A stretch of DNA of 64,000 bases, taken from positions 1-64,000 of the forward strand of contig CALMWF010000008.1 of the NCBI GenBank assembly GCA_937873445.1, read 5' to 3'. Position numbers and translations under genes: made by a program. Shown here in pieces: positions 1 to 64,000 of the stretch (the stretch's first letter is position 1; each line of letters starts with the position of its first letter). The DNA is from an uncultured Alphaproteobacteria bacterium. Lineage in GTDB: Bacteria; Pseudomonadota; Alphaproteobacteria; Rhizobiales; Aestuariivirgaceae. Below the pieces are notes generated by a model. It worked only from the letters and a program-made list of their open reading frames with translations. It had not been told where the DNA came from and made no database searches.

Positions 1-1
1 C

Positions 2-433
2 ATGAATAGCGCCATGAAAACCCACTACCTCGAAGACCTCAGCGAAGGCATGGAAGCAAGCTATACCCGCACCGTCACCGAGGCCGACATCGAAGCCTTT
101 GCCAGGGTCTCCGGCGATACCAATCCGGTTCACCTGGACGAGGACTATGCCAGGGGCACCATGTTCAAGACCCGCATTGCCCACGGCATGCTCTCGGCAG
201 GCTATATCTCCACCGTGCTTGGCACGAAATTGCCCGGCCCCGGCTGCATCTACATGTCGCAAACCCTCAAGTTTCTCGCCCCTGTGAAGATCGGTGACAC
301 CGTTGTCACCACGCTGAAACTCACCAGCCTTGACCCGGTGAAGCGGCGCGCCCAGTTCCACTGCCAGTGCAGCGTGGGCGACAGAAAGGTGGTGGAGGGC
401 GAAGCGATGGTCATGGTGCCGTCGCGGGGATGA
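2..433 (+). CDS. MaoC-family (R)-specific enoyl-CoA hydratase-like protein
   Basis: Hot-dog-fold MaoC dehydratase of 143 aa, the usual size for a single-domain PhaJ-type hydratase. The hydratase motif lies at about residues 34-58, with Asp39, Asn41 and His44 in the GDTNPVH segment as the likely catalytic set, followed by a conserved AHGML block. Such proteins hydrate trans-2-enoyl-CoA to (R)-3-hydroxyacyl-CoA, but the substrate here is unknown; a MaoC-like thioester enzyme of another pathway is possible. The start at base 2 is at the window edge and an in-frame ATG at 14 fits equally well. Its stop overlaps the ribF start (ATGA at 430-433), so the two are probably translationally coupled. Confidence 0.85.
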   Translation: MNSAMKTHYLEDLSEGMEASYTRTVTEADIEAFARVSGDTNPVHLDEDYARGTMFKTRIAHGMLSAGYISTVLGTKLPGPGCIYMSQTLKFLAPVKIGDTVVTTLKLTSLDPVKRRAQFHCQCSVGDRKVVEGEAMVMVPSRG

Positions 434-1443
434 TGATGGAGATTGTGACGGGTGCCGCACCCCTGCCGGAGGAATTGCGGGGCGCGGTTGTCGCCATTGG
501 CAATTTTGACGGCATGCACCGCGGCCACCAGCAATTGCTGGCCGCCGCAAAGGCCGTGGCAGAGGCACAGGGGCGGCCCTGGGGTGTGGTCACCTTCGAG
601 CCGCACCCGCGCAGCTTCTTCACCCCCGCCGCGCCGGTGTTCCGCCTCACCCCGCCCGCCCTGAAGGCCCGTCTGGCGGCGGCCCTGGGCGCGGATTTCC
701 TCACCGCCATTCCCTTTGACGCCGCCCTGGCCGGATCAGCACCGGAGGAGTTTGTCCGCCATCATCTGGTTGACCGTCTGGCCATCGGCCATGTGGTGAC
801 GGGTTATGACTTCCTGTTCGGAAAGGGCCGCAAGGGCAGCCCGGAAACCCTGCGTCTTCTGGGGGCACGCTGGGGTTTTGGTGTCACCACCGTCGATCAG
901 GTGGCCGATGAAGACGGCGGCGCGCCCTTTTCCTCCAGTTCCATCCGGGCGGCCCTGCGCCACGGCCATCTGGCCAACGCCGCCCGCGAACTGGGCTATC
1001 ACTGGCTGGTGCTGGGTGAGGTGGTGAAGGGCGATCAGCGCGGCCGCACCCTGGGCTTTCCCACCGCCAACATCATTCTCGATCCCGGCACCGAACTGGG
1101 CCGCGGCATTTATGCGGTCTTCGCCCGCGATGCCGCAGCCCCGTCAGGCACAGCCGACTGGCTGGGGGCGGCCTATTTCGGCGACCGGCCCACCTTCCAG
1201 ACCGGGCGCTCCTATCTCGAGGTTTTCCTGCTCGATGAAAACCGCGATCTCTATGGCCGCACGCTCATGGTTGGTCTGGTGGACAGGGTGCGCCCCGACC
1301 AGCGCTTCACCACGGTGGAAGCCCTTGTCACCCAGATGAACCATGATTGCGCCACAGCCCGGCGCATTCTCGCGGCGGAGCGGCAGAATCCGGCTCTGGG
1401 CAATTTTCCGCTGGGCCGCCTTCAGGCCGAAGGCCGGCTCTGA
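430..1443 (+). CDS. ribF: Bifunctional riboflavin kinase/FAD synthetase
   Basis: RibF makes FMN and then FAD from riboflavin. The N-terminal nucleotidyltransferase half shows GNFDGMHRGH at about residues 22-31, and the C-terminal flavokinase half shows GRTLGFPTAN at about 206-215. At 337 aa it is close to the usual 310-330. I chose the ATG cluster at 430-438 instead of an in-frame codon at 367, because homology begins here and the ATG overlaps the upstream stop as ATGA. The gene converges head-on with the DUF4170 gene with no spacing. Confidence 0.93.
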   Translation: MMMEIVTGAAPLPEELRGAVVAIGNFDGMHRGHQQLLAAAKAVAEAQGRPWGVVTFEPHPRSFFTPAAPVFRLTPPALKARLAAALGADFLTAIPFDAALAGSAPEEFVRHHLVDRLAIGHVVTGYDFLFGKGRKGSPETLRLLGARWGFGVTTVDQVADEDGGAPFSSSSIRAALRHGHLANAARELGYHWLVLGEVVKGDQRGRTLGFPTANIILDPGTELGRGIYAVFARDAAAPSGTADWLGAAYFGDRPTFQTGRSYLEVFLLDENRDLYGRTLMVGLVDRVRPDQRFTTVEALVTQMNHDCATARRILAAERQNPALGNFPLGRLQAEGRL

Positions 1444-1701
1444 TCAGCCCTTGGCCTCGTCATGGGCCGGGTCCAGCAGCCGGTGCAGATGGACGATAAA
1501 ATAGCGCATCTGGGCATTGTCGAGGGTCTCGCGCGCCTTGCCCAGCCAGGCCTCATGCGCTTCCGCATAGCTCGGATAGAAGCCCACCACATCAAGATGG
1601 GCAAGATCCTTGAAGGTGACATGGCGCACATCGGAAAGCTCGCCGCCGAACACCAGATGGAGCAACTGCTTCCTGGCGGCGGACTTGGGCTTGCTGGTCA
1701 T
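1444..1701 (-). CDS. DUF4170 domain-containing protein
   Basis: An 85-residue protein resembling the alphaproteobacterial DUF4170 family of short soluble proteins of unknown function, with a characteristic VVGFYPSYAEAHEAW-type core at about residues 38-52. The start ATG (1701-1699) overlaps the stop of the upstream cysQ-like gene as ATGA, so it is the last gene of the ubiA/pmbA/cysQ-like set. No signal peptide or membrane segment is visible. I cannot assign a function. Confidence 0.8.
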   Translation of the reverse strand: MTSKPKSAARKQLLHLVFGGELSDVRHVTFKDLAHLDVVGFYPSYAEAHEAWLGKARETLDNAQMRYFIVHLHRLLDPAHDEAKG

Positions 1702-2483
1702 TCTCTCTCCATCAGTTTTATCAGGGCCTGGTGGCGCGTGAGTCCGGCGGCCAGAACCCCGTCCTGCACGCTGCCGATACGGTTGAAAACCATGGGCCGG
1801 TTGCGGGCATCGGTCATGCGGCCGCCCGCTTCCTGCACCAGAAGGTGGCCCGCCGCAAGATCCCAGTCATTCTTGGCGCCAAGCGACAGGGCGGCATCGA
1901 GCGAAGCCTCGGCCACCCGCGCCAGCCGCAGCAGCAGCGGCTGTTCGCCCGGCCACTCCGGCACAATGCCATGGGCCAGAAGCGGCGTCAGCGCCCGTCT
2001 GGTGCCCATCATCCGGCAGCCCGCCAGCGGCCCGTCACCGGCCTTAAGCCGCGCCGCATTGCAAAACGAGCCACCACCCGCCGTGGCGTGGTAGAAATCA
2101 TCCGTGAGCGGACGATAGACCGCCGCCGCCACCGGCAGGCCATCCTTGACCAGCGCCCCCGTAACGCACCATTCATCACCGCCCTTGGCAAAGGCACGCG
2201 TGCCGTCAATGGGGTCGACAATCCACAGCATCGGTCTGGACAGCCGTGCGCCGTCATCCGCCGTTTCCTCCGACAGCCAGCCATAGTCTGGCCGGGCCGC
2301 AAGCAGGGAAGCCTTGAGAAAGCGGTCCACCTCCAGATCGGTTTCAGTGAGCACCGAACCATCCGGCTTGTGCCAGCTCGCCACCCCGGCGCGGAACCGC
2401 TCAAGCGCCATCTGGCCCGCCTGCCGCACCTGGTCAAACAGCAGGGCGGCATCCTGCGCGATATCAAAGTCAGCGCCCGGCAA
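1698..2483 (-). CDS. cysQ: Inositol monophosphatase family protein, probable 3'(2'),5'-bisphosphate nucleotidase
   Basis: Mg2+-dependent phosphatase of the IMPase/CysQ family, likely removing the 3'-phosphate of PAP. The metal-binding motif WIVDPIDGT and a C-terminal WDLAAGHLL block are intact, together with an SEET element upstream. The start is a TTG at 2483, preceded by GGAGGG at 8 nt spacing; it overlaps the 3' end of pmbA by 14 nt. A longer reading frame to 2564 would run well into pmbA and adds sequence without family similarity. Length is 261 aa, normal for the family. An inositol-1-monophosphatase or histidinol phosphatase role cannot be excluded. Confidence 0.82.
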   Translation of the reverse strand: MPGADFDIAQDAALLFDQVRQAGQMALERFRAGVASWHKPDGSVLTETDLEVDRFLKASLLAARPDYGWLSEETADDGARLSRPMLWIVDPIDGTRAFAKGGDEWCVTGALVKDGLPVAAAVYRPLTDDFYHATAGGGSFCNAARLKAGDGPLAGCRMMGTRRALTPLLAHGIVPEWPGEQPLLLRLARVAEASLDAALSLGAKNDWDLAAGHLLVQEAGGRMTDARNRPMVFNRIGSVQDGVLAAGLTRHQALIKLMERE

Positions 2484-3801
2484 GGGTGAGGCCCTCCACC
2501 AGCACGCTCGGCGCATTGACGCTGCCGTGAAACTCCAGATCATCAGCCGGGCTGAGACCGGCAAACAGGGCGCGCAGATTGCCGGCCAGCGTCACCTCGC
2601 TCACCGGATAGGTGATCTCGCCATTCTCGATCCAGAACCCGGAGGCCCCGCGGCTGTAGTCGCCGGTCACCACATTGGCGCCCATGCCGATCAGTTCGGT
2701 AACCAGAAGCCCCCGGCTCACGCTCTTGATCATGTCGGCCACCGGCACCGTGCCCTTTTCCAGTGTCAGATTGGTGATGCCGGGTGACGGCGGACTGGCC
2801 AGACCGCGTGCCCCATGGCCGGTGGGGGCAAGGCCCAGCTGGCGCGCACTGCGCAGATCGAGAATGAAATTCTGCAACACACCATCGCTGACGATGGGCG
2901 TGACCCGGCTGGCCAGACCTTCGCCGTCAAAGGGCCGTGACGACTGGCCGCGCCGCTTCAACGCATCATCCTTGATGCTGACGTCGGGTTTGAACAGCGC
3001 CTTGCCGCGCTCACCCTTCAGAAAAGAACCGCCAGTGGCCACCGTCTGGCCGTTGATGGCCGAGGCGAGATGCATGAGCAGGCTTGCGGAAATGCGCCGG
3101 TCGAAGATGACCGGCACCGCCTGCGAGGCAACCTTGCGCGGGTTCAACCGGCGCACCGCCCGCGTTCCGGCCTCGTAGCCCACCTCTGCCGCAGCCCGCA
3201 GGTCGGCCGCATGACAGGCAGAGCTATAGGCGTGGTCGCGTTCCATGCCGGTGCCGGTGCCGGCAATGGCCGAAACCGAAAAGCCGCTGGAACAGCGCTC
3301 ATAGGCGGCGGCAAAACCGCTGGAGGTGGCCAGCGCCACAAAGCGGCGGCTGGCTGAGGCCATGGCACCGTCGGACTGAGCCACCCCCGGAACGGCAAGG
3401 GCAGCGGCCTCGGCGGCAAGGGCCATTTCCCGGAGTTGCCCTTCATCGGGCGGGGCAGGGTCCAGCAAATCAAGGTCCGGGACATCACGCGCCAGCAAGG
3501 CGCTGTCCGCCAGACCGGCCAGTGCATCGGGCGGCGCTAGCCTGGCCATGGCCACCGCCCGGCTGGCCATCTGGTCAAGGGCGGCCTCGGCAAGCGCGCT
3601 GCCGCACACCGTGGCCGAAGACGAGCCGACAAAGACCCTGAGGCCCATCTCGCGCGCCTCGGCCCGCTCCAGCCTGTCCACCACCCCCTTGCGCAGGCCA
3701 AGCATCAGTTCCGAGCGGTCAATCACCAGCGCGTCCGCCGCCGAAGCGCCATGCTTCAGCGCCTGCGCCACCACCTGCTGAGCAAGGTCAACAATTGTCA
3801 T
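2470..3801 (-). CDS. pmbA: TldE/PmbA family metallopeptidase partner
   Basis: 443-residue TldE/PmbA protein. In characterised systems it pairs with TldD to form a heterodimeric protease used in peptide maturation and toxin processing, and TldE lacks the metal-binding motif. No HExxxH is present, as expected. The C-terminal glycine-rich region (GITNLTLEKG, GDYSRGASGFWIENG) is conserved. The start ATG at 3801 overlaps the end of ubiA. A tldD gene lies about 11.5 kb away in the same window but in a different transcription unit. Confidence 0.9.
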   Translation of the reverse strand: MTIVDLAQQVVAQALKHGASAADALVIDRSELMLGLRKGVVDRLERAEAREMGLRVFVGSSSATVCGSALAEAALDQMASRAVAMARLAPPDALAGLADSALLARDVPDLDLLDPAPPDEGQLREMALAAEAAALAVPGVAQSDGAMASASRRFVALATSSGFAAAYERCSSGFSVSAIAGTGTGMERDHAYSSACHAADLRAAAEVGYEAGTRAVRRLNPRKVASQAVPVIFDRRISASLLMHLASAINGQTVATGGSFLKGERGKALFKPDVSIKDDALKRRGQSSRPFDGEGLASRVTPIVSDGVLQNFILDLRSARQLGLAPTGHGARGLASPPSPGITNLTLEKGTVPVADMIKSVSRGLLVTELIGMGANVVTGDYSRGASGFWIENGEITYPVSEVTLAGNLRALFAGLSPADDLEFHGSVNAPSVLVEGLTLAGR

Positions 3802-4727
3802 CGCATCACCGCATCAAGCACCAGCGCCGCCACGATGATCAGGCCAAAGACGCGGTTGGATTTGAACAGGGCTAGGCAGAGCGCGCTGTCATCGCCGTTG
3901 AACCGTTTCACCTGCCAGGCGGCATGCAGTGCCGCCAGCCCCACGCCAGACTGGGCCACCACCCCGCCACCGGCCTGCCAGATGGCGGCAGCAATGCACA
4001 AGAGCGCCGCCGCGAAGAAAATGACAAGCCAGCGCCGGGTGGCCGCGCCAAACATCAGGGCCGTCGACTTGACGCCGATCAGAATGTCGTCCTCCTTGTC
4101 CTGATGGGCGTAGATGGTGTCATAGGCCAGGGTCCAGAAAATCCCGCCGGCATAGAGCAGCACCGGTGCCGGTGACAGCGATCCATGCACGGCCGCCCAG
4201 CCCACCAGCGCCCCCCAGTTGAAGGCCAGGCCCAGCACCAGTTGCGGCCAGTGGGTCACCCGCTTCATGAAGGGATAGATGGCAACGATGATGAGCGACG
4301 CCGTGGCCAGCACCACCGTATAGCGGTTGAACTGCACCAGGATGAGCAGCCCCGCCAGCAGTTGCGCCACCACGAAAAGCCGCGCCTGGTTGCGGCTTAC
4401 CTGGCCCGAGGGCAGGGGCCGCGACCGGGTGCGCGCCACCTGGGCATCGAAGCGGTAATCGGCAAGATCATTATGGGTGCAGCCCGCCCCGCGCATGATG
4501 ACGGCCCCGATGAAGAACAGAAACCCATACCAGAGATTGGGCAGGCCGCCGCCCTGCGCCATCTGGCCCAGCGCCAGCCCCCACCAGCACGGCAGCAGCA
4601 GCAGCCACCAGCCGATGGGCCGGTCAAGCCGCATCAGCCGGGCATAGGGCACGACCCCGCCCGGCAGGTAGCGGTCCACCCAGTTTTCCGGCGCGGCATC
4701 GGCCACGCGATGGCTGGTCTCGGTCAT
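3798..4727 (-). CDS. ubiA: 4-hydroxybenzoate octaprenyltransferase
   Basis: Membrane prenyltransferase of ubiquinone synthesis that joins the polyprenyl chain to 4-hydroxybenzoate. Both Asp-rich motifs are visible: NDLADYRFD at residues 86-94 and D-TIYAHQDKEDD at about 203-214, within a protein of about eight hydrophobic segments. The ATG at 4727 gives 309 aa; an upstream in-frame extension to 4832 would overlap the divergent rsmE and looks non-coding. It leads the minus-strand set with pmbA, cysQ-like and DUF4170. The ispB gene at 55-56 kb could make its side-chain substrate. Confidence 0.93.
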   Translation of the reverse strand: MTETSHRVADAAPENWVDRYLPGGVVPYARLMRLDRPIGWWLLLLPCWWGLALGQMAQGGGLPNLWYGFLFFIGAVIMRGAGCTHNDLADYRFDAQVARTRSRPLPSGQVSRNQARLFVVAQLLAGLLILVQFNRYTVVLATASLIIVAIYPFMKRVTHWPQLVLGLAFNWGALVGWAAVHGSLSPAPVLLYAGGIFWTLAYDTIYAHQDKEDDILIGVKSTALMFGAATRRWLVIFFAAALLCIAAAIWQAGGGVVAQSGVGLAALHAAWQVKRFNGDDSALCLALFKSNRVFGLIIVAALVLDAVMR

Positions 4728-4744
4728 GGCCCGCGTGTTACAGC

Positions 4745-5491
4745 ATGGCCATGACAAAGACCACTCCCCGCCTCCATGTGAACGCCGCCCTGGCTGCCGG
4801 GGCTGATGTGGCGCTGGCGCCGGAACAGGCACACTATCTTGCCAATGTGCTGCGCCTTGCCGCCGGGGCGGCGGTTCTGGCCTTCAACGGCAGCGACGGT
4901 GAATGGGAGGCCGTGCTGGCCCCGGCCGGGAAAAGAAAAGCGTCCCTTGCCATAGTGCGCCAGAGCCTGCCGCCCGCTCCGCCGCCCGACATTGATTATC
5001 TCTTTGCCCCCATCAAGCACGCCCGACTTGATTACATGGTGCAGAAGGCAACCGAACTGGGGGCGCGCCGCCTGCGCCCGGTCATCACCCGGCGCACCAT
5101 TGCCGAGCGCGTCAATCTGGAGCGCATGATGGCCAATGCGGTGGAGGCCGCCGAACAGTGCAATCTCGTCTTTGTGCCGGAGGTGCTGGCGCCGGTGAAA
5201 CTGGACCATCTGCTGGCGGACTGGGATCACCAGCGCCGCCTCATCTTCTGCGATGAACAGGCAGCGGGCAAAAATCCCCTCACCACCCTCAGCACCATCA
5301 CGCTGCCCGCCGCCCTGCTGGTGGGGCCGGAGGGCGGCTTTGCCCCGGAGGAACGCCAGCTTCTCCTCGCCCAGTCTTTCGTCACGCCCATTTCGCTTGG
5401 CCCGCGCATTCTCCGCGCCGATACGGCGGCCAGTGCCGCGCTCGCCCTTCTGCAGGCGGTGGTGGGCGACTGGAGCGGTGAAAAATTGTAA
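4745..5491 (+). CDS. rsmE: 16S rRNA (uracil1498-N3)-methyltransferase
   Basis: SPOUT-class methyltransferase that modifies U1498 of 16S rRNA. The knot region is clear: LLVGPEGGF at about residues 193-201 and LGPRILRADTA at about 219-229. The N-terminal PUA-like part contains the HYLANVLRL motif. Length 248 aa fits the family. An alternative start at 4751 (third codon) would shorten it by two residues; no strong Shine-Dalgarno separates them. Only 17 bp separate it from the divergent ubiA start, so the two promoters must overlap. gshA follows after 81 bp. Confidence 0.92.
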   Translation: MAMTKTTPRLHVNAALAAGADVALAPEQAHYLANVLRLAAGAAVLAFNGSDGEWEAVLAPAGKRKASLAIVRQSLPPAPPPDIDYLFAPIKHARLDYMVQKATELGARRLRPVITRRTIAERVNLERMMANAVEAAEQCNLVFVPEVLAPVKLDHLLADWDHQRRLIFCDEQAAGKNPLTTLSTITLPAALLVGPEGGFAPEERQLLLAQSFVTPISLGPRILRADTAASAALALLQAVVGDWSGEKL

Positions 5492-5572
5492 TCTGTGGTG
5501 TGATAATTTCTTCCTTGCGGCTCTGCGCTGCCGTGCTTACATCAACACCCTTCACAGTTTGAGGATTGCCCC

Positions 5573-6955
5573 GTGAGCGGACCCGCCCCCGAAACCGCCG
5601 AAGCCCTGAGACCCATCACCGGCAAGGACCAGCTTGTCCGCTATCTGGAGCAGGGCGCCAAGCCGCGCGCCGACTGGCGCATCGGCACCGAACACGAGAA
5701 ATTCCCCTTCCTCACCGACACGCTGGAACCGGTGCCCTATTTCGGCGCACGCTCCATTTCGGCCCTGCTCCACGGCCTCAAGGACCGCTACGGCTGGACC
5801 GGCGTTTACGAGGGCGACAATCTCATCGCCCTTGCCGATCCCAGGGGCCTGTCGTCCATTTCGCTGGAACCGGGCGGCCAGTTTGAACTGTCCGGTGCCC
5901 CCCTCGCCAACATTCACGACACCTGGGACGAGGTTCATGAACATCTCGACCAGGTGCGCGCCGTGGGCGACAGGCTGGGCATCGGCTTTCTCGGCCTTGG
6001 CGCCTCGCCGCTGTGGACCCGGGCTGAAACCCCGGTCATGCCCAAGGGCCGCTATGGCATCATGGCGGCCTATATGGACAAGGTCGGCCGCTATGGCCGC
6101 GACATGATGTTCCGCACCTGCACGGTGCAGGCCAATCTCGACTTTGCCGATGAAGCCGACATGGTGAAGAAGTTTCGCGTGGCGCTGGCCCTCCAGCCCG
6201 TGGCCACCGCCCTCTTTGCCTGTTCGCCCTTTCTGGAGGGCAAGCCCAACGGCTATCTGTCCTTCCGCTCCGAAGTGTGGACCGACACGGACAATGCCCG
6301 CGCCGGCATGTTGCCCTTCGTCTTCGAGGACGGCATGGGCTTTGAACGTTATGTCGATTACGCCCTCGACGTGCCCATGTATTTCGTCATCCGCGACGGC
6401 CAGTTTGTGAACTGCGCGGGCGAAAGCTTCCGCGCCTTCATGGCGGGCAAGCTGCCGCAGCTGCCGGGTGAACTGCCGCTGATGCGCGACTGGGCCGATC
6501 ACCTCACCACCATTTTCCCCGAGGTGCGGCTGAAGCGCTATCTGGAAATGCGTGGTGCCGACGCCGGGCCGTGGCGGCGGCTCTGCGCCCTGCCGGCGCT
6601 GTGGACCGGACTTCTCTATTCCACCGCAGCACTGGATGGTGCCTGGGATCTGGTGAAGCACTGGACGGCGGCCGAGCGTGACCGCCTGCGCCATGATGTG
6701 CCGAAGCAGGCCTTCGCCGCCGGAATTGCCGGCCGCACCGTGCGCGACATTGCTCGCGATGTGCTGGCGCTGGCGCGGGCCGGGCTGGATGAGCGCGGCT
6801 TCATGGGCTGCAAGCAGCGCCGCGAGAGCGCCTTCCTGGACACGCTTGATGAAAGCGTGGCAACCGGCCGGACCAAGGCCGAAAACCTGCTCGACCTCTA
6901 TCACGGCCCCTGGGGCGGCGATGTGCGCCGGGTGTTCCGCGACTTCGCCTATTAG
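5573..6955 (+). CDS. gshA: Glutamate-cysteine ligase (plant/alphaproteobacterial type)
   Basis: First enzyme of glutathione synthesis, joining glutamate and cysteine. This is the GCS2/plant-like type used by rhizobia and relatives, 460 aa, with the substrate-binding GTEHEKFPF block at about residues 39-47 and a conserved GRYGIMAAYM segment. It starts at GTG 5573 with GAGGAT upstream at suitable spacing. It is followed by a convergent junction with the TRAP operon. Confidence 0.93.
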   Translation: MSGPAPETAEALRPITGKDQLVRYLEQGAKPRADWRIGTEHEKFPFLTDTLEPVPYFGARSISALLHGLKDRYGWTGVYEGDNLIALADPRGLSSISLEPGGQFELSGAPLANIHDTWDEVHEHLDQVRAVGDRLGIGFLGLGASPLWTRAETPVMPKGRYGIMAAYMDKVGRYGRDMMFRTCTVQANLDFADEADMVKKFRVALALQPVATALFACSPFLEGKPNGYLSFRSEVWTDTDNARAGMLPFVFEDGMGFERYVDYALDVPMYFVIRDGQFVNCAGESFRAFMAGKLPQLPGELPLMRDWADHLTTIFPEVRLKRYLEMRGADAGPWRRLCALPALWTGLLYSTAALDGAWDLVKHWTAAERDRLRHDVPKQAFAAGIAGRTVRDIARDVLALARAGLDERGFMGCKQRRESAFLDTLDESVATGRTKAENLLDLYHGPWGGDVRRVFRDFAY

Positions 6956-7063
6956 AACAGCCTGACTTCTGCGGCTGCGGCAATAGTCAGAAGGCGGCTC
7001 GCTCATCATGTGTGAATGCGGTATGCGCCGCTTCACGCCCCCTTGTGCCGCGGCAGAAACAGT

Positions 7064-7079
7064 CTGGCCACCCGGCCAG
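7064..7079 (-). terminator. Weak hairpin downstream of dctM (possible terminator)
   Basis: Six-base-pair GC stem CTGGCC/GGCCAG with a 4-nt loop in the convergent gap between gshA and dctM, 15 bp past the dctM stop. Read on the minus strand it is followed by ACTGTTTCT, only a poor U-tract, so termination strength is doubtful. Confidence 0.35.
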
Positions 7080-7093
7080 GCCCCCGTCCTTCC

Positions 7094-8419
7094 CTACAGC
7101 ATGCCCATGAGACGCGGCAGCGCCAGCGACATTCCCGGCCAATAGGTCACCAGCAACAGGAATACGAGCATGGTGAGCAGCCATGGCCACACCGCAACAG
7201 TGAGTTCGGTAATGCCCATCTTGGTGATGCCGCTGGCCACATAGAGGTTGAGGCCCACTGGTGGATGACACATGCCCACTTCCATGTTGACAACAATCAT
7301 GATGCCGAAATGCACCGGATCAATGCCAAGCCGCACAGCCACCGGAAACAGGATGGGCGCCATGATCAGGACGATTGACGACGGCTCCATGAAATTGCCG
7401 GCGGCAAGCAGCAGGATGTTGACGAGAATGAGGAACATCCACCAGTTCAGTCCGGCCTCGACCATCCAGTGGCCAAGCGCCTGCGGAATGTTTTCATGCG
7501 CCATCAGGAATGAAAACAGCACCGCATTGGTGATTATGTAAAGCAGCATGGCCGACATGTTGGCCGATTGCAGCAGCACCCGCGGCACATCGGCAAGTTT
7601 CATGTCCTTGTAAACGAAGACAGCCACCACAAAGGCATAGACCGCCGACATGGCCGCTGCCTCGGTGGGGGTGAAGGCCCCGGTGTAGATGCCGCCAATC
7701 ACCACGACGATGAGGAGAATGCCCCACACCGCCTCGCGAAAGGCCTTCCAGCGCGCCCCAAGATTTGCCCTGGCGAGACGCGGATAGCCGAATTTCCGGG
7801 CCCGGTACCAGGTTGTAAAGGCAAGGAACGAGGCCAGCAGCAGGCCGGGAACCACACCGGCCATGAACAGCGCACCGACCGAGGCTGAACTGACGGTTTC
7901 GCCATTGGGGCCCTGAACCTGCATGCCGCTTGTGGCCACGGCATACATCACCATGACGATGGACGGCGGAATGAGAATGCCCAGCGCTCCCGATGTGGTG
8001 ATGACACCAGCGCCGAACTGGCGCGGAAAGCCCTGCTTCACCATGGCGGGCAGAATGACCGAGCCGATGGCCACCACGGTGGCCGGTGAAGATCCGGAAA
8101 CTGCGGCAAACAATGCGCAGGCCATGACGCCGGCAAGCCCCAGACCGCCATGCCAGTGGCCCACCATGGCGGTGGCGAAGTTGATCATGCGCCGCGCCAC
8201 CCCGCCATGGGTGAGGAAGTTTCCGGCCAGAATGAAGAACGGGATGGCCATGATCTCGAACTTCTCGATGCCGGTGAACAGCTTCAGCGCCACCGTGTCG
8301 ATTGGCACCTCTGTCATGGTGAACAGGAAGGTGAGCACGGTGAGACCCAGCGAAATCGAGATCGGCATGCCGGTGAGCATGAGGGCGACGAGCAGACCGA
8401 AGATGATCAGGGCGCTCAT
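7094..8419 (-). CDS. dctM: TRAP transporter large permease (DctM family)
   Basis: 441-residue polytopic membrane protein, the ion-coupled transport subunit of a tripartite ATP-independent periplasmic transporter. It is hydrophobic throughout, with about 12 predicted segments and the family regions GVMACALFAAVSGSS and GILIPPSIVMVMYA. It is the last gene of the dctP-dctQ-dctM operon; only 1 nt separates it from dctQ. The transported acid cannot be told from sequence. Confidence 0.93.
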   Translation of the reverse strand: MSALIIFGLLVALMLTGMPISISLGLTVLTFLFTMTEVPIDTVALKLFTGIEKFEIMAIPFFILAGNFLTHGGVARRMINFATAMVGHWHGGLGLAGVMACALFAAVSGSSPATVVAIGSVILPAMVKQGFPRQFGAGVITTSGALGILIPPSIVMVMYAVATSGMQVQGPNGETVSSASVGALFMAGVVPGLLLASFLAFTTWYRARKFGYPRLARANLGARWKAFREAVWGILLIVVVIGGIYTGAFTPTEAAAMSAVYAFVVAVFVYKDMKLADVPRVLLQSANMSAMLLYIITNAVLFSFLMAHENIPQALGHWMVEAGLNWWMFLILVNILLLAAGNFMEPSSIVLIMAPILFPVAVRLGIDPVHFGIMIVVNMEVGMCHPPVGLNLYVASGITKMGITELTVAVWPWLLTMLVFLLLVTYWPGMSLALPRLMGML

Positions 8420-8420
8420 G

Positions 8421-9095
8421 TCACTTGTCCTTGTGATCTTCGGTCAGATCGCGCGGCGTGAGATTGGAATCGATGATTGCGTCGCCCACCTCGTCAACGC
8501 CGCTTTCCTGCAGGCCATCAACGTGGCCGTGGTCATGATGCGGCAGCTCACCGGTCATGAAGAATGAGTGCGCCACCTGCAGAAAGCGGAAACACATGAG
8601 CGAAGAGCCCAGCGGAATGGCCATATAGACCAGCCACATCGGCAGTTCGAGGTCGGGTGAGGTGGCCGAAGCATGCACCATGTGCCAGACGAAATTGGCG
8701 CCGAGAATGGCGATGGTGCCGGTGAACAGCGCCCCGCAGGCCAGGCCGAACAGAATGAAGGCGCGGCGTTTGCCCGCCTCCAGCCGGTTGATCAGCACGT
8801 CGATGCCGACGTGAATGCCGGTGCGCACCCCATAGGCCGCGCCGAACTTTGCCATCCACACAAACAGGATGATGGTCAGTTCCTGCGCCCACACAAGATT
8901 GATGGTGCGCAGGGCAGTGAAGGCCGACTTCGACATGTCAAAGAGAAGGGGATAGTCGTGCGCCCGGGCCCAGCTCAGCACCGAAGCGGTGGCGGTCATT
9001 GAATAGCGGTGCAGAACCGCAACAAAGACAATGGCGGTGGCCGCGCCGATCAGAACCGTGATGAGTGTCTCTTCCAGCCGGTCGAGAAAGCGCAT
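8421..9095 (-). CDS. dctQ: TRAP transporter small permease (DctQ family)
   Basis: 224-residue small membrane subunit that partners DctM. I chose ATG 9095 because GGGAGG sits 6 nt upstream; a TTG six codons earlier would leave no ribosome site and reach into the intergenic hairpin. The family core, WAQELTIILFVWMAKFGAA, is present. The protein is longer than typical DctQ (about 160-180 aa), with an extra N-terminal segment between the first two helices and a charged C-terminal tail. Confidence 0.88.
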   Translation of the reverse strand: MRFLDRLEETLITVLIGAATAIVFVAVLHRYSMTATASVLSWARAHDYPLLFDMSKSAFTALRTINLVWAQELTIILFVWMAKFGAAYGVRTGIHVGIDVLINRLEAGKRRAFILFGLACGALFTGTIAILGANFVWHMVHASATSPDLELPMWLVYMAIPLGSSLMCFRFLQVAHSFFMTGELPHHDHGHVDGLQESGVDEVGDAIIDSNLTPRDLTEDHKDK

Positions 9096-9112
9096 GTCGT
9101 CCTCCCGAAACA

Positions 9113-9142
9113 ACGGGGCCGGACTGAACAGTCCGGCCCCGT
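9113..9142 (-). terminator. Strong intergenic hairpin between dctP and dctQ
   Basis: Perfect 13-bp inverted repeat (ACGGGGCCGGACT and its complement) around a 4-nt loop, located between the dctP stop and the dctQ ribosome site. On the transcript it is followed by TTGTTTC, a weak U-tract, so it may act as a partial terminator or as a 3' stabiliser of dctP mRNA. That would give more binding protein than permease, which TRAP systems generally need. Confidence 0.75.
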
Positions 9143-9148
9143 GTGGCT

Positions 9149-10144
9149 TCAGTTTCCGGCGGCGGCCTTCTGCATCGCCTGGATGGTGTCGGCGCCGACC
9201 CGGCCGGCGGCTTCTTCATAAACCGGCTTCAGCGCATCAACCCAGGCTTTGCGCTCAGCGTCGGTCAGCTCATGAAACTCCGTCTTGCCGGAGTCTTTCA
9301 TGGCCTGCAGGGCCTTGTCGTTTTCCTCCTGGGCGATGGAGTTGGCATAGTCGGTGGCCTCTGCCATGGCCTTTTCAAGCTGGCCGCGCACATCGGCCGG
9401 CAGGCCATCCCAGAACGCCTTGTTCACGATCACCGCATAGCCGAGATAGCCATGATTGGAGATCGTGGCGTGCTTTTGCACCTCATGCATTTTCTGCGTG
9501 AACATGTTGGAGGGCGGGTTTTCCGTGCCGTCCACCACGCCCGTCTGCAGCGCCTGATAGACTTCCGAGAAAGCCATGACCTGCGGCACCGCGCCAAGCG
9601 CCTTCATCTGGGCTTCCAGCACCTTGGACGATTGAATGCGCATTTTGAGGCCGAGGAAATCATCGGGCGTCTTGAGCGGGGTATTGGCGCTCATGATCTT
9701 GAAGCCGTTGTCCCAATAGGCAAGGCCGGTAATGCCCTTGTCGGCCAGCTTGTTGAGCATGGCCTTGCCCACTTCGCCCTTGGTCACGCGATACAGGGCC
9801 TCCTTGTCCGGGAAGATGAACGGCAGATCGAAGGCCTCAAACTCCTTGGCGCCGAGAGGGCCGAATTTGGCCAGCGACGGCGCCAGCATCTGCACCGCGC
9901 CAAGCTGCAGGGCCTCCAGTTCTTCCTTGTCCTTGTAGAGCTGGCTGTTGGGATAGACTTCCACCGCCACCTTGCCGGCGGTGTACTTCTCGGCCAGTTC
10001 CTTGAACTTGTCGGCACCTTTGCCCTTGGGCGTGCCAGGCGCCACAACGTGGCTGAATTTGATGACGATATCGGCCGCCAGGGCCGGTGCTGCCGACATG
10101 GCAAGTGCGATCACCGCAGTGGTCAGAAGTTTGCGCCTATTCAT
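9149..10144 (-). CDS. dctP: TRAP transporter substrate-binding protein (DctP family)
   Basis: Periplasmic solute receptor, 331 aa, with a Sec signal peptide (MNRRKLL followed by a hydrophobic stretch and cleavage after PALA at about residue 23). The DctP fold signatures are present: IKFSHVVAPGTPKG near the N-terminus and the AFSEVYQALQTGVVDGTENP region that includes the ligand-contacting Asn. The start ATG 10144 has GGGAGGA upstream; the longer frame to 10336 is not supported. Ligand is likely a carboxylate, not identifiable here. Confidence 0.93.
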   Translation of the reverse strand: MNRRKLLTTAVIALAMSAAPALAADIVIKFSHVVAPGTPKGKGADKFKELAEKYTAGKVAVEVYPNSQLYKDKEELEALQLGAVQMLAPSLAKFGPLGAKEFEAFDLPFIFPDKEALYRVTKGEVGKAMLNKLADKGITGLAYWDNGFKIMSANTPLKTPDDFLGLKMRIQSSKVLEAQMKALGAVPQVMAFSEVYQALQTGVVDGTENPPSNMFTQKMHEVQKHATISNHGYLGYAVIVNKAFWDGLPADVRGQLEKAMAEATDYANSIAQEENDKALQAMKDSGKTEFHELTDAERKAWVDALKPVYEEAAGRVGADTIQAMQKAAAGN

Positions 10145-10482
10145 GGAGTCCTCCCGGGTTTCTGTGACAATGGTGAGCAGACGAGACAGAGGGGTGCAGG
10201 GCACCCGATGGGGCGGGGCGGCACCGGACAGGGTCAATGAGCCATGGTGCTCGCAGCTGCCCTGCCAGATGCATCTTGCGGTGCATGGCGGAAGACGATG
10301 GATGTGACGCTTCAGACGAAACCTCACGCCCAACAACCTGAGGTCATAGAAGCGGCTTTCACATAGCGGGTCAAGGAGTGCACCGCCCCTGACGAAAGTC
10401 TAATCCCCACCCGCCGCCACCGCTGCAAGCGCGAGCCCGCGCACACCATCTGTCAGGGTGATGAAAGCCGCCGGACAGGCGG
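10145..10482. other. 338-bp non-coding gap upstream of dctP
   Basis: No convincing gene is visible. The stretch separates lysR from dctP, which are on the same strand, so it should hold the dctP promoter and operator sites. The half nearest lysR is GC-rich. One candidate promoter is listed separately. Confidence 0.6.
10345..10374 (-). promoter_or_regulatory. Candidate sigma70-type promoter for dctPQM
   Basis: Minus-strand TTGACC (10374-10369), 18 nt spacer, then TCTATG (10350-10345). The -35 matches consensus at 5 of 6 positions, the -10 is poor. Position about 200 bp ahead of the dctP start is plausible but leaves a long leader. Confidence 0.3.
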
Positions 10483-11352
10483 TCAGGGGGCCAGTTCGGC
10501 TGCGGCCAGCCCGCCCTTCACATGGGCGGCCAGCGCCTCGGCGGCGGCGGTCAGTTTGCCGGGACGGCGGATGAGGCCGATGCCGAAACTGGTGATGGGC
10601 GGAAAGCCTTCGGCCGCCCCCAGAATTTTCATGCCGGGGCGCAGGCAGATGCGCGGCATGGCAGTCACCGCCAGACCCTGCATGACGGCGGCATTCATGG
10701 TCGAGGCATTGGGACTGGAATAGGCAATGCGATAGGGCCGGGCCGCAGCATCAAGGGCCGACACCGCCGCCTGCCGCCAGGGACAGCCCGGCTGGGTCAG
10801 CACCACCGGCAGAACCGCCTGTTCGTGCGGGGAGTGCCGGGCCGAGGTCACCCACAGCAGATCCTCGCGCCGCACCACCTCGCCGTCCTCGGCGCCGCTG
10901 CCGAAGGTGACGATGGCAAGATCAAAATCGCCGCGCCGCACCCGCTCCTTCAGAACAATCGAGTCGAAACACTCCACATCCACCGTCACCATGGGGTGGC
11001 TGCGGGCAAAGCGGGCCAGAATTTCCGGCAGGAAAATATCGGCATAGTCATCAGGCGTGCCCAGCCGCACCGAACCTGTCAGCTCCGGCTTGGTGAACAC
11101 CGCCACCGTTTCGTCGTTGAGCGCCACCAGCCTGCGGGCATAGGCGATGAGGCGTTCGCCATCCTCGGTGAAGCGGCTCTGCCGCCCCTCGCGGGCAAAC
11201 AGGCTGCGGCCCAATATGTCTTCCAGCCGCCGCATCTGCATGGATACCGCCGACTGGGTGCGGTTCACCACCGCGGCGGCGCGCGAAAAGCCGCCATGAT
11301 CGGCAATGGCCAGAAAGGTCTTGAGCTGGTCGATATCGAGACCGGGGGTCAT
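10483..11352 (-). CDS. LysR-family transcriptional regulator
   Basis: 289-residue LysR-type activator or repressor. The winged helix-turn-helix occupies about residues 6-64 (FSRAAAVVNRTQSAVSMQMRRLE), followed by the two-lobed effector domain from about residue 90. It lies directly upstream of dctPQM on the same strand, so control of that transporter is likely but is an inference. It is divergent from a short gene at 11481, and LysR proteins often also control divergent targets. Confidence 0.88.
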   Translation of the reverse strand: MTPGLDIDQLKTFLAIADHGGFSRAAAVVNRTQSAVSMQMRRLEDILGRSLFAREGRQSRFTEDGERLIAYARRLVALNDETVAVFTKPELTGSVRLGTPDDYADIFLPEILARFARSHPMVTVDVECFDSIVLKERVRRGDFDLAIVTFGSGAEDGEVVRREDLLWVTSARHSPHEQAVLPVVLTQPGCPWRQAAVSALDAAARPYRIAYSSPNASTMNAAVMQGLAVTAMPRICLRPGMKILGAAEGFPPITSFGIGLIRRPGKLTAAAEALAAHVKGGLAAAELAP

Positions 11353-11480
11353 GACAATCCATCAATGAAAACGATCATTAACATAATATATATTCGTTTG
11401 AATAATCAATACGGAAATGTCACCTTTGCCCCATAGCAAAGGGGACAGACTCCCTGAGTCGTTTCAGAAGGATTTCAGCC
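11353..11480. promoter_or_regulatory. AT-rich divergent promoter region between lysR and a short gene
   Basis: The first half (11370-11420) is unusually AT-rich for this chromosome. It also contains the inverted repeat CCTTTGC / GCAAAGG (11423-11429 and 11436-11442), a possible operator or leader hairpin. No promoter boxes are convincing enough to assign. Confidence 0.45.
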
Positions 11481-11588
11481 ATGCGTGATTATGCGCTTCA
11501 TCAGGCCCGCCAGAACGAAATGATGGGCGGCGGCCTGTTCCCGCGCCTGGTGCGCTTCCTGCGCCGCAGGCATTATCTCGTTCGCTAA
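11481..11588 (+). CDS. Short basic protein, 35 aa, unrecognised
   Basis: Small gene with AGAAGGA about 7 nt before its ATG and an intrinsic terminator 28 bp after its stop, so it looks like an independent transcription unit. The product starts MRDYALHQARQ, has a GGG turn and ends in an amphipathic basic helix-like segment (FPRLVRFLRRRHYLVR). Size and arginine content recall the small DUF1127/YjiS-type proteins of alphaproteobacteria, but I see no match to that consensus. Evidence is positional and translational; a non-coding RNA that happens to contain an ORF is the alternative. Confidence 0.6.
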   Translation: MRDYALHQARQNEMMGGGLFPRLVRFLRRRHYLVR

Positions 11589-11616
11589 CCCCCTCCCTTG
11601 ATCCGGGGAAAGCAAA

Positions 11617-11644
11617 ACCCGCCGGGAAACCGGCGGGTCTTTTT
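11617..11644 (+). terminator. Intrinsic terminator after the 35-aa gene
   Basis: Stem ACCCGCCGG / CCGGCGGGT with GAAA tetraloop, followed by CTTTTT. A textbook Rho-independent terminator on the plus strand. Confidence 0.9.
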
Positions 11645-11655
11645 GTGACCTGGGG

Positions 11656-11681
11656 CCGAAAAGTGCGGTTGCACTTTTCGG
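11656..11681. repeat. Palindromic intergenic repeat unit (CCGAAAAGTGC...GCACTTTTCGG)
   Basis: Perfect 11-bp inverted repeat with a GGTT centre. The CCGAAAAGTG...CACTTTTCGG form resembles dispersed palindromic elements I know from rhizobial genomes. It lies just past the terminator and before the end of the DUF937 gene. Only one copy is recognised in this window. Confidence 0.6.
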
Positions 11682-11701
11682 ATAAGATGATGCGCAAGCA
11701 A

Positions 11702-12628
11702 TCAGCGGCGGCGCAGGCTTCTTTCCACCGAGTCCAATAGATCGCCCGCCGCATCGCCGCTGCGGGTGCCGCCGCCCAGCATGTCGTCAATGGTGCGGCG
11801 GCCCACACTGCCCCGGTCGGGGGCAGGGGCCGGGGTGTCGCCGCCCATGCCGCCGGGGAGGCTCGGAATCTGGCCGCCGAAAATGTCGCGCAGGATATTG
11901 CCCATCTGGTCAGGCGGAAGCTGTTTGACCACCACCCGGCCATTGCCGCCGAGAATGTCGTTCAGCATGTCCTCCAGTGAGCCGCCGCCGGAACCGCCCT
12001 GCGGGGCAGGCGCGCGCCGCTGCGGGGCGGGTTCAGCCTCGGCCTGGGTCTGGCCGCCGCCCAGAATGTCCTTGAGAATGTCGCCAAAGCCGCCGCCGCC
12101 GCCGGTGCTGCGCGGCCGGGGTGCAGGGTCCGGCGCCGCCTGACCGCCGCCCAGAATCTGGCCGAGAATGTCACCAAGCCCGCCGCCCGAACCGGCACCC
12201 GCGCTTTTGGCGGCACCGCCCAGAATGCTGCCGAGAATGGACCCGAGCCCGCCGGAGCCGCCCAGGTTCTTGGCCAGCTGGCCCATGAGAATGGTGGCGA
12301 TGACCGGCAGCATCTTCTTCAGCAGGGCTGCGCCAATGCCGGTCTGGGCCGACAGCTGCGCGGCCACTTCGCGGCTGACGTCCTTCGAGCCGAAGATATG
12401 GCCGAGAATGGCGTCACCCTCGCCCTTGGCATTGCCCAGGGCACTGGCATCGCTGACATAGCGGTCATGGCCGCCGGTGGCCAGCGCGCCGATCAGGTCC
12501 TGCAAGCCGCCGGGGGTGGAGATGTTGCGGCGAAGCCCCGCCGCCACCACCGGCGCCAGCGCCTCGAAGGCGGCGCGGGTTTGCGCATCATTGAGACCGA
12601 ACTGACGGCCAATCGCGGAAATGTCCAT
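11702..12628 (-). CDS. DUF937 domain protein with tandem IL-x-x-ILGG motifs
   Basis: 308 aa. Residues 1 to about 130 form a helical DUF937 domain (YidB-like, function unknown). The rest is Gly/Pro/Ala-rich and probably disordered, but carries six related short motifs: LGSILGSILGG, LGDILGQILGGG, FGDILKDILGGG, LEDMLNDILGG, MGNILRDIFGG and a final TIDDMLGGG. They are spaced by roughly 15-30 residues. No signal peptide or membrane segment. It follows another DUF937-like gene and a MATE exporter on the same strand, probably co-transcribed. The role is unknown; the repeats look like a multivalent binding array. Confidence 0.75.
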   Translation of the reverse strand: MDISAIGRQFGLNDAQTRAAFEALAPVVAAGLRRNISTPGGLQDLIGALATGGHDRYVSDASALGNAKGEGDAILGHIFGSKDVSREVAAQLSAQTGIGAALLKKMLPVIATILMGQLAKNLGGSGGLGSILGSILGGAAKSAGAGSGGGLGDILGQILGGGQAAPDPAPRPRSTGGGGGFGDILKDILGGGQTQAEAEPAPQRRAPAPQGGSGGGSLEDMLNDILGGNGRVVVKQLPPDQMGNILRDIFGGQIPSLPGGMGGDTPAPAPDRGSVGRRTIDDMLGGGTRSGDAAGDLLDSVERSLRRR

Positions 12629-12657
12629 GGGTTTGCCCTCCGGGTTAAGGCTCGGCG

Positions 12658-13314
12658 TCAGCGCCGGCCTGTGAGAATTTTTGCGAATATGCTTTCCAGT
12701 GTCGGCTTTTTGGCGCGGCGGCGGCTGCTCCGCTTTCTGCTGCCGAAGATGGACGAATAGCTGGTGCGTTTGCGGCGGCGCTTGCGGGGTGTCACCTGGC
12801 GCACCGCCTCCTTCATGGCGCTTTGCACCATGGCATTGATGAGGGTGCCGAAGAAGCCACGCTCGCTCTCGCCGGTGGCGGGCAGGGCTGCTGCCGCCTG
12901 CGGCGCGTGACTGGCGGTGAGGGCGGCCAGCACGCTGGTGGTGGCAAGTCCGGCCAGCACCGCGAATTGCTGGTGTGGCAGGCCGGGGGCCAGGGGTGCC
13001 AGTGCTGCCTGTGCCTGGGCGGGCGAGCCATAGAGATCGGCGAGAATGGCAAGTCCGTCCTTCACCGCCTCAGCCCCGGTCATTGCCTCCACGTCGTTGA
13101 TGTCGGCGGTGCCGCCATCGTCCTCGATCAGGTCAACCAGGGCTTCAAAGGCGTCGGCATCGCCCGTGGCGCGTTCCTTCAGCTTTTCGGCAAGGGCTGG
13201 CCCCAGCGCCGCCACGGCGTCTCTGGCCTCCGCAGCCGAAAGGCCGCACGCATCACCCAGATGGGCGAAGAACTGCCCGTTCTGGGCGGGGGCGAGCACA
13301 TCAGTGAGGGCCAT
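12658..13314 (-). CDS. DUF937-like helical protein with basic C-terminal tail
   Basis: 218 aa, not firmly recognised. The first 130 residues are Ala/Leu-rich helices of the DUF937 kind (LSAAEARDAVAALGPALAEKL), suggesting a paralogue of the downstream gene. The C-terminal 45 residues are strongly basic, with clusters KRRRKR and KRSSRRRAKK, which could bind nucleic acid or anionic membranes. It sits 18 bp after the MATE gene and 29 bp before the DUF937 gene. Function unknown. Confidence 0.65.
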   Translation of the reverse strand: MALTDVLAPAQNGQFFAHLGDACGLSAAEARDAVAALGPALAEKLKERATGDADAFEALVDLIEDDGGTADINDVEAMTGAEAVKDGLAILADLYGSPAQAQAALAPLAPGLPHQQFAVLAGLATTSVLAALTASHAPQAAAALPATGESERGFFGTLINAMVQSAMKEAVRQVTPRKRRRKRTSYSSIFGSRKRSSRRRAKKPTLESIFAKILTGRR

Positions 13315-13332
13315 GGCGATCCGTCAAATGGG

Positions 13333-14673
13333 TCAGGCGGGCCGGTTTTCAAGCCCTGCCACAATTCTATAGGCCATGACCACCGATGCAATGCCGAAAA
13401 TCACCGACCCCAGCGCCGTGCCCATGAGAATGCCTTCCGGCCCGTAGGCTCTGGCGCCCACCCAGGCAAAGGGAATGGTGCCCAGCGTGGCCTTGCCCCA
13501 GTTGGTCAGGGTGGACAGTTGCGGGTGGCCCAGATTGTTGAAGGCGGCATTGGCCACGAATTGGGCGCCCGCAAAGGCCCAGCTCACAGCAATGAAGGTG
13601 GCGAAGAACACCACCAGTTCGGCAGTCCGCCCCGCTGCCCCGAACAGCGCCGCAATGTGATGGCGAAACAGGAACAGAAGCAGAGAAGTGGCCAGTGTGT
13701 AGAGACCGGAGAAGATCAGCCCGTCATCAAGGGTGCGGCGGACCCGCGCCATCTGGCGGGCGCCGAAATTCTGCCCGATGATCGGCCCCACCGCCCCCGA
13801 CAGCGCGAAGATGATGCCGAAGGCAACGGGGATCACCCGCCCGATGATGGCCGAAGCGGCCACCGCCGCATCGCCGAAGGGCGCCACCGCCGCCGTCACA
13901 AAGGCATTGGCAAAGGGGGTGGCCAGCTGGGTCAGCACAGCCGGTATGGCAATGGCCAGAATGGGCGCCAGGTCGCGCCGGAGTGCGGCAAGGCCAGGCC
14001 GCGGCAGAAACTGGTACACCCGCACCACACCATGAAGCCCGACCAGAAACTGCACCGCATAGGCAATGACATTGGCAATGGCCGCACCCTGCATGCCGAA
14101 GCCGAAGTGGAGAATGAACAGCGGGTCCATCACCACCGTCACCACCGCCGAGGTGAGGGTGATGAACATGGCGCGCCTGGCATCACCCAGGCCGCGCAGG
14201 ATGAAGGAACAGGCAATGGCCCCCGCCGACAGGATGAAGCCCGGCGTCACCGTCCAGATGAAGCGCTGCGCCAGCACGAGGGCCTCGCCCGAGGCGCCGA
14301 GGCCGCGCAGCATGACGGGCGAGAACAGGGCGATGAGAAGCGACAGCAGCGCCGACAGCAGCAGGGAGAAGGTGAAGGTCGAGCCGGCATAGTCACGCGC
14401 CCGCGCGGCGTCACCGGCGCCGAGATGCCGGGCCACCAGGGCGGCGGCGGCAATGCCGGTGCCGATGCTCATGGACAGATTGGCAAAGGCGATGGCCCCG
14501 GCAAAGCCGATGGCCGCCGTCACCGCCGTGTCCTTGAGCAGCGACAGGAAATAGAGATCAAGCAGGTCGACCATGAACATGGCCATGAGGCCCAGGGCCG
14601 CCGTGAAGGTCATGGTGGCCACATGGCCCATGATGGAGCCGGTGAGAAAGCGGGCAGGGGGCGAACGGCTCAC
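13333..14673 (-). CDS. MATE family efflux transporter
   Basis: 446-residue multidrug and toxin extrusion family transporter with about 12 membrane segments and the pseudo-duplicated MATE layout (GTGIAAAALVARHLGAGD in the first half, GPIIGQNFGARQMARVRRTL in the second). It likely exports cationic compounds using an ion gradient. The start overlaps the stop of the HAD gene as ATGA. Substrate not predictable. Confidence 0.9.
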   Translation of the reverse strand: MSRSPPARFLTGSIMGHVATMTFTAALGLMAMFMVDLLDLYFLSLLKDTAVTAAIGFAGAIAFANLSMSIGTGIAAAALVARHLGAGDAARARDYAGSTFTFSLLLSALLSLLIALFSPVMLRGLGASGEALVLAQRFIWTVTPGFILSAGAIACSFILRGLGDARRAMFITLTSAVVTVVMDPLFILHFGFGMQGAAIANVIAYAVQFLVGLHGVVRVYQFLPRPGLAALRRDLAPILAIAIPAVLTQLATPFANAFVTAAVAPFGDAAVAASAIIGRVIPVAFGIIFALSGAVGPIIGQNFGARQMARVRRTLDDGLIFSGLYTLATSLLLFLFRHHIAALFGAAGRTAELVVFFATFIAVSWAFAGAQFVANAAFNNLGHPQLSTLTNWGKATLGTIPFAWVGARAYGPEGILMGTALGSVIFGIASVVMAYRIVAGLENRPA

Positions 14674-15296
14674 AGGGTGAAGCCCAGTCCGGCCAGTTCC
14701 TCCGCCAAAAGCCCGGCATGACGGAAGTGATGGGCGGCAAGCCCCGCCAGCCGCGCGCCCTGCACATTGCTGCGCTTGTCGTCGGTGAAGAAGGCCTCTT
14801 CAGGCCGGTGCTTCAGCCGCTCCAGCAGTCGGCGATAGGCCTCCGGATCCGGTTTCTTGGTGCCGAACTCATAGGAACAATGCACTGTCTTGAAGATCGC
14901 CGCCGCCTCCGGGAACAGCTCGGCGAAATGGCCCTTCACCAGCGGCCCGTTGTTGGTAAACAGCGCCACCTCGGCCTGCATGGCCACGGCCCGCGCCATG
15001 GCCAGCGTTTCCGCCATGGGCACCATGGAGACGCGCCGCGCCGACAGCCACTCATCCACCGTCAGCGCATGGCCCAGCCGCTCATTGAAGGCGGCGAGAT
15101 AATCACCGGCTTGCGGATAGGCCCCGGCGTCGGCGGCATCCTCGAAGCCTGAATCCCACAGGGCGGCGCGGACATCGCGTGCCGTTGTTCCGGCCATGCT
15201 GGCCAGCAGCCGCAGCCGCCGCCCCAGATCGTAGTGGCACAGCACATCATCCATATCAAAGATGACAAGAGCAGGCCGGGGGCGTGCCGTCATCAT
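14670..15296 (-). CDS. HAD-superfamily hydrolase (subfamily IA)
   Basis: 208-residue haloacid dehalogenase-like hydrolase. Motif I FDMDDVLC (nucleophile Asp and acid/base Asp), motif II LFTNNG, motif III Lys in KKPDP and motif IV FFTDDKRSN are all present, so it should be an active phosphatase or related hydrolase. A cap domain lies between motifs I and II. The start ATG overlaps the tldD stop, and its own stop overlaps the MATE start. Substrate unknown. Confidence 0.88.
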   Translation of the reverse strand: MMTARPRPALVIFDMDDVLCHYDLGRRLRLLASMAGTTARDVRAALWDSGFEDAADAGAYPQAGDYLAAFNERLGHALTVDEWLSARRVSMVPMAETLAMARAVAMQAEVALFTNNGPLVKGHFAELFPEAAAIFKTVHCSYEFGTKKPDPEAYRRLLERLKHRPEEAFFTDDKRSNVQGARLAGLAAHHFRHAGLLAEELAGLGFTL

Positions 15297-16714
15297 GCTG
15301 CCGTGCCGCCAACCGTAAGCCGGTTGATGCGCAGCGTCGGCTGGCCCACGCCCACCGCCACGCCCTGGCCGCCCTTGCCGCAGGTGCCGATGCCGGAATC
15401 AAGCGCCATGTCATTGCCCACCATGGCAATGCGGGTCAGCGCATCCGATCCGGTGCCAATCAGGGTTGCGCCCTTCACCGGCCGGGTGATCCTGCCCTTC
15501 TCCACCAGATAGGCCTCGGTGCAGGAAAACACGAACTTGCCCGAGGTGATGTCCACCTGGCCGCCACCGAAGGAACGTGCATAAAGCCCACGCTCCATGC
15601 TGGCGAAAATTTCATCCGGTTCATGCGGCCCGGCCAGCATATAGGTGTTGGTCATGCGCGGCATGGGTGCATGGGCGTGTGACTGGCGGCGGCCATTGCC
15701 GGTGGCGGCAACCCCCATCAGCCGGGCATTGAGCCGGTCCTGCATGTAGCCGGTGAGAATGCCGTCTTCGATGAGTGTGGTGCACTGGCTGGGGGTGCCC
15801 TCATCATCCGTGCTGATGGAGCCGCGCCGCAGGGGCAGGGTGCCGTCATCAACAATGGTGACACCGGGGGCGGCCACGCGCTGGCCCATCAGCCCGGCAA
15901 AGGCCGAGGTGCCCTTGCGGTTGAAATCGCCTTCCAGCCCGTGGCCCACCGCCTCATGCAGCAGAATGCCGGGCCAGCCCGGCCCGAGAATGACATCCAT
16001 CTCGCCCGCCGGGGCCGGTTCCGCCTCCAGCCCCACCAGCGCCTGGCGCAGCGCCTCGCGCGCCGCCTCCTGCCATAGCCGGTCGTCGAAATAGGTAAGT
16101 GCGGCATCGCGGCCGCCGAAGCCGTGCGCCGCCTGGGCGGCGGTCTTGCCGTTGCTGGCGCGCACGCTCACCCCGCCGCGTAGCAGCGGGCGCAGGTCGC
16201 GGGCGGTAAAGCCGTCGGCCCGGATGATCTCGATGGCCTGATGGTCCAGGGCCAGTGACACCGTCACCTGGGCCACCCGCGGGTCCAGCGCCCGGGTGAA
16301 GGCGTCGATCCTCTCCAGCAGCGCCACCTTGGCGGCAAAGTCCACCGCCGCCACCGGGTCTTCGCCGCCATAGAGGCTGCGGTTGCTGCGCGGCGGCGCT
16401 GGTGCCACCGTGGGGCTGCGGCCCTCAGCCAGAATGGAGCGGCAGGTGGCGGCCGCGCGTGCCAGCGCCGCTTCGCTCAGTTCCGTGGCATGGGCAAAGG
16501 CCGTGGTTTCACCGGCCATGGCACGCAGGCCAAAGCCGGTGGAGGCATCGAAGCTGGCAAGCTTCAGCCGGCCATCGTCAAAGGAGAAACTTTCGGTCTG
16601 GCGGCGCTCGATGAACAGTTCACCATCGTCGGCCCCCGCCAGCGCTTCCCCCGTCAGCCGCCGGGCGGTCTCGGGGGAAAGGTCGCTGTCATTCAGGAGG
16701 GAAACACCCGCCAT
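15293..16714 (-). CDS. tldD: Metalloprotease TldD
   Basis: 473-residue catalytic subunit of the TldD/TldE protease. The zinc motif HEAVGH is at residues 253-258, with a conserved GHGLEGDFNRKGTSAF continuation. In E. coli the heterodimer degrades unfolded peptides and matures microcin B17. Its partner PmbA is at 2.5-3.8 kb. It is followed by the HAD and MATE genes with ATGA overlaps, so it is part of an operon. Confidence 0.95.
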   Translation of the reverse strand: MAGVSLLNDSDLSPETARRLTGEALAGADDGELFIERRQTESFSFDDGRLKLASFDASTGFGLRAMAGETTAFAHATELSEAALARAAATCRSILAEGRSPTVAPAPPRSNRSLYGGEDPVAAVDFAAKVALLERIDAFTRALDPRVAQVTVSLALDHQAIEIIRADGFTARDLRPLLRGGVSVRASNGKTAAQAAHGFGGRDAALTYFDDRLWQEAAREALRQALVGLEAEPAPAGEMDVILGPGWPGILLHEAVGHGLEGDFNRKGTSAFAGLMGQRVAAPGVTIVDDGTLPLRRGSISTDDEGTPSQCTTLIEDGILTGYMQDRLNARLMGVAATGNGRRQSHAHAPMPRMTNTYMLAGPHEPDEIFASMERGLYARSFGGGQVDITSGKFVFSCTEAYLVEKGRITRPVKGATLIGTGSDALTRIAMVGNDMALDSGIGTCGKGGQGVAVGVGQPTLRINRLTVGGTAA

Positions 16715-16763
16715 CCCTAAGCCTCGATCCTGGCCAACGTGACGGGCGCTCTGGCCCGCCGGG

Positions 16764-17393
16764 CTATTTGTTCTGCTTGTCGAGTTCGGCCAGACCCTTG
16801 CCGAAACCGTCCAGCGCCACCTTCATGGGGAAGGACACGCCCGGCGCCACCATGATGTAGAACACCGCCTGCTTGCCCTGCTTCAGCTTGTCGAGGGTGG
16901 GGGCCGAAGCCTCGGCCATGGCCTCGCACACCTGGCCGCGGCAGCGGATGAAGGGCACCCGGCCGGTGGCCGCACCATCCACCTCAAGGCCCACCTGACC
17001 CGGCAGATAGACCCCCATGGGGGCAAGCACCCGGATCATGGTCAGCGTCTTGTCGGCCTGCTTGGCGCGCGCCACCACCACCGTCAGCGGAATGCGCTCA
17101 TCCTTTTCCGACTTGGTGGTCTGCGACATGCCGCACTGGCGCTGCATCTTGCCCTTGGCATCAACCGGCACATCGCCGCACTGCACCGACCACGAGCCGA
17201 ACTTGCCCACTTCCTCAAGCTTGGGAACGGCCTGCTCGCCGGGCTGCGGCTGCGGCGTGGGCTGGGCGCGCGGGCCGAAACTGCCCATGCCGTCGGCAGG
17301 GGCGGGCTGCTGGTCCTGGGCCAGGGCCAGAGACGGCGTCAGGGCCACAAGGGCGGCGACGGAAAGCGTGCGGAGAACAGACGAAAGAGTCAC
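16764..17393 (-). CDS. Invasion-associated locus B (IalB) family exported protein
   Basis: 209 aa. Start is GTG 17393 with AAGGAA about 9 nt upstream; the longer frame to 17528 includes low-complexity, unlikely sequence. A signal peptide ends near SLALA, followed by a Pro/Gln-rich linker and the IalB domain with FGSWSVQC, CGMSQ and RCRGQVCEA, whose cysteines probably form disulphides. Named after a Bartonella invasion locus, the family is common in free-living rhizobia, where it is an uncharacterised periplasmic protein. It lies 49 bp before tldD. Confidence 0.83.
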   Translation of the reverse strand: MTLSSVLRTLSVAALVALTPSLALAQDQQPAPADGMGSFGPRAQPTPQPQPGEQAVPKLEEVGKFGSWSVQCGDVPVDAKGKMQRQCGMSQTTKSEKDERIPLTVVVARAKQADKTLTMIRVLAPMGVYLPGQVGLEVDGAATGRVPFIRCRGQVCEAMAEASAPTLDKLKQGKQAVFYIMVAPGVSFPMKVALDGFGKGLAELDKQNK

Positions 17394-17631
17394 GAGGTTG
17401 TTTCCTTGAACAGAATCCGTGGGTCTTGCGGGCTCATAGCGCGGCGGCAGCGGCTTGACAACCGGCCCCCCGCGCGCCTTGCCATTTCCGGGCAAAATGC
17501 GGCGGAATAAGGGTGACCCTCCGGCCAATACAGCGCTTGAAGCGGAGGGGGTTGGGGTTTAGAGGACATTCCCGCCATGGCCGCCGCCATGGGCGGTTGC
17601 CGGGGCCTGACCCGTTCGTTGAGTCGTGATC

Positions 17632-19020
17632 GTGCGCTATGTCTCCACCCGGGGCGAGGCCCCCGCCCTCGATTTCACCGGCGCCATGCTGTCGGGGCTG
17701 GCCCGCGACGGCGGCCTCTATCTGCCCGACCACTGGCCCCGCTTCAGCGCCGATGACTGGCGCGCCCTGCGCGGCAAACCCTATCAGGATGTGGCCTTCG
17801 CCATCTGCCAGCCGTTTGTGTCCGGCAGCATTCCCGATGCCGACCTGCGCCGCATGATTGATGCCGCCTATGCCAGCTTCGGCCATGTGGCGGTGACGCC
17901 GGTGAAGCAGCTTGCCGCCAACCACTTCCTGCTCGAACTGTTTCACGGCCCCACCCTGGCCTTCAAGGATGTGGCCATGCAGCTTCTGGCCCGCCTCATG
18001 GACTGGTCGCTGGCCCGCGCCGGGCGCCGCGCCACCATTGTCGGCGCCACCTCGGGTGACACCGGCGGTGCCGCCATCGACGCCTTCAAGGCTTCGGGGC
18101 AGGTGTCCACCTTCATTCTCTATCCTCATGGCAAGGTGAGCGAGGTGCAGCGCCGCCAGATGACCACGGTGGCTTCGCCTGCGGTTCACTGCATTGCGCT
18201 GGAAGGCACCTTCGACGACTGCCAGGCCATTGTGAAGACGCTGTTCAACGACCACGCCTTCCGCGATGGCGTGGGGCTGGCCGGTGTCAACTCCATCAAC
18301 TGGGCCCGCATCATGGCCCAGATCGGCTATTACGCCTTTGCCGCCCTGTCTCTGGGCGGGCCGGAGCGGCCCGTCTCCTTCACCGTGCCCACCGGCAATT
18401 TCGGCGATATTTTTGCAGGCTACGCCGCCCGCCTCATGGGCCTGCCCATCGACCGGCTGGTCATCGCCACCAACATGAATGACATTCTCGACCGCACCGT
18501 GAAGAGCGGGCGCTATGAGGTGACGGGCGTCACCCACACGACCTCCCCCTCCATGGACATTCAGGTGTCCTCCAATTTCGAGCGCCTGCTCTATCTGCTC
18601 CACGATGGCGATGCCGCCGCCGTGCGCCGCCTCATGGCTGGGCTTGCCCAGTCCGGTTCCTTCAGTCTGGTCGAGCCGGCGCTGTCGCGGTTGCGCCAGG
18701 GCTTTGCCTCCGGCGCGGTGAGCGAGGCCGAAACACTGGCCACCATCGCCGCCCTGCTGAAGGAGACGGGCGAGATCATTGACCCGCACACGGCGGTGGG
18801 GGCTGCCGTGGCCCGCCGCCTCGCCAGCGCCAGCCCCATGGTGACGCTGGCCACCGCCCATCCGGCCAAATTCCCCGATGCCGTGGCCGACGCCACCGGC
18901 CAGCGTCCCGGCCTGCCGCCCCGGCTTTCGGGCTTGCTAACCGCAACTGAACGCTTCACAGTATTGCCCAACAGCGCGGCGGCGGTGAAGCAACACATCC
19001 TCGCCCGGAGTGGGGTCTGA
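17632..19020 (+). CDS. thrC: Threonine synthase
   Basis: PLP-dependent enzyme converting O-phosphohomoserine to threonine. The N-terminal YVSTRGEAP signature and PLP lysine in LAFKDVAMQ (Lys112) identify it, along with SGDTGGAAIDAF for phosphate binding. I prefer GTG 17632 because relatives begin at this residue; an in-frame GTG at 17626 would add two residues. Length 462 aa is typical. The stop at 19018-19020 lies 10 bp before the peptidase gene, which is a common alphaproteobacterial pairing. Confidence 0.93.
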   Translation: MRYVSTRGEAPALDFTGAMLSGLARDGGLYLPDHWPRFSADDWRALRGKPYQDVAFAICQPFVSGSIPDADLRRMIDAAYASFGHVAVTPVKQLAANHFLLELFHGPTLAFKDVAMQLLARLMDWSLARAGRRATIVGATSGDTGGAAIDAFKASGQVSTFILYPHGKVSEVQRRQMTTVASPAVHCIALEGTFDDCQAIVKTLFNDHAFRDGVGLAGVNSINWARIMAQIGYYAFAALSLGGPERPVSFTVPTGNFGDIFAGYAARLMGLPIDRLVIATNMNDILDRTVKSGRYEVTGVTHTTSPSMDIQVSSNFERLLYLLHDGDAAAVRRLMAGLAQSGSFSLVEPALSRLRQGFASGAVSEAETLATIAALLKETGEIIDPHTAVGAAVARRLASASPMVTLATAHPAKFPDAVADATGQRPGLPPRLSGLLTATERFTVLPNSAAAVKQHILARSGV

Positions 19021-19030
19021 TACCTGCATT

Positions 19031-20296
19031 ATGACGGTCAATATCACCAAACTGGACAACGGCCTCACGGTTCTGACCCAGGCCATGCCGCATCTCGAAA
19101 CCGTGGCGCTGGGCATCTGGGTCAAGGCCGGGGCGCGTGATGAACTGCCCCACGAAAACGGCATTGCCCATTTTCTCGAGCACATGGCCTTCAAGGGCAC
19201 CAGGCGCCGCTCGGCCCAGGCCATCGTCGAGGAAATCGAGGGCGCGGGCGGCGAGATCAACGCCGCCACCGGCATGGAAACCACCACCTACTACGCCAAG
19301 GTGCTGAAGCAGGACTGGCCGCTGGCCCTCGATATTCTCGCCGACATTTTCTCCCACTCCACCCTGGACGCGGTGGAACTGGAGCGCGAGCGTGACGTCA
19401 TCCTGCAGGAAATCTCGGCCGCCCACGACCAGCCCGACGATCTGGTGTTCGACCTTGCCCAGTCGGCCTGCTACGGCGAGCACCCGCTCGGCCGTTCCAT
19501 TCTCGGCACCATGGAACTGATCGAACCCATGACCCGCGACCAGATGCTGGCCTGGCGCCAGCGCAACTATCTGGCTTCGCGCATTGTGGTCTGTGCGGCA
19601 GGCAATATCGAGCATGAGAAATTCGCCGCCGAGGCGGCGCGCCTGTTCAGCGACCTGCCGGGCGGCGAAGCGCCCGCCCGCGCCACCCCCACCTTTCATC
19701 CCGGCCTTCTCACCGCGGCCAAGCCGCTGGACCAGACCCACATTGTCCTGACCTTCCCGGCGCCCGGCTACATGGCGCCCGAAATCTACCAGCTTCAGAT
19801 TCTGTCCAATCTCCTCGGCGGCGGCATGTCATCGCGCCTGTTCCAGGAGGTGAGGGAAAAGCGCGGCCTGTGCTACAATGTCTTTGCCTTCGGCTCCTCC
19901 TATGAGGATGTGGGCCAGATCGGTCTTTATGCTGCCGCCACGCCCGACCATACCGCCGAACTGCTGTCTGTCTCCTCCGATGTCATGATGTCGGCAACAC
20001 GCGCCATTGCCCCGGTGGAGGTGGCCCGCGCCAAGGCCCAGCTCAAGGCTGCGCTCGTGATGAATCTGGAAAGCGCCTCCTCGCGCGCCGACCAGATCGC
20101 CCGGCAATACCTCGCCTTCGGCAGGGTGCCCAGGGTGTCCACGCTGATGGAAAAGATCGAGGCCGTCAGCGTCGATCAGGTCATGGCCCTGGCCCGGCAG
20201 CTCTTTGCCCAGCGCATGCCCGCGCTGTCGGCGGTGGGGCAGTTGTCACGCCTGTCCTCGCACAGCGACGTGGCGGCCCATTTCGCCCGCAGCTGA
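19031..20296 (+). CDS. M16 family zinc peptidase (processing-peptidase-like)
   Basis: 421-residue inverzincin. The zinc motif HFLEH is at residues 47-51, and the downstream glutamate lies in the LERERDVILQEI helix. It is close to the beta subunit of mitochondrial processing peptidase, an enzyme thought to derive from alphaproteobacterial proteins like this one. Substrates in bacteria are unclear. The ATG at 19031 is preferred over an upstream in-frame codon inside thrC. It follows thrC and precedes a GNAT gene by 1 nt, probably in one operon. Confidence 0.9.
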   Translation: MTVNITKLDNGLTVLTQAMPHLETVALGIWVKAGARDELPHENGIAHFLEHMAFKGTRRRSAQAIVEEIEGAGGEINAATGMETTTYYAKVLKQDWPLALDILADIFSHSTLDAVELERERDVILQEISAAHDQPDDLVFDLAQSACYGEHPLGRSILGTMELIEPMTRDQMLAWRQRNYLASRIVVCAAGNIEHEKFAAEAARLFSDLPGGEAPARATPTFHPGLLTAAKPLDQTHIVLTFPAPGYMAPEIYQLQILSNLLGGGMSSRLFQEVREKRGLCYNVFAFGSSYEDVGQIGLYAAATPDHTAELLSVSSDVMMSATRAIAPVEVARAKAQLKAALVMNLESASSRADQIARQYLAFGRVPRVSTLMEKIEAVSVDQVMALARQLFAQRMPALSAVGQLSRLSSHSDVAAHFARS

Positions 20297-20297
20297 C

Positions 20298-20888
20298 ATG
20301 GCCTCTCTTCTGTCAGCCTGGCTGGGCCTGGGCGACACAGCGCCCGACCACATCATCAGCCCGCATCTGGTTCTGCGGCTGCCCCGGCCCGAGGACTACC
20401 AGTCATGGGTCGCGCTGCGCCGGGCCTCGCGGGCCTTTCTCGAACCCTGGGAGCCCCTGTGGAACGAGGATGATTTCACACCCGCCGCCTTTCGCCGCCG
20501 GGTGCGCCGCTGCCGGGCCCTGGCCCTGGCCGACGAGGCCTGGCGCTATCTCATCATCCGCCGCAGTGATGATGCCCTGCTCGGTGGCCTGAGCCTCAGC
20601 AACATCCGGCGCGGCGATGCCGACACCGCCAGTCTTGGCTACTGGATCGGTGAACCCTTTGCCCGCCAGGGCACCATGAGCGAGGCGGTGAATGCCGCGG
20701 TGGCCCATGCCTTCGGCAGCCTTGGCCTGCACCGCATCGAGGCCGCCTGCCTGCCCGAAAACGAAGCCTCCATCCGGCTTCTTGCCCGCTGCGGATTTGA
20801 TCACGAGGGCTATGCCAGGGCCTATCTGAAAATTGCCGGGCGCTGGCGGGATCACCTCCTGTTCGCCCGCCTTTCTGGCAGCCTGTGA
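20298..20888 (+). CDS. GNAT family N-acetyltransferase (RimJ/RimL-like)
   Basis: 196 aa acetyltransferase. The acetyl-CoA binding region shows the GYWIGEPFARQGTMSEAV segment, and NEASIRLLARCGF follows. This pattern matches RimJ-type enzymes that acetylate ribosomal proteins or other N-termini, but the target is not known. The start ATG lies one base after the peptidase stop. Confidence 0.87.
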   Translation: MASLLSAWLGLGDTAPDHIISPHLVLRLPRPEDYQSWVALRRASRAFLEPWEPLWNEDDFTPAAFRRRVRRCRALALADEAWRYLIIRRSDDALLGGLSLSNIRRGDADTASLGYWIGEPFARQGTMSEAVNAAVAHAFGSLGLHRIEAACLPENEASIRLLARCGFDHEGYARAYLKIAGRWRDHLLFARLSGSL

Positions 20889-20960
20889 AGTTTTCCACGG
20901 CCATCACCCCCTGCAAAATCCGATTCCATGGGGCGCCCCTTCCGGGCTAGTCTTGCAGAT

Positions 20961-21066
20961 CGCGGCATTGGCAGCCGCGCGAGCATGCTGATATCCGGCA
21001 TTGGCAAGTCCGGATCAGGTGTTCCGCGGATAATTGAAGCAGCGGAAGGTTTGAGCAATCAAACCT
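20961..21066 (+). other. Four consecutive stem-loops in the leader of the EAL gene
   Basis: Hairpins at 20961-20979 (CGCGGC/GCCGCG), 20993-21015 (ATCCGG/CCGGAT), 21022-21047 (TTCCGC/GCGGAA) and 21047-21066 (AGGTTTGA/TCAAACCT with GCAA loop). The first two share CATTGGCA in the loop. They fill the 213-bp gap before the EAL gene and could be a structured leader RNA or protein-binding sites. Confidence 0.45.
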
Positions 21067-21101
21067 CAATCCGTTCGGGCGGTGATACGCCGGGTGAGGG
21101 C

Positions 21102-24100
21102 ATGGGTTTCAGGCTGATCTTTCTGGTGGTGGCGTTCTGTCTCGGCCTGGTGCTGCCGGCAGCCGCCCAGGAGGTGGTGAACCTTCCCATCACCGCGCCC
21201 TCGCTTGGCCTGCGCGCCAATCTGCGTAGTCTCAGCGTTGAAAAGCCCTCGGTGGTGGTGGAACTGCCGGGCCGGGGCGCCAGCGCAGCGCCTGCCACCA
21301 TCACCCTCACCGCCCAGGGGCAGGGCCGCGTCCATCACTATACGCTTCTCACCATCGCCAACCCCACCGCCAGCCCCGAAGAGGTGATCCTCGCCCTGTC
21401 GCACCGTCAGTTCCCGGGGTCGGGCATTCTCCGTCCGGCTGTTTTCGGTTCGGCCATCATTCACGTCAATCTCGCCGGCGATGAGACCGGCATCGAGGAA
21501 GTGACCACACCGGGCTTTGATGCCTTCCGCCTGTCCTTCAAGCCGAATAGCCAGCTCACCATTGCCCTTGAAACCACACCCGGCAAGGTGGAGGCGCGGC
21601 TGTGGAACCGCGCCGCCTTCGAGGCCAACAATTCGCTGCGCTCCTTCTTCAATGGCGTGCTGCCCGGCATCGCGCTGCTCATGGCTGTTCTGATCATCGC
21701 GCTCTATGGCGTCAGGGCCCATCCCGTGTTCATGGCCGGCGGGGCCTTTGCCTTCGCAGCCCTGCTGTTCATCGCATTGGAGGGGGGCTATCTGCCGCTC
21801 GTCCAGGGATTGACCGGACTGCCCCAGCGCTTCACGCCGCAAATTCGGGCGGTGGTGGAAAGCCTCATGGCCATCACCCTGCTGTTGTGCCTCATTGCCC
21901 TCAGCGATCTGCGCCGCATCCGCCCCGCTCTCGGCATGGCGGGCCGGGTTGTAGCAGCCCTGCTGTTGGCCATTCCCATCTATGGCCTCATTGCCCCAGA
22001 TGCCGCCACCGCCATGGCCCGCATTGTCTTTGTGCTGACGGCGGCCGCTGGCTTTCTCTTGCTGGACATCGCCCGGCGCGAAAGCGACGCTGTGGGCACC
22101 GGCCACCTCGTGGTCTGGGGCGCGCTGGTGGTGTGGACCTTTCTGGCGGCGGTGGCCGCGCTGGCCGGCCGGCCTTCGGTGTTCATGTCCACCCTGCTGG
22201 CCTCTGGCCTGACCGTCGTTCTGGTCGCCATGGGTTTCAGTCTGGCCCAGTTTGCCTTCAATCAGGGCTTTCTCGCCCGCCGCTATTTCGCCGATGCCGG
22301 GCGGCGCGGCCTGGCCCTGGCCGGGGCGCGTCACTTCATCTGGGATTGGCAGCCGCTCGACAATGACCTCCATGTCGCACCTGAACTGGCCCGCGCCCAG
22401 GGTTATGCCAACAGCCTGTTTGATCGTGAGGCCGGCGAAATCTTCTACGAGTTGATCCACCCCGGCGACCGCGAGGCCTATATAACCGCCGCCACCGCCC
22501 TGGCGCGGGATGGCCGGGGCCACATGGAGCAGGAGTTCCGCCTGCGCCGCGCCGATGAGAGCTACCGCTGGTTTCTGCTGCGGGCCAGTGCCATTCCGGG
22601 GGCCGGTCAACGTGCCGCGCGCCTCATTGGCACACTGACCGACATCACCGGCGCCAAGCGTGATGAGGAACGCCTGCTGACGGGTGCGGTCTATGACAAT
22701 CTCACCGGCCTGCCCAACCGCGCCCTGTTCATTGACCGGCTGCTGCAGGAACTGGCCCGCGGCCATGGCCGCGCCCCCCTTCATGTCATGGTCATTGACA
22801 TCAACCGCTTCAAGACCCTGAACGAGACCCTGGGCCCGGAGGCGGGGGACAGCCTCATCATGGTGGCGGCCCGCCGCATTGCCCAGTGCCTGGCGCCGGG
22901 CGACACACTGGCCCGCCTGTCGGGCGGCCAGTTTGCCGTGGCACTCACCACCTGCATCAACGGCCACATGGCCATCAATGCCGCCGAGCGCGTTGCCGCC
23001 GCCATGGCCAAGCCGGTGGACATTGCCCACCGCGAGATTTTTCCCGCCGTCAACATCGGGGTGGCGGCCGCCCGCTCACCTGCGCCCACGCCCGAAGGCC
23101 TGCTCAAGGAAGCCACCGCCGCGCTGTTTGAAACCCTGCGTCCCGGCCAGTTGAACATTGCCCTCTTCACCCCCTCCATGGCCGACGAGCGTTCGGCGCT
23201 GATGACCCTGGAGAGCGAGTTGCGCCGCGCCGTGGAGCGCAATGAGCTGGAGGTCCACTATCAGCCGCTGGTGCGCCTTGCCAGCCTTGATCTGGTGGGT
23301 TTCGAGGCGCTGGTGCGCTGGAACCATCCGCGCCTTGGCCTGATGGCCCCCGACAGCTTCATCAGCCTTGCCGAACAGACGGGTCTGATCGGCGGCATCG
23401 GCCGCTATGTTCTGCAAGAGGCGGCCCGCCAGCTTGGCGTCTGGCAGCGCACCCACAGCGTTGGCGGCCCGCTCATCATGACGGTCAATGTATCCTCCGG
23501 CCAGTTGCTCGATCCGCACCTGGCCGAGAATGTGAGTCACATCACCCGGCGCGAGGCTTTGAGCCGCGGCACCCTGAAACTCGAGATCACCGAATCCATG
23601 GTGATGCAGTATCCCGAACAGGCGGCCGGCCTGATGGCCCGCCTGCGCCAGATGGGTGTGGGCCTTGCCTGTGATGATTTCGGCACCGGCCATTCGGCCC
23701 TGGCCAATCTGCGCGACATGCCCTTCGACACACTGAAAATCGACCGCTCGTTCCTGGCGCCATCGCGCGATGAGGCGCGCTCCGCCCGCATCCTCGATAC
23801 CATCGTGCGCCTTGGCCATGGCCTGGGCATGACGGTGGTGGCCGAAGGCATAGAAAACCAGGAGCAACTGGAAAAGCTGGCGGCCATGGGCTGTGACCTG
23901 GGCCAGGGCTATTTCCTCTGTGCGCCGCTCACCGCCCGCCAGATCAATGTGGCCCTGGCCGAACTGCCGCTTCGGCCCGATGCCACACTGATGGCCATGC
24001 TGTGGGATCAGAATGAGCGCAGCGGTGTTCCCGCCCCGGCCCGGCCCGATGTGGTGGTGGAGGCGGAAAAACTCATCGAGCTGCCGCCGCCCGAGCCGCC

Positions 24101-24521
24101 CGCTGCCACGCCCGCGGCAAGCCAGCCCAAGGCCGGCACAGCACCCATGGCGCCCCGGCCCGCCCCGCGCCAGCAGGTCATTCTCGGCCGGATCGAGGAG
24201 CTGCCGTCGATCTTCTCCGTGGCTGAAGCGGAACCCGCCGCGCCGCCCGCCGCCAGCCCGGCGCCCGCCGCCGCAGTTCCCCAGCGCAAGCGCCAGACGC
24301 CTCCACGCCCGGCCGTCAAGCCTGCCCGCCCGGCCTCCAAGCCTGCCCGCCCGGCCCGGACGGCCGCGGGCCGGGCCAGCCGTGCCGAAACGCCGACACC
24401 CGCCACTGCCAAGCCCGGTCGGCCCCCACTCAAGCTGGTGGTGGTGGATAATGAGGTGGTGGCAGAAAACCATCCGGGCACCGGCAAGCCAACCAAGCCG
24501 CGCCGCCCGCGCAAGCGCTGA
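21102..24521 (+). CDS. Membrane-bound GGDEF/EAL protein, probable c-di-GMP phosphodiesterase
   Basis: 1139 aa from ATG 21102, chosen because a signal peptide (ending PAAAQ) starts there. Layout: periplasmic beta-rich sensor to about residue 190, about seven membrane segments (190-400), PAS domain (about 425-540), GGDEF domain (540-700), EAL domain (715-970) and a Pro/Ala/Lys-rich tail. The GGDEF signature is degenerate (SGGQF), so cyclase activity is unlikely. The EAL domain keeps FEALVRW, CDDFGTGHS and VVAEGIE, so it probably breaks down c-di-GMP. The tail is low complexity with repeated KPARPA units. The 7TM sensor resembles 7TMR-DISM architecture; the ligand is unknown. Confidence 0.88.
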   Translation: MGFRLIFLVVAFCLGLVLPAAAQEVVNLPITAPSLGLRANLRSLSVEKPSVVVELPGRGASAAPATITLTAQGQGRVHHYTLLTIANPTASPEEVILALSHRQFPGSGILRPAVFGSAIIHVNLAGDETGIEEVTTPGFDAFRLSFKPNSQLTIALETTPGKVEARLWNRAAFEANNSLRSFFNGVLPGIALLMAVLIIALYGVRAHPVFMAGGAFAFAALLFIALEGGYLPLVQGLTGLPQRFTPQIRAVVESLMAITLLLCLIALSDLRRIRPALGMAGRVVAALLLAIPIYGLIAPDAATAMARIVFVLTAAAGFLLLDIARRESDAVGTGHLVVWGALVVWTFLAAVAALAGRPSVFMSTLLASGLTVVLVAMGFSLAQFAFNQGFLARRYFADAGRRGLALAGARHFIWDWQPLDNDLHVAPELARAQGYANSLFDREAGEIFYELIHPGDREAYITAATALARDGRGHMEQEFRLRRADESYRWFLLRASAIPGAGQRAARLIGTLTDITGAKRDEERLLTGAVYDNLTGLPNRALFIDRLLQELARGHGRAPLHVMVIDINRFKTLNETLGPEAGDSLIMVAARRIAQCLAPGDTLARLSGGQFAVALTTCINGHMAINAAERVAAAMAKPVDIAHREIFPAVNIGVAAARSPAPTPEGLLKEATAALFETLRPGQLNIALFTPSMADERSALMTLESELRRAVERNELEVHYQPLVRLASLDLVGFEALVRWNHPRLGLMAPDSFISLAEQTGLIGGIGRYVLQEAARQLGVWQRTHSVGGPLIMTVNVSSGQLLDPHLAENVSHITRREALSRGTLKLEITESMVMQYPEQAAGLMARLRQMGVGLACDDFGTGHSALANLRDMPFDTLKIDRSFLAPSRDEARSARILDTIVRLGHGLGMTVVAEGIENQEQLEKLAAMGCDLGQGYFLCAPLTARQINVALAELPLRPDATLMAMLWDQNERSGVPAPARPDVVVEAEKLIELPPPEPPAATPAASQPKAGTAPMAPRPAPRQQVILGRIEELPSIFSVAEAEPAAPPAASPAPAAAVPQRKRQTPPRPAVKPARPASKPARPARTAAGRASRAETPTPATAKPGRPPLKLVVVDNEVVAENHPGTGKPTKPRRPRKR

Positions 24522-24531
24522 TCAGCGCGCT

Positions 24532-25113
24532 TCAGCCGTGGCCGACATCGCCCGACAGCATGCCGGGATCAACCCCGAGCTTGGAAAGCGCCCGCATGTA
24601 TTTGCCGTCAATGTCGGCGTCGAACAGCAGCCCGTCATCGGCGTCGCAATGCAGCCAGCCATTGCGCTGGATTTCATCTTCAAGCTGGCCCGGCCCCCAA
24701 CCGGAATAGCCCAGCGCCAGCACCGAGCGTTCCGGCCCATGGCCCTGGGCTATGGCGCGCAGCACATCCACCGTTGCGGTCAGCGCCACATCGGCTGAAA
24801 TGGGCAGGCTTGCCTCGGCGCTGAAATAGTCGGTGGAGTGCAGAACGAAACCGCGAAACGGTTCCACCGGCCCGCCATAGAGAACCGGCTTGCCCATCAC
24901 ATCCTCCGGCACCGAGCGCGGATCATTGACGATGTCGAGCTTGTCCACCAGGTCGGAGAAGAACATCAGCGGCGCGGTCTTGTTGACAATCAGCCCCATG
25001 GCCCCCTGTTCGCTGTGGGCACAGAGAAACACCAGCGCATGCTCAAAGCGGGAATCGCTCATGCCGGGCATGGCAATGAGGATCTTGCCGTCGAGCGATG
25101 TCAGTTTGCGCAT
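24532..25113 (-). CDS. YqgE/AlgH family protein
   Basis: 193 aa, UPF0301 family (YqgE, AlgH of Pseudomonas). Typical blocks are GKILIAMPGM, GAMGLIVNK, GGPVEPFRGFVLHS and LGYSGWGPGQLE. AlgH was linked to alginate regulation, but the biochemical function is unsettled. ATG 25113 gives the family length; an upstream extension to 25164 has no similarity. It converges with the EAL gene and is divergent from the nDsbD-like gene. Confidence 0.9.
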   Translation of the reverse strand: MRKLTSLDGKILIAMPGMSDSRFEHALVFLCAHSEQGAMGLIVNKTAPLMFFSDLVDKLDIVNDPRSVPEDVMGKPVLYGGPVEPFRGFVLHSTDYFSAEASLPISADVALTATVDVLRAIAQGHGPERSVLALGYSGWGPGQLEDEIQRNGWLHCDADDGLLFDADIDGKYMRALSKLGVDPGMLSGDVGHG

Positions 25114-25209
25114 GGCCCGCGAGGTTAGCGCGAAACAGCAGGGCGGCAAGCAAAACTTGGCCACACAGTGGTGACTGGCGAAGCGTGCAGGCCTTCGCTA
25201 CAACGGGCC

Positions 25210-25983
25210 ATGGACCGCCGGTTGTTTCTGTCTCTTGGCCTTGCTGCCCTTGCTCCGCGCAAGGCCCGCGCCGCCGCGCCGCCGTGGCGCGCCCGCCTGC
25301 TCGTTGGCGCCTTTCACGGCGGCCGCCACCACATCGGTCTGGCCATCACCCTTGAACCTGGCTGGAAAACCTATTGGCGCGTGCCGGGCGAGGGCGGTGT
25401 GCCACCGGAGGTAACGGCAAGCGGCATCAATCTGGCCGAAGCCACCGTCAGCCTGCCCTTGCCGCAGCGCTTCAGCAATGATGACGGCAGCGAGACCATC
25501 GGTTTCCACGATGAGGTGGTGTTTCCCGTGGCGGTGACGGCCAAGGATGCCAGCCTGCCCATCGAGCTTGATTTCAGGATTTTCTTCGGCGTGTGCCGGG
25601 GCATCTGCATTCCCGCCGACTATGCCACGGCCATCACGCTCGATCCCGCCAAACCCGGTCCTGATGCGGTGGCGCTCAGCCTGTGGCAGGCCAAGGTGCC
25701 GGAGCCGGTGACGGCAGAGGCCGCGCCGGTCACCCAGGCGGAGCTGGATGTCAGTGCTGACCGCCCCGCGCTGGTGCTCACCCTTGCCCGCCCGCTGCGT
25801 GACATATTTGTGGAAGCGCCGGGCACCGCCTTCTTTCACAAGCCGGACTTCACCCGCGCAGCGGGCAAGGCCTGGCTTGCCATTGCTGATCTCAAAGATG
25901 TGATGACACTGCGCGGGCAAATCCTGCGTCTCACCCTTGATGATCAGGGCCGCGGTGTTGAACAGTCCATCACAATTCCATAA
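25210..25983 (+). CDS. Exported DsbD N-terminal-domain-like protein
   Basis: 257 aa with a signal peptide (MDRRLFLSLGLAALAPRKARA). The mature part is an nDsbD/ScsB-type domain: YWRVPGEGG near the N-terminus and the redox pair in GVCRGICIPAD (Cys-x3-Cys). It has no membrane or thioredoxin domains, so it is not a complete DsbD and must receive electrons from another partner. It probably takes part in periplasmic thiol reduction or copper-stress protection. A peroxiredoxin gene follows 30 bp later. Confidence 0.78.
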   Translation: MDRRLFLSLGLAALAPRKARAAAPPWRARLLVGAFHGGRHHIGLAITLEPGWKTYWRVPGEGGVPPEVTASGINLAEATVSLPLPQRFSNDDGSETIGFHDEVVFPVAVTAKDASLPIELDFRIFFGVCRGICIPADYATAITLDPAKPGPDAVALSLWQAKVPEPVTAEAAPVTQAELDVSADRPALVLTLARPLRDIFVEAPGTAFFHKPDFTRAAGKAWLAIADLKDVMTLRGQILRLTLDDQGRGVEQSITIP

Positions 25984-26013
25984 GTCTGGGGCGTTGAAGC
26001 CAAGGAGGCCACT

Positions 26014-26496
26014 ATGACCATAACCGTGGGCAGCAAGATTCCCGCCGCCGAATTCACCGTCATGGGGGCCGATGGCCAGACCAAATTGTCGGGCGACATG
26101 GTGTTTTCAGGCCGCAAGGTGGTGCTCATCGGTGTGCCCGGCGCCTTCACGCCCACCTGTTCCGGCAATCATCTGCCGGGCTACATCAAGAATTTTGAGG
26201 CCATCAGGGACAAGGGCGTGGACACCATTGCCTGCACGGCGGTGAATGATGTCCATGTCATGAACGCCTGGTCCAAGGCCACCGGTGCCGATGGCAAAAT
26301 CCTCATGCTGGCCGATGGCAATGGCGATTTTGCCCGCGCCCTGGGCCTTGATCTTGATCTGACCGCAGCGGGCATGGGCCAGCGCTCGCGCCGCTATGCC
26401 ATGGTGGTGGAGGACGGCGTGGTCACCAAACTCAATGTCGAGGAAAAGCCGGGCCTCACCTGTTCCGCCGCCGAGGTCATTCTCGACGAAATCTGA
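26014..26496 (+). CDS. Peroxiredoxin, Prx5 type
   Basis: 160 aa atypical peroxiredoxin that reduces peroxides, often with glutathione or glutaredoxin. The peroxidatic Cys49 lies in PGAFTPTCSGNHLPGY, followed by a conserved Arg in SRRYAMVVEDG. A second cysteine near the C-terminus (LTCSAAEVIL) could act as resolving residue. An AAGGAGG ribosome site precedes the ATG. Placement after an nDsbD-like gene suggests a redox pair, with gshA in the same window supplying glutathione. Confidence 0.92.
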   Translation: MTITVGSKIPAAEFTVMGADGQTKLSGDMVFSGRKVVLIGVPGAFTPTCSGNHLPGYIKNFEAIRDKGVDTIACTAVNDVHVMNAWSKATGADGKILMLADGNGDFARALGLDLDLTAAGMGQRSRRYAMVVEDGVVTKLNVEEKPGLTCSAAEVILDEI

Positions 26497-26548
26497 GGCC
26501 TGCCGCCGCCGGGCATCAGGCGGGTGCAGCACGTGTCAGAATAGCGCC

Positions 26549-27016
26549 TTACGGGTTTTCAGTGCCGGGCGTGGCCGCCTGCGGCTTGAAGGGCGCCATG
26601 CCCAGCCGCGCCAGTTCGTCGGCGCGCTCATTGTCGTCGTGTCCGGCGTGGCCCTTGACCCAGTGCCAGGCAATGTCGTGGCGCTGAATGGCGGCATCAA
26701 GCCGCTGCCACAGATCGACATTCTTCACCGGCTTCTTGTCGGCGGTCTTCCAGCCGTTCTTCTTCCAGCCGTGAATCCACTTGCCGATGCCGTCCTTCAC
26801 ATAGACCGAGTCCACATGCATCGCCACCGAGCACGGGCGCTTCAGCGTTTCCAGCGCCACAATGGCCGCCATCAGCTCCATGCGGTTGTTGGTGGTCAGT
26901 TCCTCGCCGCCGAAAAGCTCGCGGCGCGTGCCCCGGTAGTCGAGAATGGCGCCCCAGCCGCCGGGGCCGGGATTGCCGGAACAGGCCCCGTCGGTGTGAA
27001 TGATGACGGTGTTCAT
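26549..27016 (-). CDS. rnhA: Ribonuclease HI
   Basis: 155-residue RNase H that cleaves RNA in RNA-DNA hybrids. The catalytic residues are visible: Asp in [16 protein letters not shown], Glu in [10 protein letters not shown], Asp in [10 protein letters not shown] and a C-terminal Asp in [12 protein letters not shown]. The ATG overlaps the ispH stop as ATGA, so it is translationally coupled to ispH. The window also carries RNase HII (rnhB). Confidence 0.96.
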
Positions 27017-27975
27017 GATGCGCCTTCAACGCTGCGCAAGGCGCGCGGCAGTTTGAAGGACACATTCTCCTCGCGCAGCGTCACCGGCTTCAGCGTCACT
27101 TCATAGTGGCGGCGGAAGGCGTCGATGATTTCATTCACCAGCACCTCTGGCGCCGAGGCCCCCGCCGTGATGCCGATGGTGGACAGGCCCTGAAGCCCGG
27201 CCCAGTCAAGCTCGCTTGCCCGCTGCACCAGAAGCCCGCGCGGACAGCCGTTGCGCTCGGCCACTTCCACCAGGCGTTTGGAATTGGACGAGTTGGGCGC
27301 CCCCACCACCAAGAGCAGCTCCACCTGCGGGGCGATTTCCTTCACCGCCTCCTGCCGGTTGGTGGTGGCATAGCAGATGTCCTCGCGGGCCGGCCCGGTG
27401 ATGGCCGGAAAGCGCCGCTGCAAAACGGCAATCACATCGCGCGTATCATCAACCGACAGGGTGGTCTGGGTGACATAGGCGAGTTTTGCAGCATCCGGCG
27501 GCACCAGCGCCTCGGCCTCCGCCGCCGTTTCAATCAGGCTGACGGCACCATCCGGCAATTGCCCCATGGTGCCAATCACCTCGGGGTGGCCGCGGTGGCC
27601 GATGAGAATGATGTGCAGCCCGTCCGCATGGTGGCGGGCGGCCTCCATATGCACCTTGGTCACCAGCGGGCAGGTGGCGTCGATCTGGTGCAGGTGGCGC
27701 CGGCGCGCCGCGGCGGGCACCGATTTGGGCACGCCATGGGCCGAAAAGATCACTGGCCGGTCACCGTCCGGCACCTGGTCCAGCTCATCCACGAAAATGG
27801 CGCCCTTGGCCTTCAGGTCATCGACCACATATTTGTTGTGCACGATTTCGTGACGCACATAGACCGGCGCGCCATGGAGTTTCAGCGCCCGCTCGACAAT
27901 GTCGATGGCCCGCACCACCCCGGCGCAGAAACCGCGCGGGGCGGCCAGCAGAATGGTGAGCGGGGGCAGGGTCAT
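27013..27975 (-). CDS. ispH: 4-hydroxy-3-methylbut-2-enyl diphosphate reductase
   Basis: Last enzyme of the MEP isoprenoid pathway, producing IPP and DMAPP using a 4Fe-4S cluster. The three cluster cysteines are Cys17 (RGFCAGV), Cys102 (DATCPLV) and Cys201 (ICYATTNRQ); SNSKRL substrate motif is present. ATG 27975 gives 320 aa, standard for the family; the longer frame to 28143 overlaps the riboswitch strand and is not supported. ispE is elsewhere in the window. Confidence 0.95.
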
Positions 27976-28049
27976 CCCCGCTAGATGGGCGAAGGGGCAG
28001 GGACTGTCAAGAAAGGCCAATTCGCCGGGTGATGGCAGGCCCCCGCCCC

Positions 28050-28077
28050 TTGACTTAATCCCCCATGCGACTAGTTT
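28050..28077 (+). promoter_or_regulatory. Candidate promoter for the glycine riboswitch and gcvTHP
   Basis: TTGACT (28050-28055), 16 nt spacer, TAGTTT (28072-28077). The expected transcript start, about 28084, is just before the first aptamer. The -10 is weak. Confidence 0.45.
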
Positions 28078-28097
28078 TGCGCCGTTCGCGTATCGCC

Positions 28098-28300
28098 CGC
28101 TGCGGGAGAGATTGGGTGGAAACACCCGGCGCCGAAGGAGCAACCGCCCCGGAAACTCTCAGGCCAAAGGACCGCGCAGGTGACGAAGTTGAATCTGGAG
28201 AGCAGGGGCCGGGCAACCGGGTCCTCACCGAAGGAGCAAGCGGGCGGGTGACACGATACCCGAAACCCCGTGAAATCTCTCAGGTCTCATACAGAGGGGC
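28098..28300 (+). promoter_or_regulatory. Tandem glycine riboswitch
   Basis: Two glycine aptamers in series. Aptamer I runs from GCGGGAGAGA (28102) through GCCGAAGGAGCAA (28131-28143) to ACTCTCAGGCCAAAGGAC (about 28155-28172). Aptamer II runs from CTGGAGAGC (28195) through ACCGAAGGAGCAAG (28227-28240) to AATCTCTCAGG (28274-28284). These are hallmark elements of the gcvT-type riboswitch, which turns on glycine catabolism when glycine is high. It ends about 45 nt before the gcvT start, so control of translation or of an early terminator are both possible. Confidence 0.95.
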
Positions 28301-28344
28301 AGGTCTGGCGGTAGCCGGATCATGCCCAGTCTTGTGGAGATCTG

Positions 28345-29475
28345 ATGATGAACAGCCAAGCCGCAAAACGCACTCCCCTCTATGATGAGCATGTGGCGCT
28401 CGGCGCCCGCATGGTGCCCTTCGCGGGCTATGACATGCCGGTGCAATATCCCGCCGGCATCATGGCCGAGCACAACTGGACCCGTGACAATGCCGGCCTG
28501 TTCGATGTGTCCCACATGGGCCAGTGCTTTGTCACCGGCGCTGACTTCGCCACCGTGGCCACCGCCCTGGAGCGGATTGTGCCCGCCGATGTGAAGGGGC
28601 TGGTGCCCGGCCAGCAGCGCTATTCGCAGCTTCTGGCCGATGACGGCGGCATTCTTGATGACCTGATGATCACCCACGCCCTCAAGACCGGTGCCGAAGG
28701 CCCCGTCTATGTGGTGGTGAACGCCGCCCGCAAGGATCATGACTTTGGCCACATCACCGCCCTTCTGCCCCAGGGGCTGAAGCTCATCCGGCGCGATGAT
28801 CTGGCGCTGGTGGCCCTGCAGGGGCCGAAGGCGGAAGCGGTGATGGCAAAGCTTGCCCCCGAACTGGCAACGCTGCCCTTCATGCGCTCGGCCCATGTGA
28901 CGGTTTCCGGCATGCCCCTGCAGGTGTCGCGCTCGGGCTACACCGGCGAGGACGGCTATGAAATTTCGGTGCGCAACGAAGACGCCGTGAAACTGTGGCG
29001 GCTGTTGCTCGCCGATGAGCGGGTGAAGCCGGTGGGGCTGGGGGCGCGCGACTCGCTCCGCCTCGAAGGCGGCCTCTGCCTCTACGGCCATGACATTGAC
29101 GAGACCACCAGCCCGGTGGAGGCCGGCCTCATGTGGTCCATCGCCAGGCACCGCCGCGCCGAAGCCAATTATCCGGGCGCTGGCCGCGTCAGCCGTGAAC
29201 TGGCCGAGGGTGTGTCGCGCAAGCGCGTGGGTCTGAAACCCGCTGGCCGCGCGCCCGCCCGCGACGGCACCGACATCACCAATGCCGCAGGCGAAAAGAT
29301 CGGCACCATCACCTCCGGCGGCTTCGGCCCCACCGTGGGCGGCCCCGTGGCCATGGGCTATGTGGCCAGTGCCTTTGCCGCCCCCGGCACCCCCGTCAAC
29401 CTCATGGTGCGCGGGCAGGCCATGCCCGCCACCGTGGTGGCTCTTCCCTTTGTTCCCAACCGTTTCAAGCGCTAG
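28345..29475 (+). CDS. gcvT: Glycine cleavage system aminomethyltransferase (T protein)
   Basis: 376 aa. Releases ammonia from aminomethyl-lipoyl-H protein and passes the carbon to tetrahydrofolate. Shows the FDVSHMGQ and YTGEDGYEISV blocks and the C-terminal GTITSGGFGPTVGGPVAMGY element. Two adjacent ATGs (28345, 28348) are possible starts. Placement right after the glycine riboswitch and before gcvH and gcvP confirms the role. Confidence 0.96.
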   Translation: MMNSQAAKRTPLYDEHVALGARMVPFAGYDMPVQYPAGIMAEHNWTRDNAGLFDVSHMGQCFVTGADFATVATALERIVPADVKGLVPGQQRYSQLLADDGGILDDLMITHALKTGAEGPVYVVVNAARKDHDFGHITALLPQGLKLIRRDDLALVALQGPKAEAVMAKLAPELATLPFMRSAHVTVSGMPLQVSRSGYTGEDGYEISVRNEDAVKLWRLLLADERVKPVGLGARDSLRLEGGLCLYGHDIDETTSPVEAGLMWSIARHRRAEANYPGAGRVSRELAEGVSRKRVGLKPAGRAPARDGTDITNAAGEKIGTITSGGFGPTVGGPVAMGYVASAFAAPGTPVNLMVRGQAMPATVVALPFVPNRFKR

Positions 29476-29484
29476 GAGAAAATC

Positions 29485-29853
29485 ATGAGCGTCAAGTTCA
29501 GCAAGGATCATGAATGGGTGAAGGTGGAAGGCGGCATCGCCACCATCGGCATCACCAACCACGCCCAGGAGCAATTGGGCGATGTGGTGTTCGTGGAACT
29601 GCCCAAGCTGGGCAAGAAGGTGTCCAAGGGTGGTGACGCCGCCGTGGTCGAAAGCGTCAAGGCCGCCTCCGAGGTCTATGCCCCCGTCTCCGGCGAGGTG
29701 GTGGCGGTGAACGGTGAGCTTGAGGCCGACCCCGCCCTGGTCAACCGCGCCGCCGAGGGCGATGGCTGGTTCATGAAGGTCAAGATGTCAAACCCCGGCG
29801 ATCTCGACGAACTCATGGACAAGGCCGCCTACGACGCCTTCGCCGCCAACTGA
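29485..29853 (+). CDS. gcvH: Glycine cleavage system H protein
   Basis: 122-residue lipoyl carrier that shuttles the aminomethyl group between P and T proteins. The lipoylated residue is Lys59 in VESVKAASE. Family blocks FSKDHEWV and the C-terminal DGWFMKVK are present. AGGAGAAA precedes the ATG; gap to gcvT is 9 nt. Confidence 0.96.
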
Positions 29854-29892
29854 CCGATCCCCTCCAGCGCCCACCCCACCGAGGAGCACATC

Positions 29893-32784
29893 ATGGCCCC
29901 GCGCCAGACCCTTGCTGATTTCGAACCCGGACAGGACTTCATCCCGCGCCACATCGGCCCCCATGATGCCGACATCAAGGTGATGCTGCGCGAGGTGGGC
30001 GCAAGTTCGCTGGAGGACTTCATTGCCAAGGTGGTGCCCAAAGCCATCCGGGCGAAGAAGCCGCTCGGCATTGCGCCCGGCCTGTCGGAGCGTGATGCGC
30101 TGACCCGGCTGCGCACCATGGCGGAGAAGAACCAGGTCTTCGTCAACATGATCGGCCAAGGCTATTACGGCACCATCACCCCCAAGGTGATCCTGCGCAA
30201 TGTCACCGAAAACCCCGGCTGGTACACCGCCTATACACCCTATCAGGCCGAGGTCAGCCAGGGCCGTCTGGAGGCCCTGCTCAACTATCAGCAGATGGTC
30301 ATTGACCTGACGGGGCTGGACATCGCCAATGCCTCGCTGCTCGATGAGGGCACCGCCGCCGCCGAGGCCATGGCCATGGCCAAGCGCGTGGCCAAGGCAG
30401 ACGCCATCACCTTCTTCGTCGATGCCGACACCCACCCCCAGACCCTCGGCGTCATCAGGACGCGCGCCGAAGCCTTCGGTTACACGGTGGTGGTGGGCGA
30501 TCCCGCCACCGAACTGAAGCCCGATCAGGTCTTTGCCGCACTTCTGTCCTATCCCGGCTCCTCCGGCATGCTGCGTGATTATCGTGCCGTCATTGCCCGG
30601 CTGCATGCGGCAGGTGCCCTTGCCATCATGGCCACCGACCTGCTGGCGCTCACCCTGCTCACCCCGCCGGGTGAACTGGGGGCCGATATTGCCGTGGGCT
30701 CAAGCCAGCGCTTCGGCGTGCCTATGGGCTATGGCGGACCATCAGCGGCCTTCTTCGCCACCAGGGATGACTACAAGCGCGCCATGCCGGGCCGTCTCAT
30801 CGGCGTGTCGGTGGATTCGCGCGGGCGCCCGGCGCTGCGCATGGCCATGCAGACCCGCGAACAGCACATCCGCCGCGAAAAGGCGACATCCAACATCTGC
30901 ACCGCCCAGGTGCTGCTTGCCGTCATGGCCGCCATGTATGCGGTCTATCACGGGCCGGACGGGGTGAAGAAAATCGCCGCCCGCGCCCATCACATGGCCA
31001 AGCTCTTCGCCGCCGGTGTGGCGGGCATGGGCTACCTGCTGGCCACCCCCCACTTCTTCGACACGGTAACGGTCATTGCCAAGGGCAAGGCCAGGGCGCT
31101 GGTGGCCGCCGCCGCCAAAAAACGCATCAACATTCGCTATGTCGATGCCGATACGGTGGGCGTGTCCTTTGACGAAAGCCAGCGCCCCGCCGAACTCGAG
31201 GCGGTGCTGGCCGCCTTTGCGCCGGCGCGCAAGAAGGCCCCCGCCCTTGCCGATCTGGAGAAGAAGGTCAGCAATGTCATCCCCAAAACGCTGGCCCGCA
31301 CCTCGTCCTTCCTCACCCACGCGGTGTTCAACAGCCACCGCTCCGAAACCCAGATGCTGCGCTACCTGCGCCACCTGCAGGTGAAGGATGTGGCCCTCGA
31401 TCAGGCCATGATCCCGCTCGGCTCCTGTACCATGAAGCTCAATGCCACCACCGAGATGATCCCGGTGACCTGGCGCAATTTCTCCCAGCTTCATCCCTTC
31501 GCGCCGCTCAACCAGGCCAAGGGCTATGCCGAGTTGTTCGCCGAGACCGAGGCCATGCTCTGCGCCATCACCGGCTTTGATGCCGTGTCGCTGCAGCCCA
31601 ATGCCGGCTCGCAGGGTGAATATGCCGGTCTCTTGGCCATTCGCGCCTATCACCGGGCGCGCGGGCAGGGCCAGCGTGATGTCTGCCTCATTCCCATCTC
31701 GGCCCATGGCACCAACCCCGCCTCCGCCGTCATGGCGGGCATGAAGGTGGTGGTGGTGGCCTGTGATGACCACGGCAATGTCGAGGTGAAGGATCTGGAG
31801 GCCAAGGCGAGGGAGCACGCCAGGGACCTCGCCGCCCTGATGATCACCTATCCCTCCACCCATGGCGTGTTTGAGGAAGCCATCAAGGACATCTGCCGGA
31901 TCGTCCACAAGCATGGCGGCCAGGTCTATCTTGACGGCGCCAACCTCAACGCCCAGGTGGGCCTTGTCCGCCCGGCCGAACTGGGGGCGGATGTCTGCCA
32001 CATGAACCTGCACAAGACCTTTGCCATTCCCCATGGCGGCGGTGGCCCCGGCGTTGGTCCCATCGGTGTGAAGGCCCATCTGGCGCCCTTCCTGCCCGGC
32101 CATGCCGTGGTGCCCTCGGTCAATCCCAAGGCCAGGAAGAAGGGTGAGGGTGCGGTGTCATCATCGCCCTGGGGGTCGGCTTCCGTTGTCCCCATCTCCT
32201 GGGCCTATATGACCATGATGGGCGGCGCGGGCCTGACGCGGGCCACCAAACTGGCCATCCTCAACGCCAACTACATCGCCAGACGCTTGAACCCGCATTA
32301 TCCCGTGCTCTACACGGGCCCCGGCGGCTTTGTGGCCCATGAATGCATCATCGACCTGCGCTGGCTGAAGGAACGCACCGGCCTGTCGGTGGAGGATGTG
32401 GCCAAGCGTCTGGTGGACTATGGCTTCCACGCCCCCACCATGTCCTTCCCGGTGCCCGACACGCTGATGATCGAGCCCACTGAGTCCGAGGACAAGCGCG
32501 AGCTGGACCGCTTCTGTGACGCCATGATCGAAATCCGCAAGGAGATCGACGCGGTGGAGAAGGGCGAGGCCTCGCGCACCGACAATGTGCTGAAGAACGC
32601 CCCCCACACCCACGACCAGCTGCTGGGCGACTGGCCCCATCCCTATTCCAGGGAGCAGGCCTTCTTCCCGCTCAAGGGCTATCCGAACCACAAGTTCTGG
32701 CCCACCGTGGGCAGGGTGGACAATGTCTTCGGCGACCGCAATCTGGTCTGCACCTGCCCGGCCACGTCCAACTATATGGACTGA
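29893..32784 (+). CDS. gcvP: Glycine dehydrogenase (decarboxylating), P protein
   Basis: 963-residue single-chain P protein with both halves fused, as in proteobacteria and mitochondria. PLP-binding Lys708 lies in [16 protein letters not shown], and the N-terminal FIPRHIGP motif is present. It decarboxylates glycine and loads the remaining carbon onto GcvH. It has a GAGGAG ribosome site and is the last gene of the riboswitch operon. An intrinsic terminator follows. Confidence 0.96.
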
Positions 32785-32807
32785 GCCGACGCTCCTCTCG
32801 GCAAGCA

Positions 32808-32834
32808 AAAAGCCCGGCGCAAGGCCGGGCTTTT
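32808..32834. terminator. Bidirectional intrinsic terminator between gcvP and atpF
   Basis: Stem AAAAGCCCGG / CCGGGCTTTT with a 7-nt loop. T-runs on both strands suit the convergent gcvP and atp transcripts. Confidence 0.85.
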
Positions 32835-32856
32835 CATTCTGGGAAGCTGATGAGGC

Positions 32857-33348
32857 TCAGTTCAGCCCGGACTTCACCGCCTTGATGGACTCGGCGATGA
32901 GGTCGGCACCCTTGGTGCCCTTGCTGGCTTCAGCCACCAGTCTGGCGGCGGCAGCAATGGCCTTTTCAGCGGCTGCCGCGCGCACATCCTTCACTGCGGC
33001 GGCTTCGGCCTGGGCAATCTTCTGCTCGGCCTGGGCGGTGCGCCGCTTCAGCATGTCGGCAAGCTTTGCCTTGGTCTCGGTGGCCAGGGTTTCCGCCTCC
33101 TGCTTGGCCAGCGTCACAATGTCGGCGGCCTCCTTTTCGGCGTCGGCGCGCTTCTTCTTGTATTCGGCCAGCAGCGCTTCCGCCTCGCTGCGCAGCTTGG
33201 CCGCGTCCTCGATTTCCTTGGCGATGCGGGCCGCACGCTCGTTCAGCGCTGCTCCCACCTTGGCCGGGGCCTTGGCGTAAAGCACCACGCCCAGGAACAG
33301 GATGAGGGCGACGAGCGCAAAGAATGTGGCATCAAAATGCATGGGCAT
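32857..33348 (-). CDS. atpF: F0F1 ATP synthase subunit b
   Basis: 163-residue peripheral stalk subunit. One N-terminal membrane helix (ATFFALVALILFLGVVLY) and then a long Ala/Glu/Lys-rich helix that dimerises with b'. The ATG at 33348 overlaps the upstream stop by one base (TGATG); a GTG at 33351 is a weaker alternative. Last gene of the separate F0 operon. Confidence 0.93.
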   Translation of the reverse strand: MPMHFDATFFALVALILFLGVVLYAKAPAKVGAALNERAARIAKEIEDAAKLRSEAEALLAEYKKKRADAEKEAADIVTLAKQEAETLATETKAKLADMLKRRTAQAEQKIAQAEAAAVKDVRAAAAEKAIAAAARLVAEASKGTKGADLIAESIKAVKSGLN

Positions 33349-33959
33349 CACGCCTTTCCGCCGCTGGCCTTGAGGGCCGCGGCCTTGCTCACCTTGGCGC
33401 CGGTCAGCTTCTCGACGATGGCAATGGCCGAGTCGGCCGCCACGTCATGCACCTGGGCCATGGCCTTGTCGCGGGCCGTGTTGATCTTGCCTTCGGCGGC
33501 CGCAACCTTCTTGGCCAGGCTGGCCTCCAGCGCATGGCGCTCGGCGTCGGTTTCGGCCTGCAGCCGGCCGCGGGTTTCCTCGGCAATGCCGTGGGCGCGG
33601 GCCTTGGCGTCGGCCAGTTCCTTCTCATAGGCCGCAATGGCCGCCTGGGTGTCCTTCTGCAGCCGCTGCGCGGTGGCAATGTCACCCTGAATGTGGTCGT
33701 GGCGCTTCTTGAGAATGGCCTCGATGCGCGGCAGCACCAGCTTGCTCATCAGCAGATAGAGCAGGCTGAAAAACACCGCCAGCCACAGGATCTGTGACGG
33801 GAAGGTGGATGAGTCGAGCGGCGGAAACACCTTGTGGCCGCCTTCGGCGGTGGTGTGACCCTCAGCCGGGGCCTCATGGCCCTCCATGCCACCCGCCATG
33901 CCCTCCTGTGGGGCTTCGGCCGGTGCCGGTGCTTCGGTGGTGGTTGTGGTTCCAGACAT
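33348..33959 (-). CDS. atpF': F0F1 ATP synthase subunit b' (second b-type subunit)
   Basis: 203 aa. The first 45 residues are a Thr/Ala/Glu/His/Gly-rich extension, then a membrane helix (ILWLAVFFSLLYLLMS) and a long coiled coil. A b/b' pair is typical of photosynthetic and other alphaproteobacteria. The N-terminal extension is longer than usual. A strong hairpin lies between it and atpE. Confidence 0.92.
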   Translation of the reverse strand: MSGTTTTTEAPAPAEAPQEGMAGGMEGHEAPAEGHTTAEGGHKVFPPLDSSTFPSQILWLAVFFSLLYLLMSKLVLPRIEAILKKRHDHIQGDIATAQRLQKDTQAAIAAYEKELADAKARAHGIAEETRGRLQAETDAERHALEASLAKKVAAAEGKINTARDKAMAQVHDVAADSAIAIVEKLTGAKVSKAAALKASGGKA

Positions 33960-33991
33960 CGTGATGCCTCAACGGTTTGCCGGACAGGCAC

Positions 33992-34021
33992 AGCCGCCGC
34001 CCCTCAGCGGGACCGGCGGCT
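33992..34021 (-). other. Hairpin between atpE and atpF'
   Basis: Perfect 8-bp stem AGCCGCCG / CGGCGGCT with an inner CCC/GGG pairing. It follows the atpE stop on the transcript and has no U-tract. It likely protects the upstream atpE message, which suits the high copy number of subunit c. Confidence 0.55.
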
Positions 34022-34040
34022 TGCCCTTGGAGTGGCCGTC

Positions 34041-34268
34041 TTAGGCGACGAAGAGGAGCAGCAGCGCCACGACGAGCGAGAAGATGCCCAGACCTTCGGC
34101 CAGAGCCGCGCCGATCAGCGCGTTGGTGAACTGCGCACCGGCCGCTGCCGGATTGCGCAGCGCGCCCGCCAGATAGTTGCCGAAGATGTGGCCCACGCCG
34201 ATACCGGCGCCACCCATGCCGATGCAGGCGATACCGGCACCGATCAGTTTTGCTGCGCTTGCGTCCAT
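34041..34268 (-). CDS. atpE: F0F1 ATP synthase subunit c
   Basis: 75-residue hairpin protein forming the rotor ring. Two membrane helices flank the RNPAA loop, and the ion-binding carboxylate is Glu58 in AALAEGLG, consistent with a proton-type ring. AAGGAG lies upstream of ATG 34268; a frame extending to 34361 is spurious. Confidence 0.96.
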
Positions 34269-34308
34269 TTTAGTCTCCTTGGGGTTTAGCTGTGGATGGG
34301 TTGATGGA

Positions 34309-35064
34309 TCAGTGGCCCGGATGCAGGGCGTCGTTGAGATAGACACAGGTGAGAATGGCAAACACGAAGGCCTGAAGGAACGCCACCAGGAATTCCAGCG
34401 CCGTCAGCGCCACCGCCATGAACATGGGGGCAATGGCACCCAGCATGCCACCGAGGCCGAGTGCGCCGAGGCTCACCACGAAGCCCGCAAATACCTTGAG
34501 CACGATGTGGCCGGCCAGCATGTTGCCGAACAGACGAAGGCCGAGCGAAACCGGCCGCGACAGGAAGGAGATGATTTCAATCAGCGAAATGAAGGGCAGG
34601 ATGACCAGCGGCACCCCGTGCGGGATGAACAGCTTCTTGAACCAGCTCAGCCCGTGTTTCCAGATGCCCACCAGCACCACCAGAACAATCACGAAGACCG
34701 CCAGCGTGGCGGTCACCACCACCTGTGAGGTGACGGTGAAGAAATACGGGAACATGCCCAGCATGTTGGCGACGAGCACGAAGGAAAACAGCGAGAACAC
34801 CAGCGGGAAGAACTTCTTGCCTTCCGGCCCCAGCACCTGGCGCACCATGTTGTGCACCATCTCATACCACAGCTCGCCCACCGACTGGGTCTTGCCCGGC
34901 ACCAGCTCCGCCTTGCGCGCAGCGAGCAGCAGGAAACCGGTGATGGTCAGCACCGTGGCGCCCATGAACAGGGCGGAGTTGGTGAAGCTGAATTCATAAC
35001 CACCGATATGGAACTTGTCGGTGAGATCGTGGATCTGAAACTGGTGGATCGGATCGTTGGCCAC
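34309..35064 (-). CDS. atpB: F0F1 ATP synthase subunit a
   Basis: 251-residue stator membrane subunit. The essential Arg is in [17 protein letters not shown], and the C-terminal helix [19 protein letters not shown] is conserved. It starts with GTG at 35064, 2 bp after the atpI stop, which suggests coupling. Confidence 0.96.
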
Positions 35065-35066
35065 GA

Positions 35067-35480
35067 TCAGTCCTCTTCTTCATCATCAAGAGCCGCTGGC
35101 GGCGGCGGGTTGGTGCCAGACCTGTCCTGTGCCGGTGGCTCCCTGTTGGCGGCGCGCGCCATGTTCAGAATGCCGGCCCCGAAACCCAGGAGCAGAAACA
35201 CGATAAACAGAATGGGCATGGTGCCGAACAGATGGTCCAGACCGTAGCCGATCAGACCACCCACCAGAGTGCCCGCCACGAACTCGCTCACCAGCCGGTA
35301 GCCCTTGGCATATCCGCTGGCGTCGCCCATGGAGCTTTCCGGCAGTTTCCGGCTTTCCGCATACTCGGCCTTTTCCGCCTCAATGCGCCCGGAGAGATCC
35401 TTCAGCCGTTCCGTAAGGTCGCCCATCCCGGCGGGATCATCCTGTGCGGTTTGCCCCTTGCTCTTTCGCGGCTGTGCCAT
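35067..35480 (-). CDS. atpI: ATP synthase protein I
   Basis: 137 aa, first gene of the F0 operon. A hydrophilic N-terminus, then two membrane segments (VAGTLVGGLIGYGLDHLF and ILFIVFLLLGFGAGIL) and an acidic tail. AtpI assists assembly of the c-ring and possibly Mg2+ uptake. ATG 35480 was chosen because it matches the family start and leaves room for the promoter; the longer frame to 35564 would overlap the -10 box. Confidence 0.88.
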   Translation of the reverse strand: MAQPRKSKGQTAQDDPAGMGDLTERLKDLSGRIEAEKAEYAESRKLPESSMGDASGYAKGYRLVSEFVAGTLVGGLIGYGLDHLFGTMPILFIVFLLLGFGAGILNMARAANREPPAQDRSGTNPPPPAALDDEEED

Positions 35481-35545
35481 GTGATCCAAGCCTCCGCGCA
35501 AAACCCAACGCAATCCGACGGGGTGACCCCTCCGAAATTGCGCGC

Positions 35546-35574
35546 ACCATAGTTGCGGGGCCAAAATGTGTCAA
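35546..35574 (-). promoter_or_regulatory. Near-consensus sigma70 promoter of the atpIBEF'F operon
   Basis: Minus strand TTGACA (35574-35569), exactly 17 nt spacer, TATGGT (35551-35546). The -35 is perfect and the -10 matches at 4 of 6 positions. Expected start is about 60 nt before the atpI ATG, consistent with a strong constitutive promoter. Confidence 0.8.
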
Positions 35575-35688
35575 GCTGCGGATTGCCTGTGCAACAGCAT
35601 GAAAACGCTTGTTTTTCCGTCGCTTATCGGGCTTGCGGCAATGTGCCGGGGCGATCTTGGCCAAAAGGCTTATGATTCTTGCAAATCT

Positions 35689-36285
35689 TCACAGAATGCC
35701 GTGGCGGGTAAGCTCGGCGCGCAGGCGCTCCGGCGTGGTGAAGTGATGCCCCGCCATGCCCACCGCCTCCGCCCCCTTCACATTCTTCAGGCTGTCATCA
35801 ATGAACAGGCACTGGGCCGCCTGAAGCCCGTTGCGCGCCAGCAGGCATTGATAGATGGCGGGGTCGGGCTTGATCAGCCCCTCATCGCCCGACACCACAA
35901 TATCGCGGAACCGGTCCAGCACCGGAAAGCGCGCCCGCGTGGCCCGGAACATGTCGCCGTTCCAGTTGGTGATGGCATAGAGCGGAACACCCTTCGCATC
36001 CATCTCCTCCACCAGCGCCACTGTGCCGGCCACCGCCCCCGGCACCATTTCCTGCCAGCGGTCGCGGTAAAGGGCAATCTCCGCCGCCAGCGCGGGATGG
36101 CGCGCGGTGGCCTCGGCCACGCCGTCATCAAAGCTCCGGCCCCGGTCCAGTTCCAGGTTCCAGTCGGGGTGGCACACCTCGGCCAGAAACCACTCCAAGC
36201 GCGCCGCATCGGCAAACACCCGGCGGTAGAGGTGGCGCGGATTCCACTCGATCAGCACCATGCCGATATCGAAAACGGGGATCAT
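35689..36285 (-). CDS. HAD-superfamily hydrolase (YihX-like)
   Basis: 198 aa HAD-IA phosphatase. Motif I is FDIGMVLIEWNP, with Gly at the second position as in YihX-like enzymes, then ITNWNG (motif II), Lys in LIKPDPAIY (motif III) and FIDDSLKNV (motif IV). Its start overlaps the vanW stop, making it the last gene of the smc operon. Substrate unknown; YihX acts on glucose-1-phosphate. Confidence 0.87.
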   Translation of the reverse strand: MIPVFDIGMVLIEWNPRHLYRRVFADAARLEWFLAEVCHPDWNLELDRGRSFDDGVAEATARHPALAAEIALYRDRWQEMVPGAVAGTVALVEEMDAKGVPLYAITNWNGDMFRATRARFPVLDRFRDIVVSGDEGLIKPDPAIYQCLLARNGLQAAQCLFIDDSLKNVKGAEAVGMAGHHFTTPERLRAELTRHGIL

Positions 36286-37103
36286 GGCCTGGTTCCTTCC
36301 AGCAGCGGCTCATACATCATGATGGCGTGGTTTTCGGTGATGAATTCCTCTCCCCGCTCAGACCCGTCGGCCACCGCCGTCAGCCGCCGCCACAGGCTGT
36401 TGTGGCGGCTGTAACCGCCCCACCATTCGGGCCTGATGGCGTGATCGCGCTCAAACACCTCATAGCGGTGCAGCGGCTCGGCGCTGGCCCGCCAGGCGCC
36501 GTTGAGGTGGCTGTCATCCAGCCACAGCCGCAGCTGGAATGTGTCAGGCGTGGAATTGCTCACCTGCAGATCGACATAGTTATAGGCGCAGGTGGCGCCG
36601 GAGGCGAAGGGCTGGCTGCGGTTGTCATCGGGAAACACATCAAAGCCATGGCGCCAGCGCTCGCTGACGGTGAGCGGCGTGTGCAGCGTCATCCAGTAGA
36701 TGAGATTGGTCATCTGGCACAGGCCACCGCCCATGCCCTCGCCGATGCTGCCGTTGGACAAAACCAGCCCCGGCTTGAAGCCGCGCGAGGCGCGGGGCCG
36801 GCCCACCAGCCGCCAGAAGGAGAACACTTCTCCCGGCCGCAGCACCACGCCGTCAATGCAGGAGGCCGCCACGGCAAGTGATGACACCTTGTTGTGCTGC
36901 AGGCGCATGTCCACGTTCCTGAGCGCCCGGAGGAGCGGGGTGCGGTGGCTGAAATGGACATGGGCAAGATTGTCGGCCTGGCGCCTGCGGGCAAAGGCAA
37001 TGCCGGAAAAATACCATTGCCAGTAGCGTCGGGCGGAAAAGGCGGCACGGCCCACAGCCAAGCGGAGTTTCGAGCGCTTGACCGGCCGGACCACCTGTTC
37101 CAT
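36282..37103 (-). CDS. VanW family protein
   Basis: 273 aa VanW-domain protein. Conserved blocks PGEVFSFWRLVGRP, GLVLSNGSIGEGMGGGLCQMTN and WWGGYSRHN are clear. No signal peptide is obvious. VanW was named from vancomycin clusters but its activity is unknown and most carriers are sensitive. It lies 5 bp after smc and is coupled to the HAD gene, an unusual association. Confidence 0.87.
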   Translation of the reverse strand: MEQVVRPVKRSKLRLAVGRAAFSARRYWQWYFSGIAFARRRQADNLAHVHFSHRTPLLRALRNVDMRLQHNKVSSLAVAASCIDGVVLRPGEVFSFWRLVGRPRASRGFKPGLVLSNGSIGEGMGGGLCQMTNLIYWMTLHTPLTVSERWRHGFDVFPDDNRSQPFASGATCAYNYVDLQVSNSTPDTFQLRLWLDDSHLNGAWRASAEPLHRYEVFERDHAIRPEWWGGYSRHNSLWRRLTAVADGSERGEEFITENHAIMMYEPLLEGTRP

Positions 37104-37108
37104 GGCGG

Positions 37109-40100
37109 CTAGACGGCCTCGGCCAGCTTTTCGGCCTGCTCCAGATTGACCGACACCAGTTGCGACACGCCGCGCTCGGCCATGGTGACGCCGAACAGGC
37201 GGTGCATGCGCGCCATGGTCAGCGCATGGTGGGTGATGATGAGGAAGCGCGTGTGGGTGCGCTCCAGCATCGCATCAAGCAGGTTGCAGAAGCGCTCGAC
37301 ATTGTGGTCGTCCAGCGGAGCGTCCACCTCGTCCAGCACGCAGATGGGCGAGGGGTTGGTCAAAAACACCGCGAAGATGAGGGCAAGCGCCGTCAGCGTC
37401 TGCTCGCCGCCCGACAGCAGCGACAAAACCGTGGGTTTCTTGCCCGGCGGATGGGCCAGAATCTCAAGCCCCGCCTCCAGCGGGTCGTCGCTCTCGATCA
37501 GTTGCAGTTCGGCCTTGCCGCCGTTGAACAGCTGGGTGAACAGTTCGCCGAATTTTTCGTTGACCGTGCCGAAGGCATCCAGCAGGCGCTGGCGGCCCTC
37601 GCGGTTCAGGCTCGAAATGCCGCCGCGCAATTTGTTGATGGCCTGCACCAGATCGGTTTTTTCGCTGACCAGCTTGTCCAGTTGCGCGCCCACCTCCTGG
37701 GCTTCCTCGTCGGCGCGCAGATTGACCGCGCCCAGCCGCTCGCGGTCATCGCGCAGCGACAGCAGCTTCTTCTCGATCTCCTCGGCGGCCGGCAGCTTGT
37801 CGGCCTCCACGCCCGCCTGTTCCAGAACCTTCTCCGGCGGGCATTGCAGCGTTTCCGCAATGCGCTGGGTGGTGTGGTCATGGGCCCGGCGCGAGGCTTC
37901 CAGCCGCGCTTCCAGCCGGGCATGGTTTTCCCGCGATGCCGACGCCTCTTCCTGGGCTGCGCGCAGGGCGTGGTCCGCCGCCTTCACGGCATTTTCGCCC
38001 TGGGCCAGAGCATCAGCGGCAGCCCGCCTCTGTGCTTCCGCCTCCTGCAGCGTGTTCATCAGCTTGTTGCGGCGCTCGGCCAGAAGGTCCGGCATGGTGG
38101 CAAGCTGCGCCAGAGCCGTGCGGGCTTCCTCTGCCCGCTGTTCCAGCGCCTCGATCTGGGCCCTGGCCCGCGCCGCCCGCGTCTGCCACTGCTCACGCTC
38201 ATGGGCGATGGCGGCGCGCCGCTCGGCCCGGGCGCGGGCTTCGCGCTCCAGCCCGTCGTGCCTGGCGCGCGCTTCGCTGTAGAGCGCCCGTTCGCCATTC
38301 ACCGTGCCGCGCAGCTCCTGCAACTGCGCCGTGGGGCCATCAAGGTCGGGCAGGCTTGCGGCCTCATCGCGGGCCGCGGCAAAGCGCTCGCGTGCCTCGG
38401 TCAGGGCTTCGGCACTGCGCCGCTGCGCTTCATCAAGCGCGCTGGTCTGGGCCCGGTGCTCGGCGTGCTGGCGTTCATGGGCGGAAAGAGCCCGCCGCGC
38501 CACATCAAGGGCGGCCGTGGCCGCCCGCCAGTCGTCGCGCCGGTCGCGCTCGGCCTTGACGCCCTGTTCTACCGCCTGGCGCTGGCTTTCAAATTCCGAT
38601 TTTGCCTGTTCGGCCGTGGCCAAAGCCGCCGCCATCTCGCCTTCGAGCGAGGCAAGCCGGTTGCGCTCGGCAAGCCGCTTGGCCGCCGCCGAAGGGGCAT
38701 CCGCCGCGGCGGTGAAGCCGTCCCAGCGCCACACATCACCCTCGCGCGAGACCAGCTTCTGGCCGGGCTGCAACTGCGCCTGAAGCGCCGCCCCCACCGA
38801 GCGCGACACCACGCCCACATGGGCAAGCACGCGGGAAAGCTGCGGCGGTGCCTCCACATAGCGCGCCAGCGACGGGCAGTCGGACGGCAGCACCGCAATG
38901 TCGGAAAGCGGCGGCAGGCCGCGCCAGTGCACCGGGGCAGCCTCATCACCCGAGGCTTCAAGATCATCACCCAGCGCTGCCCCCAAAGCCGTTTCATAGC
39001 CGGGGTGCACCCGCAACTGGTCAACCAGCGGCGGCCACAGGTCGCCGTCATGGCTGCGCAGCAGATTGGCCAGCGTCCTGACCTCGGTGCTGAGCCGGTC
39101 GGCCTTGCGGCGCGCCTCGTCATGGGCCTGGCGCCGGTCGGCCTCCAGCTGGCGCGCCACGCGCAGCGCCACTTCCGCATGGCCCGCCGCCTGTTCGGCA
39201 TGCTGGGCCGTGGCCACCGCATGATCGACAGCGGCCAGCAGGGCCGCGCCATCGCCGCTGCCGGCCAGTTGCGCCATCAGCGACTGGCGGCGCTGGGCCA
39301 GCGCCGTTTCATCCTGCTCCAGCCGGGTGAGGCGCTGCTGCTGTTCGTCCACCATGCGGGTGAGCTGCTGCTTGCGCGCCGTCAGTTCCGACAGTTGTGC
39401 ATTGGCGGCGTCCGCCGCCTCCTGCGCTTCAGCGAGTTTTGCCGCCGCCCGCTGCAGGGCCTCGGCCGCCTGGCTGCGCATCGCCTCGTCATTGCCGGAA
39501 AGGCTGGCCAGTTCAGCATCCTCCGCCTGAAGGCGGTCCATCACCGTGCCGGTGTCGGACAATTGCTCCTGCTCGCGGACCAGATCGTTCACTGCCCGGT
39601 GGCGCTGCTGTTCCAGTTCCTGGCGGCGCGCCTCCAGCCGCTTTTCTTCCTCGTCAAGGGCGTTGCGCTCCAGCGAAATCCGCTGCAGCACGGCCGCCCG
39701 CACGGTCTCTTCCTCGCGCAGGGCCGGCAGCCTGTCGCCCAGTTCATCGCGGGCCCTGAGCTTCTCCGAGGCAAGCCGCGTGTGTTCGGCCAGAACCCGC
39801 GTTGCCTCGTCCAGCAACTGCGCATCGTGCTCAGCCTGGGCCGCCGCATCGCGCCAGGCCACAAACAGGCCGGCCGCCTCAAGCTTGCGGATCTCTGCCG
39901 ACACCTGCTTGTATTTCAGCGCCTGCCGCGCCTGCCGCTTCAGGCTGTTCAGCTGGGTTTCCAGTTGCGCCGTCACGTCATCAAGGCGGGCAAGGTTCTG
40001 TTCCGCCGCCTTGAGCTTCAGTTCGGCCTCGTGCCGCCTCGTGTGCAGGCCGGTAATGCCGGCGGCCTCCTCCAGAATGAGGCGGCGCGCCTGCGGCTTG

Positions 40101-40564
40101 GCGTTGATGATCTCGGCAATCTGCCCCTGCTTCACCAGCGCCGGTGAGCGCGCCCCGGTGGACACATCGGCAAACAGCAACTGAACATCGCGCGCCCGCA
40201 CATCCTTGCCGTTGATGCGATAGGCCGAGCCCGCCTCGCGCTCGATGCGGCGCGACACTTCCAAAACCTCGCTGTCATTATAGGCGGCCGGCGCGGTGCG
40301 GTCGTCATTGCCCAGCGTCACCAGCACTTCCGCCATGTTGCGTGACGGGCGCTGCGTGGTGCCGGAGAAGATCACATCCTCCATGCCGGAGGCGCGCATG
40401 GACTTGTACGAGCTTTCACCCATCACCCAGCGCAGGGCTTCGAGCAGATTGGATTTGCCGCAGCCGTTGGGGCCGACCACACCGGTCAGCCCCGGCTCGA
40501 TCACCAGATCGGTCGGTTCCACAAACGACTTGAATCCGGACAGCCGGAGACGCGTAAACTTCAT
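37109..40564 (-). CDS. smc: Chromosome segregation/condensation ATPase SMC
   Basis: 1151-residue SMC. The N-terminal Walker A GPNGCGKSN is at residues 31-39, long coiled coils flank a hinge near residues 500-640, and the C-terminal head carries the LLSGGEQTLTALAL signature and Walker B CVLDEVDAPLDD. It works with ScpA/ScpB to organise and segregate chromosomes. ATG 40564 is chosen over an upstream TTG. The gene follows a DsbA-like gene and dciA, a common alphaproteobacterial order. Confidence 0.97.
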   Translation of the reverse strand: MKFTRLRLSGFKSFVEPTDLVIEPGLTGVVGPNGCGKSNLLEALRWVMGESSYKSMRASGMEDVIFSGTTQRPSRNMAEVLVTLGNDDRTAPAAYNDSEVLEVSRRIEREAGSAYRINGKDVRARDVQLLFADVSTGARSPALVKQGQIAEIINAKPQARRLILEEAAGITGLHTRRHEAELKLKAAEQNLARLDDVTAQLETQLNSLKRQARQALKYKQVSAEIRKLEAAGLFVAWRDAAAQAEHDAQLLDEATRVLAEHTRLASEKLRARDELGDRLPALREEETVRAAVLQRISLERNALDEEEKRLEARRQELEQQRHRAVNDLVREQEQLSDTGTVMDRLQAEDAELASLSGNDEAMRSQAAEALQRAAAKLAEAQEAADAANAQLSELTARKQQLTRMVDEQQQRLTRLEQDETALAQRRQSLMAQLAGSGDGAALLAAVDHAVATAQHAEQAAGHAEVALRVARQLEADRRQAHDEARRKADRLSTEVRTLANLLRSHDGDLWPPLVDQLRVHPGYETALGAALGDDLEASGDEAAPVHWRGLPPLSDIAVLPSDCPSLARYVEAPPQLSRVLAHVGVVSRSVGAALQAQLQPGQKLVSREGDVWRWDGFTAAADAPSAAAKRLAERNRLASLEGEMAAALATAEQAKSEFESQRQAVEQGVKAERDRRDDWRAATAALDVARRALSAHERQHAEHRAQTSALDEAQRRSAEALTEARERFAAARDEAASLPDLDGPTAQLQELRGTVNGERALYSEARARHDGLEREARARAERRAAIAHEREQWQTRAARARAQIEALEQRAEEARTALAQLATMPDLLAERRNKLMNTLQEAEAQRRAAADALAQGENAVKAADHALRAAQEEASASRENHARLEARLEASRRAHDHTTQRIAETLQCPPEKVLEQAGVEADKLPAAEEIEKKLLSLRDDRERLGAVNLRADEEAQEVGAQLDKLVSEKTDLVQAINKLRGGISSLNREGRQRLLDAFGTVNEKFGELFTQLFNGGKAELQLIESDDPLEAGLEILAHPPGKKPTVLSLLSGGEQTLTALALIFAVFLTNPSPICVLDEVDAPLDDHNVERFCNLLDAMLERTHTRFLIITHHALTMARMHRLFGVTMAERGVSQLVSVNLEQAEKLAEAV

Positions 40565-40588
40565 GCCCAAACCCCAACAGTCCGCTGC

Positions 40589-41314
40589 TTACTTGAGCAG
40601 CGGATCGATCTTTTCCCGCAATTTTTCGATGGTGCGCTCTTCGGTGAAGGCTTCACCATTGATGAACAGTGCCGGCACACCCTGAACCCCGGCCTTGGCA
40701 CCGGCCGCGCGCGTGGTCATGATGCCCTTGGCCACCGTCTCGTTCTTGAGGCAGGCCATGAAGGCATCCTCGCTCATGCCCGCCTGCTTGCCGATGGCCT
40801 TGAGCCCCTCGAGGGGCGATTTGATCCATTCCCCCTGCTGGGCAAAAATGACATCAACCAGGGGGAAATATTTTTCCTTGGGCAGGCAGCGCGTCATCAT
40901 TTGGGCGGCCAGCGCCACGTCATCGAGCGGAAATTCGCGGAAGATGTATTTCACCTTGCCGGTGTCAATGTATTCGGTCTTGAGCTTCTTGTACTCATTG
41001 GTGGCAAATTCGGCGCAATGCGGGCAGGTGGCCGAGGCATATTCAATGATCGTCACCTTGGCGTCCGGATTGCCCTCCACCATGTCGCCCAGGGGGGACG
41101 GCATGGCCAGCGCCTCCTTGGGATCGCTGGGCACGGTCACTTCCGGAGCGGCGGGCGCGGCTGCGGCGGCGTCGGGCGCAGGCGCTGCGGGTGCTGGCGC
41201 GGCGGCGGGCGCATCAGGCGCCGGCGTGGTGGTCTGGGCCATGGCAAGGCCGCCAAGGGCCAGAGCAGCGGCGCTGCCCATCAGCAGCAGGGAACGGCGG
41301 GTAATGTAAGTCAT
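40589..41314 (-). CDS. DsbA-family thioredoxin-fold protein, exported
   Basis: 241 aa. A signal peptide with a twin-Arg-like TRRSLLL start is followed by a long Ala/Pro/Asp linker (about residues 30-60) and a DsbA/DsbG-type domain. The active site is C97-P-H-C100 in SATCPHC, and a cis-Pro loop GVQGVPALFING follows. It probably introduces or shuffles disulphides in envelope proteins. The gene lies 24 bp before smc, a conserved but unexplained neighbourhood in Rhizobiales. Confidence 0.9.
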   Translation of the reverse strand: MTYITRRSLLLMGSAAALALGGLAMAQTTTPAPDAPAAAPAPAAPAPDAAAAAPAAPEVTVPSDPKEALAMPSPLGDMVEGNPDAKVTIIEYASATCPHCAEFATNEYKKLKTEYIDTGKVKYIFREFPLDDVALAAQMMTRCLPKEKYFPLVDVIFAQQGEWIKSPLEGLKAIGKQAGMSEDAFMACLKNETVAKGIMTTRAAGAKAGVQGVPALFINGEAFTEERTIEKLREKIDPLLK

Positions 41315-41355
41315 GTCAGGTTCCTACTCGAAGTCAGGGGGTGAACCAATGGGCG

Positions 41356-41841
41356 TCATTGCCCTTGTGGAGAACTCCGGGCGCGCTTCAGCGTGGCGCT
41401 GCCGAGGCGCTTCAGTGCGGCCTTGAGGGTGGGATCGGCAATGGCCTGCAGCCGGGCTTCCAGCGCTGCTTCGTCGGCGGCGGCAAGCACGGGTTCGGGG
41501 CGCGGCGGGGCGGTGGTGACGGGCTTTGCATCCTGGGTGATTTTCACCGCCGCTATGGCGCCATAGCCGTAATAGCGGTTGATGCGCTCGATGATATGGG
41601 CGGTCTCATGCTGCACGTCGAGCGCCCGGCCCGCCGCTGCCCGGATCACCAGCGTGCCGCCCTGTTTCTGGGCCATGGCCTCGGCGGTCCTGGGCCAGCG
41701 GATGCGCTCCGGGCGGCAATGGCGGGCCAGCGTCTCGCCAACAATCTCCGGCCAGCGCGCCATAAGCTCCGCCTGGGCAAAGCCATAGCGGGCGAAGGCG
41801 GCCCGGGTCAGGGCGCGGAAATGCTTGTCCAGTGTCTCCAT
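41356..41841 (-). CDS. dciA: DciA-like protein (DUF721)
   Basis: 161 aa. DUF721 is the KH-like domain of DciA, the ancestral loader of the replicative helicase DnaB in bacteria lacking DnaC. The domain covers about residues 15-115 with WPEIVGETLARHCRPERIRW; the C-terminus is a charged helix. It is the first gene of the dciA-dsbA-smc set and is divergent from mutY. Confidence 0.83.
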   Translation of the reverse strand: METLDKHFRALTRAAFARYGFAQAELMARWPEIVGETLARHCRPERIRWPRTAEAMAQKQGGTLVIRAAAGRALDVQHETAHIIERINRYYGYGAIAAVKITQDAKPVTTAPPRPEPVLAAADEAALEARLQAIADPTLKAALKRLGSATLKRARSSPQGQ

Positions 41842-41884
41842 GGCGGGCTAACCCAATGTCATGGTCAGTCAATCGCAGGGCACC

Positions 41885-42925
41885 ATGGCAGAACGAGGGC
41901 CGGAAAACGAGGCGGCGGCAGCACTTTTGCGCTGGTATGACGGGGCGCGCCGGGTTCTGCCCTGGCGGGCGTTGCCCGGCGAGGTGGCTGACCCCTACCG
42001 CGTCTGGCTGTCGGAAATCATGCTGCAGCAAACCACCGTGGCGGTGGTGGGCGACTATTTCCGGCGCTTTGTCGCCCGCTGGCCGACGGTTGAGGCGCTG
42101 GCGGCGGCCCCGCTGGCGGCGGTTTTGCAGGAATGGGCGGGGCTGGGTTACTACGCGAGGGCGCGGAATCTACACAGCTGCGCCCATGAAGTAGCGAATC
42201 GCTATAACAGCCAGTTTCCAGATAATTATGTGCAATTAAAAGAGCTTCCGGGCATTGGTGCCTATACGGCGGGGGCCATTGCCGCCATTGCCTTCAATCG
42301 CAGGGAAGTGGCGGTGGATGGCAATGTCGAAAGAGTATTGATCCGATACTATAACATGGCAACACCCTTGCCAGACGCCAAGCCGGAGGTCAGGTCACGG
42401 GCCCAGGCCATGGTGCCGCAAGACCGTCCGGGTGATTTTGCCCAGGCTCTGATGGATCTGGGGGCCACAATCTGCACCCCGCGCTCACCCCGCTGCCCGC
42501 AATGCCCGTGGGGCTCGGCCTGTGCGGCCCGCGCCGCTGGCACGGCGGCTGACCTGCCGCGCCGCCGCCCCAGGCCTGCCCGCCCCACCCGTCACGGCTT
42601 TGTTTACTGGCTGGAGCGGCAGGACGGCGCGGTGCTGGTGCGCCAGCGCCCGGCCAGGGGCCTGCTGGGCGGCATGACGGAGTTTCCCACCGGCCCCTGG
42701 GGCGAAACACCGGTGGCGGCCCCGCCCGTTCCGGCCCGCTGGCGGGACGTGCCGGGCACGGTGGAACACACCTTCACCCATTTTCATCTGATTTTGCAGG
42801 TGAGGCGGGCCAGATTGACAAAACCGGCGAAGATTGACGGCCGCTTTGTGGCCCCGGACCGTCTGGACGATGAGGCGCTGCCCTCGCTCATGCGCAAGGT
42901 CATGGCGCGCGTGCTGGCTGGCTAA
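41885..42925 (+). CDS. mutY: A/G-specific adenine glycosylase
   Basis: 346 aa. Removes A paired with 8-oxoG. Catalytic Glu44 (WLSEIMLQQT) and Asp145 (VDGNV), the helix-hairpin-helix LPGIGAYTAG, and the 4Fe-4S ligands C-x6-C-x2-C-x5-C are all intact, with a C-terminal NUDIX-like domain. AGGGC suggests the ATG at 41885; ATG 41861 is an alternative. Codons for about residues 96-119 and 148-160 are AT-rich (TTA, AAA, ATA, GTA) unlike the rest of the gene, although the frame is intact. Confidence 0.93.
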   Translation: MAERGPENEAAAALLRWYDGARRVLPWRALPGEVADPYRVWLSEIMLQQTTVAVVGDYFRRFVARWPTVEALAAAPLAAVLQEWAGLGYYARARNLHSCAHEVANRYNSQFPDNYVQLKELPGIGAYTAGAIAAIAFNRREVAVDGNVERVLIRYYNMATPLPDAKPEVRSRAQAMVPQDRPGDFAQALMDLGATICTPRSPRCPQCPWGSACAARAAGTAADLPRRRPRPARPTRHGFVYWLERQDGAVLVRQRPARGLLGGMTEFPTGPWGETPVAAPPVPARWRDVPGTVEHTFTHFHLILQVRRARLTKPAKIDGRFVAPDRLDDEALPSLMRKVMARVLAG

Positions 42926-42939
42926 GGCTCAGCCCCGGA

Positions 42940-44116
<1,177 letters not shown>

Positions 44117-44129
44117 GAATGTTGCGGAA

Positions 44130-44137
44130 ATGGTTAA
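44130..44137 (-). promoter_or_regulatory. CtrA half-site upstream of ccrM
   Basis: Minus-strand TTAACCAT, a well-known CtrA half-site, overlapping the stop codon of rnhB and about 85 bp upstream of the ccrM start. CtrA activates ccrM in Caulobacter. A single half-site is only suggestive. Confidence 0.5.
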
Positions 44138-44763
44138 CGCGCATCGCCGTCAGCAGAGGCAAGCAGCGCGGCAATGGGCTTGAAGCTCCTGCGATGTTCC
44201 GCACACGGACCAAGCCGCGCCAGCGCCGCGCTGTGGGCGGCGGTGCCATAGCCCTTGTGGGCGGCAAAACCATAGCCGGGGTAAAGCTGCTCCATCTCCG
44301 TCATGATCCGGTCGCGCGTCACCTTGGCAATGATGGAGGCCGCCGCGATGGACAGCGACAGACTATCGCCCGCAATCACCGTGCGGCAGGGACAGGACAG
44401 TTTTGGTGCGCGGTTGCCGTCAATAAGGGCAAACCGGGGCGGCAGCGGCAGGGCCGACACCGCCCGCTCCATGGTCCGGAAGGTGGCCTGAAGAATATTG
44501 AGCGTGTCGATTTCGGCGGCGGAAACAATGCCCACCCCCACCTGGGCCGAAGCGGTGATGGCGTCAAACAGCAGCGCCCGCCGCGCCTCCGTCAGCTTTT
44601 TTGAATCATTAAGCCCGGCGGGTATGTGGTGACGGTCCAGCACCACGGCGGCGGCCACCACCGGCCCCGCCCAGGGGCCGCGCCCCGCCTCGTCCACGCC
44701 GCACACGCAGCCATGGCCGAGCGCCAGAGCTTCATCCTCGCGGGAAAAATCGGGGTGCACCAT
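44134..44763 (-). CDS. rnhB: Ribonuclease HII
   Basis: 209 aa enzyme that excises ribonucleotides from DNA. The DEAGRG motif (Asp24, Glu25 in GVDEAGRGPWAGP) and LNDSKKLT are present, with the later Asp in IAGDSLSLSIAAASIIAKV. It lies 87 bp upstream of ccrM, the usual alphaproteobacterial order. Confidence 0.96.
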   Translation of the reverse strand: MVHPDFSREDEALALGHGCVCGVDEAGRGPWAGPVVAAAVVLDRHHIPAGLNDSKKLTEARRALLFDAITASAQVGVGIVSAAEIDTLNILQATFRTMERAVSALPLPPRFALIDGNRAPKLSCPCRTVIAGDSLSLSIAAASIIAKVTRDRIMTEMEQLYPGYGFAAHKGYGTAAHSAALARLGPCAEHRRSFKPIAALLASADGDAR

Positions 44764-44783
44764 GCCCCCCTATGGCGCAGGTC

Positions 44784-45926
44784 TCACCACAGGGTCAACT
44801 GGTCGCCGGGCCGCGGCGGCGTGCGGAACAGCGTGTCATTGAGGCGGAACCGGTCGCGGTTCAGCCCCAGCCTTTCACAGGCCAGCTGAAAGCGCCGCCC
44901 CACCTGCCAGGCATAGGGGCCGGAGCCCACCATGCGGCTGCCGAATTCGGGGTCATTGTCGCGCCCGCCGCGCGTGTCGCGCACCAGCGCCATGACGCGG
45001 GCCGCCCGGTCCGGTTTTTCCCGGGCCAGCCAGTCGCGGAACAGATCCTTCACCTCATGCGGCAGGCGCATGAGAATATAGCCCGCCTCGCTGGCGCCCG
45101 CCGCCTGGGCTGCCTGCAACAGCCGTTCCATTTCATGATCGGTGAGGCCGGGCACCACCGGTGCCATCATCACCGTGACCGGAATGCCCGCCGTGGCCAG
45201 TTGCCGGATCGCATCAAGCCGCCGGGCCGGGGTGGCGGCGCGCGGTTCCATGGCGCGGGCAAGCTTCGCATCCAGCGTGGTGAGCGAGATGGCGGCCTTC
45301 ACCAGACCCTGGGCCGCCAGCGCCTTGAGGATGTCGATGTCGCGGGTGATGAGCGCCGACTTGGTGATGAGGCCCACGGGATGGCGGAATTCCAGCATCA
45401 CCTCCAGCAGCCCGCGGGTGATGCGATAGCGCCGTTCAAGGGGCTGGTAGGCATCGGTGTTGACGCCAAGCATGATGGTGCGCGGGCGATAGCCGGGAGC
45501 CGACAGTTCGGCCCGCAGCAGGGCCGCTGCCTCCGGCTTGGCAAACAGCTTGCTTTCAAAGTCCAGCCCCGGCGACAGACCCATATGGGCGTGATAGGGC
45601 CGGGCGTAGCAGTAGATGCAGCCGTGCTCACAGCCGCGATAGGGGTTGATGGACCGGTCAAAGCCCACATCGGGCGAGTCATTGTGGGTGATGATGGTGC
45701 GCGGCGTCTCCTCCGTGACGGTGGTGAGCAGGCGCGGCAGATCGGCCAGACTGTCCCAGCCGTCATCAACAAACTGGCCGTGGCGGCGCTCGAATCGGGC
45801 GGCCGGGTTGAAGCCCGCCCCCCGTCCGCGCAACTGCTGCGGCAGAGAAGTGAGGGAATTTTCCTCTAAACGGTGTTGGGACAGGGGCTTAGCCATGGAG
45901 GCAATGTGGCGCAGTTGACGGAACAT
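44784..45926 (-). CDS. PA0069-family radical SAM protein
   Basis: 380 aa. The radical SAM cluster motif is C99-x3-C103-x2-C106 in GCEHGCIYC. The family block GRGAGFNP and NPYRGCEHGC identify PA0069-type proteins, related to SplB-like photolyases; the biochemical role is not established. The ATG at 45926 is used; an internal ATG at 45896 also fits. It is divergent from the EamA gene and ends 20 bp before rnhB. Confidence 0.85.
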   Translation of the reverse strand: MFRQLRHIASMAKPLSQHRLEENSLTSLPQQLRGRGAGFNPAARFERRHGQFVDDGWDSLADLPRLLTTVTEETPRTIITHNDSPDVGFDRSINPYRGCEHGCIYCYARPYHAHMGLSPGLDFESKLFAKPEAAALLRAELSAPGYRPRTIMLGVNTDAYQPLERRYRITRGLLEVMLEFRHPVGLITKSALITRDIDILKALAAQGLVKAAISLTTLDAKLARAMEPRAATPARRLDAIRQLATAGIPVTVMMAPVVPGLTDHEMERLLQAAQAAGASEAGYILMRLPHEVKDLFRDWLAREKPDRAARVMALVRDTRGGRDNDPEFGSRMVGSGPYAWQVGRRFQLACERLGLNRDRFRLNDTLFRTPPRPGDQLTLW

Positions 45927-45977
45927 AACAAGAACAATCTTGCGTGATGGAAAATTTTACTGCATGGGCCATGACAC

Positions 45978-46850
45978 ATGTTGCGCCCCCGCACACTCCT
46001 GCTCGCCCTGTTGCCGCCGCTGTGCTGGGGGGCTGGTTTTACTCTTGCAAAACCGGCCGTCGCCCATTTTCCACCGCTGTTCATGATGCTGATGATCTAT
46101 GGCTTCATTGCCCTGGCCACCAGCCTGGCCGGGCGCGGCCCCATCCGCACCCCCTGGCGCCATGTCGTGATGATTGCGGCCTTTTCAGTCACCATTCAGG
46201 GCGCTCTGGCGCTCTGGGGCCTCAGGCATCTCGACGCTGCGGTGGCCAATCTGGTGCTGCAGATCCAGGTGCCCGCTGCCGTCTTCATGGGCTGGCTGCT
46301 GGCGGGCGAAATTCTGGATGCCCGCAAACTGGTGGGCACACTGGTCGCCATTCTCGGCGTGGTCATCGTCATCGGTCTGCCCAGCGAACGGCCACCGTTT
46401 CTGCCCACCCTGGCGGTGGCGGCAAGTGGTGTATTCTGGGCGCTGGGCCAGGTGCTGACCCGCATTCATGGCCGCGACGATGGCCTGACCATGCTGAGGG
46501 CCAATGCCCTGGCGGGCGCCCCGCAGCTGCTGTTTGCAACCGTTCTGCTGGAGCGCGATCAGCTGGCTTCGGTGCTCACGGCCACGCCCTTGCAGTGGGC
46601 GGCCATTGCCTTTGTCGCCGTGTTCGGTTTCTTCCTGGCCTATCAGGCGTGGTTTTCGCTGTTGCGCCGGGTGCGGGTGGATGAGGCCATGCCCTTCATC
46701 CTGCTCATGACGCCCGTTGGCCTCATCACCGCCGCACTCATTCTGGGTGAACACATCACCACGGTGCAGATGGTGGGCGGCGTGGTGCTGCTGCTCGGCC
46801 TCGCCATTGTCTATGACGTGGTGCGCCTGCCGCTTGCCCGCCGCGCCTGA
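45978..46850 (+). CDS. EamA/DMT family transporter
   Basis: 290 aa drug/metabolite transporter with ten hydrophobic segments arranged in two EamA repeats. Ends include QIQVPAAVFMGWLL and ALILGEHITTVQMVGGVVLLLG. Likely an exporter of amino acids or related metabolites. Its 3' end overlaps the convergent moaB by 40 bp, so transcripts can interfere. Confidence 0.9.
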   Translation: MLRPRTLLLALLPPLCWGAGFTLAKPAVAHFPPLFMMLMIYGFIALATSLAGRGPIRTPWRHVVMIAAFSVTIQGALALWGLRHLDAAVANLVLQIQVPAAVFMGWLLAGEILDARKLVGTLVAILGVVIVIGLPSERPPFLPTLAVAASGVFWALGQVLTRIHGRDDGLTMLRANALAGAPQLLFATVLLERDQLASVLTATPLQWAAIAFVAVFGFFLAYQAWFSLLRRVRVDEAMPFILLMTPVGLITAALILGEHITTVQMVGGVVLLLGLAIVYDVVRLPLARRA

Positions 46851-47398
46851 CCGGCGGCCCGGCGCCGGTGCTCATCCAGCCTCGGCATGATGTCCACGAA
46901 GTTGGACGGCATGGTGCGGTTGTCAAACTGCTTCACCAGAATCTCGTCCCAGCCGTCCTTGCAGGCGCCGGGCGAGCCGGGCAGACAGAACACATATGTG
47001 CAGTTGATGAGGCCCGCCGTCACCCGCGACTGCATGGTGGTCATGCCGATCTTGCCAAAGCTCACCTGATGGAACATGGCGGAAAAGCCGTCCATCTCCT
47101 TGTCGAACAAGGGCTGCACCGCTTCAATGGTCACATCACGCCCGGTCAGTCCCGTGCCGCCGGTGGTAATCACCGCCTGCACATCGCGGCGGGCGGTAAG
47201 CTTTCGCACCATGGCACGGATCGCCCGCACCTCATCCTTCACAATGGCGCGCGCCACCAGCCGGTGTCCGGCCTGTTCGATGCGGCGCGCCAGCGTATCA
47301 CCGGAAACATCGTCCGCCTTGACCCGCGTGTCCGATATGGTGAGCACGGCAAAGCCAACGGCAATGAAGGGACGGGGCAGGGCGGGATCGGCGGTCAT
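46811..47398 (-). CDS. moaB: Molybdenum cofactor biosynthesis protein B
   Basis: 195 aa MoaB/Mog-fold protein that adenylates molybdopterin. ITTGGTGLTGRDVT at about residues 79-92 and the GSPGACKDGWDEIL region are typical. The C-terminal Arg-rich tail is unusual and overlaps the EamA gene. The start overlaps the LysE stop as ATGA. No other mo-cofactor gene is in the window. Confidence 0.92.
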   Translation of the reverse strand: MTADPALPRPFIAVGFAVLTISDTRVKADDVSGDTLARRIEQAGHRLVARAIVKDEVRAIRAMVRKLTARRDVQAVITTGGTGLTGRDVTIEAVQPLFDKEMDGFSAMFHQVSFGKIGMTTMQSRVTAGLINCTYVFCLPGSPGACKDGWDEILVKQFDNRTMPSNFVDIMPRLDEHRRRAAGQARRASGRRTTS

Positions 47399-48021
47399 TT
47401 TCTCTCCACAACAAGACGCAGCGCCAGAAGCCCGAACACGCCCGCCGAAACCCGCTGGAACCAGCGTGCCAGGCTGTGGTCGCGGGCCAGGCGCTGGCCG
47501 ATGCGGCCCGCCGTCAGCGCCACCACACTGTTCACCAGGGTGCCGTTCAGGATGAAGATCAGGCCAAGGATGATGAGCTGCCCGAGGGGTGAACCGTTTT
47601 CAGGCCGCACAAAGGGCGGCAGAAAGGCAAACATGAACAGGATGACCTTGGGGTTCAGCACATTGACCACCAGCCCGTCACGAAACGCCCTGAGCAGTCC
47701 GCCGCAGGCCACAGCATCTGGGGCAAAGTCCGGTTTCTGGGCCAGCGTCTTCACCGCCAGCCACAGCAGATAGGCCGCCCCGCCATAGCGCAGGATCGTG
47801 AAGCCCATGGGATGTTCAGCCAGCACCACCGCCACGCCCAGGGCTACCAGCGCCAGATGGACAAGGCCGCCCGCCCCCACGCCGAGGGCACCCGCCAGGC
47901 CGGACCTTTCCCCGCCCTTGAGGCTTTGGCCCAGCACGAACATCATGTCATTGCCGGGCGTGACATTGAGCGCCAGCGCCGCCCAATAGAACAGGATCAG
48001 ATCAGGCGTGCTGATCGGCAT
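47395..48021 (-). CDS. LysE family translocator
   Basis: 208 aa membrane exporter of the LysE/RhtB superfamily, with the conserved LNVTPGNDMMFVLGQSL start and the NVLNPKVILFMFAF segment. It likely exports an amino acid or homoserine-lactone-like compound. It overlaps the upstream UDG gene by 20 nt and moaB by 4 nt, so the three are co-transcribed. Confidence 0.9.
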   Translation of the reverse strand: MPISTPDLILFYWAALALNVTPGNDMMFVLGQSLKGGERSGLAGALGVGAGGLVHLALVALGVAVVLAEHPMGFTILRYGGAAYLLWLAVKTLAQKPDFAPDAVACGGLLRAFRDGLVVNVLNPKVILFMFAFLPPFVRPENGSPLGQLIILGLIFILNGTLVNSVVALTAGRIGQRLARDHSLARWFQRVSAGVFGLLALRLVVERK

Positions 48022-48769
48022 CCATGGCCTCCCGCAACATCAGCAGATCCTGCCAGGCCAGCCGCTTGTGCTGCGGCTGGTGCAACAGATAGTCGGGCGC
48101 AAAGGTGGTCATCACCCGGATGGCTGCCTGGCCGGGTGGTGTGAACTCCAGCCATTTGCCGCGCTGGCGCGTGACCGCCTCGTCGCCGCCTGCCAGATGG
48201 TGTGCCGCCAGCGCCCCCAGCGACAGGATGAAGCGGGGCCGTGCCAGCGTGATCAGCCGCCGCATGAAGGGCAGGCACAGCGACACTTCAATGGCGCTGG
48301 CCTTGCGGTCGCCCGGCGGGCGGAAGGGAATGAGATTGGCCATCAGCACCCGGTCCGGCCCAAGCTGGATGGCCGCCAGCATGCGCTCCAGCAGGGCGGC
48401 CGTCTTGTCGGCAAAGGGCAGCCCCGCCATATCCTCGGCCCGGCCCGGCTGCGCCCCCACCACCAGAACCGCAGGCCCGCTGGCCCCGGCGCAGAAACAC
48501 AGATTGCTGGCACTTTTGGAAAGCCCCAGTTCGGCAAAGTCGCGCAAGGCCTGTTCCAGTTCCGCCACGCTGCTGCAGGCCTGGGCCAGGGCCTGTGCCC
48601 GCTCGGCCAGTGTGCCGGCAGCAGGTAAGGCAACAGACGCAACTTTTTCTGACGCCGGGGGTGGCGGCGTCCCCTCGTCAAAGCGGTTCTGGGCCGCCTC
48701 GAGCATCAGTTCATCAGCCCCGGCATCCGCCAGCCAGAGCAGGGCGCGGGCCGCGTCGGCGGCGGTCAT
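48002..48769 (-). CDS. Uracil-DNA glycosylase superfamily protein (family 4-like)
   Basis: 255 aa. Likely excises uracil from DNA. Shows GLPFADKTAALLERMLAAI, IPFRPPGDR and LSLGALAAHHL, matching the family 4 fold. Two features deviate: motif 1 reads GAQPG (residues 105-109), where family 4 normally has GEAPG, and the iron-sulphur cysteines are only partly apparent (CFC and SLCLPF). Start is uncertain: ATG 48769 is used; TTG 48805 has a better ribosome site. Precedes lysE. Confidence 0.75.
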   Translation of the reverse strand: MTAADAARALLWLADAGADELMLEAAQNRFDEGTPPPPASEKVASVALPAAGTLAERAQALAQACSSVAELEQALRDFAELGLSKSASNLCFCAGASGPAVLVVGAQPGRAEDMAGLPFADKTAALLERMLAAIQLGPDRVLMANLIPFRPPGDRKASAIEVSLCLPFMRRLITLARPRFILSLGALAAHHLAGGDEAVTRQRGKWLEFTPPGQAAIRVMTTFAPDYLLHQPQHKRLAWQDLLMLREAMDADQHA

Positions 48770-48864
48770 GATGGGGGCAGGGGCAGTCACGGGATTGCGC
48801 GTCAATTGTTGCCTTGAAAGCGGAATGCTCCCCCTATAACAGGTTTCTGAAAGAACGACATCCC

Positions 48865-50526
48865 ATGGAGCAGGCTGTGGACCAGGTTGAACGCGAAGGC
48901 ATGGACTATGATGTGGTGATCGTGGGGGCTGGCCCCTCCGGCCTTGCCGCTGCCATCCGCCTGAAGCAGCTTTCGCCCGAAACCAGTGTCTGCGTGCTGG
49001 AGAAGGGGTCCGAGGTCGGCGCCCATATTCTCTCCGGCGCGGTGGTTGACCCCATTGCCCTCAATGAGCTCATCCCCGACTGGAAGGAAAAGGACGCCCC
49101 CCTCAAAACCGAGGTGAAGGAGGACCGCTTCTTCCTTCTGGGCAAAAGCTGGAAAGTGAAGATGCCCAACTGGGCCATGCCGCGCTTCATGGACAACCAC
49201 GGCAAATATGCCGTGTCGCTGGGCAATGTCTGCCGCTGGCTGGCCGGCCAGGCCGAGGCGCTGGGCGTTGAAATCTATCCGGGCTTTGCCGCCTCCGAAC
49301 TGCTGACGCGGGATGATGGGTCCATCCGCGGCGTGGTGGCGGGTGTCATGGGTGTGGCCCGCGACGGCAGCCACAAGCCCGACTATCAGCCGGGCATGGA
49401 ACTGCGCGGCAAATATGTGCTGCTTGCCGAGGGCGCGCGCGGCTCACTGGCCAAGCAGGTGATTGACCGCTTCAATCTGTCGGAGGGCCGCGAGCCGCAG
49501 AAATTCGGTCTCGGCATGAAGGAATTGTGGGAAGTGAAGCCGGAGAAGCACAAGCCCGGCCAGGTCACCCACACCATGGGCTGGCCGCTCGACAGCCGCA
49601 CCGGCGGTGGCTCCTTCATGTATCATCTCGAGGACAATCTCGTGTCGGTGGGCTTCGTGGTCCATCTCAATTACGAGAACCCCCACCTCTTTCCCTATAT
49701 GGAATTCCAGCGCTTCAAGCATCATCCGCTCATTGCCGAGGTGCTGGAGGGCGGCCGCCGGGTTGCCTATGGCGCGCGGGCGCTGACCGAAGGCGGCCTG
49801 CAATCGGTGCCGAAGCTGCCCTTCCCCGGCGGCGCCCTCATCGGCTGTTCGGCGGGCTTCATGAACGTGCCGCGCATCAAGGGTTCGCACAACGCCATGA
49901 AGAGCGGCATGCTGGCGGCGGAAGCGGCCCACGAGGCGCTGCAGGCGGGCCGCGAGGGTGATGAGCTGTCGGCCTATCAGGCGGCCTATGAGCACTCGTG
50001 GATTCATGAAGACCTGCGCAAGGTGAAGAATGTAAAGCCCATGTGGTCGAAGCTCGGCCTGTGGGGCGGCCTGTCGCTGGGCGGCCTCGACATGTGGCTG
50101 CAAAGCCTGTTCGGCTTCGGTCTGGGCACCTGGAAACACGGCAAGCCGGACTGGGCAACCCTCAGGCCCGCCGCGCAATGCCCGAAGATCGAATACCCCA
50201 GGCCCGATGGCGTCCTGTCCTTTGACCGGCTCACCAATGTGGCCTTCTCGGCCACCAATCATGAGGAAGACGAACCCTGCCATCTGGTGCTGAAGGATCC
50301 GTCCATTCCGGTTGCCGTCAATCTGCCGGAATGGGATGAGCCGGCCCAGCGCTATTGCCCGGCCGGCGTTTACGAAATCGTCACCACCGAAAAGGGCGAG
50401 CCGCGGTTCCAGATCAACGCCCAGAACTGCGTCCACTGCAAGACCTGCGACATCAAGGATCCGTCGCACAACATCACCTGGGTGGTGCCGCAGGGCGGCG
50501 AAGGGCCGAACTATCCCAACATGTGA
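48865..50526 (+). CDS. Electron transfer flavoprotein-ubiquinone oxidoreductase
   Basis: 553 aa membrane-associated enzyme that passes electrons from acyl-CoA dehydrogenases via ETF to ubiquinone. FAD motif VVIVGAGPSGLAAA is at residues 17-30; the C-terminal ferredoxin-like part has RYCPAGVYE and CVHCKTCDIKDP for the 4Fe-4S cluster. ATG 48865 matches the family start; an in-frame codon at 48814 lies before it and an internal ATG is at 48901. It links fatty-acid oxidation to the quinone pool made by ubiA. Confidence 0.96.
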   Translation: MEQAVDQVEREGMDYDVVIVGAGPSGLAAAIRLKQLSPETSVCVLEKGSEVGAHILSGAVVDPIALNELIPDWKEKDAPLKTEVKEDRFFLLGKSWKVKMPNWAMPRFMDNHGKYAVSLGNVCRWLAGQAEALGVEIYPGFAASELLTRDDGSIRGVVAGVMGVARDGSHKPDYQPGMELRGKYVLLAEGARGSLAKQVIDRFNLSEGREPQKFGLGMKELWEVKPEKHKPGQVTHTMGWPLDSRTGGGSFMYHLEDNLVSVGFVVHLNYENPHLFPYMEFQRFKHHPLIAEVLEGGRRVAYGARALTEGGLQSVPKLPFPGGALIGCSAGFMNVPRIKGSHNAMKSGMLAAEAAHEALQAGREGDELSAYQAAYEHSWIHEDLRKVKNVKPMWSKLGLWGGLSLGGLDMWLQSLFGFGLGTWKHGKPDWATLRPAAQCPKIEYPRPDGVLSFDRLTNVAFSATNHEEDEPCHLVLKDPSIPVAVNLPEWDEPAQRYCPAGVYEIVTTEKGEPRFQINAQNCVHCKTCDIKDPSHNITWVVPQGGEGPNYPNM

Positions 50527-50707
50527 AACTTTGGCTGGCATTGATGCTGTTGGGCCTGACCGGGCCTGGCAGGGATTTGTTCACCATATGCGCAAGGTTT
50601 CTGCCGTTTTGGCGCGCCCGAGCCCGATCGCTAAAATTGCACTGATTGCGGAAAGCCCACCTTTATGGGCCGGGATTAAGTCTTCCCCAGAATAACAGGG
50701 GAATACC

Positions 50708-52534
50708 ATGTCCAAGCGTTCCGGTTTCAAGGCGAATTCAGTGGTTCGGAAGCTGCGCCGCTTCTTCGTCAATCAGTCGGGTCAGGTGGCGCTCACCGCC
50801 GGGCTTGCGGCTGTTCCGATGTTCGCCATTGCCGCTGGAGGCATTGAAGTGGCGCGTTACAACAGCGACCGGGCAGCGTTCCAGAATGCCATCGACGTTG
50901 CGGCCCTCGCCATCGCCAATGACGACCGCGCCAGCACGCTCGACAGCAGCAAGATTCAGGAAAATCAGATTGCTCTTGAGGCCGTGGCGGAAACCTACAT
51001 CGCCAAGAACATGCCCAATGCCGACGATATCAAGGCCCACGTCACCCTGACGGGCAGCCAGGTCAAGCTGAAGGTTGACCACCAGTTCAAGACCATTCTG
51101 GGCGGCATGGTCGGTTTCCAGTCGGTGGACATGAACTCCAGCACCACGGTTGAAAAGGCCATGCGGCCGGTGGAACTGGTCATGGTCATGGATACCACGG
51201 GTTCCATGGGCAAGACCGACTCGAGCGGCAAGACCTTTCTGGCAGGCGCCCAGTCGGCCGCCAACCAGTTGCTGAAGTCGCTCTATGGCGACGTCGGCAC
51301 CACCAAGTCCACCGAAAGCGAATATATCCGGGTTGCCCTGGTTCCCTTCGCGGCTGCCGTTCGTCTTGACGTATCCAAGGATGCCAGCGGCAACTACAAG
51401 ACCGAATTCGACCTGTCGTGGATCGACACCAAAGGGACCAATGACCTGTCGCTGCTCAACTTCACCGACAAGACCAAGGACGCCACCGGTGCCTATGTGT
51501 GGTCAAACTACACCGCCTGGTCCAAGCTGAAGAACAAGTCCACCAACGCCAGCATGGCCTGGAATGGCTGTGTTGAGGCGCGGGCCCGCGGCCTGGCTTC
51601 GCTGAAGACCGACTACATTGTGAATGATGAGCCGCCGACCTCTGGCAACAGCCTGTTCCCGGCCTATTTCAATCCCGATGGGCCGACCGTGTCCAACGGC
51701 ACGTTCTATAATGACTATGTGGGCAACTATTCACCGACCAGCAGCACGCCGCCCACCACCGGCTATGAAACCTCGGGCATGGGCAAATCGGACAGCTATA
51801 CCTCCTCGGCTTACTGGGGCGCCCGCTATGCCAACCAGAACAAGTACAACGGCTTCAAGCTGACAGCCGAGACCTATGATTCCACCAACAAGACCCTGAA
51901 CAGCGGTCCCTGGATGGGCTGTGCGGTTTCGCCCGTTGCGCCCATGACCTATAACCGGACCACCATTGAAACCGCCATCAGCAACATGAAGGCAGCCGGC
52001 GGCACCAACATCGCCGAGGGTCTGGCCTGGGGCTGGCGGGTGATTTCTCCGGGCGCACCCTTCACCAAGGTCACGGGTGTTTCGGGCAAGATCGCCGACA
52101 ACACCATCGCGTCCTACAATGACGCGCGCTGGCAGAAGTACCTGGTGCTGATGACCGACGGCGAGAACGACTCCATGTATCGTGACTCCAACGGTAACTC
52201 TTATCCGGACAGCTACAGCAATTCCGGCTACAACGCCTATGGCCGCGGCAGCCAGGATCTGACCAATAACCGCTACGGATCGACCACGGAGACCGGCTTC
52301 AAAACGGCCATGGACAACAACCTCGACACGCTGTGCAGCGCCATCAAGAATGCCGGCATCACCATCTATACGACGGCCTTCAACATCTCGAGCACGAATG
52401 TCGAAACCCGTCTCAAGAACTGCGCCTCCAAGCCCGAGTATTATTCCAAGTCCACCACCTCGGCCAATCTCGCCACCTTCTTCAACGGCATCGGCGAGCA
52501 GGTGCGCAACAACATGATCTACGTTTCCAACTGA
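50708..52534 (+). CDS. TadG-like pilus-assembly protein with von Willebrand factor A domain
   Basis: 608 aa. N-terminal TadE/G segment with one membrane helix (about residues 28-46, GQVALTAGLAAVPMFAIAAG), then a vWA domain with metal-site DTTGSM at 162-167 and a long Ser/Thr/Asn/Tyr-rich insert (about 230-390). It probably remains anchored in the inner membrane or is exported and binds surface proteins. No other tad or cpa genes are here, so it is an orphan. AGGGGAA precedes the ATG, and a strong terminator follows. Base composition is lower in GC than the neighbours. Confidence 0.82.
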   Translation: MSKRSGFKANSVVRKLRRFFVNQSGQVALTAGLAAVPMFAIAAGGIEVARYNSDRAAFQNAIDVAALAIANDDRASTLDSSKIQENQIALEAVAETYIAKNMPNADDIKAHVTLTGSQVKLKVDHQFKTILGGMVGFQSVDMNSSTTVEKAMRPVELVMVMDTTGSMGKTDSSGKTFLAGAQSAANQLLKSLYGDVGTTKSTESEYIRVALVPFAAAVRLDVSKDASGNYKTEFDLSWIDTKGTNDLSLLNFTDKTKDATGAYVWSNYTAWSKLKNKSTNASMAWNGCVEARARGLASLKTDYIVNDEPPTSGNSLFPAYFNPDGPTVSNGTFYNDYVGNYSPTSSTPPTTGYETSGMGKSDSYTSSAYWGARYANQNKYNGFKLTAETYDSTNKTLNSGPWMGCAVSPVAPMTYNRTTIETAISNMKAAGGTNIAEGLAWGWRVISPGAPFTKVTGVSGKIADNTIASYNDARWQKYLVLMTDGENDSMYRDSNGNSYPDSYSNSGYNAYGRGSQDLTNNRYGSTTETGFKTAMDNNLDTLCSAIKNAGITIYTTAFNISSTNVETRLKNCASKPEYYSKSTTSANLATFFNGIGEQVRNNMIYVSN

Positions 52535-52555
52535 TCCCCTGGAAACCGGCTCAAC

Positions 52556-52585
52556 GGCGGGGGCTGTCGCGGCCCCCGCCTTTTT
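52556..52585 (+). terminator. Intrinsic terminator after the TadG-like gene
   Basis: Perfect stem GGCGGGGGC / GCCCCCGCC with a 7-nt loop, followed by TTTTT. Strong Rho-independent terminator. Confidence 0.92.
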
Positions 52586-52664
52586 CGTTGCAGGCTTCGC
52601 GAAAAGGCCGCATTTTCCGGCCATGACAAGCGCCATTCCGGCGGCTTTCCATGGTGATCTGTTC

Positions 52665-54452
52665 ATGACGCGGTCCTTCGCTTCGCTTGCTCTTGCTCTC
52701 CTCCTGTGCACCACCCCGGCCCATGCCCTGGCCCGGATCGAGGGCGATTCCCTGTCGGGCGCCTTTCTGGTGGCGCGCACTGCCGCCGCCGACCGCAATG
52801 CCCCCGCCGCCGCCGAGGCTCTGGCCCAGGCGCTGGCGCTCGACCCCGGCAACCAGACCCTGACCGAACGGCTGATGCAATACCGCGTTCAGGCGGGCCA
52901 GGTGCCGGAGGCAACCGCGCTGGCCCGCAAGGTTCTGGCCTTTGACAGCCAGCAGCGGCTGGCCCGCACCCTGGCAGGTCTTGATGATCTGCGTCAGCAC
53001 CGCTTTGCCCGTGCCCGCCGCAACTTTGCCGAATCCGCCTATTCCCCCATGGGTGAACTGACCGCCACTCTTCTGTCGGCCTGGGTCTGGGCGGGCGAGG
53101 GCAAGCTTGATGCGGCGCTGAAGGAACTGGACAAGCTCGACAAGACCGAGAGCTTTGCCAATTTCAAATCCTTTCATGGCGCGCTCATTGCCGATTATCT
53201 GAAGAGCCCCATGCGCGCCGATGTCCTTTACCGCAAGGCCAATGAACAGGCAGGAACGTCGCTGCGCGTGGCCCAGGCCTATGGCAATTACCTTGAGCGT
53301 CAGGGCCGGAAGGATCAGGCTCAGGCGGTCTATGCCGCCTTTCTGGCCGGCGGCAACGACCAGAATGTGCTGGTGGGCGAGGCGCTGAAGGCAGCCCAGG
53401 CCGGGAGGAAGCCCGGACCCTTCATCCCCAGGCTGGAGGATGGCGTGGCCGAAGCGCTGTTCTCTCTCGCCGCCGCCACCAATGGCGACCAGACCACCGA
53501 CATTGCCCTGATGTATGGCCAGCTGGCCAAAAGCTTCGGCGGCGACCAGCCGGTGATTGCCACCCTGCTCGGTGACATCCTCACCGACATGAAGACCTAT
53601 GACCAGGCCAACGCCGCCTATGACACTGTGCCGGCGGCTTCGGTGCTGCGCGCCAATGCCGATACCGAGATTGCCATCAACTATCAGCGCATGGACAGGA
53701 CGGATGATGCGGAACGGCAACTGGCAGCGGTGCTGGCGCGCGACCCGCAAAATCTCACCGCCCTCATGACCCTTGGCAATGTCTATCGCAACACCGAGAA
53801 TTTCCAGAAGGCGGCGGACAGCTATGACCGGGCTGTGGCCCTTACCACAGCGCCGGGCAAGGAAGACTGGCGGCTGTTCTATTACCGCGGCATTGCCCGC
53901 GAGCGTCTGAAGCGCTGGCCCGAGGCCGAGGCCGATTTCCGCAAGGCGCTGGCACTGTCGCCCGACGAGCCGTCGGTGCTGAACTATCTCGGCTATTCCA
54001 TGATCGAGAAGATGATCAATCTCGGCGAGGCCATGGCCATGGTGAAGAAGGCTGTCGATGCCCGGCCCAATGACGGCTACATCGTCGACAGCCTGGGCTG
54101 GGCCTATTACCAGCTGGGCAAATATGACGAGGCGCTGCCGCATCTCGAGCGCGCTGTTGAACTGGCAGCCTCCGATCCCACCATCGCCGAGCATTTGGGC
54201 GATGTCTATTGGCAGGTGGGCCGCAAGCTGGAAGCCCGCTTCCAGTGGCAGCACGCCAAGGACAACAAGCCCGAACCGGCCGACCTGGCGCGCATTGAAG
54301 CCAAGCTCAGGGACGGGCTGGCTGCTGCCCCCGTGGCCTTCCCGGTGGAAACCCAGTCGTCCATGCAGGCCAAGGAAACGCCGGCAGGCACGGATGCGGT
54401 GCCGCCGCCGCCCATCACTCCCGCACCGGGCCAGCTGCCGCCGCAGCCCTGA
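52665..54452 (+). CDS. Tetratricopeptide-repeat protein, exported
   Basis: 595 aa with a signal peptide (ending TPAHA) and about ten TPR or TPR-like units, the clearest being FYYRGIARERLKRWPEAEAD and VDSLGWAYYQLGKYDEAL. A Pro/Gln-rich tail ends the protein. ATG 52665 is selected since the signal peptide starts there. Likely a periplasmic or outer-membrane scaffold. Its stop overlaps the ispE start (TGATG). Confidence 0.85.
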   Translation: MTRSFASLALALLLCTTPAHALARIEGDSLSGAFLVARTAAADRNAPAAAEALAQALALDPGNQTLTERLMQYRVQAGQVPEATALARKVLAFDSQQRLARTLAGLDDLRQHRFARARRNFAESAYSPMGELTATLLSAWVWAGEGKLDAALKELDKLDKTESFANFKSFHGALIADYLKSPMRADVLYRKANEQAGTSLRVAQAYGNYLERQGRKDQAQAVYAAFLAGGNDQNVLVGEALKAAQAGRKPGPFIPRLEDGVAEALFSLAAATNGDQTTDIALMYGQLAKSFGGDQPVIATLLGDILTDMKTYDQANAAYDTVPAASVLRANADTEIAINYQRMDRTDDAERQLAAVLARDPQNLTALMTLGNVYRNTENFQKAADSYDRAVALTTAPGKEDWRLFYYRGIARERLKRWPEAEADFRKALALSPDEPSVLNYLGYSMIEKMINLGEAMAMVKKAVDARPNDGYIVDSLGWAYYQLGKYDEALPHLERAVELAASDPTIAEHLGDVYWQVGRKLEARFQWQHAKDNKPEPADLARIEAKLRDGLAAAPVAFPVETQSSMQAKETPAGTDAVPPPPITPAPGQLPPQP

Positions 54453-55312
54453 TGTTCCGGCCCTTTGCCCGCTTCACCCGCGCCAAGGTCAATGTGGCGC
54501 TGCATGTCCTCGGCCGCCGCGCCGATGGCTATCACGAGCTCGATTCCATTGTGGCCTTTGCCGCCCTGGGCGACCGGCTGGACTTCACCCCGGCCGAGGC
54601 CTTTCAGCTGACGGTTGAGGGGCCCTTTGCAGCGGGGCTGACGGCGGGTGGCAATCTCATCACCGCCGCCCATGACGCGGCCTGCCGCCTGGCGGCAGCG
54701 CACGGCCGAAACATGCCCGGTGTGGCCGTCACCCTGACCAAGACTCTGCCCGTGGCCTCTGGCATTGGTGGCGGCTCGGGCGATGCGGCAACAGCCCTGC
54801 GGGGCTTTGCCGAGATTGCCGGTCTGTGGCCAGAAGATCCCGCCCGGAGCCGTGCCATGGCCCATGCCGCCCTGTCGCTGGGGGCCGATGTGCCGGTGTG
54901 CCTGCGGGCCACGGCCTGCCGCATGAGCGGGGTGGGTGAAACCATCCGCGATCTGACGATTACCCTGCCGCCCGCCATTGTGCTGGTCAACCCGCTGGCG
55001 GCGGTGTCCACGGCGGCGGTGTTCGGCGGCCTCGGCCTGTCGCCCGGCCAGGGCCACGGCAGCGCCATTGACGAAGACGAACCCCGGCGCTGGCGCAACG
55101 ACCTGACGGAACCCGCCTGCCGCCTTGCCCCCGTCATTACCGATGTGCTGGCGGCCATTGCTGCCGCGGGCTCCTTCTCGCGGGTTGCCATGTCAGGCTC
55201 GGGGGCCACCTGTTTCGGCCTGGCGTCGTCTCTGGCCATGGCACAGCATGCCGCCAGCAGGCTGCGCACAAGCCATCCGCACTGGTGGGTGGTCGCCGCC
55301 GAACTGGCCTGA
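54452..55312 (+). CDS. ispE: 4-diphosphocytidyl-2-C-methyl-D-erythritol kinase
   Basis: 286 aa GHMP kinase of the MEP pathway, converting CDP-ME to CDP-ME2P with ATP. The catalytic Lys12 in AKVNVALHVLG, GYHELDS and the ATP loop VASGIGGGSGDAA (101-113) are intact. Coupled to the TPR gene by a 1-nt overlap. With ispH and ispB it supplies isoprenoid precursors. Confidence 0.95.
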   Translation: MFRPFARFTRAKVNVALHVLGRRADGYHELDSIVAFAALGDRLDFTPAEAFQLTVEGPFAAGLTAGGNLITAAHDAACRLAAAHGRNMPGVAVTLTKTLPVASGIGGGSGDAATALRGFAEIAGLWPEDPARSRAMAHAALSLGADVPVCLRATACRMSGVGETIRDLTITLPPAIVLVNPLAAVSTAAVFGGLGLSPGQGHGSAIDEDEPRRWRNDLTEPACRLAPVITDVLAAIAAAGSFSRVAMSGSGATCFGLASSLAMAQHAASRLRTSHPHWWVVAAELA

Positions 55313-55320
55313 AGCGCCCT

Positions 55321-56343
55321 TCAGTAGGCGCGCGAGATGCAGAAATCCACCGCCTCCGACAGGGCCGCCCGCCACGGCCCGTCGGGAAAGATTGCCAGCG
55401 CATCGCGGGCAATGTCGCCATAATGGGTGGCACGGTCGATGGTGTCCTCGATGGCCCGGTGGCGCTCGATCAGGCGCTGCGCCTGCGCCAGATCGGCCTC
55501 TTCCTGCCGGCCCTCCTCCAGGGTGCGCTTCCAGAACAGCCGCTCCTCGGCATTGCCGCGCCGGAACGACAGCACCACCGGCAGGGTGATCTTGCGCTCG
55601 CGGAAATCATCTCCCACGCTCTTGCCCAGCAGCGCCTGCTTGCCGGAATAGTCAAGCGCGTCATCCACCAGCTGGAAGGCAATGCCCAGATTGCGGCCAT
55701 AGGATTCAAGGGCGGCCTGTTCGGTCTTGGGCCGGTTGGCAACCACGGCCCCCACCTCGGCGGCGGCTGAAAACAGGGCCGCCGTCTTGGCGCCCACAAC
55801 CTTCAGATAGGAGTCCTCGGTGGTGGAAGTGTCCTGCGACACGGAAAGCTGCAAAACCTCACCCTCGGCAATGACCGCCGCTGCATTGGACAGAATGCGC
55901 AGCGATTCGAGCGAGCCAGTCTCCACCATCATCTTGAAGGCCTGGCCGAGCAGATAATCACCCACCAGCACCGAGGCCTGGTTGCCCCAGATGACGCGCG
56001 CCGCCTGCTTGCCGCGGCGCAGGTCGCTTTCATCCACCACATCATCATGGAGCAGGGTGGCGGTGTGCATGAATTCCACCGCCGTTGCCAGCCGCACATG
56101 ATGCGGGCCGGCATAGCCGCACATGCGTGCGGCTGCCAGCGTCAGCATGGGGCGAATGCGCTTTCCCCCGGAATTGATGAGGTGCCCGGCCAGTTCGGGG
56201 ATCAGTTCCACATGGCTCTGGGCCTTTTCCAGAATGGCCTCATTGACGAGGTCCATATCAGCCGCCACCAGTCCGACCAGGGCGTCAAGGCTGGCACCCG
56301 GCTTGTCCTGACCGCCCTCGAAGGGGACTACCACACCCATCAT
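55321..56343 (-). CDS. ispB: Polyprenyl diphosphate synthase
   Basis: 340 aa. Builds the isoprenoid side chain of ubiquinone. Both Asp-rich motifs, LLHDDVVDESDLRRG and LVDDALDYSG, are present with GKRIRP near residue 60. Two adjacent ATGs (56343 and 56340) follow AGGTGTG. It converges with ispE and is divergent from trmN6. Product chain length (octaprenyl or decaprenyl) cannot be read from sequence. Confidence 0.93.
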   Translation of the reverse strand: MMGVVVPFEGGQDKPGASLDALVGLVAADMDLVNEAILEKAQSHVELIPELAGHLINSGGKRIRPMLTLAAARMCGYAGPHHVRLATAVEFMHTATLLHDDVVDESDLRRGKQAARVIWGNQASVLVGDYLLGQAFKMMVETGSLESLRILSNAAAVIAEGEVLQLSVSQDTSTTEDSYLKVVGAKTAALFSAAAEVGAVVANRPKTEQAALESYGRNLGIAFQLVDDALDYSGKQALLGKSVGDDFRERKITLPVVLSFRRGNAEERLFWKRTLEEGRQEEADLAQAQRLIERHRAIEDTIDRATHYGDIARDALAIFPDGPWRAALSEAVDFCISRAY

Positions 56344-56486
56344 CACACCTGCGTTAACTCTTTCGGGCAGGATAGAGGGTTTTCCCCGGCCCCCGCAAGG
56401 GCGCAAGCCTGAGCGCCACGGTGCAATCCTGGCTGGTGAACAGAGGTTAACGCTATCGGTTGCCGACCGTGGCTGGTAACGTGTCG

Positions 56487-56505
56487 CTAACCATCCACGG
56501 TTAAG
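56487..56505. promoter_or_regulatory. Inverted TTAACC-type repeat upstream of trmN6
   Basis: TAACC-N6-GGTTA at 56488-56503, overlapping the AAGGA ribosome site of trmN6. Other GTTAAC motifs lie at 56353-56358 and 56446-56451. CtrA-like half-sites are possible but no full TTAA-N7-TTAA box is seen. Confidence 0.35.
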
Positions 56506-56516
56506 GATAGCGGCTG

Positions 56517-57335
56517 ATGCAATTCGCGGCCCAGCCCCATACCGGCCAAGCGGGTCCCCAACCCGCGCCCGCCGCCGTTCCGGCCACGCTGACGGAGGAT
56601 AAATTCCTCGGTGGGCGCTTGAGCATTTTGCAGCCTGAAAAAGGCTATCGGGCCGGTATTGACGCGGTCTTTCTCGCCTCCTCCATTCCCGCCCAGCCGG
56701 GCGAAACGGTGTTTGAAGCGGGCATTGGCGCCGGCGTTGCCTCTCTGTGTCTGATTGCCCGCAACCCCGCCATCCAGATCACCGGCATGGAAATCACCTC
56801 GCGCTATGCCATGCTGTGCGAGGAAAACGCCAAGCGCAACGGCTTTGCTGCCCAGTTGCGCGTCATGCATTGCGATGTGAAGGACGCGCTGCGCCGCGAC
56901 CTTGCCAACATGCCCGAGCACGGCAGCTTCAGCCACGCCTTTGCCAATCCGCCCTATTTTGAAGACGGCAAGGTCACCCAGTCGCCGGTTCTGCTCAAGG
57001 CCCAGGCCCACAGTTTCGGTCCTGATGATCTTGAACTGTGGATCAAGGTGATGCACGCCATGGTCGGCCTGCGCGGCACCGTCACCCTCATCCACCGCCC
57101 CGATTCCATGGGCAAGCTGCTGGCCGCCATGGAAGACCGCTTCGGTGACATCCGCATTGCCCCGCTTTATGCCCGCTCCGGCACGGCGGCTTCACGCATC
57201 ATCATCCAGGGTGTGAAGGGGTCCAAGGCGCCGCTCCAGCTTCTCCCCGGTCTTATGCTGCACGGCGATGATGCCCAGTTCACGGCGGATGCCAACGCCG
57301 TTCTGCGCGATGGCATGGCCTGGCGCCTGCGCTGA
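56517..57335 (+). CDS. trmN6: tRNA1(Val) (adenine37-N6)-methyltransferase family protein
   Basis: 272 aa class I SAM methyltransferase of the TrmN6/YfiC kind. SAM motif VFEAGIGAGVASL at about residues 65-77 and the adenine-binding NPPYF at 144-148 are clear. E. coli TrmN6 methylates A37 of tRNA-Val. The first 25 residues are Pro/Ala/Gln-rich and likely flexible. Confidence 0.88.
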   Translation: MQFAAQPHTGQAGPQPAPAAVPATLTEDKFLGGRLSILQPEKGYRAGIDAVFLASSIPAQPGETVFEAGIGAGVASLCLIARNPAIQITGMEITSRYAMLCEENAKRNGFAAQLRVMHCDVKDALRRDLANMPEHGSFSHAFANPPYFEDGKVTQSPVLLKAQAHSFGPDDLELWIKVMHAMVGLRGTVTLIHRPDSMGKLLAAMEDRFGDIRIAPLYARSGTAASRIIIQGVKGSKAPLQLLPGLMLHGDDAQFTADANAVLRDGMAWRLR

Positions 57336-57445
57336 ATCTTGAACCGGGCTGCTGTAGCTCCCATCTAGTGTCGTGGTTCCGAAGGTCGCGCCATCAGCGC
57401 GAACGGGACCATGCGAATTATGAGTCGGGGAGACGAGGGGCCATC

Positions 57446-58282
57446 ATGCTGCAGAAATTCAAGGTCCTCCTTCCCGCCCGCTTCCGCAAGGATGCGCCCG
57501 TCATTCCCATGATCCGGCTTCACGGAGCCATCGGTATCGGCTCGCCGCTGCGCCCGGCCCTCACCATGAAGGGGGTGGAACCACTCCTCGCCCGCGCCTT
57601 CAAAAAGGGTGTGCCCGCCGTGGCGCTGGCCATCAATTCCCCCGGCGGCTCGGCCGTGCAGTCGGCCCTCATCGCCCGGCGCATCCGCGCATTGGCCGCC
57701 GAGCACGGCATCCGCGTCTTCGCCTTCTGCGAGGATGTGGCGGCCTCCGGCGGCTATTGGCTGGCCAGTGCTGCCGATGAAATCTATGCCGACCCCATGT
57801 CCATTGTCGGCTCCATCGGCGTCATTTCCGCCAGTTTCGGTTTTCAGGATGCCATTGCGAAACTGGGCATCGAGCGCCGCATTCACACGGCGGGCGAATC
57901 CAAGTCCATCCTCGATCCCTTCGAGCCGGAAAAGCCCGAGGATGTGGCCCGCCTCAAGGCCCTTCAGGAAGACGCCCATGCCGTGTTCAAGGACCATGTG
58001 CGCGAGCGCCGCGCCGGAAAATTGCAGGGTGACGAGGCGGAACTGTTTTCCGGTGCCTTCTGGTCGGGCAGGCGCGCCTTGGAACTGGGCCTCATTGACG
58101 GCCTTGGCCACATGGACGAAGTGCTGCGCCATCGTTTCGGCAAGGACATGAAACTCAAAGCCATCGAACCGGCCCAGGGCTTCAGTCTGCGGCGGCTTGG
58201 CATTGGGGCCTCGGGCGAGCTGGCGGATGCCGCCCTGCAGGCGCTGGAGGTGCGCAGCCTGTGGAGCCGCTTTGGCCTCTGA
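57446..58282 (+). CDS. S49 family peptidase (SohB/SppA-like)
   Basis: 278 aa serine peptidase that digests signal peptides or membrane-protein fragments. Oxyanion region INSPGGS, nucleophile Ser101 in CEDVAASGGYW and catalytic Lys153 in GESKSILDPF are all visible. No membrane anchor is evident after the ATG at 57446, which is preceded by GAGGGG. A frame starting at 57368 is not supported. Confidence 0.9.
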   Translation: MLQKFKVLLPARFRKDAPVIPMIRLHGAIGIGSPLRPALTMKGVEPLLARAFKKGVPAVALAINSPGGSAVQSALIARRIRALAAEHGIRVFAFCEDVAASGGYWLASAADEIYADPMSIVGSIGVISASFGFQDAIAKLGIERRIHTAGESKSILDPFEPEKPEDVARLKALQEDAHAVFKDHVRERRAGKLQGDEAELFSGAFWSGRRALELGLIDGLGHMDEVLRHRFGKDMKLKAIEPAQGFSLRRLGIGASGELADAALQALEVRSLWSRFGL

Positions 58283-58366
58283 CCGGGGGCGGCCCAAGGC
58301 CCTGAAACCATGGCGCCAAATTGACGATTCCACCGGCCGGGATTTTGCTTTACGGTGCGCCGCACC

Positions 58367-59278
58367 ATGACGCTCCATCCCACCAAATCCTTTCAGGACC
58401 TGATCCTTACGCTCCATAATTACTGGGGCGAAAAGGGCTGTGTCATTCTCCAGCCCTATGACATGGAAGTGGGCGCCGGCACCTTCCATCCCGCCACCAC
58501 CCTGCGCTCGGTGGGGCCGCGGCCCTGGGCTGCCGCCTATGTGCAGCCCTCGCGCCGGCCCAAGGACGGGCGCTATGGCGAAAATCCCAACCGCCTCCAG
58601 CACTATTACCAGTATCAGGTGATCATCAAGCCGTCGCCGCCCGACCTGCAGACGCTCTATCTCGGCTCGCTCGCGGCAATCGGCATTGACCACACGCTGC
58701 ACGACATCCGCTTCGTCGAGGACGATTGGGAAAGCCCCACGCTGGGCGCCTGGGGCCTTGGCTGGGAAGTGTGGTGCGACGGCATGGAAGTGTCGCAGTT
58801 CACCTATTTCCAGCAGGTCGGCGGGCTTGATTGCAATCCCGTGTCGGGCGAACTCACCTATGGGCTGGAACGTCTGGCCATGTATGTGCAGGGCGTCGAC
58901 AATGTCTATGACCTGAACTTCAACGGCCGGCCGGAGGGCGAAGGCCGCATCAGCTATGGCGATGTCTTCCTGCAGGCCGAGCAGGAATATTCGCGCTTCA
59001 ACTTTGAACATGCCGACACCGAAATCCTGTTCCGCCACTTCAAGGATGCCGAGCAGGAATGCGCCGCCCTGCTCAAGGCCGGTGAAACCGAGGGCCGTCA
59101 CATGCTGGCGCTGCCCGCCTATGACCAGTGCATCAAGGCGTCCCACGCCTTCAACCTGCTGGATGCGCGCGGCGTCATCTCGGTGACCGAGCGCCAGGCC
59201 TATATCCTGCGCGTGCGTGAACTGGCCAAGGGCTGCTGTGTCGCCTGGAGCAGGACGGCAGGCGGGGGAGCACAGTGA
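58367..59278 (+). CDS. glyQ: Glycyl-tRNA synthetase alpha subunit
   Basis: 303 aa class II synthetase alpha chain of the bacterial heterotetramer. [12 protein letters not shown] and the [13 protein letters not shown] block are characteristic, with [15 protein letters not shown] 58367 is chosen over a GTG four codons upstream. Its stop TGA at 59276-59278 is followed at once by a duplicate of the glyS start, the left copy of the cassette repeat. Confidence 0.97.
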
Positions 59279-59284
59279 TGGCTG
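59277..59284. repeat. Left 8-bp direct repeat of the cassette (GATGGCTG)
   Basis: Overlaps the glyQ stop. The ATG inside it is the abandoned copy of the glyS start, which runs into a 13-codon open frame and then a TAA. Confidence 0.75.
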
Positions 59285-59320
59285 TTTTTTTATTTTTAAT
59301 CAATATATTACCCCATTAAC

Positions 59321-59349
59321 TTGATTTTCATGCCTTTAAACGCTATATA
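59321..59349 (+). promoter_or_regulatory. Sigma70-like promoter of the small RNA
   Basis: TTGATT (59321-59326), exactly 17 nt spacer, TATATA (59344-59349). Transcription should start near 59356, which is the 5' base of the outer RNA stem. Confidence 0.6.
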
Positions 59350-59355
59350 CGTATC

Positions 59356-59420
59356 AACAGTCGAGAGGGCCGCCTTATGCGGTTCGTTAGGCCTCGCGCC
59401 TACTCGGCTGTCTTTCTTTT
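59356..59420 (+). ncRNA. Structured small RNA (three-way junction) preceding the DUF3800 gene
   Basis: A compact fold read directly from the sequence. Outer stem of 9 pairs: 59357-59365 (ACAGTCGAG) with 59403-59411 (CTCGGCTGT), one G-U. Stem 2: 59367-59373 (GGGCCGC) with 59379-59385 (GCGGTTC), loop CTTAT. Stem 3: 59389-59392 (AGGC) with 59398-59401 (GCCT), loop CTCGC. Only 1, 3 and 1 unpaired nt connect the helices. CTTTCTTTTTT follows, as in an intrinsic terminator. Comparative surveys have described several unrelated DUF3800-associated RNA motifs; I cannot tell which, if any, this matches. Confidence 0.75.
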
Positions 59421-59435
59421 TTGGTGGAGGATAGT

Positions 59436-60182
59436 GTGTTCATCCTCTATCTGGACGACGCCGGTTCCGTCGGAAATTCCGCAGATAAACATGTTGTCCT
59501 CGCGGGCGTAGCCCTGTTTGAGAGGCAGGTCCATTTTCTGGATCTAAAACTCAACGAGATTGCGGAGAAGATTTGCCCAGATGATCCACTGGGGTTAGAA
59601 TTTCACGCCAACCATATATTAAACGGGAAGAAGCATTGGCGACGGTTTTCAGACAAGCCCACGAGGCGCCGACATCTAGCAAATGGTCTGTCAGTGATAG
59701 ATAAGTTACAAGGTCATCGTGCACTTTTCGGAGTGGTGGTTGAGAAGGCAGCGGTATCTCCACAAGACGCTATCGAGTATGCGTTTGAACAGATTTGCTC
59801 CAGGTTCGATCAATTTCTCGAGCGAAGAAACCGGTCTTTGAAAAAGGGCGATGCTCGCGAAAAGCAAAGAGGGTTATTGATTTTCGATAAGTCGACTCGG
59901 GAAACTAGGCTCCAGAGTTTAACGAGAGAATTCCGTCGAAATGGGCATACTTGGGGAAAATTGAGAAATTTTGTTGATGTTCCGTTTTTTGTAGACAGCG
60001 AGGCGACCCGAGCAATTCAATATGCTGACATGGTCGCTTATGCGCTATGGCGGAAGTATGAAAAAACTGATGATGCTTTCTTCAAGATCATTGAAACAGC
60101 TTTTGATGCGTGTGGAGGAGTTCGGCATGGCTTGCACATAAAGCAGTGTGGCAAGACTATTCAGGAGCAATCAGATGGCTGA
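59436..60182 (+). CDS. DUF3800 domain-containing protein
   Basis: 248 aa. GTG 59436 is chosen because GGAGG lies 5 nt upstream; TTG 59421 and GTG 59424 overlap the RNA terminator or ribosome site. DUF3800 proteins are predicted to adopt an RNase H-like fold. Likely acidic residues are Asp7/Asp8 (YLDDAG), Glu55 (LEFHANH), Asp151 (LLIFDKS) and Asp198 ([10 protein letters not shown]). Its last codons GAT GGC TGA are the right cassette repeat, overlapping glyS by 8 bp. Codon use is AT-rich, foreign to the neighbours. Function unknown; nuclease activity is an inference. Confidence 0.82.
60163..60167 (+). promoter_or_regulatory. Shine-Dalgarno for glyS supplied by the cassette
   Basis: AGGAG with 7-nt spacing before ATG 60175, inside the DUF3800 coding sequence. 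The insertion therefore brings its own ribosome site for glyS, in place of coupling to glyQ. Confidence 0.7.
60174..60181. repeat. Right 8-bp direct repeat of the cassette (GATGGCTG)
   Basis: Contains the functional glyS ATG at 60175 and encodes the last residues of the DUF3800 protein in another frame. Confidence 0.75.
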
Positions 60183-62250
60183 ACTTCTGCTCGAACTGTT
60201 CTCGGAAGAAATTCCGGCCCGCATGCAGCAAAAGGCGGCCGAGGATCTGAAGGCCCTCATCACCAATGGACTGGTGGAGGCGGGGCTGACCTATGAAGGG
60301 GCGCAGGCCCATGCCACGCCGCGCCGTCTGGTGCTGTCGGTGGAGGGGCTGAACGACAAGGCCGCCGATGTGCGCGAGGAGCGCAAGGGCCCGCGCGTCG
60401 ACGCGCCCCAGCCCGCCATTGACGGCTTTCTGAAATCCACCGGCCTCTCGCTGGACCAGCTCACCGTGCAGGATGACAAGAAGGGCAAGTTCTACATTGC
60501 CGTCATCAACCGGCCGGGCCGCGCCGCACCGGAGATCATCGCCGCCCTGGTGCCCGAGGTGATCCGCAAATTCCCCTGGCCCAAATCCATGCGCTGGGGG
60601 GCGGGCAGCCTGCGCTGGGTGCGTCCGCTCCACTCCATTCTCTGCACCTTTGATGGTGAGGTCGTGGCCTTTGCTGTGGACGGCATTGCGAGCGGCAACA
60701 CCACTCGCGGCCACCGTTTTCTCAGCCCCGGCACCATCACCGCCCGCCGCTTTGCCGACTATGCCCAGAAACTCTTTGACGCGAGGGTGGTGGTGGACGC
60801 CACCGCCCGCGCCGAAACCATCCGCACCGAGGCCAGAAACCTCGCCTTCGCCCAGGGGCTGGAACTGGTCGAGGATGAATCCCTGCTGAAGGAAACCGCC
60901 GGTCTGGTGGAATGGCCCACGGTGCTCATGGGCGTCTTTGACGAGGCCTTCCTCGGTGTGCCGCCGGAGGTCATCATCACCTCCATCAAGAACCATCAGA
61001 AGTGCTTTGCCCTGCGCGACGGCAAGACCGGCAGGCTGGCCAACCGCTATCTCCTCGTCTCCAACATGCTGGCCGCCGACGGCGGCAAGACCATCGTGGC
61101 CGGCAACAACAAGGTGATTGCGGCGCGGCTTTCGGACGCCAAGTTCTTCTGGGATCAGGACCGCAAGACGAAACTGGAAGACCTGCTGCCCAAACTGGAC
61201 ACGGTCACCTTCCATGCCAGTCTGGGGTCGCAGGGTGAGCGGGTGGCACGCCTGCAACAATGGGCCAAGCTTCTTGCCCCGTCGGTGAAGGCTGATGAAA
61301 AGGCGGCGGTGCTTGCCGCGCGCCTCGCCAAGGCCGACCTCAAGACCGGTGTGGTGGAGGAATTCCCCGAGCTGCAGGGCCTGATGGGCAAATACTATGC
61401 CGCCGCCGAAGGCTATGCGCCGGATGTGGCCCAGGCGCTGCAGGACCATTACAAGCCGCAGGGGCCGTCCGACCGGGTGCCGTCCGAGCCGGTGGCCATC
61501 GCCGCCGCCCTGGCTGAAAAGTTCGACACGCTGGTGGGCTTCTGGACCATTGATGAAAAGCCCACCGGCTCCAAGGATCCCTATGCGTTGCGCCGGGCCG
61601 CCCTCGGCGTCATCCGCATTCTGATTGAGAACAATCTGCGCCTGCCGCTGCTCGCCACCTTCAATGACGGCGCGGCATTCTATGGCGCCCAGCGCGGCAA
61701 GGAGTTCATCAAGGATTTCTCCGCCGCCGATCTCCTGTCCTTCTTCGCCGACCGCCTGAAGGTCTATCTGCGCGAGCAGGGGGCGAGACACGATCTCATC
61801 GACGCCGTGTTTGCCCTCGGCAATCAGGATGATCTGCTGATGGTGGTGAAGCGGGTGGAGGCGCTGTCCAGCTTCCTCGCCAGCGATGACGGCAGGAACC
61901 TGCTGGCCGGGGTGAAGCGCGCCGCCAACATTCTCCGCATCGAGGAAAAGAAGGACGGCAAAAGCTATGCCGGCCTGCCGCAGCAGAACCTGCTCATCCA
62001 GGGCGAGGAGAAGACCCTGTTCACCGCCATCAATGCCGCCGCCGCCCAGACCCACAAGGCCATTGGCGCGGAAGACTTCGAGGCGGCCATGAAGGCGCTG
62101 GCCAAGCTCCGTCCGGCGGTTGATGCCTTCTTCGAGCAGGTGACGGTCAATGCCGATGACCCGTCCTTCCGCGAAAACCGGCTGAAACTGCTGAACCGCA
62201 TCCGCGAGGCCACCGCCGAAGTGGCCGACTTCTCCAAGATCGAGGGCTGA
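60175..62250 (+). CDS. glyS: Glycyl-tRNA synthetase beta subunit
   Basis: 691 aa beta chain of the heterotetrameric synthetase, needed for tRNA recognition. The N-terminal [15 protein letters not shown] and the RSLRWVRP-like segment ([14 protein letters not shown]) are typical, and the C-terminal part carries an anticodon-binding region. ATG 60175 lies in the right cassette repeat. In most genomes glyS follows glyQ directly; here 896 bp separate the stop and start. Confidence 0.96.
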
Positions 62251-62429
62251 GGCGGGGCTTCTCCCGCCTCCCCCTGCCAAATTGGCTTTTAGTGCCACTT
62301 TGGGCATTTGCCCCAAATCAATTCCGGGCTTTCCTCTCCGGGCCTATGATGTGGCTTGACAGGACCGCCGAGGCCCTTGACCGTGGCTGTTGCCAGGTCT
62401 TTGCTGCACTGCACAAGGGGAAGTGAGTC
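62251..62429 (+). other. glyS-ppdK intergenic region
   Basis: 179 bp. Two stem-loops are visible: GGCGGG/CCCGCC at 62251-62268, without a U-tract, and TTTGGG/CCCAAA at 62299-62317. A TTGACA at 62357 lacks a good -10. The ppdK promoter is not identified. Confidence 0.4.
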
Positions 62430-64000
62430 ATGGGACAGAAGCTCGTCTACCGTTTCGGCCAGAAAACCACCGACGGCACTGCCGCCATGAAGGACCTGCT
62501 GGGCGGCAAGGGTGCGAACCTTGCTGAAATGGCCAATCTCGGCCTGCCTGTGCCCCCCGGCTTCACCATCACCACCGAGGTCTGCCGCCGCTTCTACAGC
62601 GCCGGCAACCGCATTCCCGACGGCCTCAAGCCCGAGGTCATGGCGGCCCTCAAACAGGTGGAAGAGGAGGTGGGCGCCACATTCGGCGACAAAGACAATC
62701 CGCTCCTCGTCTCCATCCGCTCCGGCGCCCGCGCCTCCATGCCCGGCATGATGGACACAGTGCTGAACCTCGGCCTCAACGACCAGACGGTGGAGGGCCT
62801 GTCGCGCCATTCCGGGGATGACCGCTTTGCCCAGGACAGCTATCGCCGCTTCATCCAGATGTATTCCTCCGTGGTGCTCAATCTCGACCACGCCGACTTC
62901 GAGGACATTCTCGGCGGCTACAAGGAGGACAAGGGCTACAGCTCGGACACCGAACTGAAGGCGGATGACTGGAAGGCCATCATCGCCCGCTACAAGGAGG
63001 TGGTGGAAAAGCAGACGGAAGCGCCCTTCCCGCAGACCGTGGAAGACCAGCTCTGGGGCGCCATCGGGGCCGTGTTCAAATCGTGGAATTCGGCCCGCGC
63101 CAACACCTACCGCAAGCTCAACAACATTCCCCATGACTGGGGCACGGCGGTCAATGTTCAGGCCATGGTGTTCGGCAACATGGGTGACGGATCGGCCACC
63201 GGCGTGGCCTTCACCCGCAACCCCGCCAATGGCGAAAGGCAGATTTTCGGCGAGTTCCTGATCAACGCCCAGGGCGAAGACGTGGTGGCCGGCATCCGCA
63301 CCCCGCAGAACCTGACGAAAAAGGCGCGCCTTGATTCCGGTTCCGAGGCGCCCAGTCTTGAAGAACTGATGCCGGAACGCTTCGTTGAATTGCGCAAGGC
63401 CTTCGAGACGCTGGAAAAACACTTCCACGACATGCAGGACATGGAGTTCACCATCCAGCAGGGCCGCCTGTGGATGCTTCAGACCCGCAATGGCAAGCGC
63501 ACCACCGCCGCCGCCCTGAAGATTGCCGTGGACATGGCCCATGAGGGCCTGATCGACGAGGAAACGGCGGTCATGCGCATTGATCCGCTCCACCTTGACC
63601 AGTTGCTCCACCCGACGCTGGACCCGCGTGCGCCCCGCGAACTGCTGGGCACTGGCCTTCCCGCCTCGCCGGGGGCGGCCTCGGGCGAAATCGTCTTTGA
63701 CGCCACCGAGGCCGAGCGCCTGCGCGCCATGGACCGCAACGTCATTCTGGTCCGCATTGAAACCACCCCGGAAGACATTCACGGCATGCATGCCTCGGAA
63801 GGTGTGCTGACCACGCGCGGCGGCATGACCAGCCACGCCGCCGTGGTGGCCCGCGGCATGGGCAAGCCCTGCGTGTCGGGGGCCGGCACCATCAAGGTGA
63901 ACTACCGCGAACAGACCCTGACCGCCGGAAACGTAACCCTGCACAAGGGCGACCTCATCACCGTGGACGGCACCACCGGCCAGATCTTCAAGGGCGCGGT
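62430..64000 (+). CDS. ppdK: Pyruvate phosphate dikinase (5' part, cut by window end)
   Basis: The first 523 codons of an enzyme that usually has about 880-890 residues, interconverting pyruvate and PEP. The N-terminal nucleotide-binding domain shows KDLLGGKGANLAEM and RSGARASMPGMMDTVLNLG; the phosphohistidine domain has GGMTSHAAVVARG with His469. The C-terminal PEP-binding domain lies beyond the window. Start ATG 62430 follows AAGGGGAAG. Frame is intact to the edge. Confidence 0.95.
   Translation, partial: MGQKLVYRFGQKTTDGTAAMKDLLGGKGANLAEMANLGLPVPPGFTITTEVCRRFYSAGNRIPDGLKPEVMAALKQVEEEVGATFGDKDNPLLVSIRSGARASMPGMMDTVLNLGLNDQTVEGLSRHSGDDRFAQDSYRRFIQMYSSVVLNLDHADFEDILGGYKEDKGYSSDTELKADDWKAIIARYKEVVEKQTEAPFPQTVEDQLWGAIGAVFKSWNSARANTYRKLNNIPHDWGTAVNVQAMVFGNMGDGSATGVAFTRNPANGERQIFGEFLINAQGEDVVAGIRTPQNLTKKARLDSGSEAPSLEELMPERFVELRKAFETLEKHFHDMQDMEFTIQQGRLWMLQTRNGKRTTAAALKIAVDMAHEGLIDEETAVMRIDPLHLDQLLHPTLDPRAPRELLGTGLPASPGAASGEIVFDATEAERLRAMDRNVILVRIETTPEDIHGMHASEGVLTTRGGMTSHAAVVARGMGKPCVSGAGTIKVNYREQTLTAGNVTLHKGDLITVDGTTGQIFKGA

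Follow-up and report, generated by a model that had tools for sequence, protein, structure and literature searches.

A DUF3800-VI RNA and its DUF3800 gene, probably inserted between glyQ and glyS, as a candidate antitoxin-like module

What does a compact RNA do directly ahead of a DUF3800 gene, and how did the two come to lie between glyQ and glyS? The locus was found in the window, by which we mean the whole 64,000-nucleotide stretch analyzed (contig CALMWF010000008.1 of an uncultured alphaproteobacterium of the family Aestuariivirgaceae). DUF3800 genes have lent their name to several distinct RNA families since 2017, none with an assigned function to our knowledge. This holds for the DUF3800-VI RNA, reportedly first described by Weinberg and colleagues in 2017, for which we likewise know of no function. 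The RNA and its gene have the following features in the window.

59321-59349, + strand: promoter-like sequence (-35 TTGATT at 59321-59326, 17-nt spacer, -10 TATATA at 59344-59349)
59356-59411, + strand: DUF3800-VI RNA (Rfam RF02915; fold; covariation; 62.7 bits with our own covariance model)
59357-59365/59403-59411, 59367-59373/59379-59385 and 59388-59392/59398-59402, + strand: stems P1, P2 and P3 of the DUF3800-VI RNA
59412-59422, + strand: U-tract CTTTCTTTTTT, intrinsic-terminator-like, immediately 3' of P1 (from the sequence; C/A+TTTT kept in relatives)
59426-59430, + strand: GGAGG, likely ribosome-binding site of the DUF3800 gene (from the sequence)
59436-60182, + strand: DUF3800 gene, 248 aa, predicted RNase HII-like fold (PF12686, E = 5.7e-17; stop codon within glyS)

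Based on a covariance search of the window, RF02915 (DUF3800-VI) matches positions 59358-59410 with 62 bits against a cut-off of 35; the match spans all 52 model positions, and VI is the only one of the Rfam DUF3800 families to match there. A preliminary description of this DNA had placed a three-way-junction RNA at 59356-59420 and had pointed to the RNA motifs known near DUF3800 genes. The structure is present at that place, as confirmed by fold, Rfam match and covariation, and the Rfam score bears out the link to these motifs. The proposed stems of nine, seven and four pairs around five unpaired bases were correct for the first two; the third has five pairs, the U-A pair closing P3 having been omitted, and three junction bases (A59366, G59386 and U59387) are unpaired. 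The region 59356-59420 has a folding energy of -27.8 kcal/mol (z = -3.5, 200 shuffles), and 1 of the 200 shuffles was equally stable. Some 42 of approximately 55 RNA bases are paired, the unpaired runs within the RNA are short (longest 10 nt, median 6), and few unpaired bases are conserved, among them an A between P1 and P2 (99%) and a G between P2 and P3 (93%). A single GC-rich stretch of intergenic DNA is able to fold well by chance, but this explanation is already refuted by the Rfam score, the covariation and the shuffle test, and we give it virtually no weight.

Our own covariance model, built from 14 sequences, was run on the window and the best 80 of 139 DUF3800 relatives, all taken from named genomes, and gave 82 matches in 79 of these 81 sources, each located 5' of a DUF3800 gene. 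The model-fitted alignment has 81 distinct rows; 98.3% of its cells are paired, a share that falls to 35-47% when partners in the same alignment are slid. Since this alignment had been fitted to the structure, the covariation test was repeated independently with the window and 39 sequences absent from model building, aligned by MAFFT without structural information; from this alignment RNAalifold recovers the same three stems. Compensatory base changes, set beforehand as the test of the fold, were found as double changes in 16 of 21 pairs in the 81-row alignment and in 15 of 21 in the MAFFT alignment. The window RNA is thus a real, well-conserved new member of the known RNA family DUF3800-VI; its sequence, its structure and its location ahead of a DUF3800 gene all agree with RF02915, with no difference in the RNA itself, and it is assigned to this family and not to type III toxin-antitoxin.

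The DUF3800-VI RNA family is rare in the family, class and phylum searched. Of the 69 genomes searched in the taxonomic family, 3 contain RF02915, as do 7 of 385 genomes in the class, and our own model matches 5 of 398 genomes of the phylum, one of them probably by chance (the window's own genome is counted in each figure). The window RNA is the single RF02915 match in its own 2.58-Mb genome, and none of the 36 further genomes in the genus (37 including the window's) gave a match. Two model matches were set aside as chance: a weak one of 30 bits at L139, which by eye appears to lie inside coding sequence, and one of 15.9 bits at L134. At four DUF3800 loci of other genomes (L140, L142, L144 and L145) no Rfam DUF3800 RNA was found.

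The preliminary description had also proposed a TTGATT-17-TATATA promoter and a terminator after the outer stem. Both sequences are present, but a strict scan of the window site does not report this promoter or any simple, separate terminator hairpin, and on window evidence alone each is weak. They become credible through the relatives, which have -35 and -10 elements at a fixed distance and a conserved T run after the outer stem. Across phyla, in a set of 79 upstream regions from which three second copies of tandem RNAs were excluded, sigma-70-like elements lie at a constant distance from the RNA, with a T-rich -35 (T in 84% at -34) and a -10 resembling TATAAT (A in 66% at -10); little is conserved between the -10 and the first RNA pair. 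Given a promoter-like pair at a fixed distance from the RNA, transcription should start at or near the first outer-stem base. After P1, T occupies positions +2, +3 and +4 in 92, 90 and 75% of the 79 loci, respectively, and the start codon follows 4-86 nt past P1 (median 20). An SD-like motif precedes the DUF3800 gene in 13 of the 79 loci, including the window. In four Rhizobiaceae loci (L042, L046, L048 and L050), the start codon is 4 nt past the outer stem, without a ribosome-binding site.

Terminators were sought by script at 91 loci (the 79 and 12 mobile-element loci). None of the 65 loci that are U-rich after P1 has a separate terminator hairpin; among the other 26, nine have one and in 17 none was detected by the script (Fisher p = 4e-6, a value that overstates independence because eight of the nine are mobile-element loci, two of them near-identical). 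A hairpin-plus-T layout is also recognizable by eye in L120, L121, L129, L100 and L143. The RNA should therefore end before the gene, either at the U-tract after P1 or, in some mobile-element copies, at a separate hairpin. Two alternative stop signals ahead of the DUF3800 gene suggest that termination at this point is under selection.

Within this subfamily, RNA and gene are almost always found together. According to the model, 78 of 80 related DUF3800 genes (best 80 of 139), in addition to that of the window, are immediately preceded by the RNA, a figure that applies to this DUF3800 subfamily since the relatives were chosen by similarity to RNA-bearing proteins. Of the two genes lacking a match, one (L091) is on a contig that begins 7 nt ahead of the gene, and the upstream region of the other (L100), cut at the proper borders, folds into the same junction; no intact subfamily gene without the RNA was seen in this sample, picked by similarity to RNA-linked genes. 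Distances between the RNAs track those between the proteins (Mantel r = 0.41, 0 of 2000 permutations, 75 loci). There is one RNA copy in the window, and two tandem copies precede the gene in L059, L092, L105, L127, L128, L129 and L143. The RNA also occurs beside a broken or missing gene, at seven loci in total: it is intact in L069, L070, L105 and L109, where the gene has one internal stop in an otherwise full-length frame (such in-frame stops may partly be assembly errors); two RNAs in L143 are followed by a DUF3800 gene broken after approximately 25 codons; and L039 and L137 have the RNA with no DUF3800 gene within the 3-kb locus. The orphan RNA of L137 has a long U-tract, and L143 is the other copy in the same genome (G491).

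Mobile carriers show the same association. The RNA is present in 9 of 10 loci on viral contigs, the tenth starting inside the gene, and relatives are also present in 49 plasmid records and 2 phages. Three of five plasmid or phage loci pass the Rfam cut-off, and the two small enterobacterial ones fall below it with a similar junction fold; plasmid locus L124 has an RF02915 match, yet its lowest-energy fold is not the junction. In E. coli, the enterobacterial variant was found at megablast sensitivity in 12 of 5426 genomes, at 14 places, all plasmid-borne, and in each of the 18 plasmid records covering 80% or more of the RNA region a DUF3800 gene is annotated there too. Between distant hosts only RNA and gene stay alike (e.g., L085/L096, L099/L103). 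PADLOC gave no match, and assignment to a defence system was rejected on this ground. Neighbouring ORFs were taken by a longest-ORF rule, some of them antisense, and 91 of 126 were sent to Pfam (the shorter ones mostly omitted by hand); among 94 Pfam families, the 25 listed are all of housekeeping types, with no recognised defence family.

A Pfam search of the downstream ORF gave DUF3800 (PF12686) as the only match, and its start is most likely the GTG at 59436. Based on an AlphaFold2 model (73 sequences, pLDDT 93.3, pTM 0.91), the protein is predicted to have an RNase H-superfamily fold resembling RNase HII: the best PDB matches of the model in Foldseek are RNase HII (E = 1.4e-4), and a second aligner (VIA) gives Z = 10.7 and an rmsd of 3.0 over 161 residues against RNase HII. 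D7, E55, D151 and D198 are invariant in the 73 DUF3800 sequences and, by analogy with the RNase H family, would constitute a metal site. A ToxN-like chain is absent from the Foldseek and VIA match lists, an absence that excludes nothing. The RNase H fold of DUF3800 was noted earlier (PMC10910872; PMC12669027, both in excerpt). In L077 the DUF3800 gene (3813-4778) has an in-frame insert of approximately 75 codons near residue 207 (a split match in one frame).

We tentatively regard RNA and DUF3800 gene as a two-part module like type III toxin-antitoxin or AbiF, a reading that we put slightly short of an even chance. RNA polymerase would start at the first base of the outer stem and produce a 55-65-nt three-way-junction RNA, transcription mostly halting at the U-tract behind that stem and occasional read-through yielding a little DUF3800 protein. 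Excess RNA would bind the protein and keep its RNase H-type active site in check; were the supply of RNA to drop, the freed nuclease would damage the cell, so that retention of the module would be favoured. The computed support consists of the RNA structure, the conserved promoter and termination signals and the near-constant pairing with this DUF3800 subfamily, and further of the predicted RNase HII-like fold, the invariant acidic residues, the RNA and gene as a unit shared between distant hosts and the insertion between glyQ and glyS; transcription, read-through, RNA-protein binding, nuclease activity, toxicity and neutralisation are inferred.

An antitoxin-like pair is considered most likely because the layout comes close to what defines type III loci and to AbiF/RCd22. 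Type III loci are recognized, according to an excerpt of PMC8860590, by a -35/-10 promoter, RNA repeats, a terminator and then an ORF, and the module shares with ToxIN the order of promoter, RNA, terminator and protein ORF. A promoter directly 5' of the RNA is indicated by positional conservation in the 79 regions; the outer stem with its U-tract would serve as the hairpin terminator, a separate hairpin being found by script in 9 of 91 loci; and in place of the tandem array of ToxIN the window has a single RNA unit, with two copies in the seven loci named above. The module differs further in its three-way junction and in its protein, which is predicted to be RNase HII-like and not a ToxN relative, with putative toxicity. 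In AbiF/RCd22, neutralisation of a toxic protein by a short, terminated and abundant RNA has been demonstrated (PMC12373285, in excerpt). The same excerpt gives the abiF RNA motif (RF03085) a promoter, short RNA, terminator and read-through into a nuclease gene, as here, but with a HEPN-type protein, another RNA and an antitoxin function proven by experiment. The single RNA copy in the window, the RNase H-type protein and the lack of defence neighbours among those seen are points against the antitoxin reading. In one Legionella strain, a DUF3800 gene of unspecified subfamily is called essential in the accessory genome (PMC7811196, in excerpt), which would suit a neutraliser better than a toxin.

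In the DUF3800 literature covered, i.e., passages and titles, we found no test of the DUF3800-VI RNA; neither a glyQ-linked lineage nor an antitoxin-like case was found in this search, which left out most subscription papers and the original description. The site after glyQ and the promoter and terminator anatomy of the DUF3800-VI RNA are observations of the present analysis. If the antitoxin pair is real, an RNase H-type nuclease would join the RNA-antitoxin systems, among whose toxins we so far know of no such fold, and the glyQ-linked lineage would represent a module of this kind settled beside or inside an essential gene pair. The anatomy of the DUF3800 RNA (promoter, stops, tandem copies, survivors of gene loss, and a plasmid-only variant in E. 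coli) makes its function directly testable.

The RNA could instead be a cis-regulatory leader, with DUF3800 binding the junction and enhancing termination or blocking translation, an autoregulation with no role elsewhere; we consider this unlikely, though it deserves real weight. Rfam classes RF02915 as Cis-reg, the RNA is directly upstream of the gene at the DUF3800 loci examined (with the start codon at the 4-86 nt given above), and an SD-like motif is found in just 13 of the 79 loci. A leader is argued against by the promoter-like signal at the RNA's first base, which leaves no extra leader, by the existence of tandem copies, by RNAs with no nearby gene (L039, L137) or beside broken genes, and by strong conservation of the RNA across phyla. 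A partner or antitoxin is favoured over a single-gene leader by the separate promoter, the conserved stop, the tandem copies and the persistence of RNAs beside broken genes. From the four roles first offered (partner, substrate, antitoxin or attenuator), comparison thus narrows the choice toward partner or antitoxin, with no single role settled. What stands of the preliminary interpretation as a whole is the covarying RNA, the promoter-like sequence, the likely stop and the DUF3800 family; the role has been narrowed.

Equally to be weighed is that the RNA serves as a cofactor or guide, indispensable to an active ribonucleoprotein nuclease that functions in defence or DNA cleavage, a reading that we rate as unlikely. 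The predicted RNase H-type fold with invariant D7, E55, D151 and D198 and the correlation between RNA and protein distances (r = 0.41) are compatible with it, as is the occurrence of DUF3800 proteins with some CRISPR types (excerpts of PMC10910872 and PMC12669027). With 42 of some 55 bases paired, and the longest inner unpaired run being 10 nt, the RNA has little space for a guide; a search for unpaired segments returned none above 10 nt inside the RNA, and a guide within the RNA was rejected, though one could lie elsewhere. The 3' flank is the gene at the DUF3800 loci examined, so that no variable guide is visible, and a cofactor needs no selection for termination ahead of the gene. The window protein resembles the DUF3800 proteins of class 2 CRISPR loci in its RNase H-fold DUF3800 domain (PMC10910872 and PMC12669027, as excerpted), but its gene sits between glyQ and glyS, and the window RNA is not a crRNA.

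How the RNA and its gene arrived at this site is suggested by the following features.

58355-59278, + strand: glyQ, glycyl-tRNA synthetase alpha chain (TIGR00388 and PF02091 above cut-off; ORF start codon approximate)
59267-59284, + strand: imperfect direct repeat of 18 nt, left copy (identical portion GATGGCTG at 59277-59284; probable duplicated insertion target)
59285-60173, + strand: AT-rich cassette of promoter, RNA and DUF3800 gene, 889 bp, GC 0.458 (GC compared with the window; RNA not found elsewhere in the genus)
60164-60181, + strand: right copy of the direct repeat, containing the glyS start codon (GATGGCTG at 60174-60181)
60175-62250, + strand: glyS, glycyl-tRNA synthetase beta chain (TIGR00211 and PF02092 above cut-off; 8-nt overlap with the DUF3800 stop)

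The GC content of the cassette (0.458) is below that of all 1263 same-size stretches of the window (mean 0.646, sd 0.032). In the sister genome G032, whose glyQ orthologue is 96% identical, the site is empty, and a single copy, TGATGGCTGAAC, runs across the glyQ-glyS junction; the window has TGATGGCTG, then the cassette, then CAGATGGCTGAAC. The repeat at the cassette borders, which is known from the window, comprises 8 nt exactly or 14 of 18 positions. The cassette thus reads as an insertion between glyQ and glyS with a probable target duplication; the outer GGAG of the right repeat may instead have been retained as the ribosome-binding site of glyS. This insertion of RNA and gene is a new observation, absent from the preliminary description.

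A glyQ search of the genus gave a match in 32 of 37 genomes. At 30 junctions, classed by a simple script, glyQ runs directly into glyS in 12, a CDGSH-type gene intervenes in 13, something else in 4, and the module in the window. The CDGSH-type gene (13 of 30, loci L004-L033) is scattered on the glyQ tree, with 8 changes. In G043 (L002), the CDGSH gene (PF09360) and a DUF3800 module are both present.

A position after glyQ is shared by 15 further loci among the best 80 of 139 relatives, with no gene or, in L041 and L053, one small gene intervening; most are from Rhizobiales and Rhodobacterales, and one is from a Robiginitomaculum. In 9 of the 15 (L041, L044, L045, L047, L049, L053, L054, L101 and L111) glyS lies within approximately 1 kb, in L040 at 3.9 kb, and at L042, L043, L046, L048 and L050 glyS was not seen; since glyS is distant or unseen in some relatives, the common site is 'after glyQ' and not always the glyQ-glyS junction. 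In a quick DUF3800 tree, one branch (SH-aLRT 89) separates the window and these 15 relatives from the rest. Comparison with the glyQ tree shows partial agreement (Mantel r = 0.53, 0 of 2000 permutations, two glyQ rows partial) and conflict at L053/L111 and window/L040, so that long residence with losses and horizontal re-entry of the module may both have happened. Four of these loci (L042, L046, L048 and L050) show DUF3800 tree distances of 0.13-0.32 against 0.01-0.04 for glyQ, i.e., fast evolution, and Rhodobacteraceae-like L044, L045, L047 and L049 have an extra ORF of approximately 450-500 nt between DUF3800 and glyS.

The position beside glyQ and glyS prompted the idea of a regulation related to glycine or tRNA. 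It was rejected as a general function because 65 of the 81 loci have no glyQ match and 63 of these 65 still have the same RNA by the model.

A combined reading, in which a minimal mobile module has one lineage specialised on the site after glyQ, target duplication sparing the start of glyS and an antitoxin with an RNase H-fold toxin securing retention, seems to us rather improbable. Still more doubtful, and given only slight weight, is a mobile or homing element as such, a module that moves and settles after glyQ with DUF3800 acting in its own integration. Placement of all 16 glyQ-linked cases on one side of the DUF3800 tree (SH-aLRT 89), the 12 of 30 empty genus junctions, the border repeat in the window (8 nt exact, 14 of 18 imperfect) and the tree conflicts at L053/L111 and window/L040 point to movement. 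Against this, the trees also broadly agree (r = 0.53), as under long residence; the other 65 loci have no recurring neighbour, mobile genes included, in the ORFs examined, and border repeats are known from the window only. Recombination through homology in the glyS flank could also move the cassette, yet the window glyS is G032-like up to its start.

Elsewhere in the window, a tandem glycine riboswitch (RF00504, 28093-28304, + strand, 62 and 37 bits) lies directly upstream of gcvT (28345-29475), which is followed by gcvP (29893-32784); the riboswitch is ordinary, but shares the window with glyQ and glyS.
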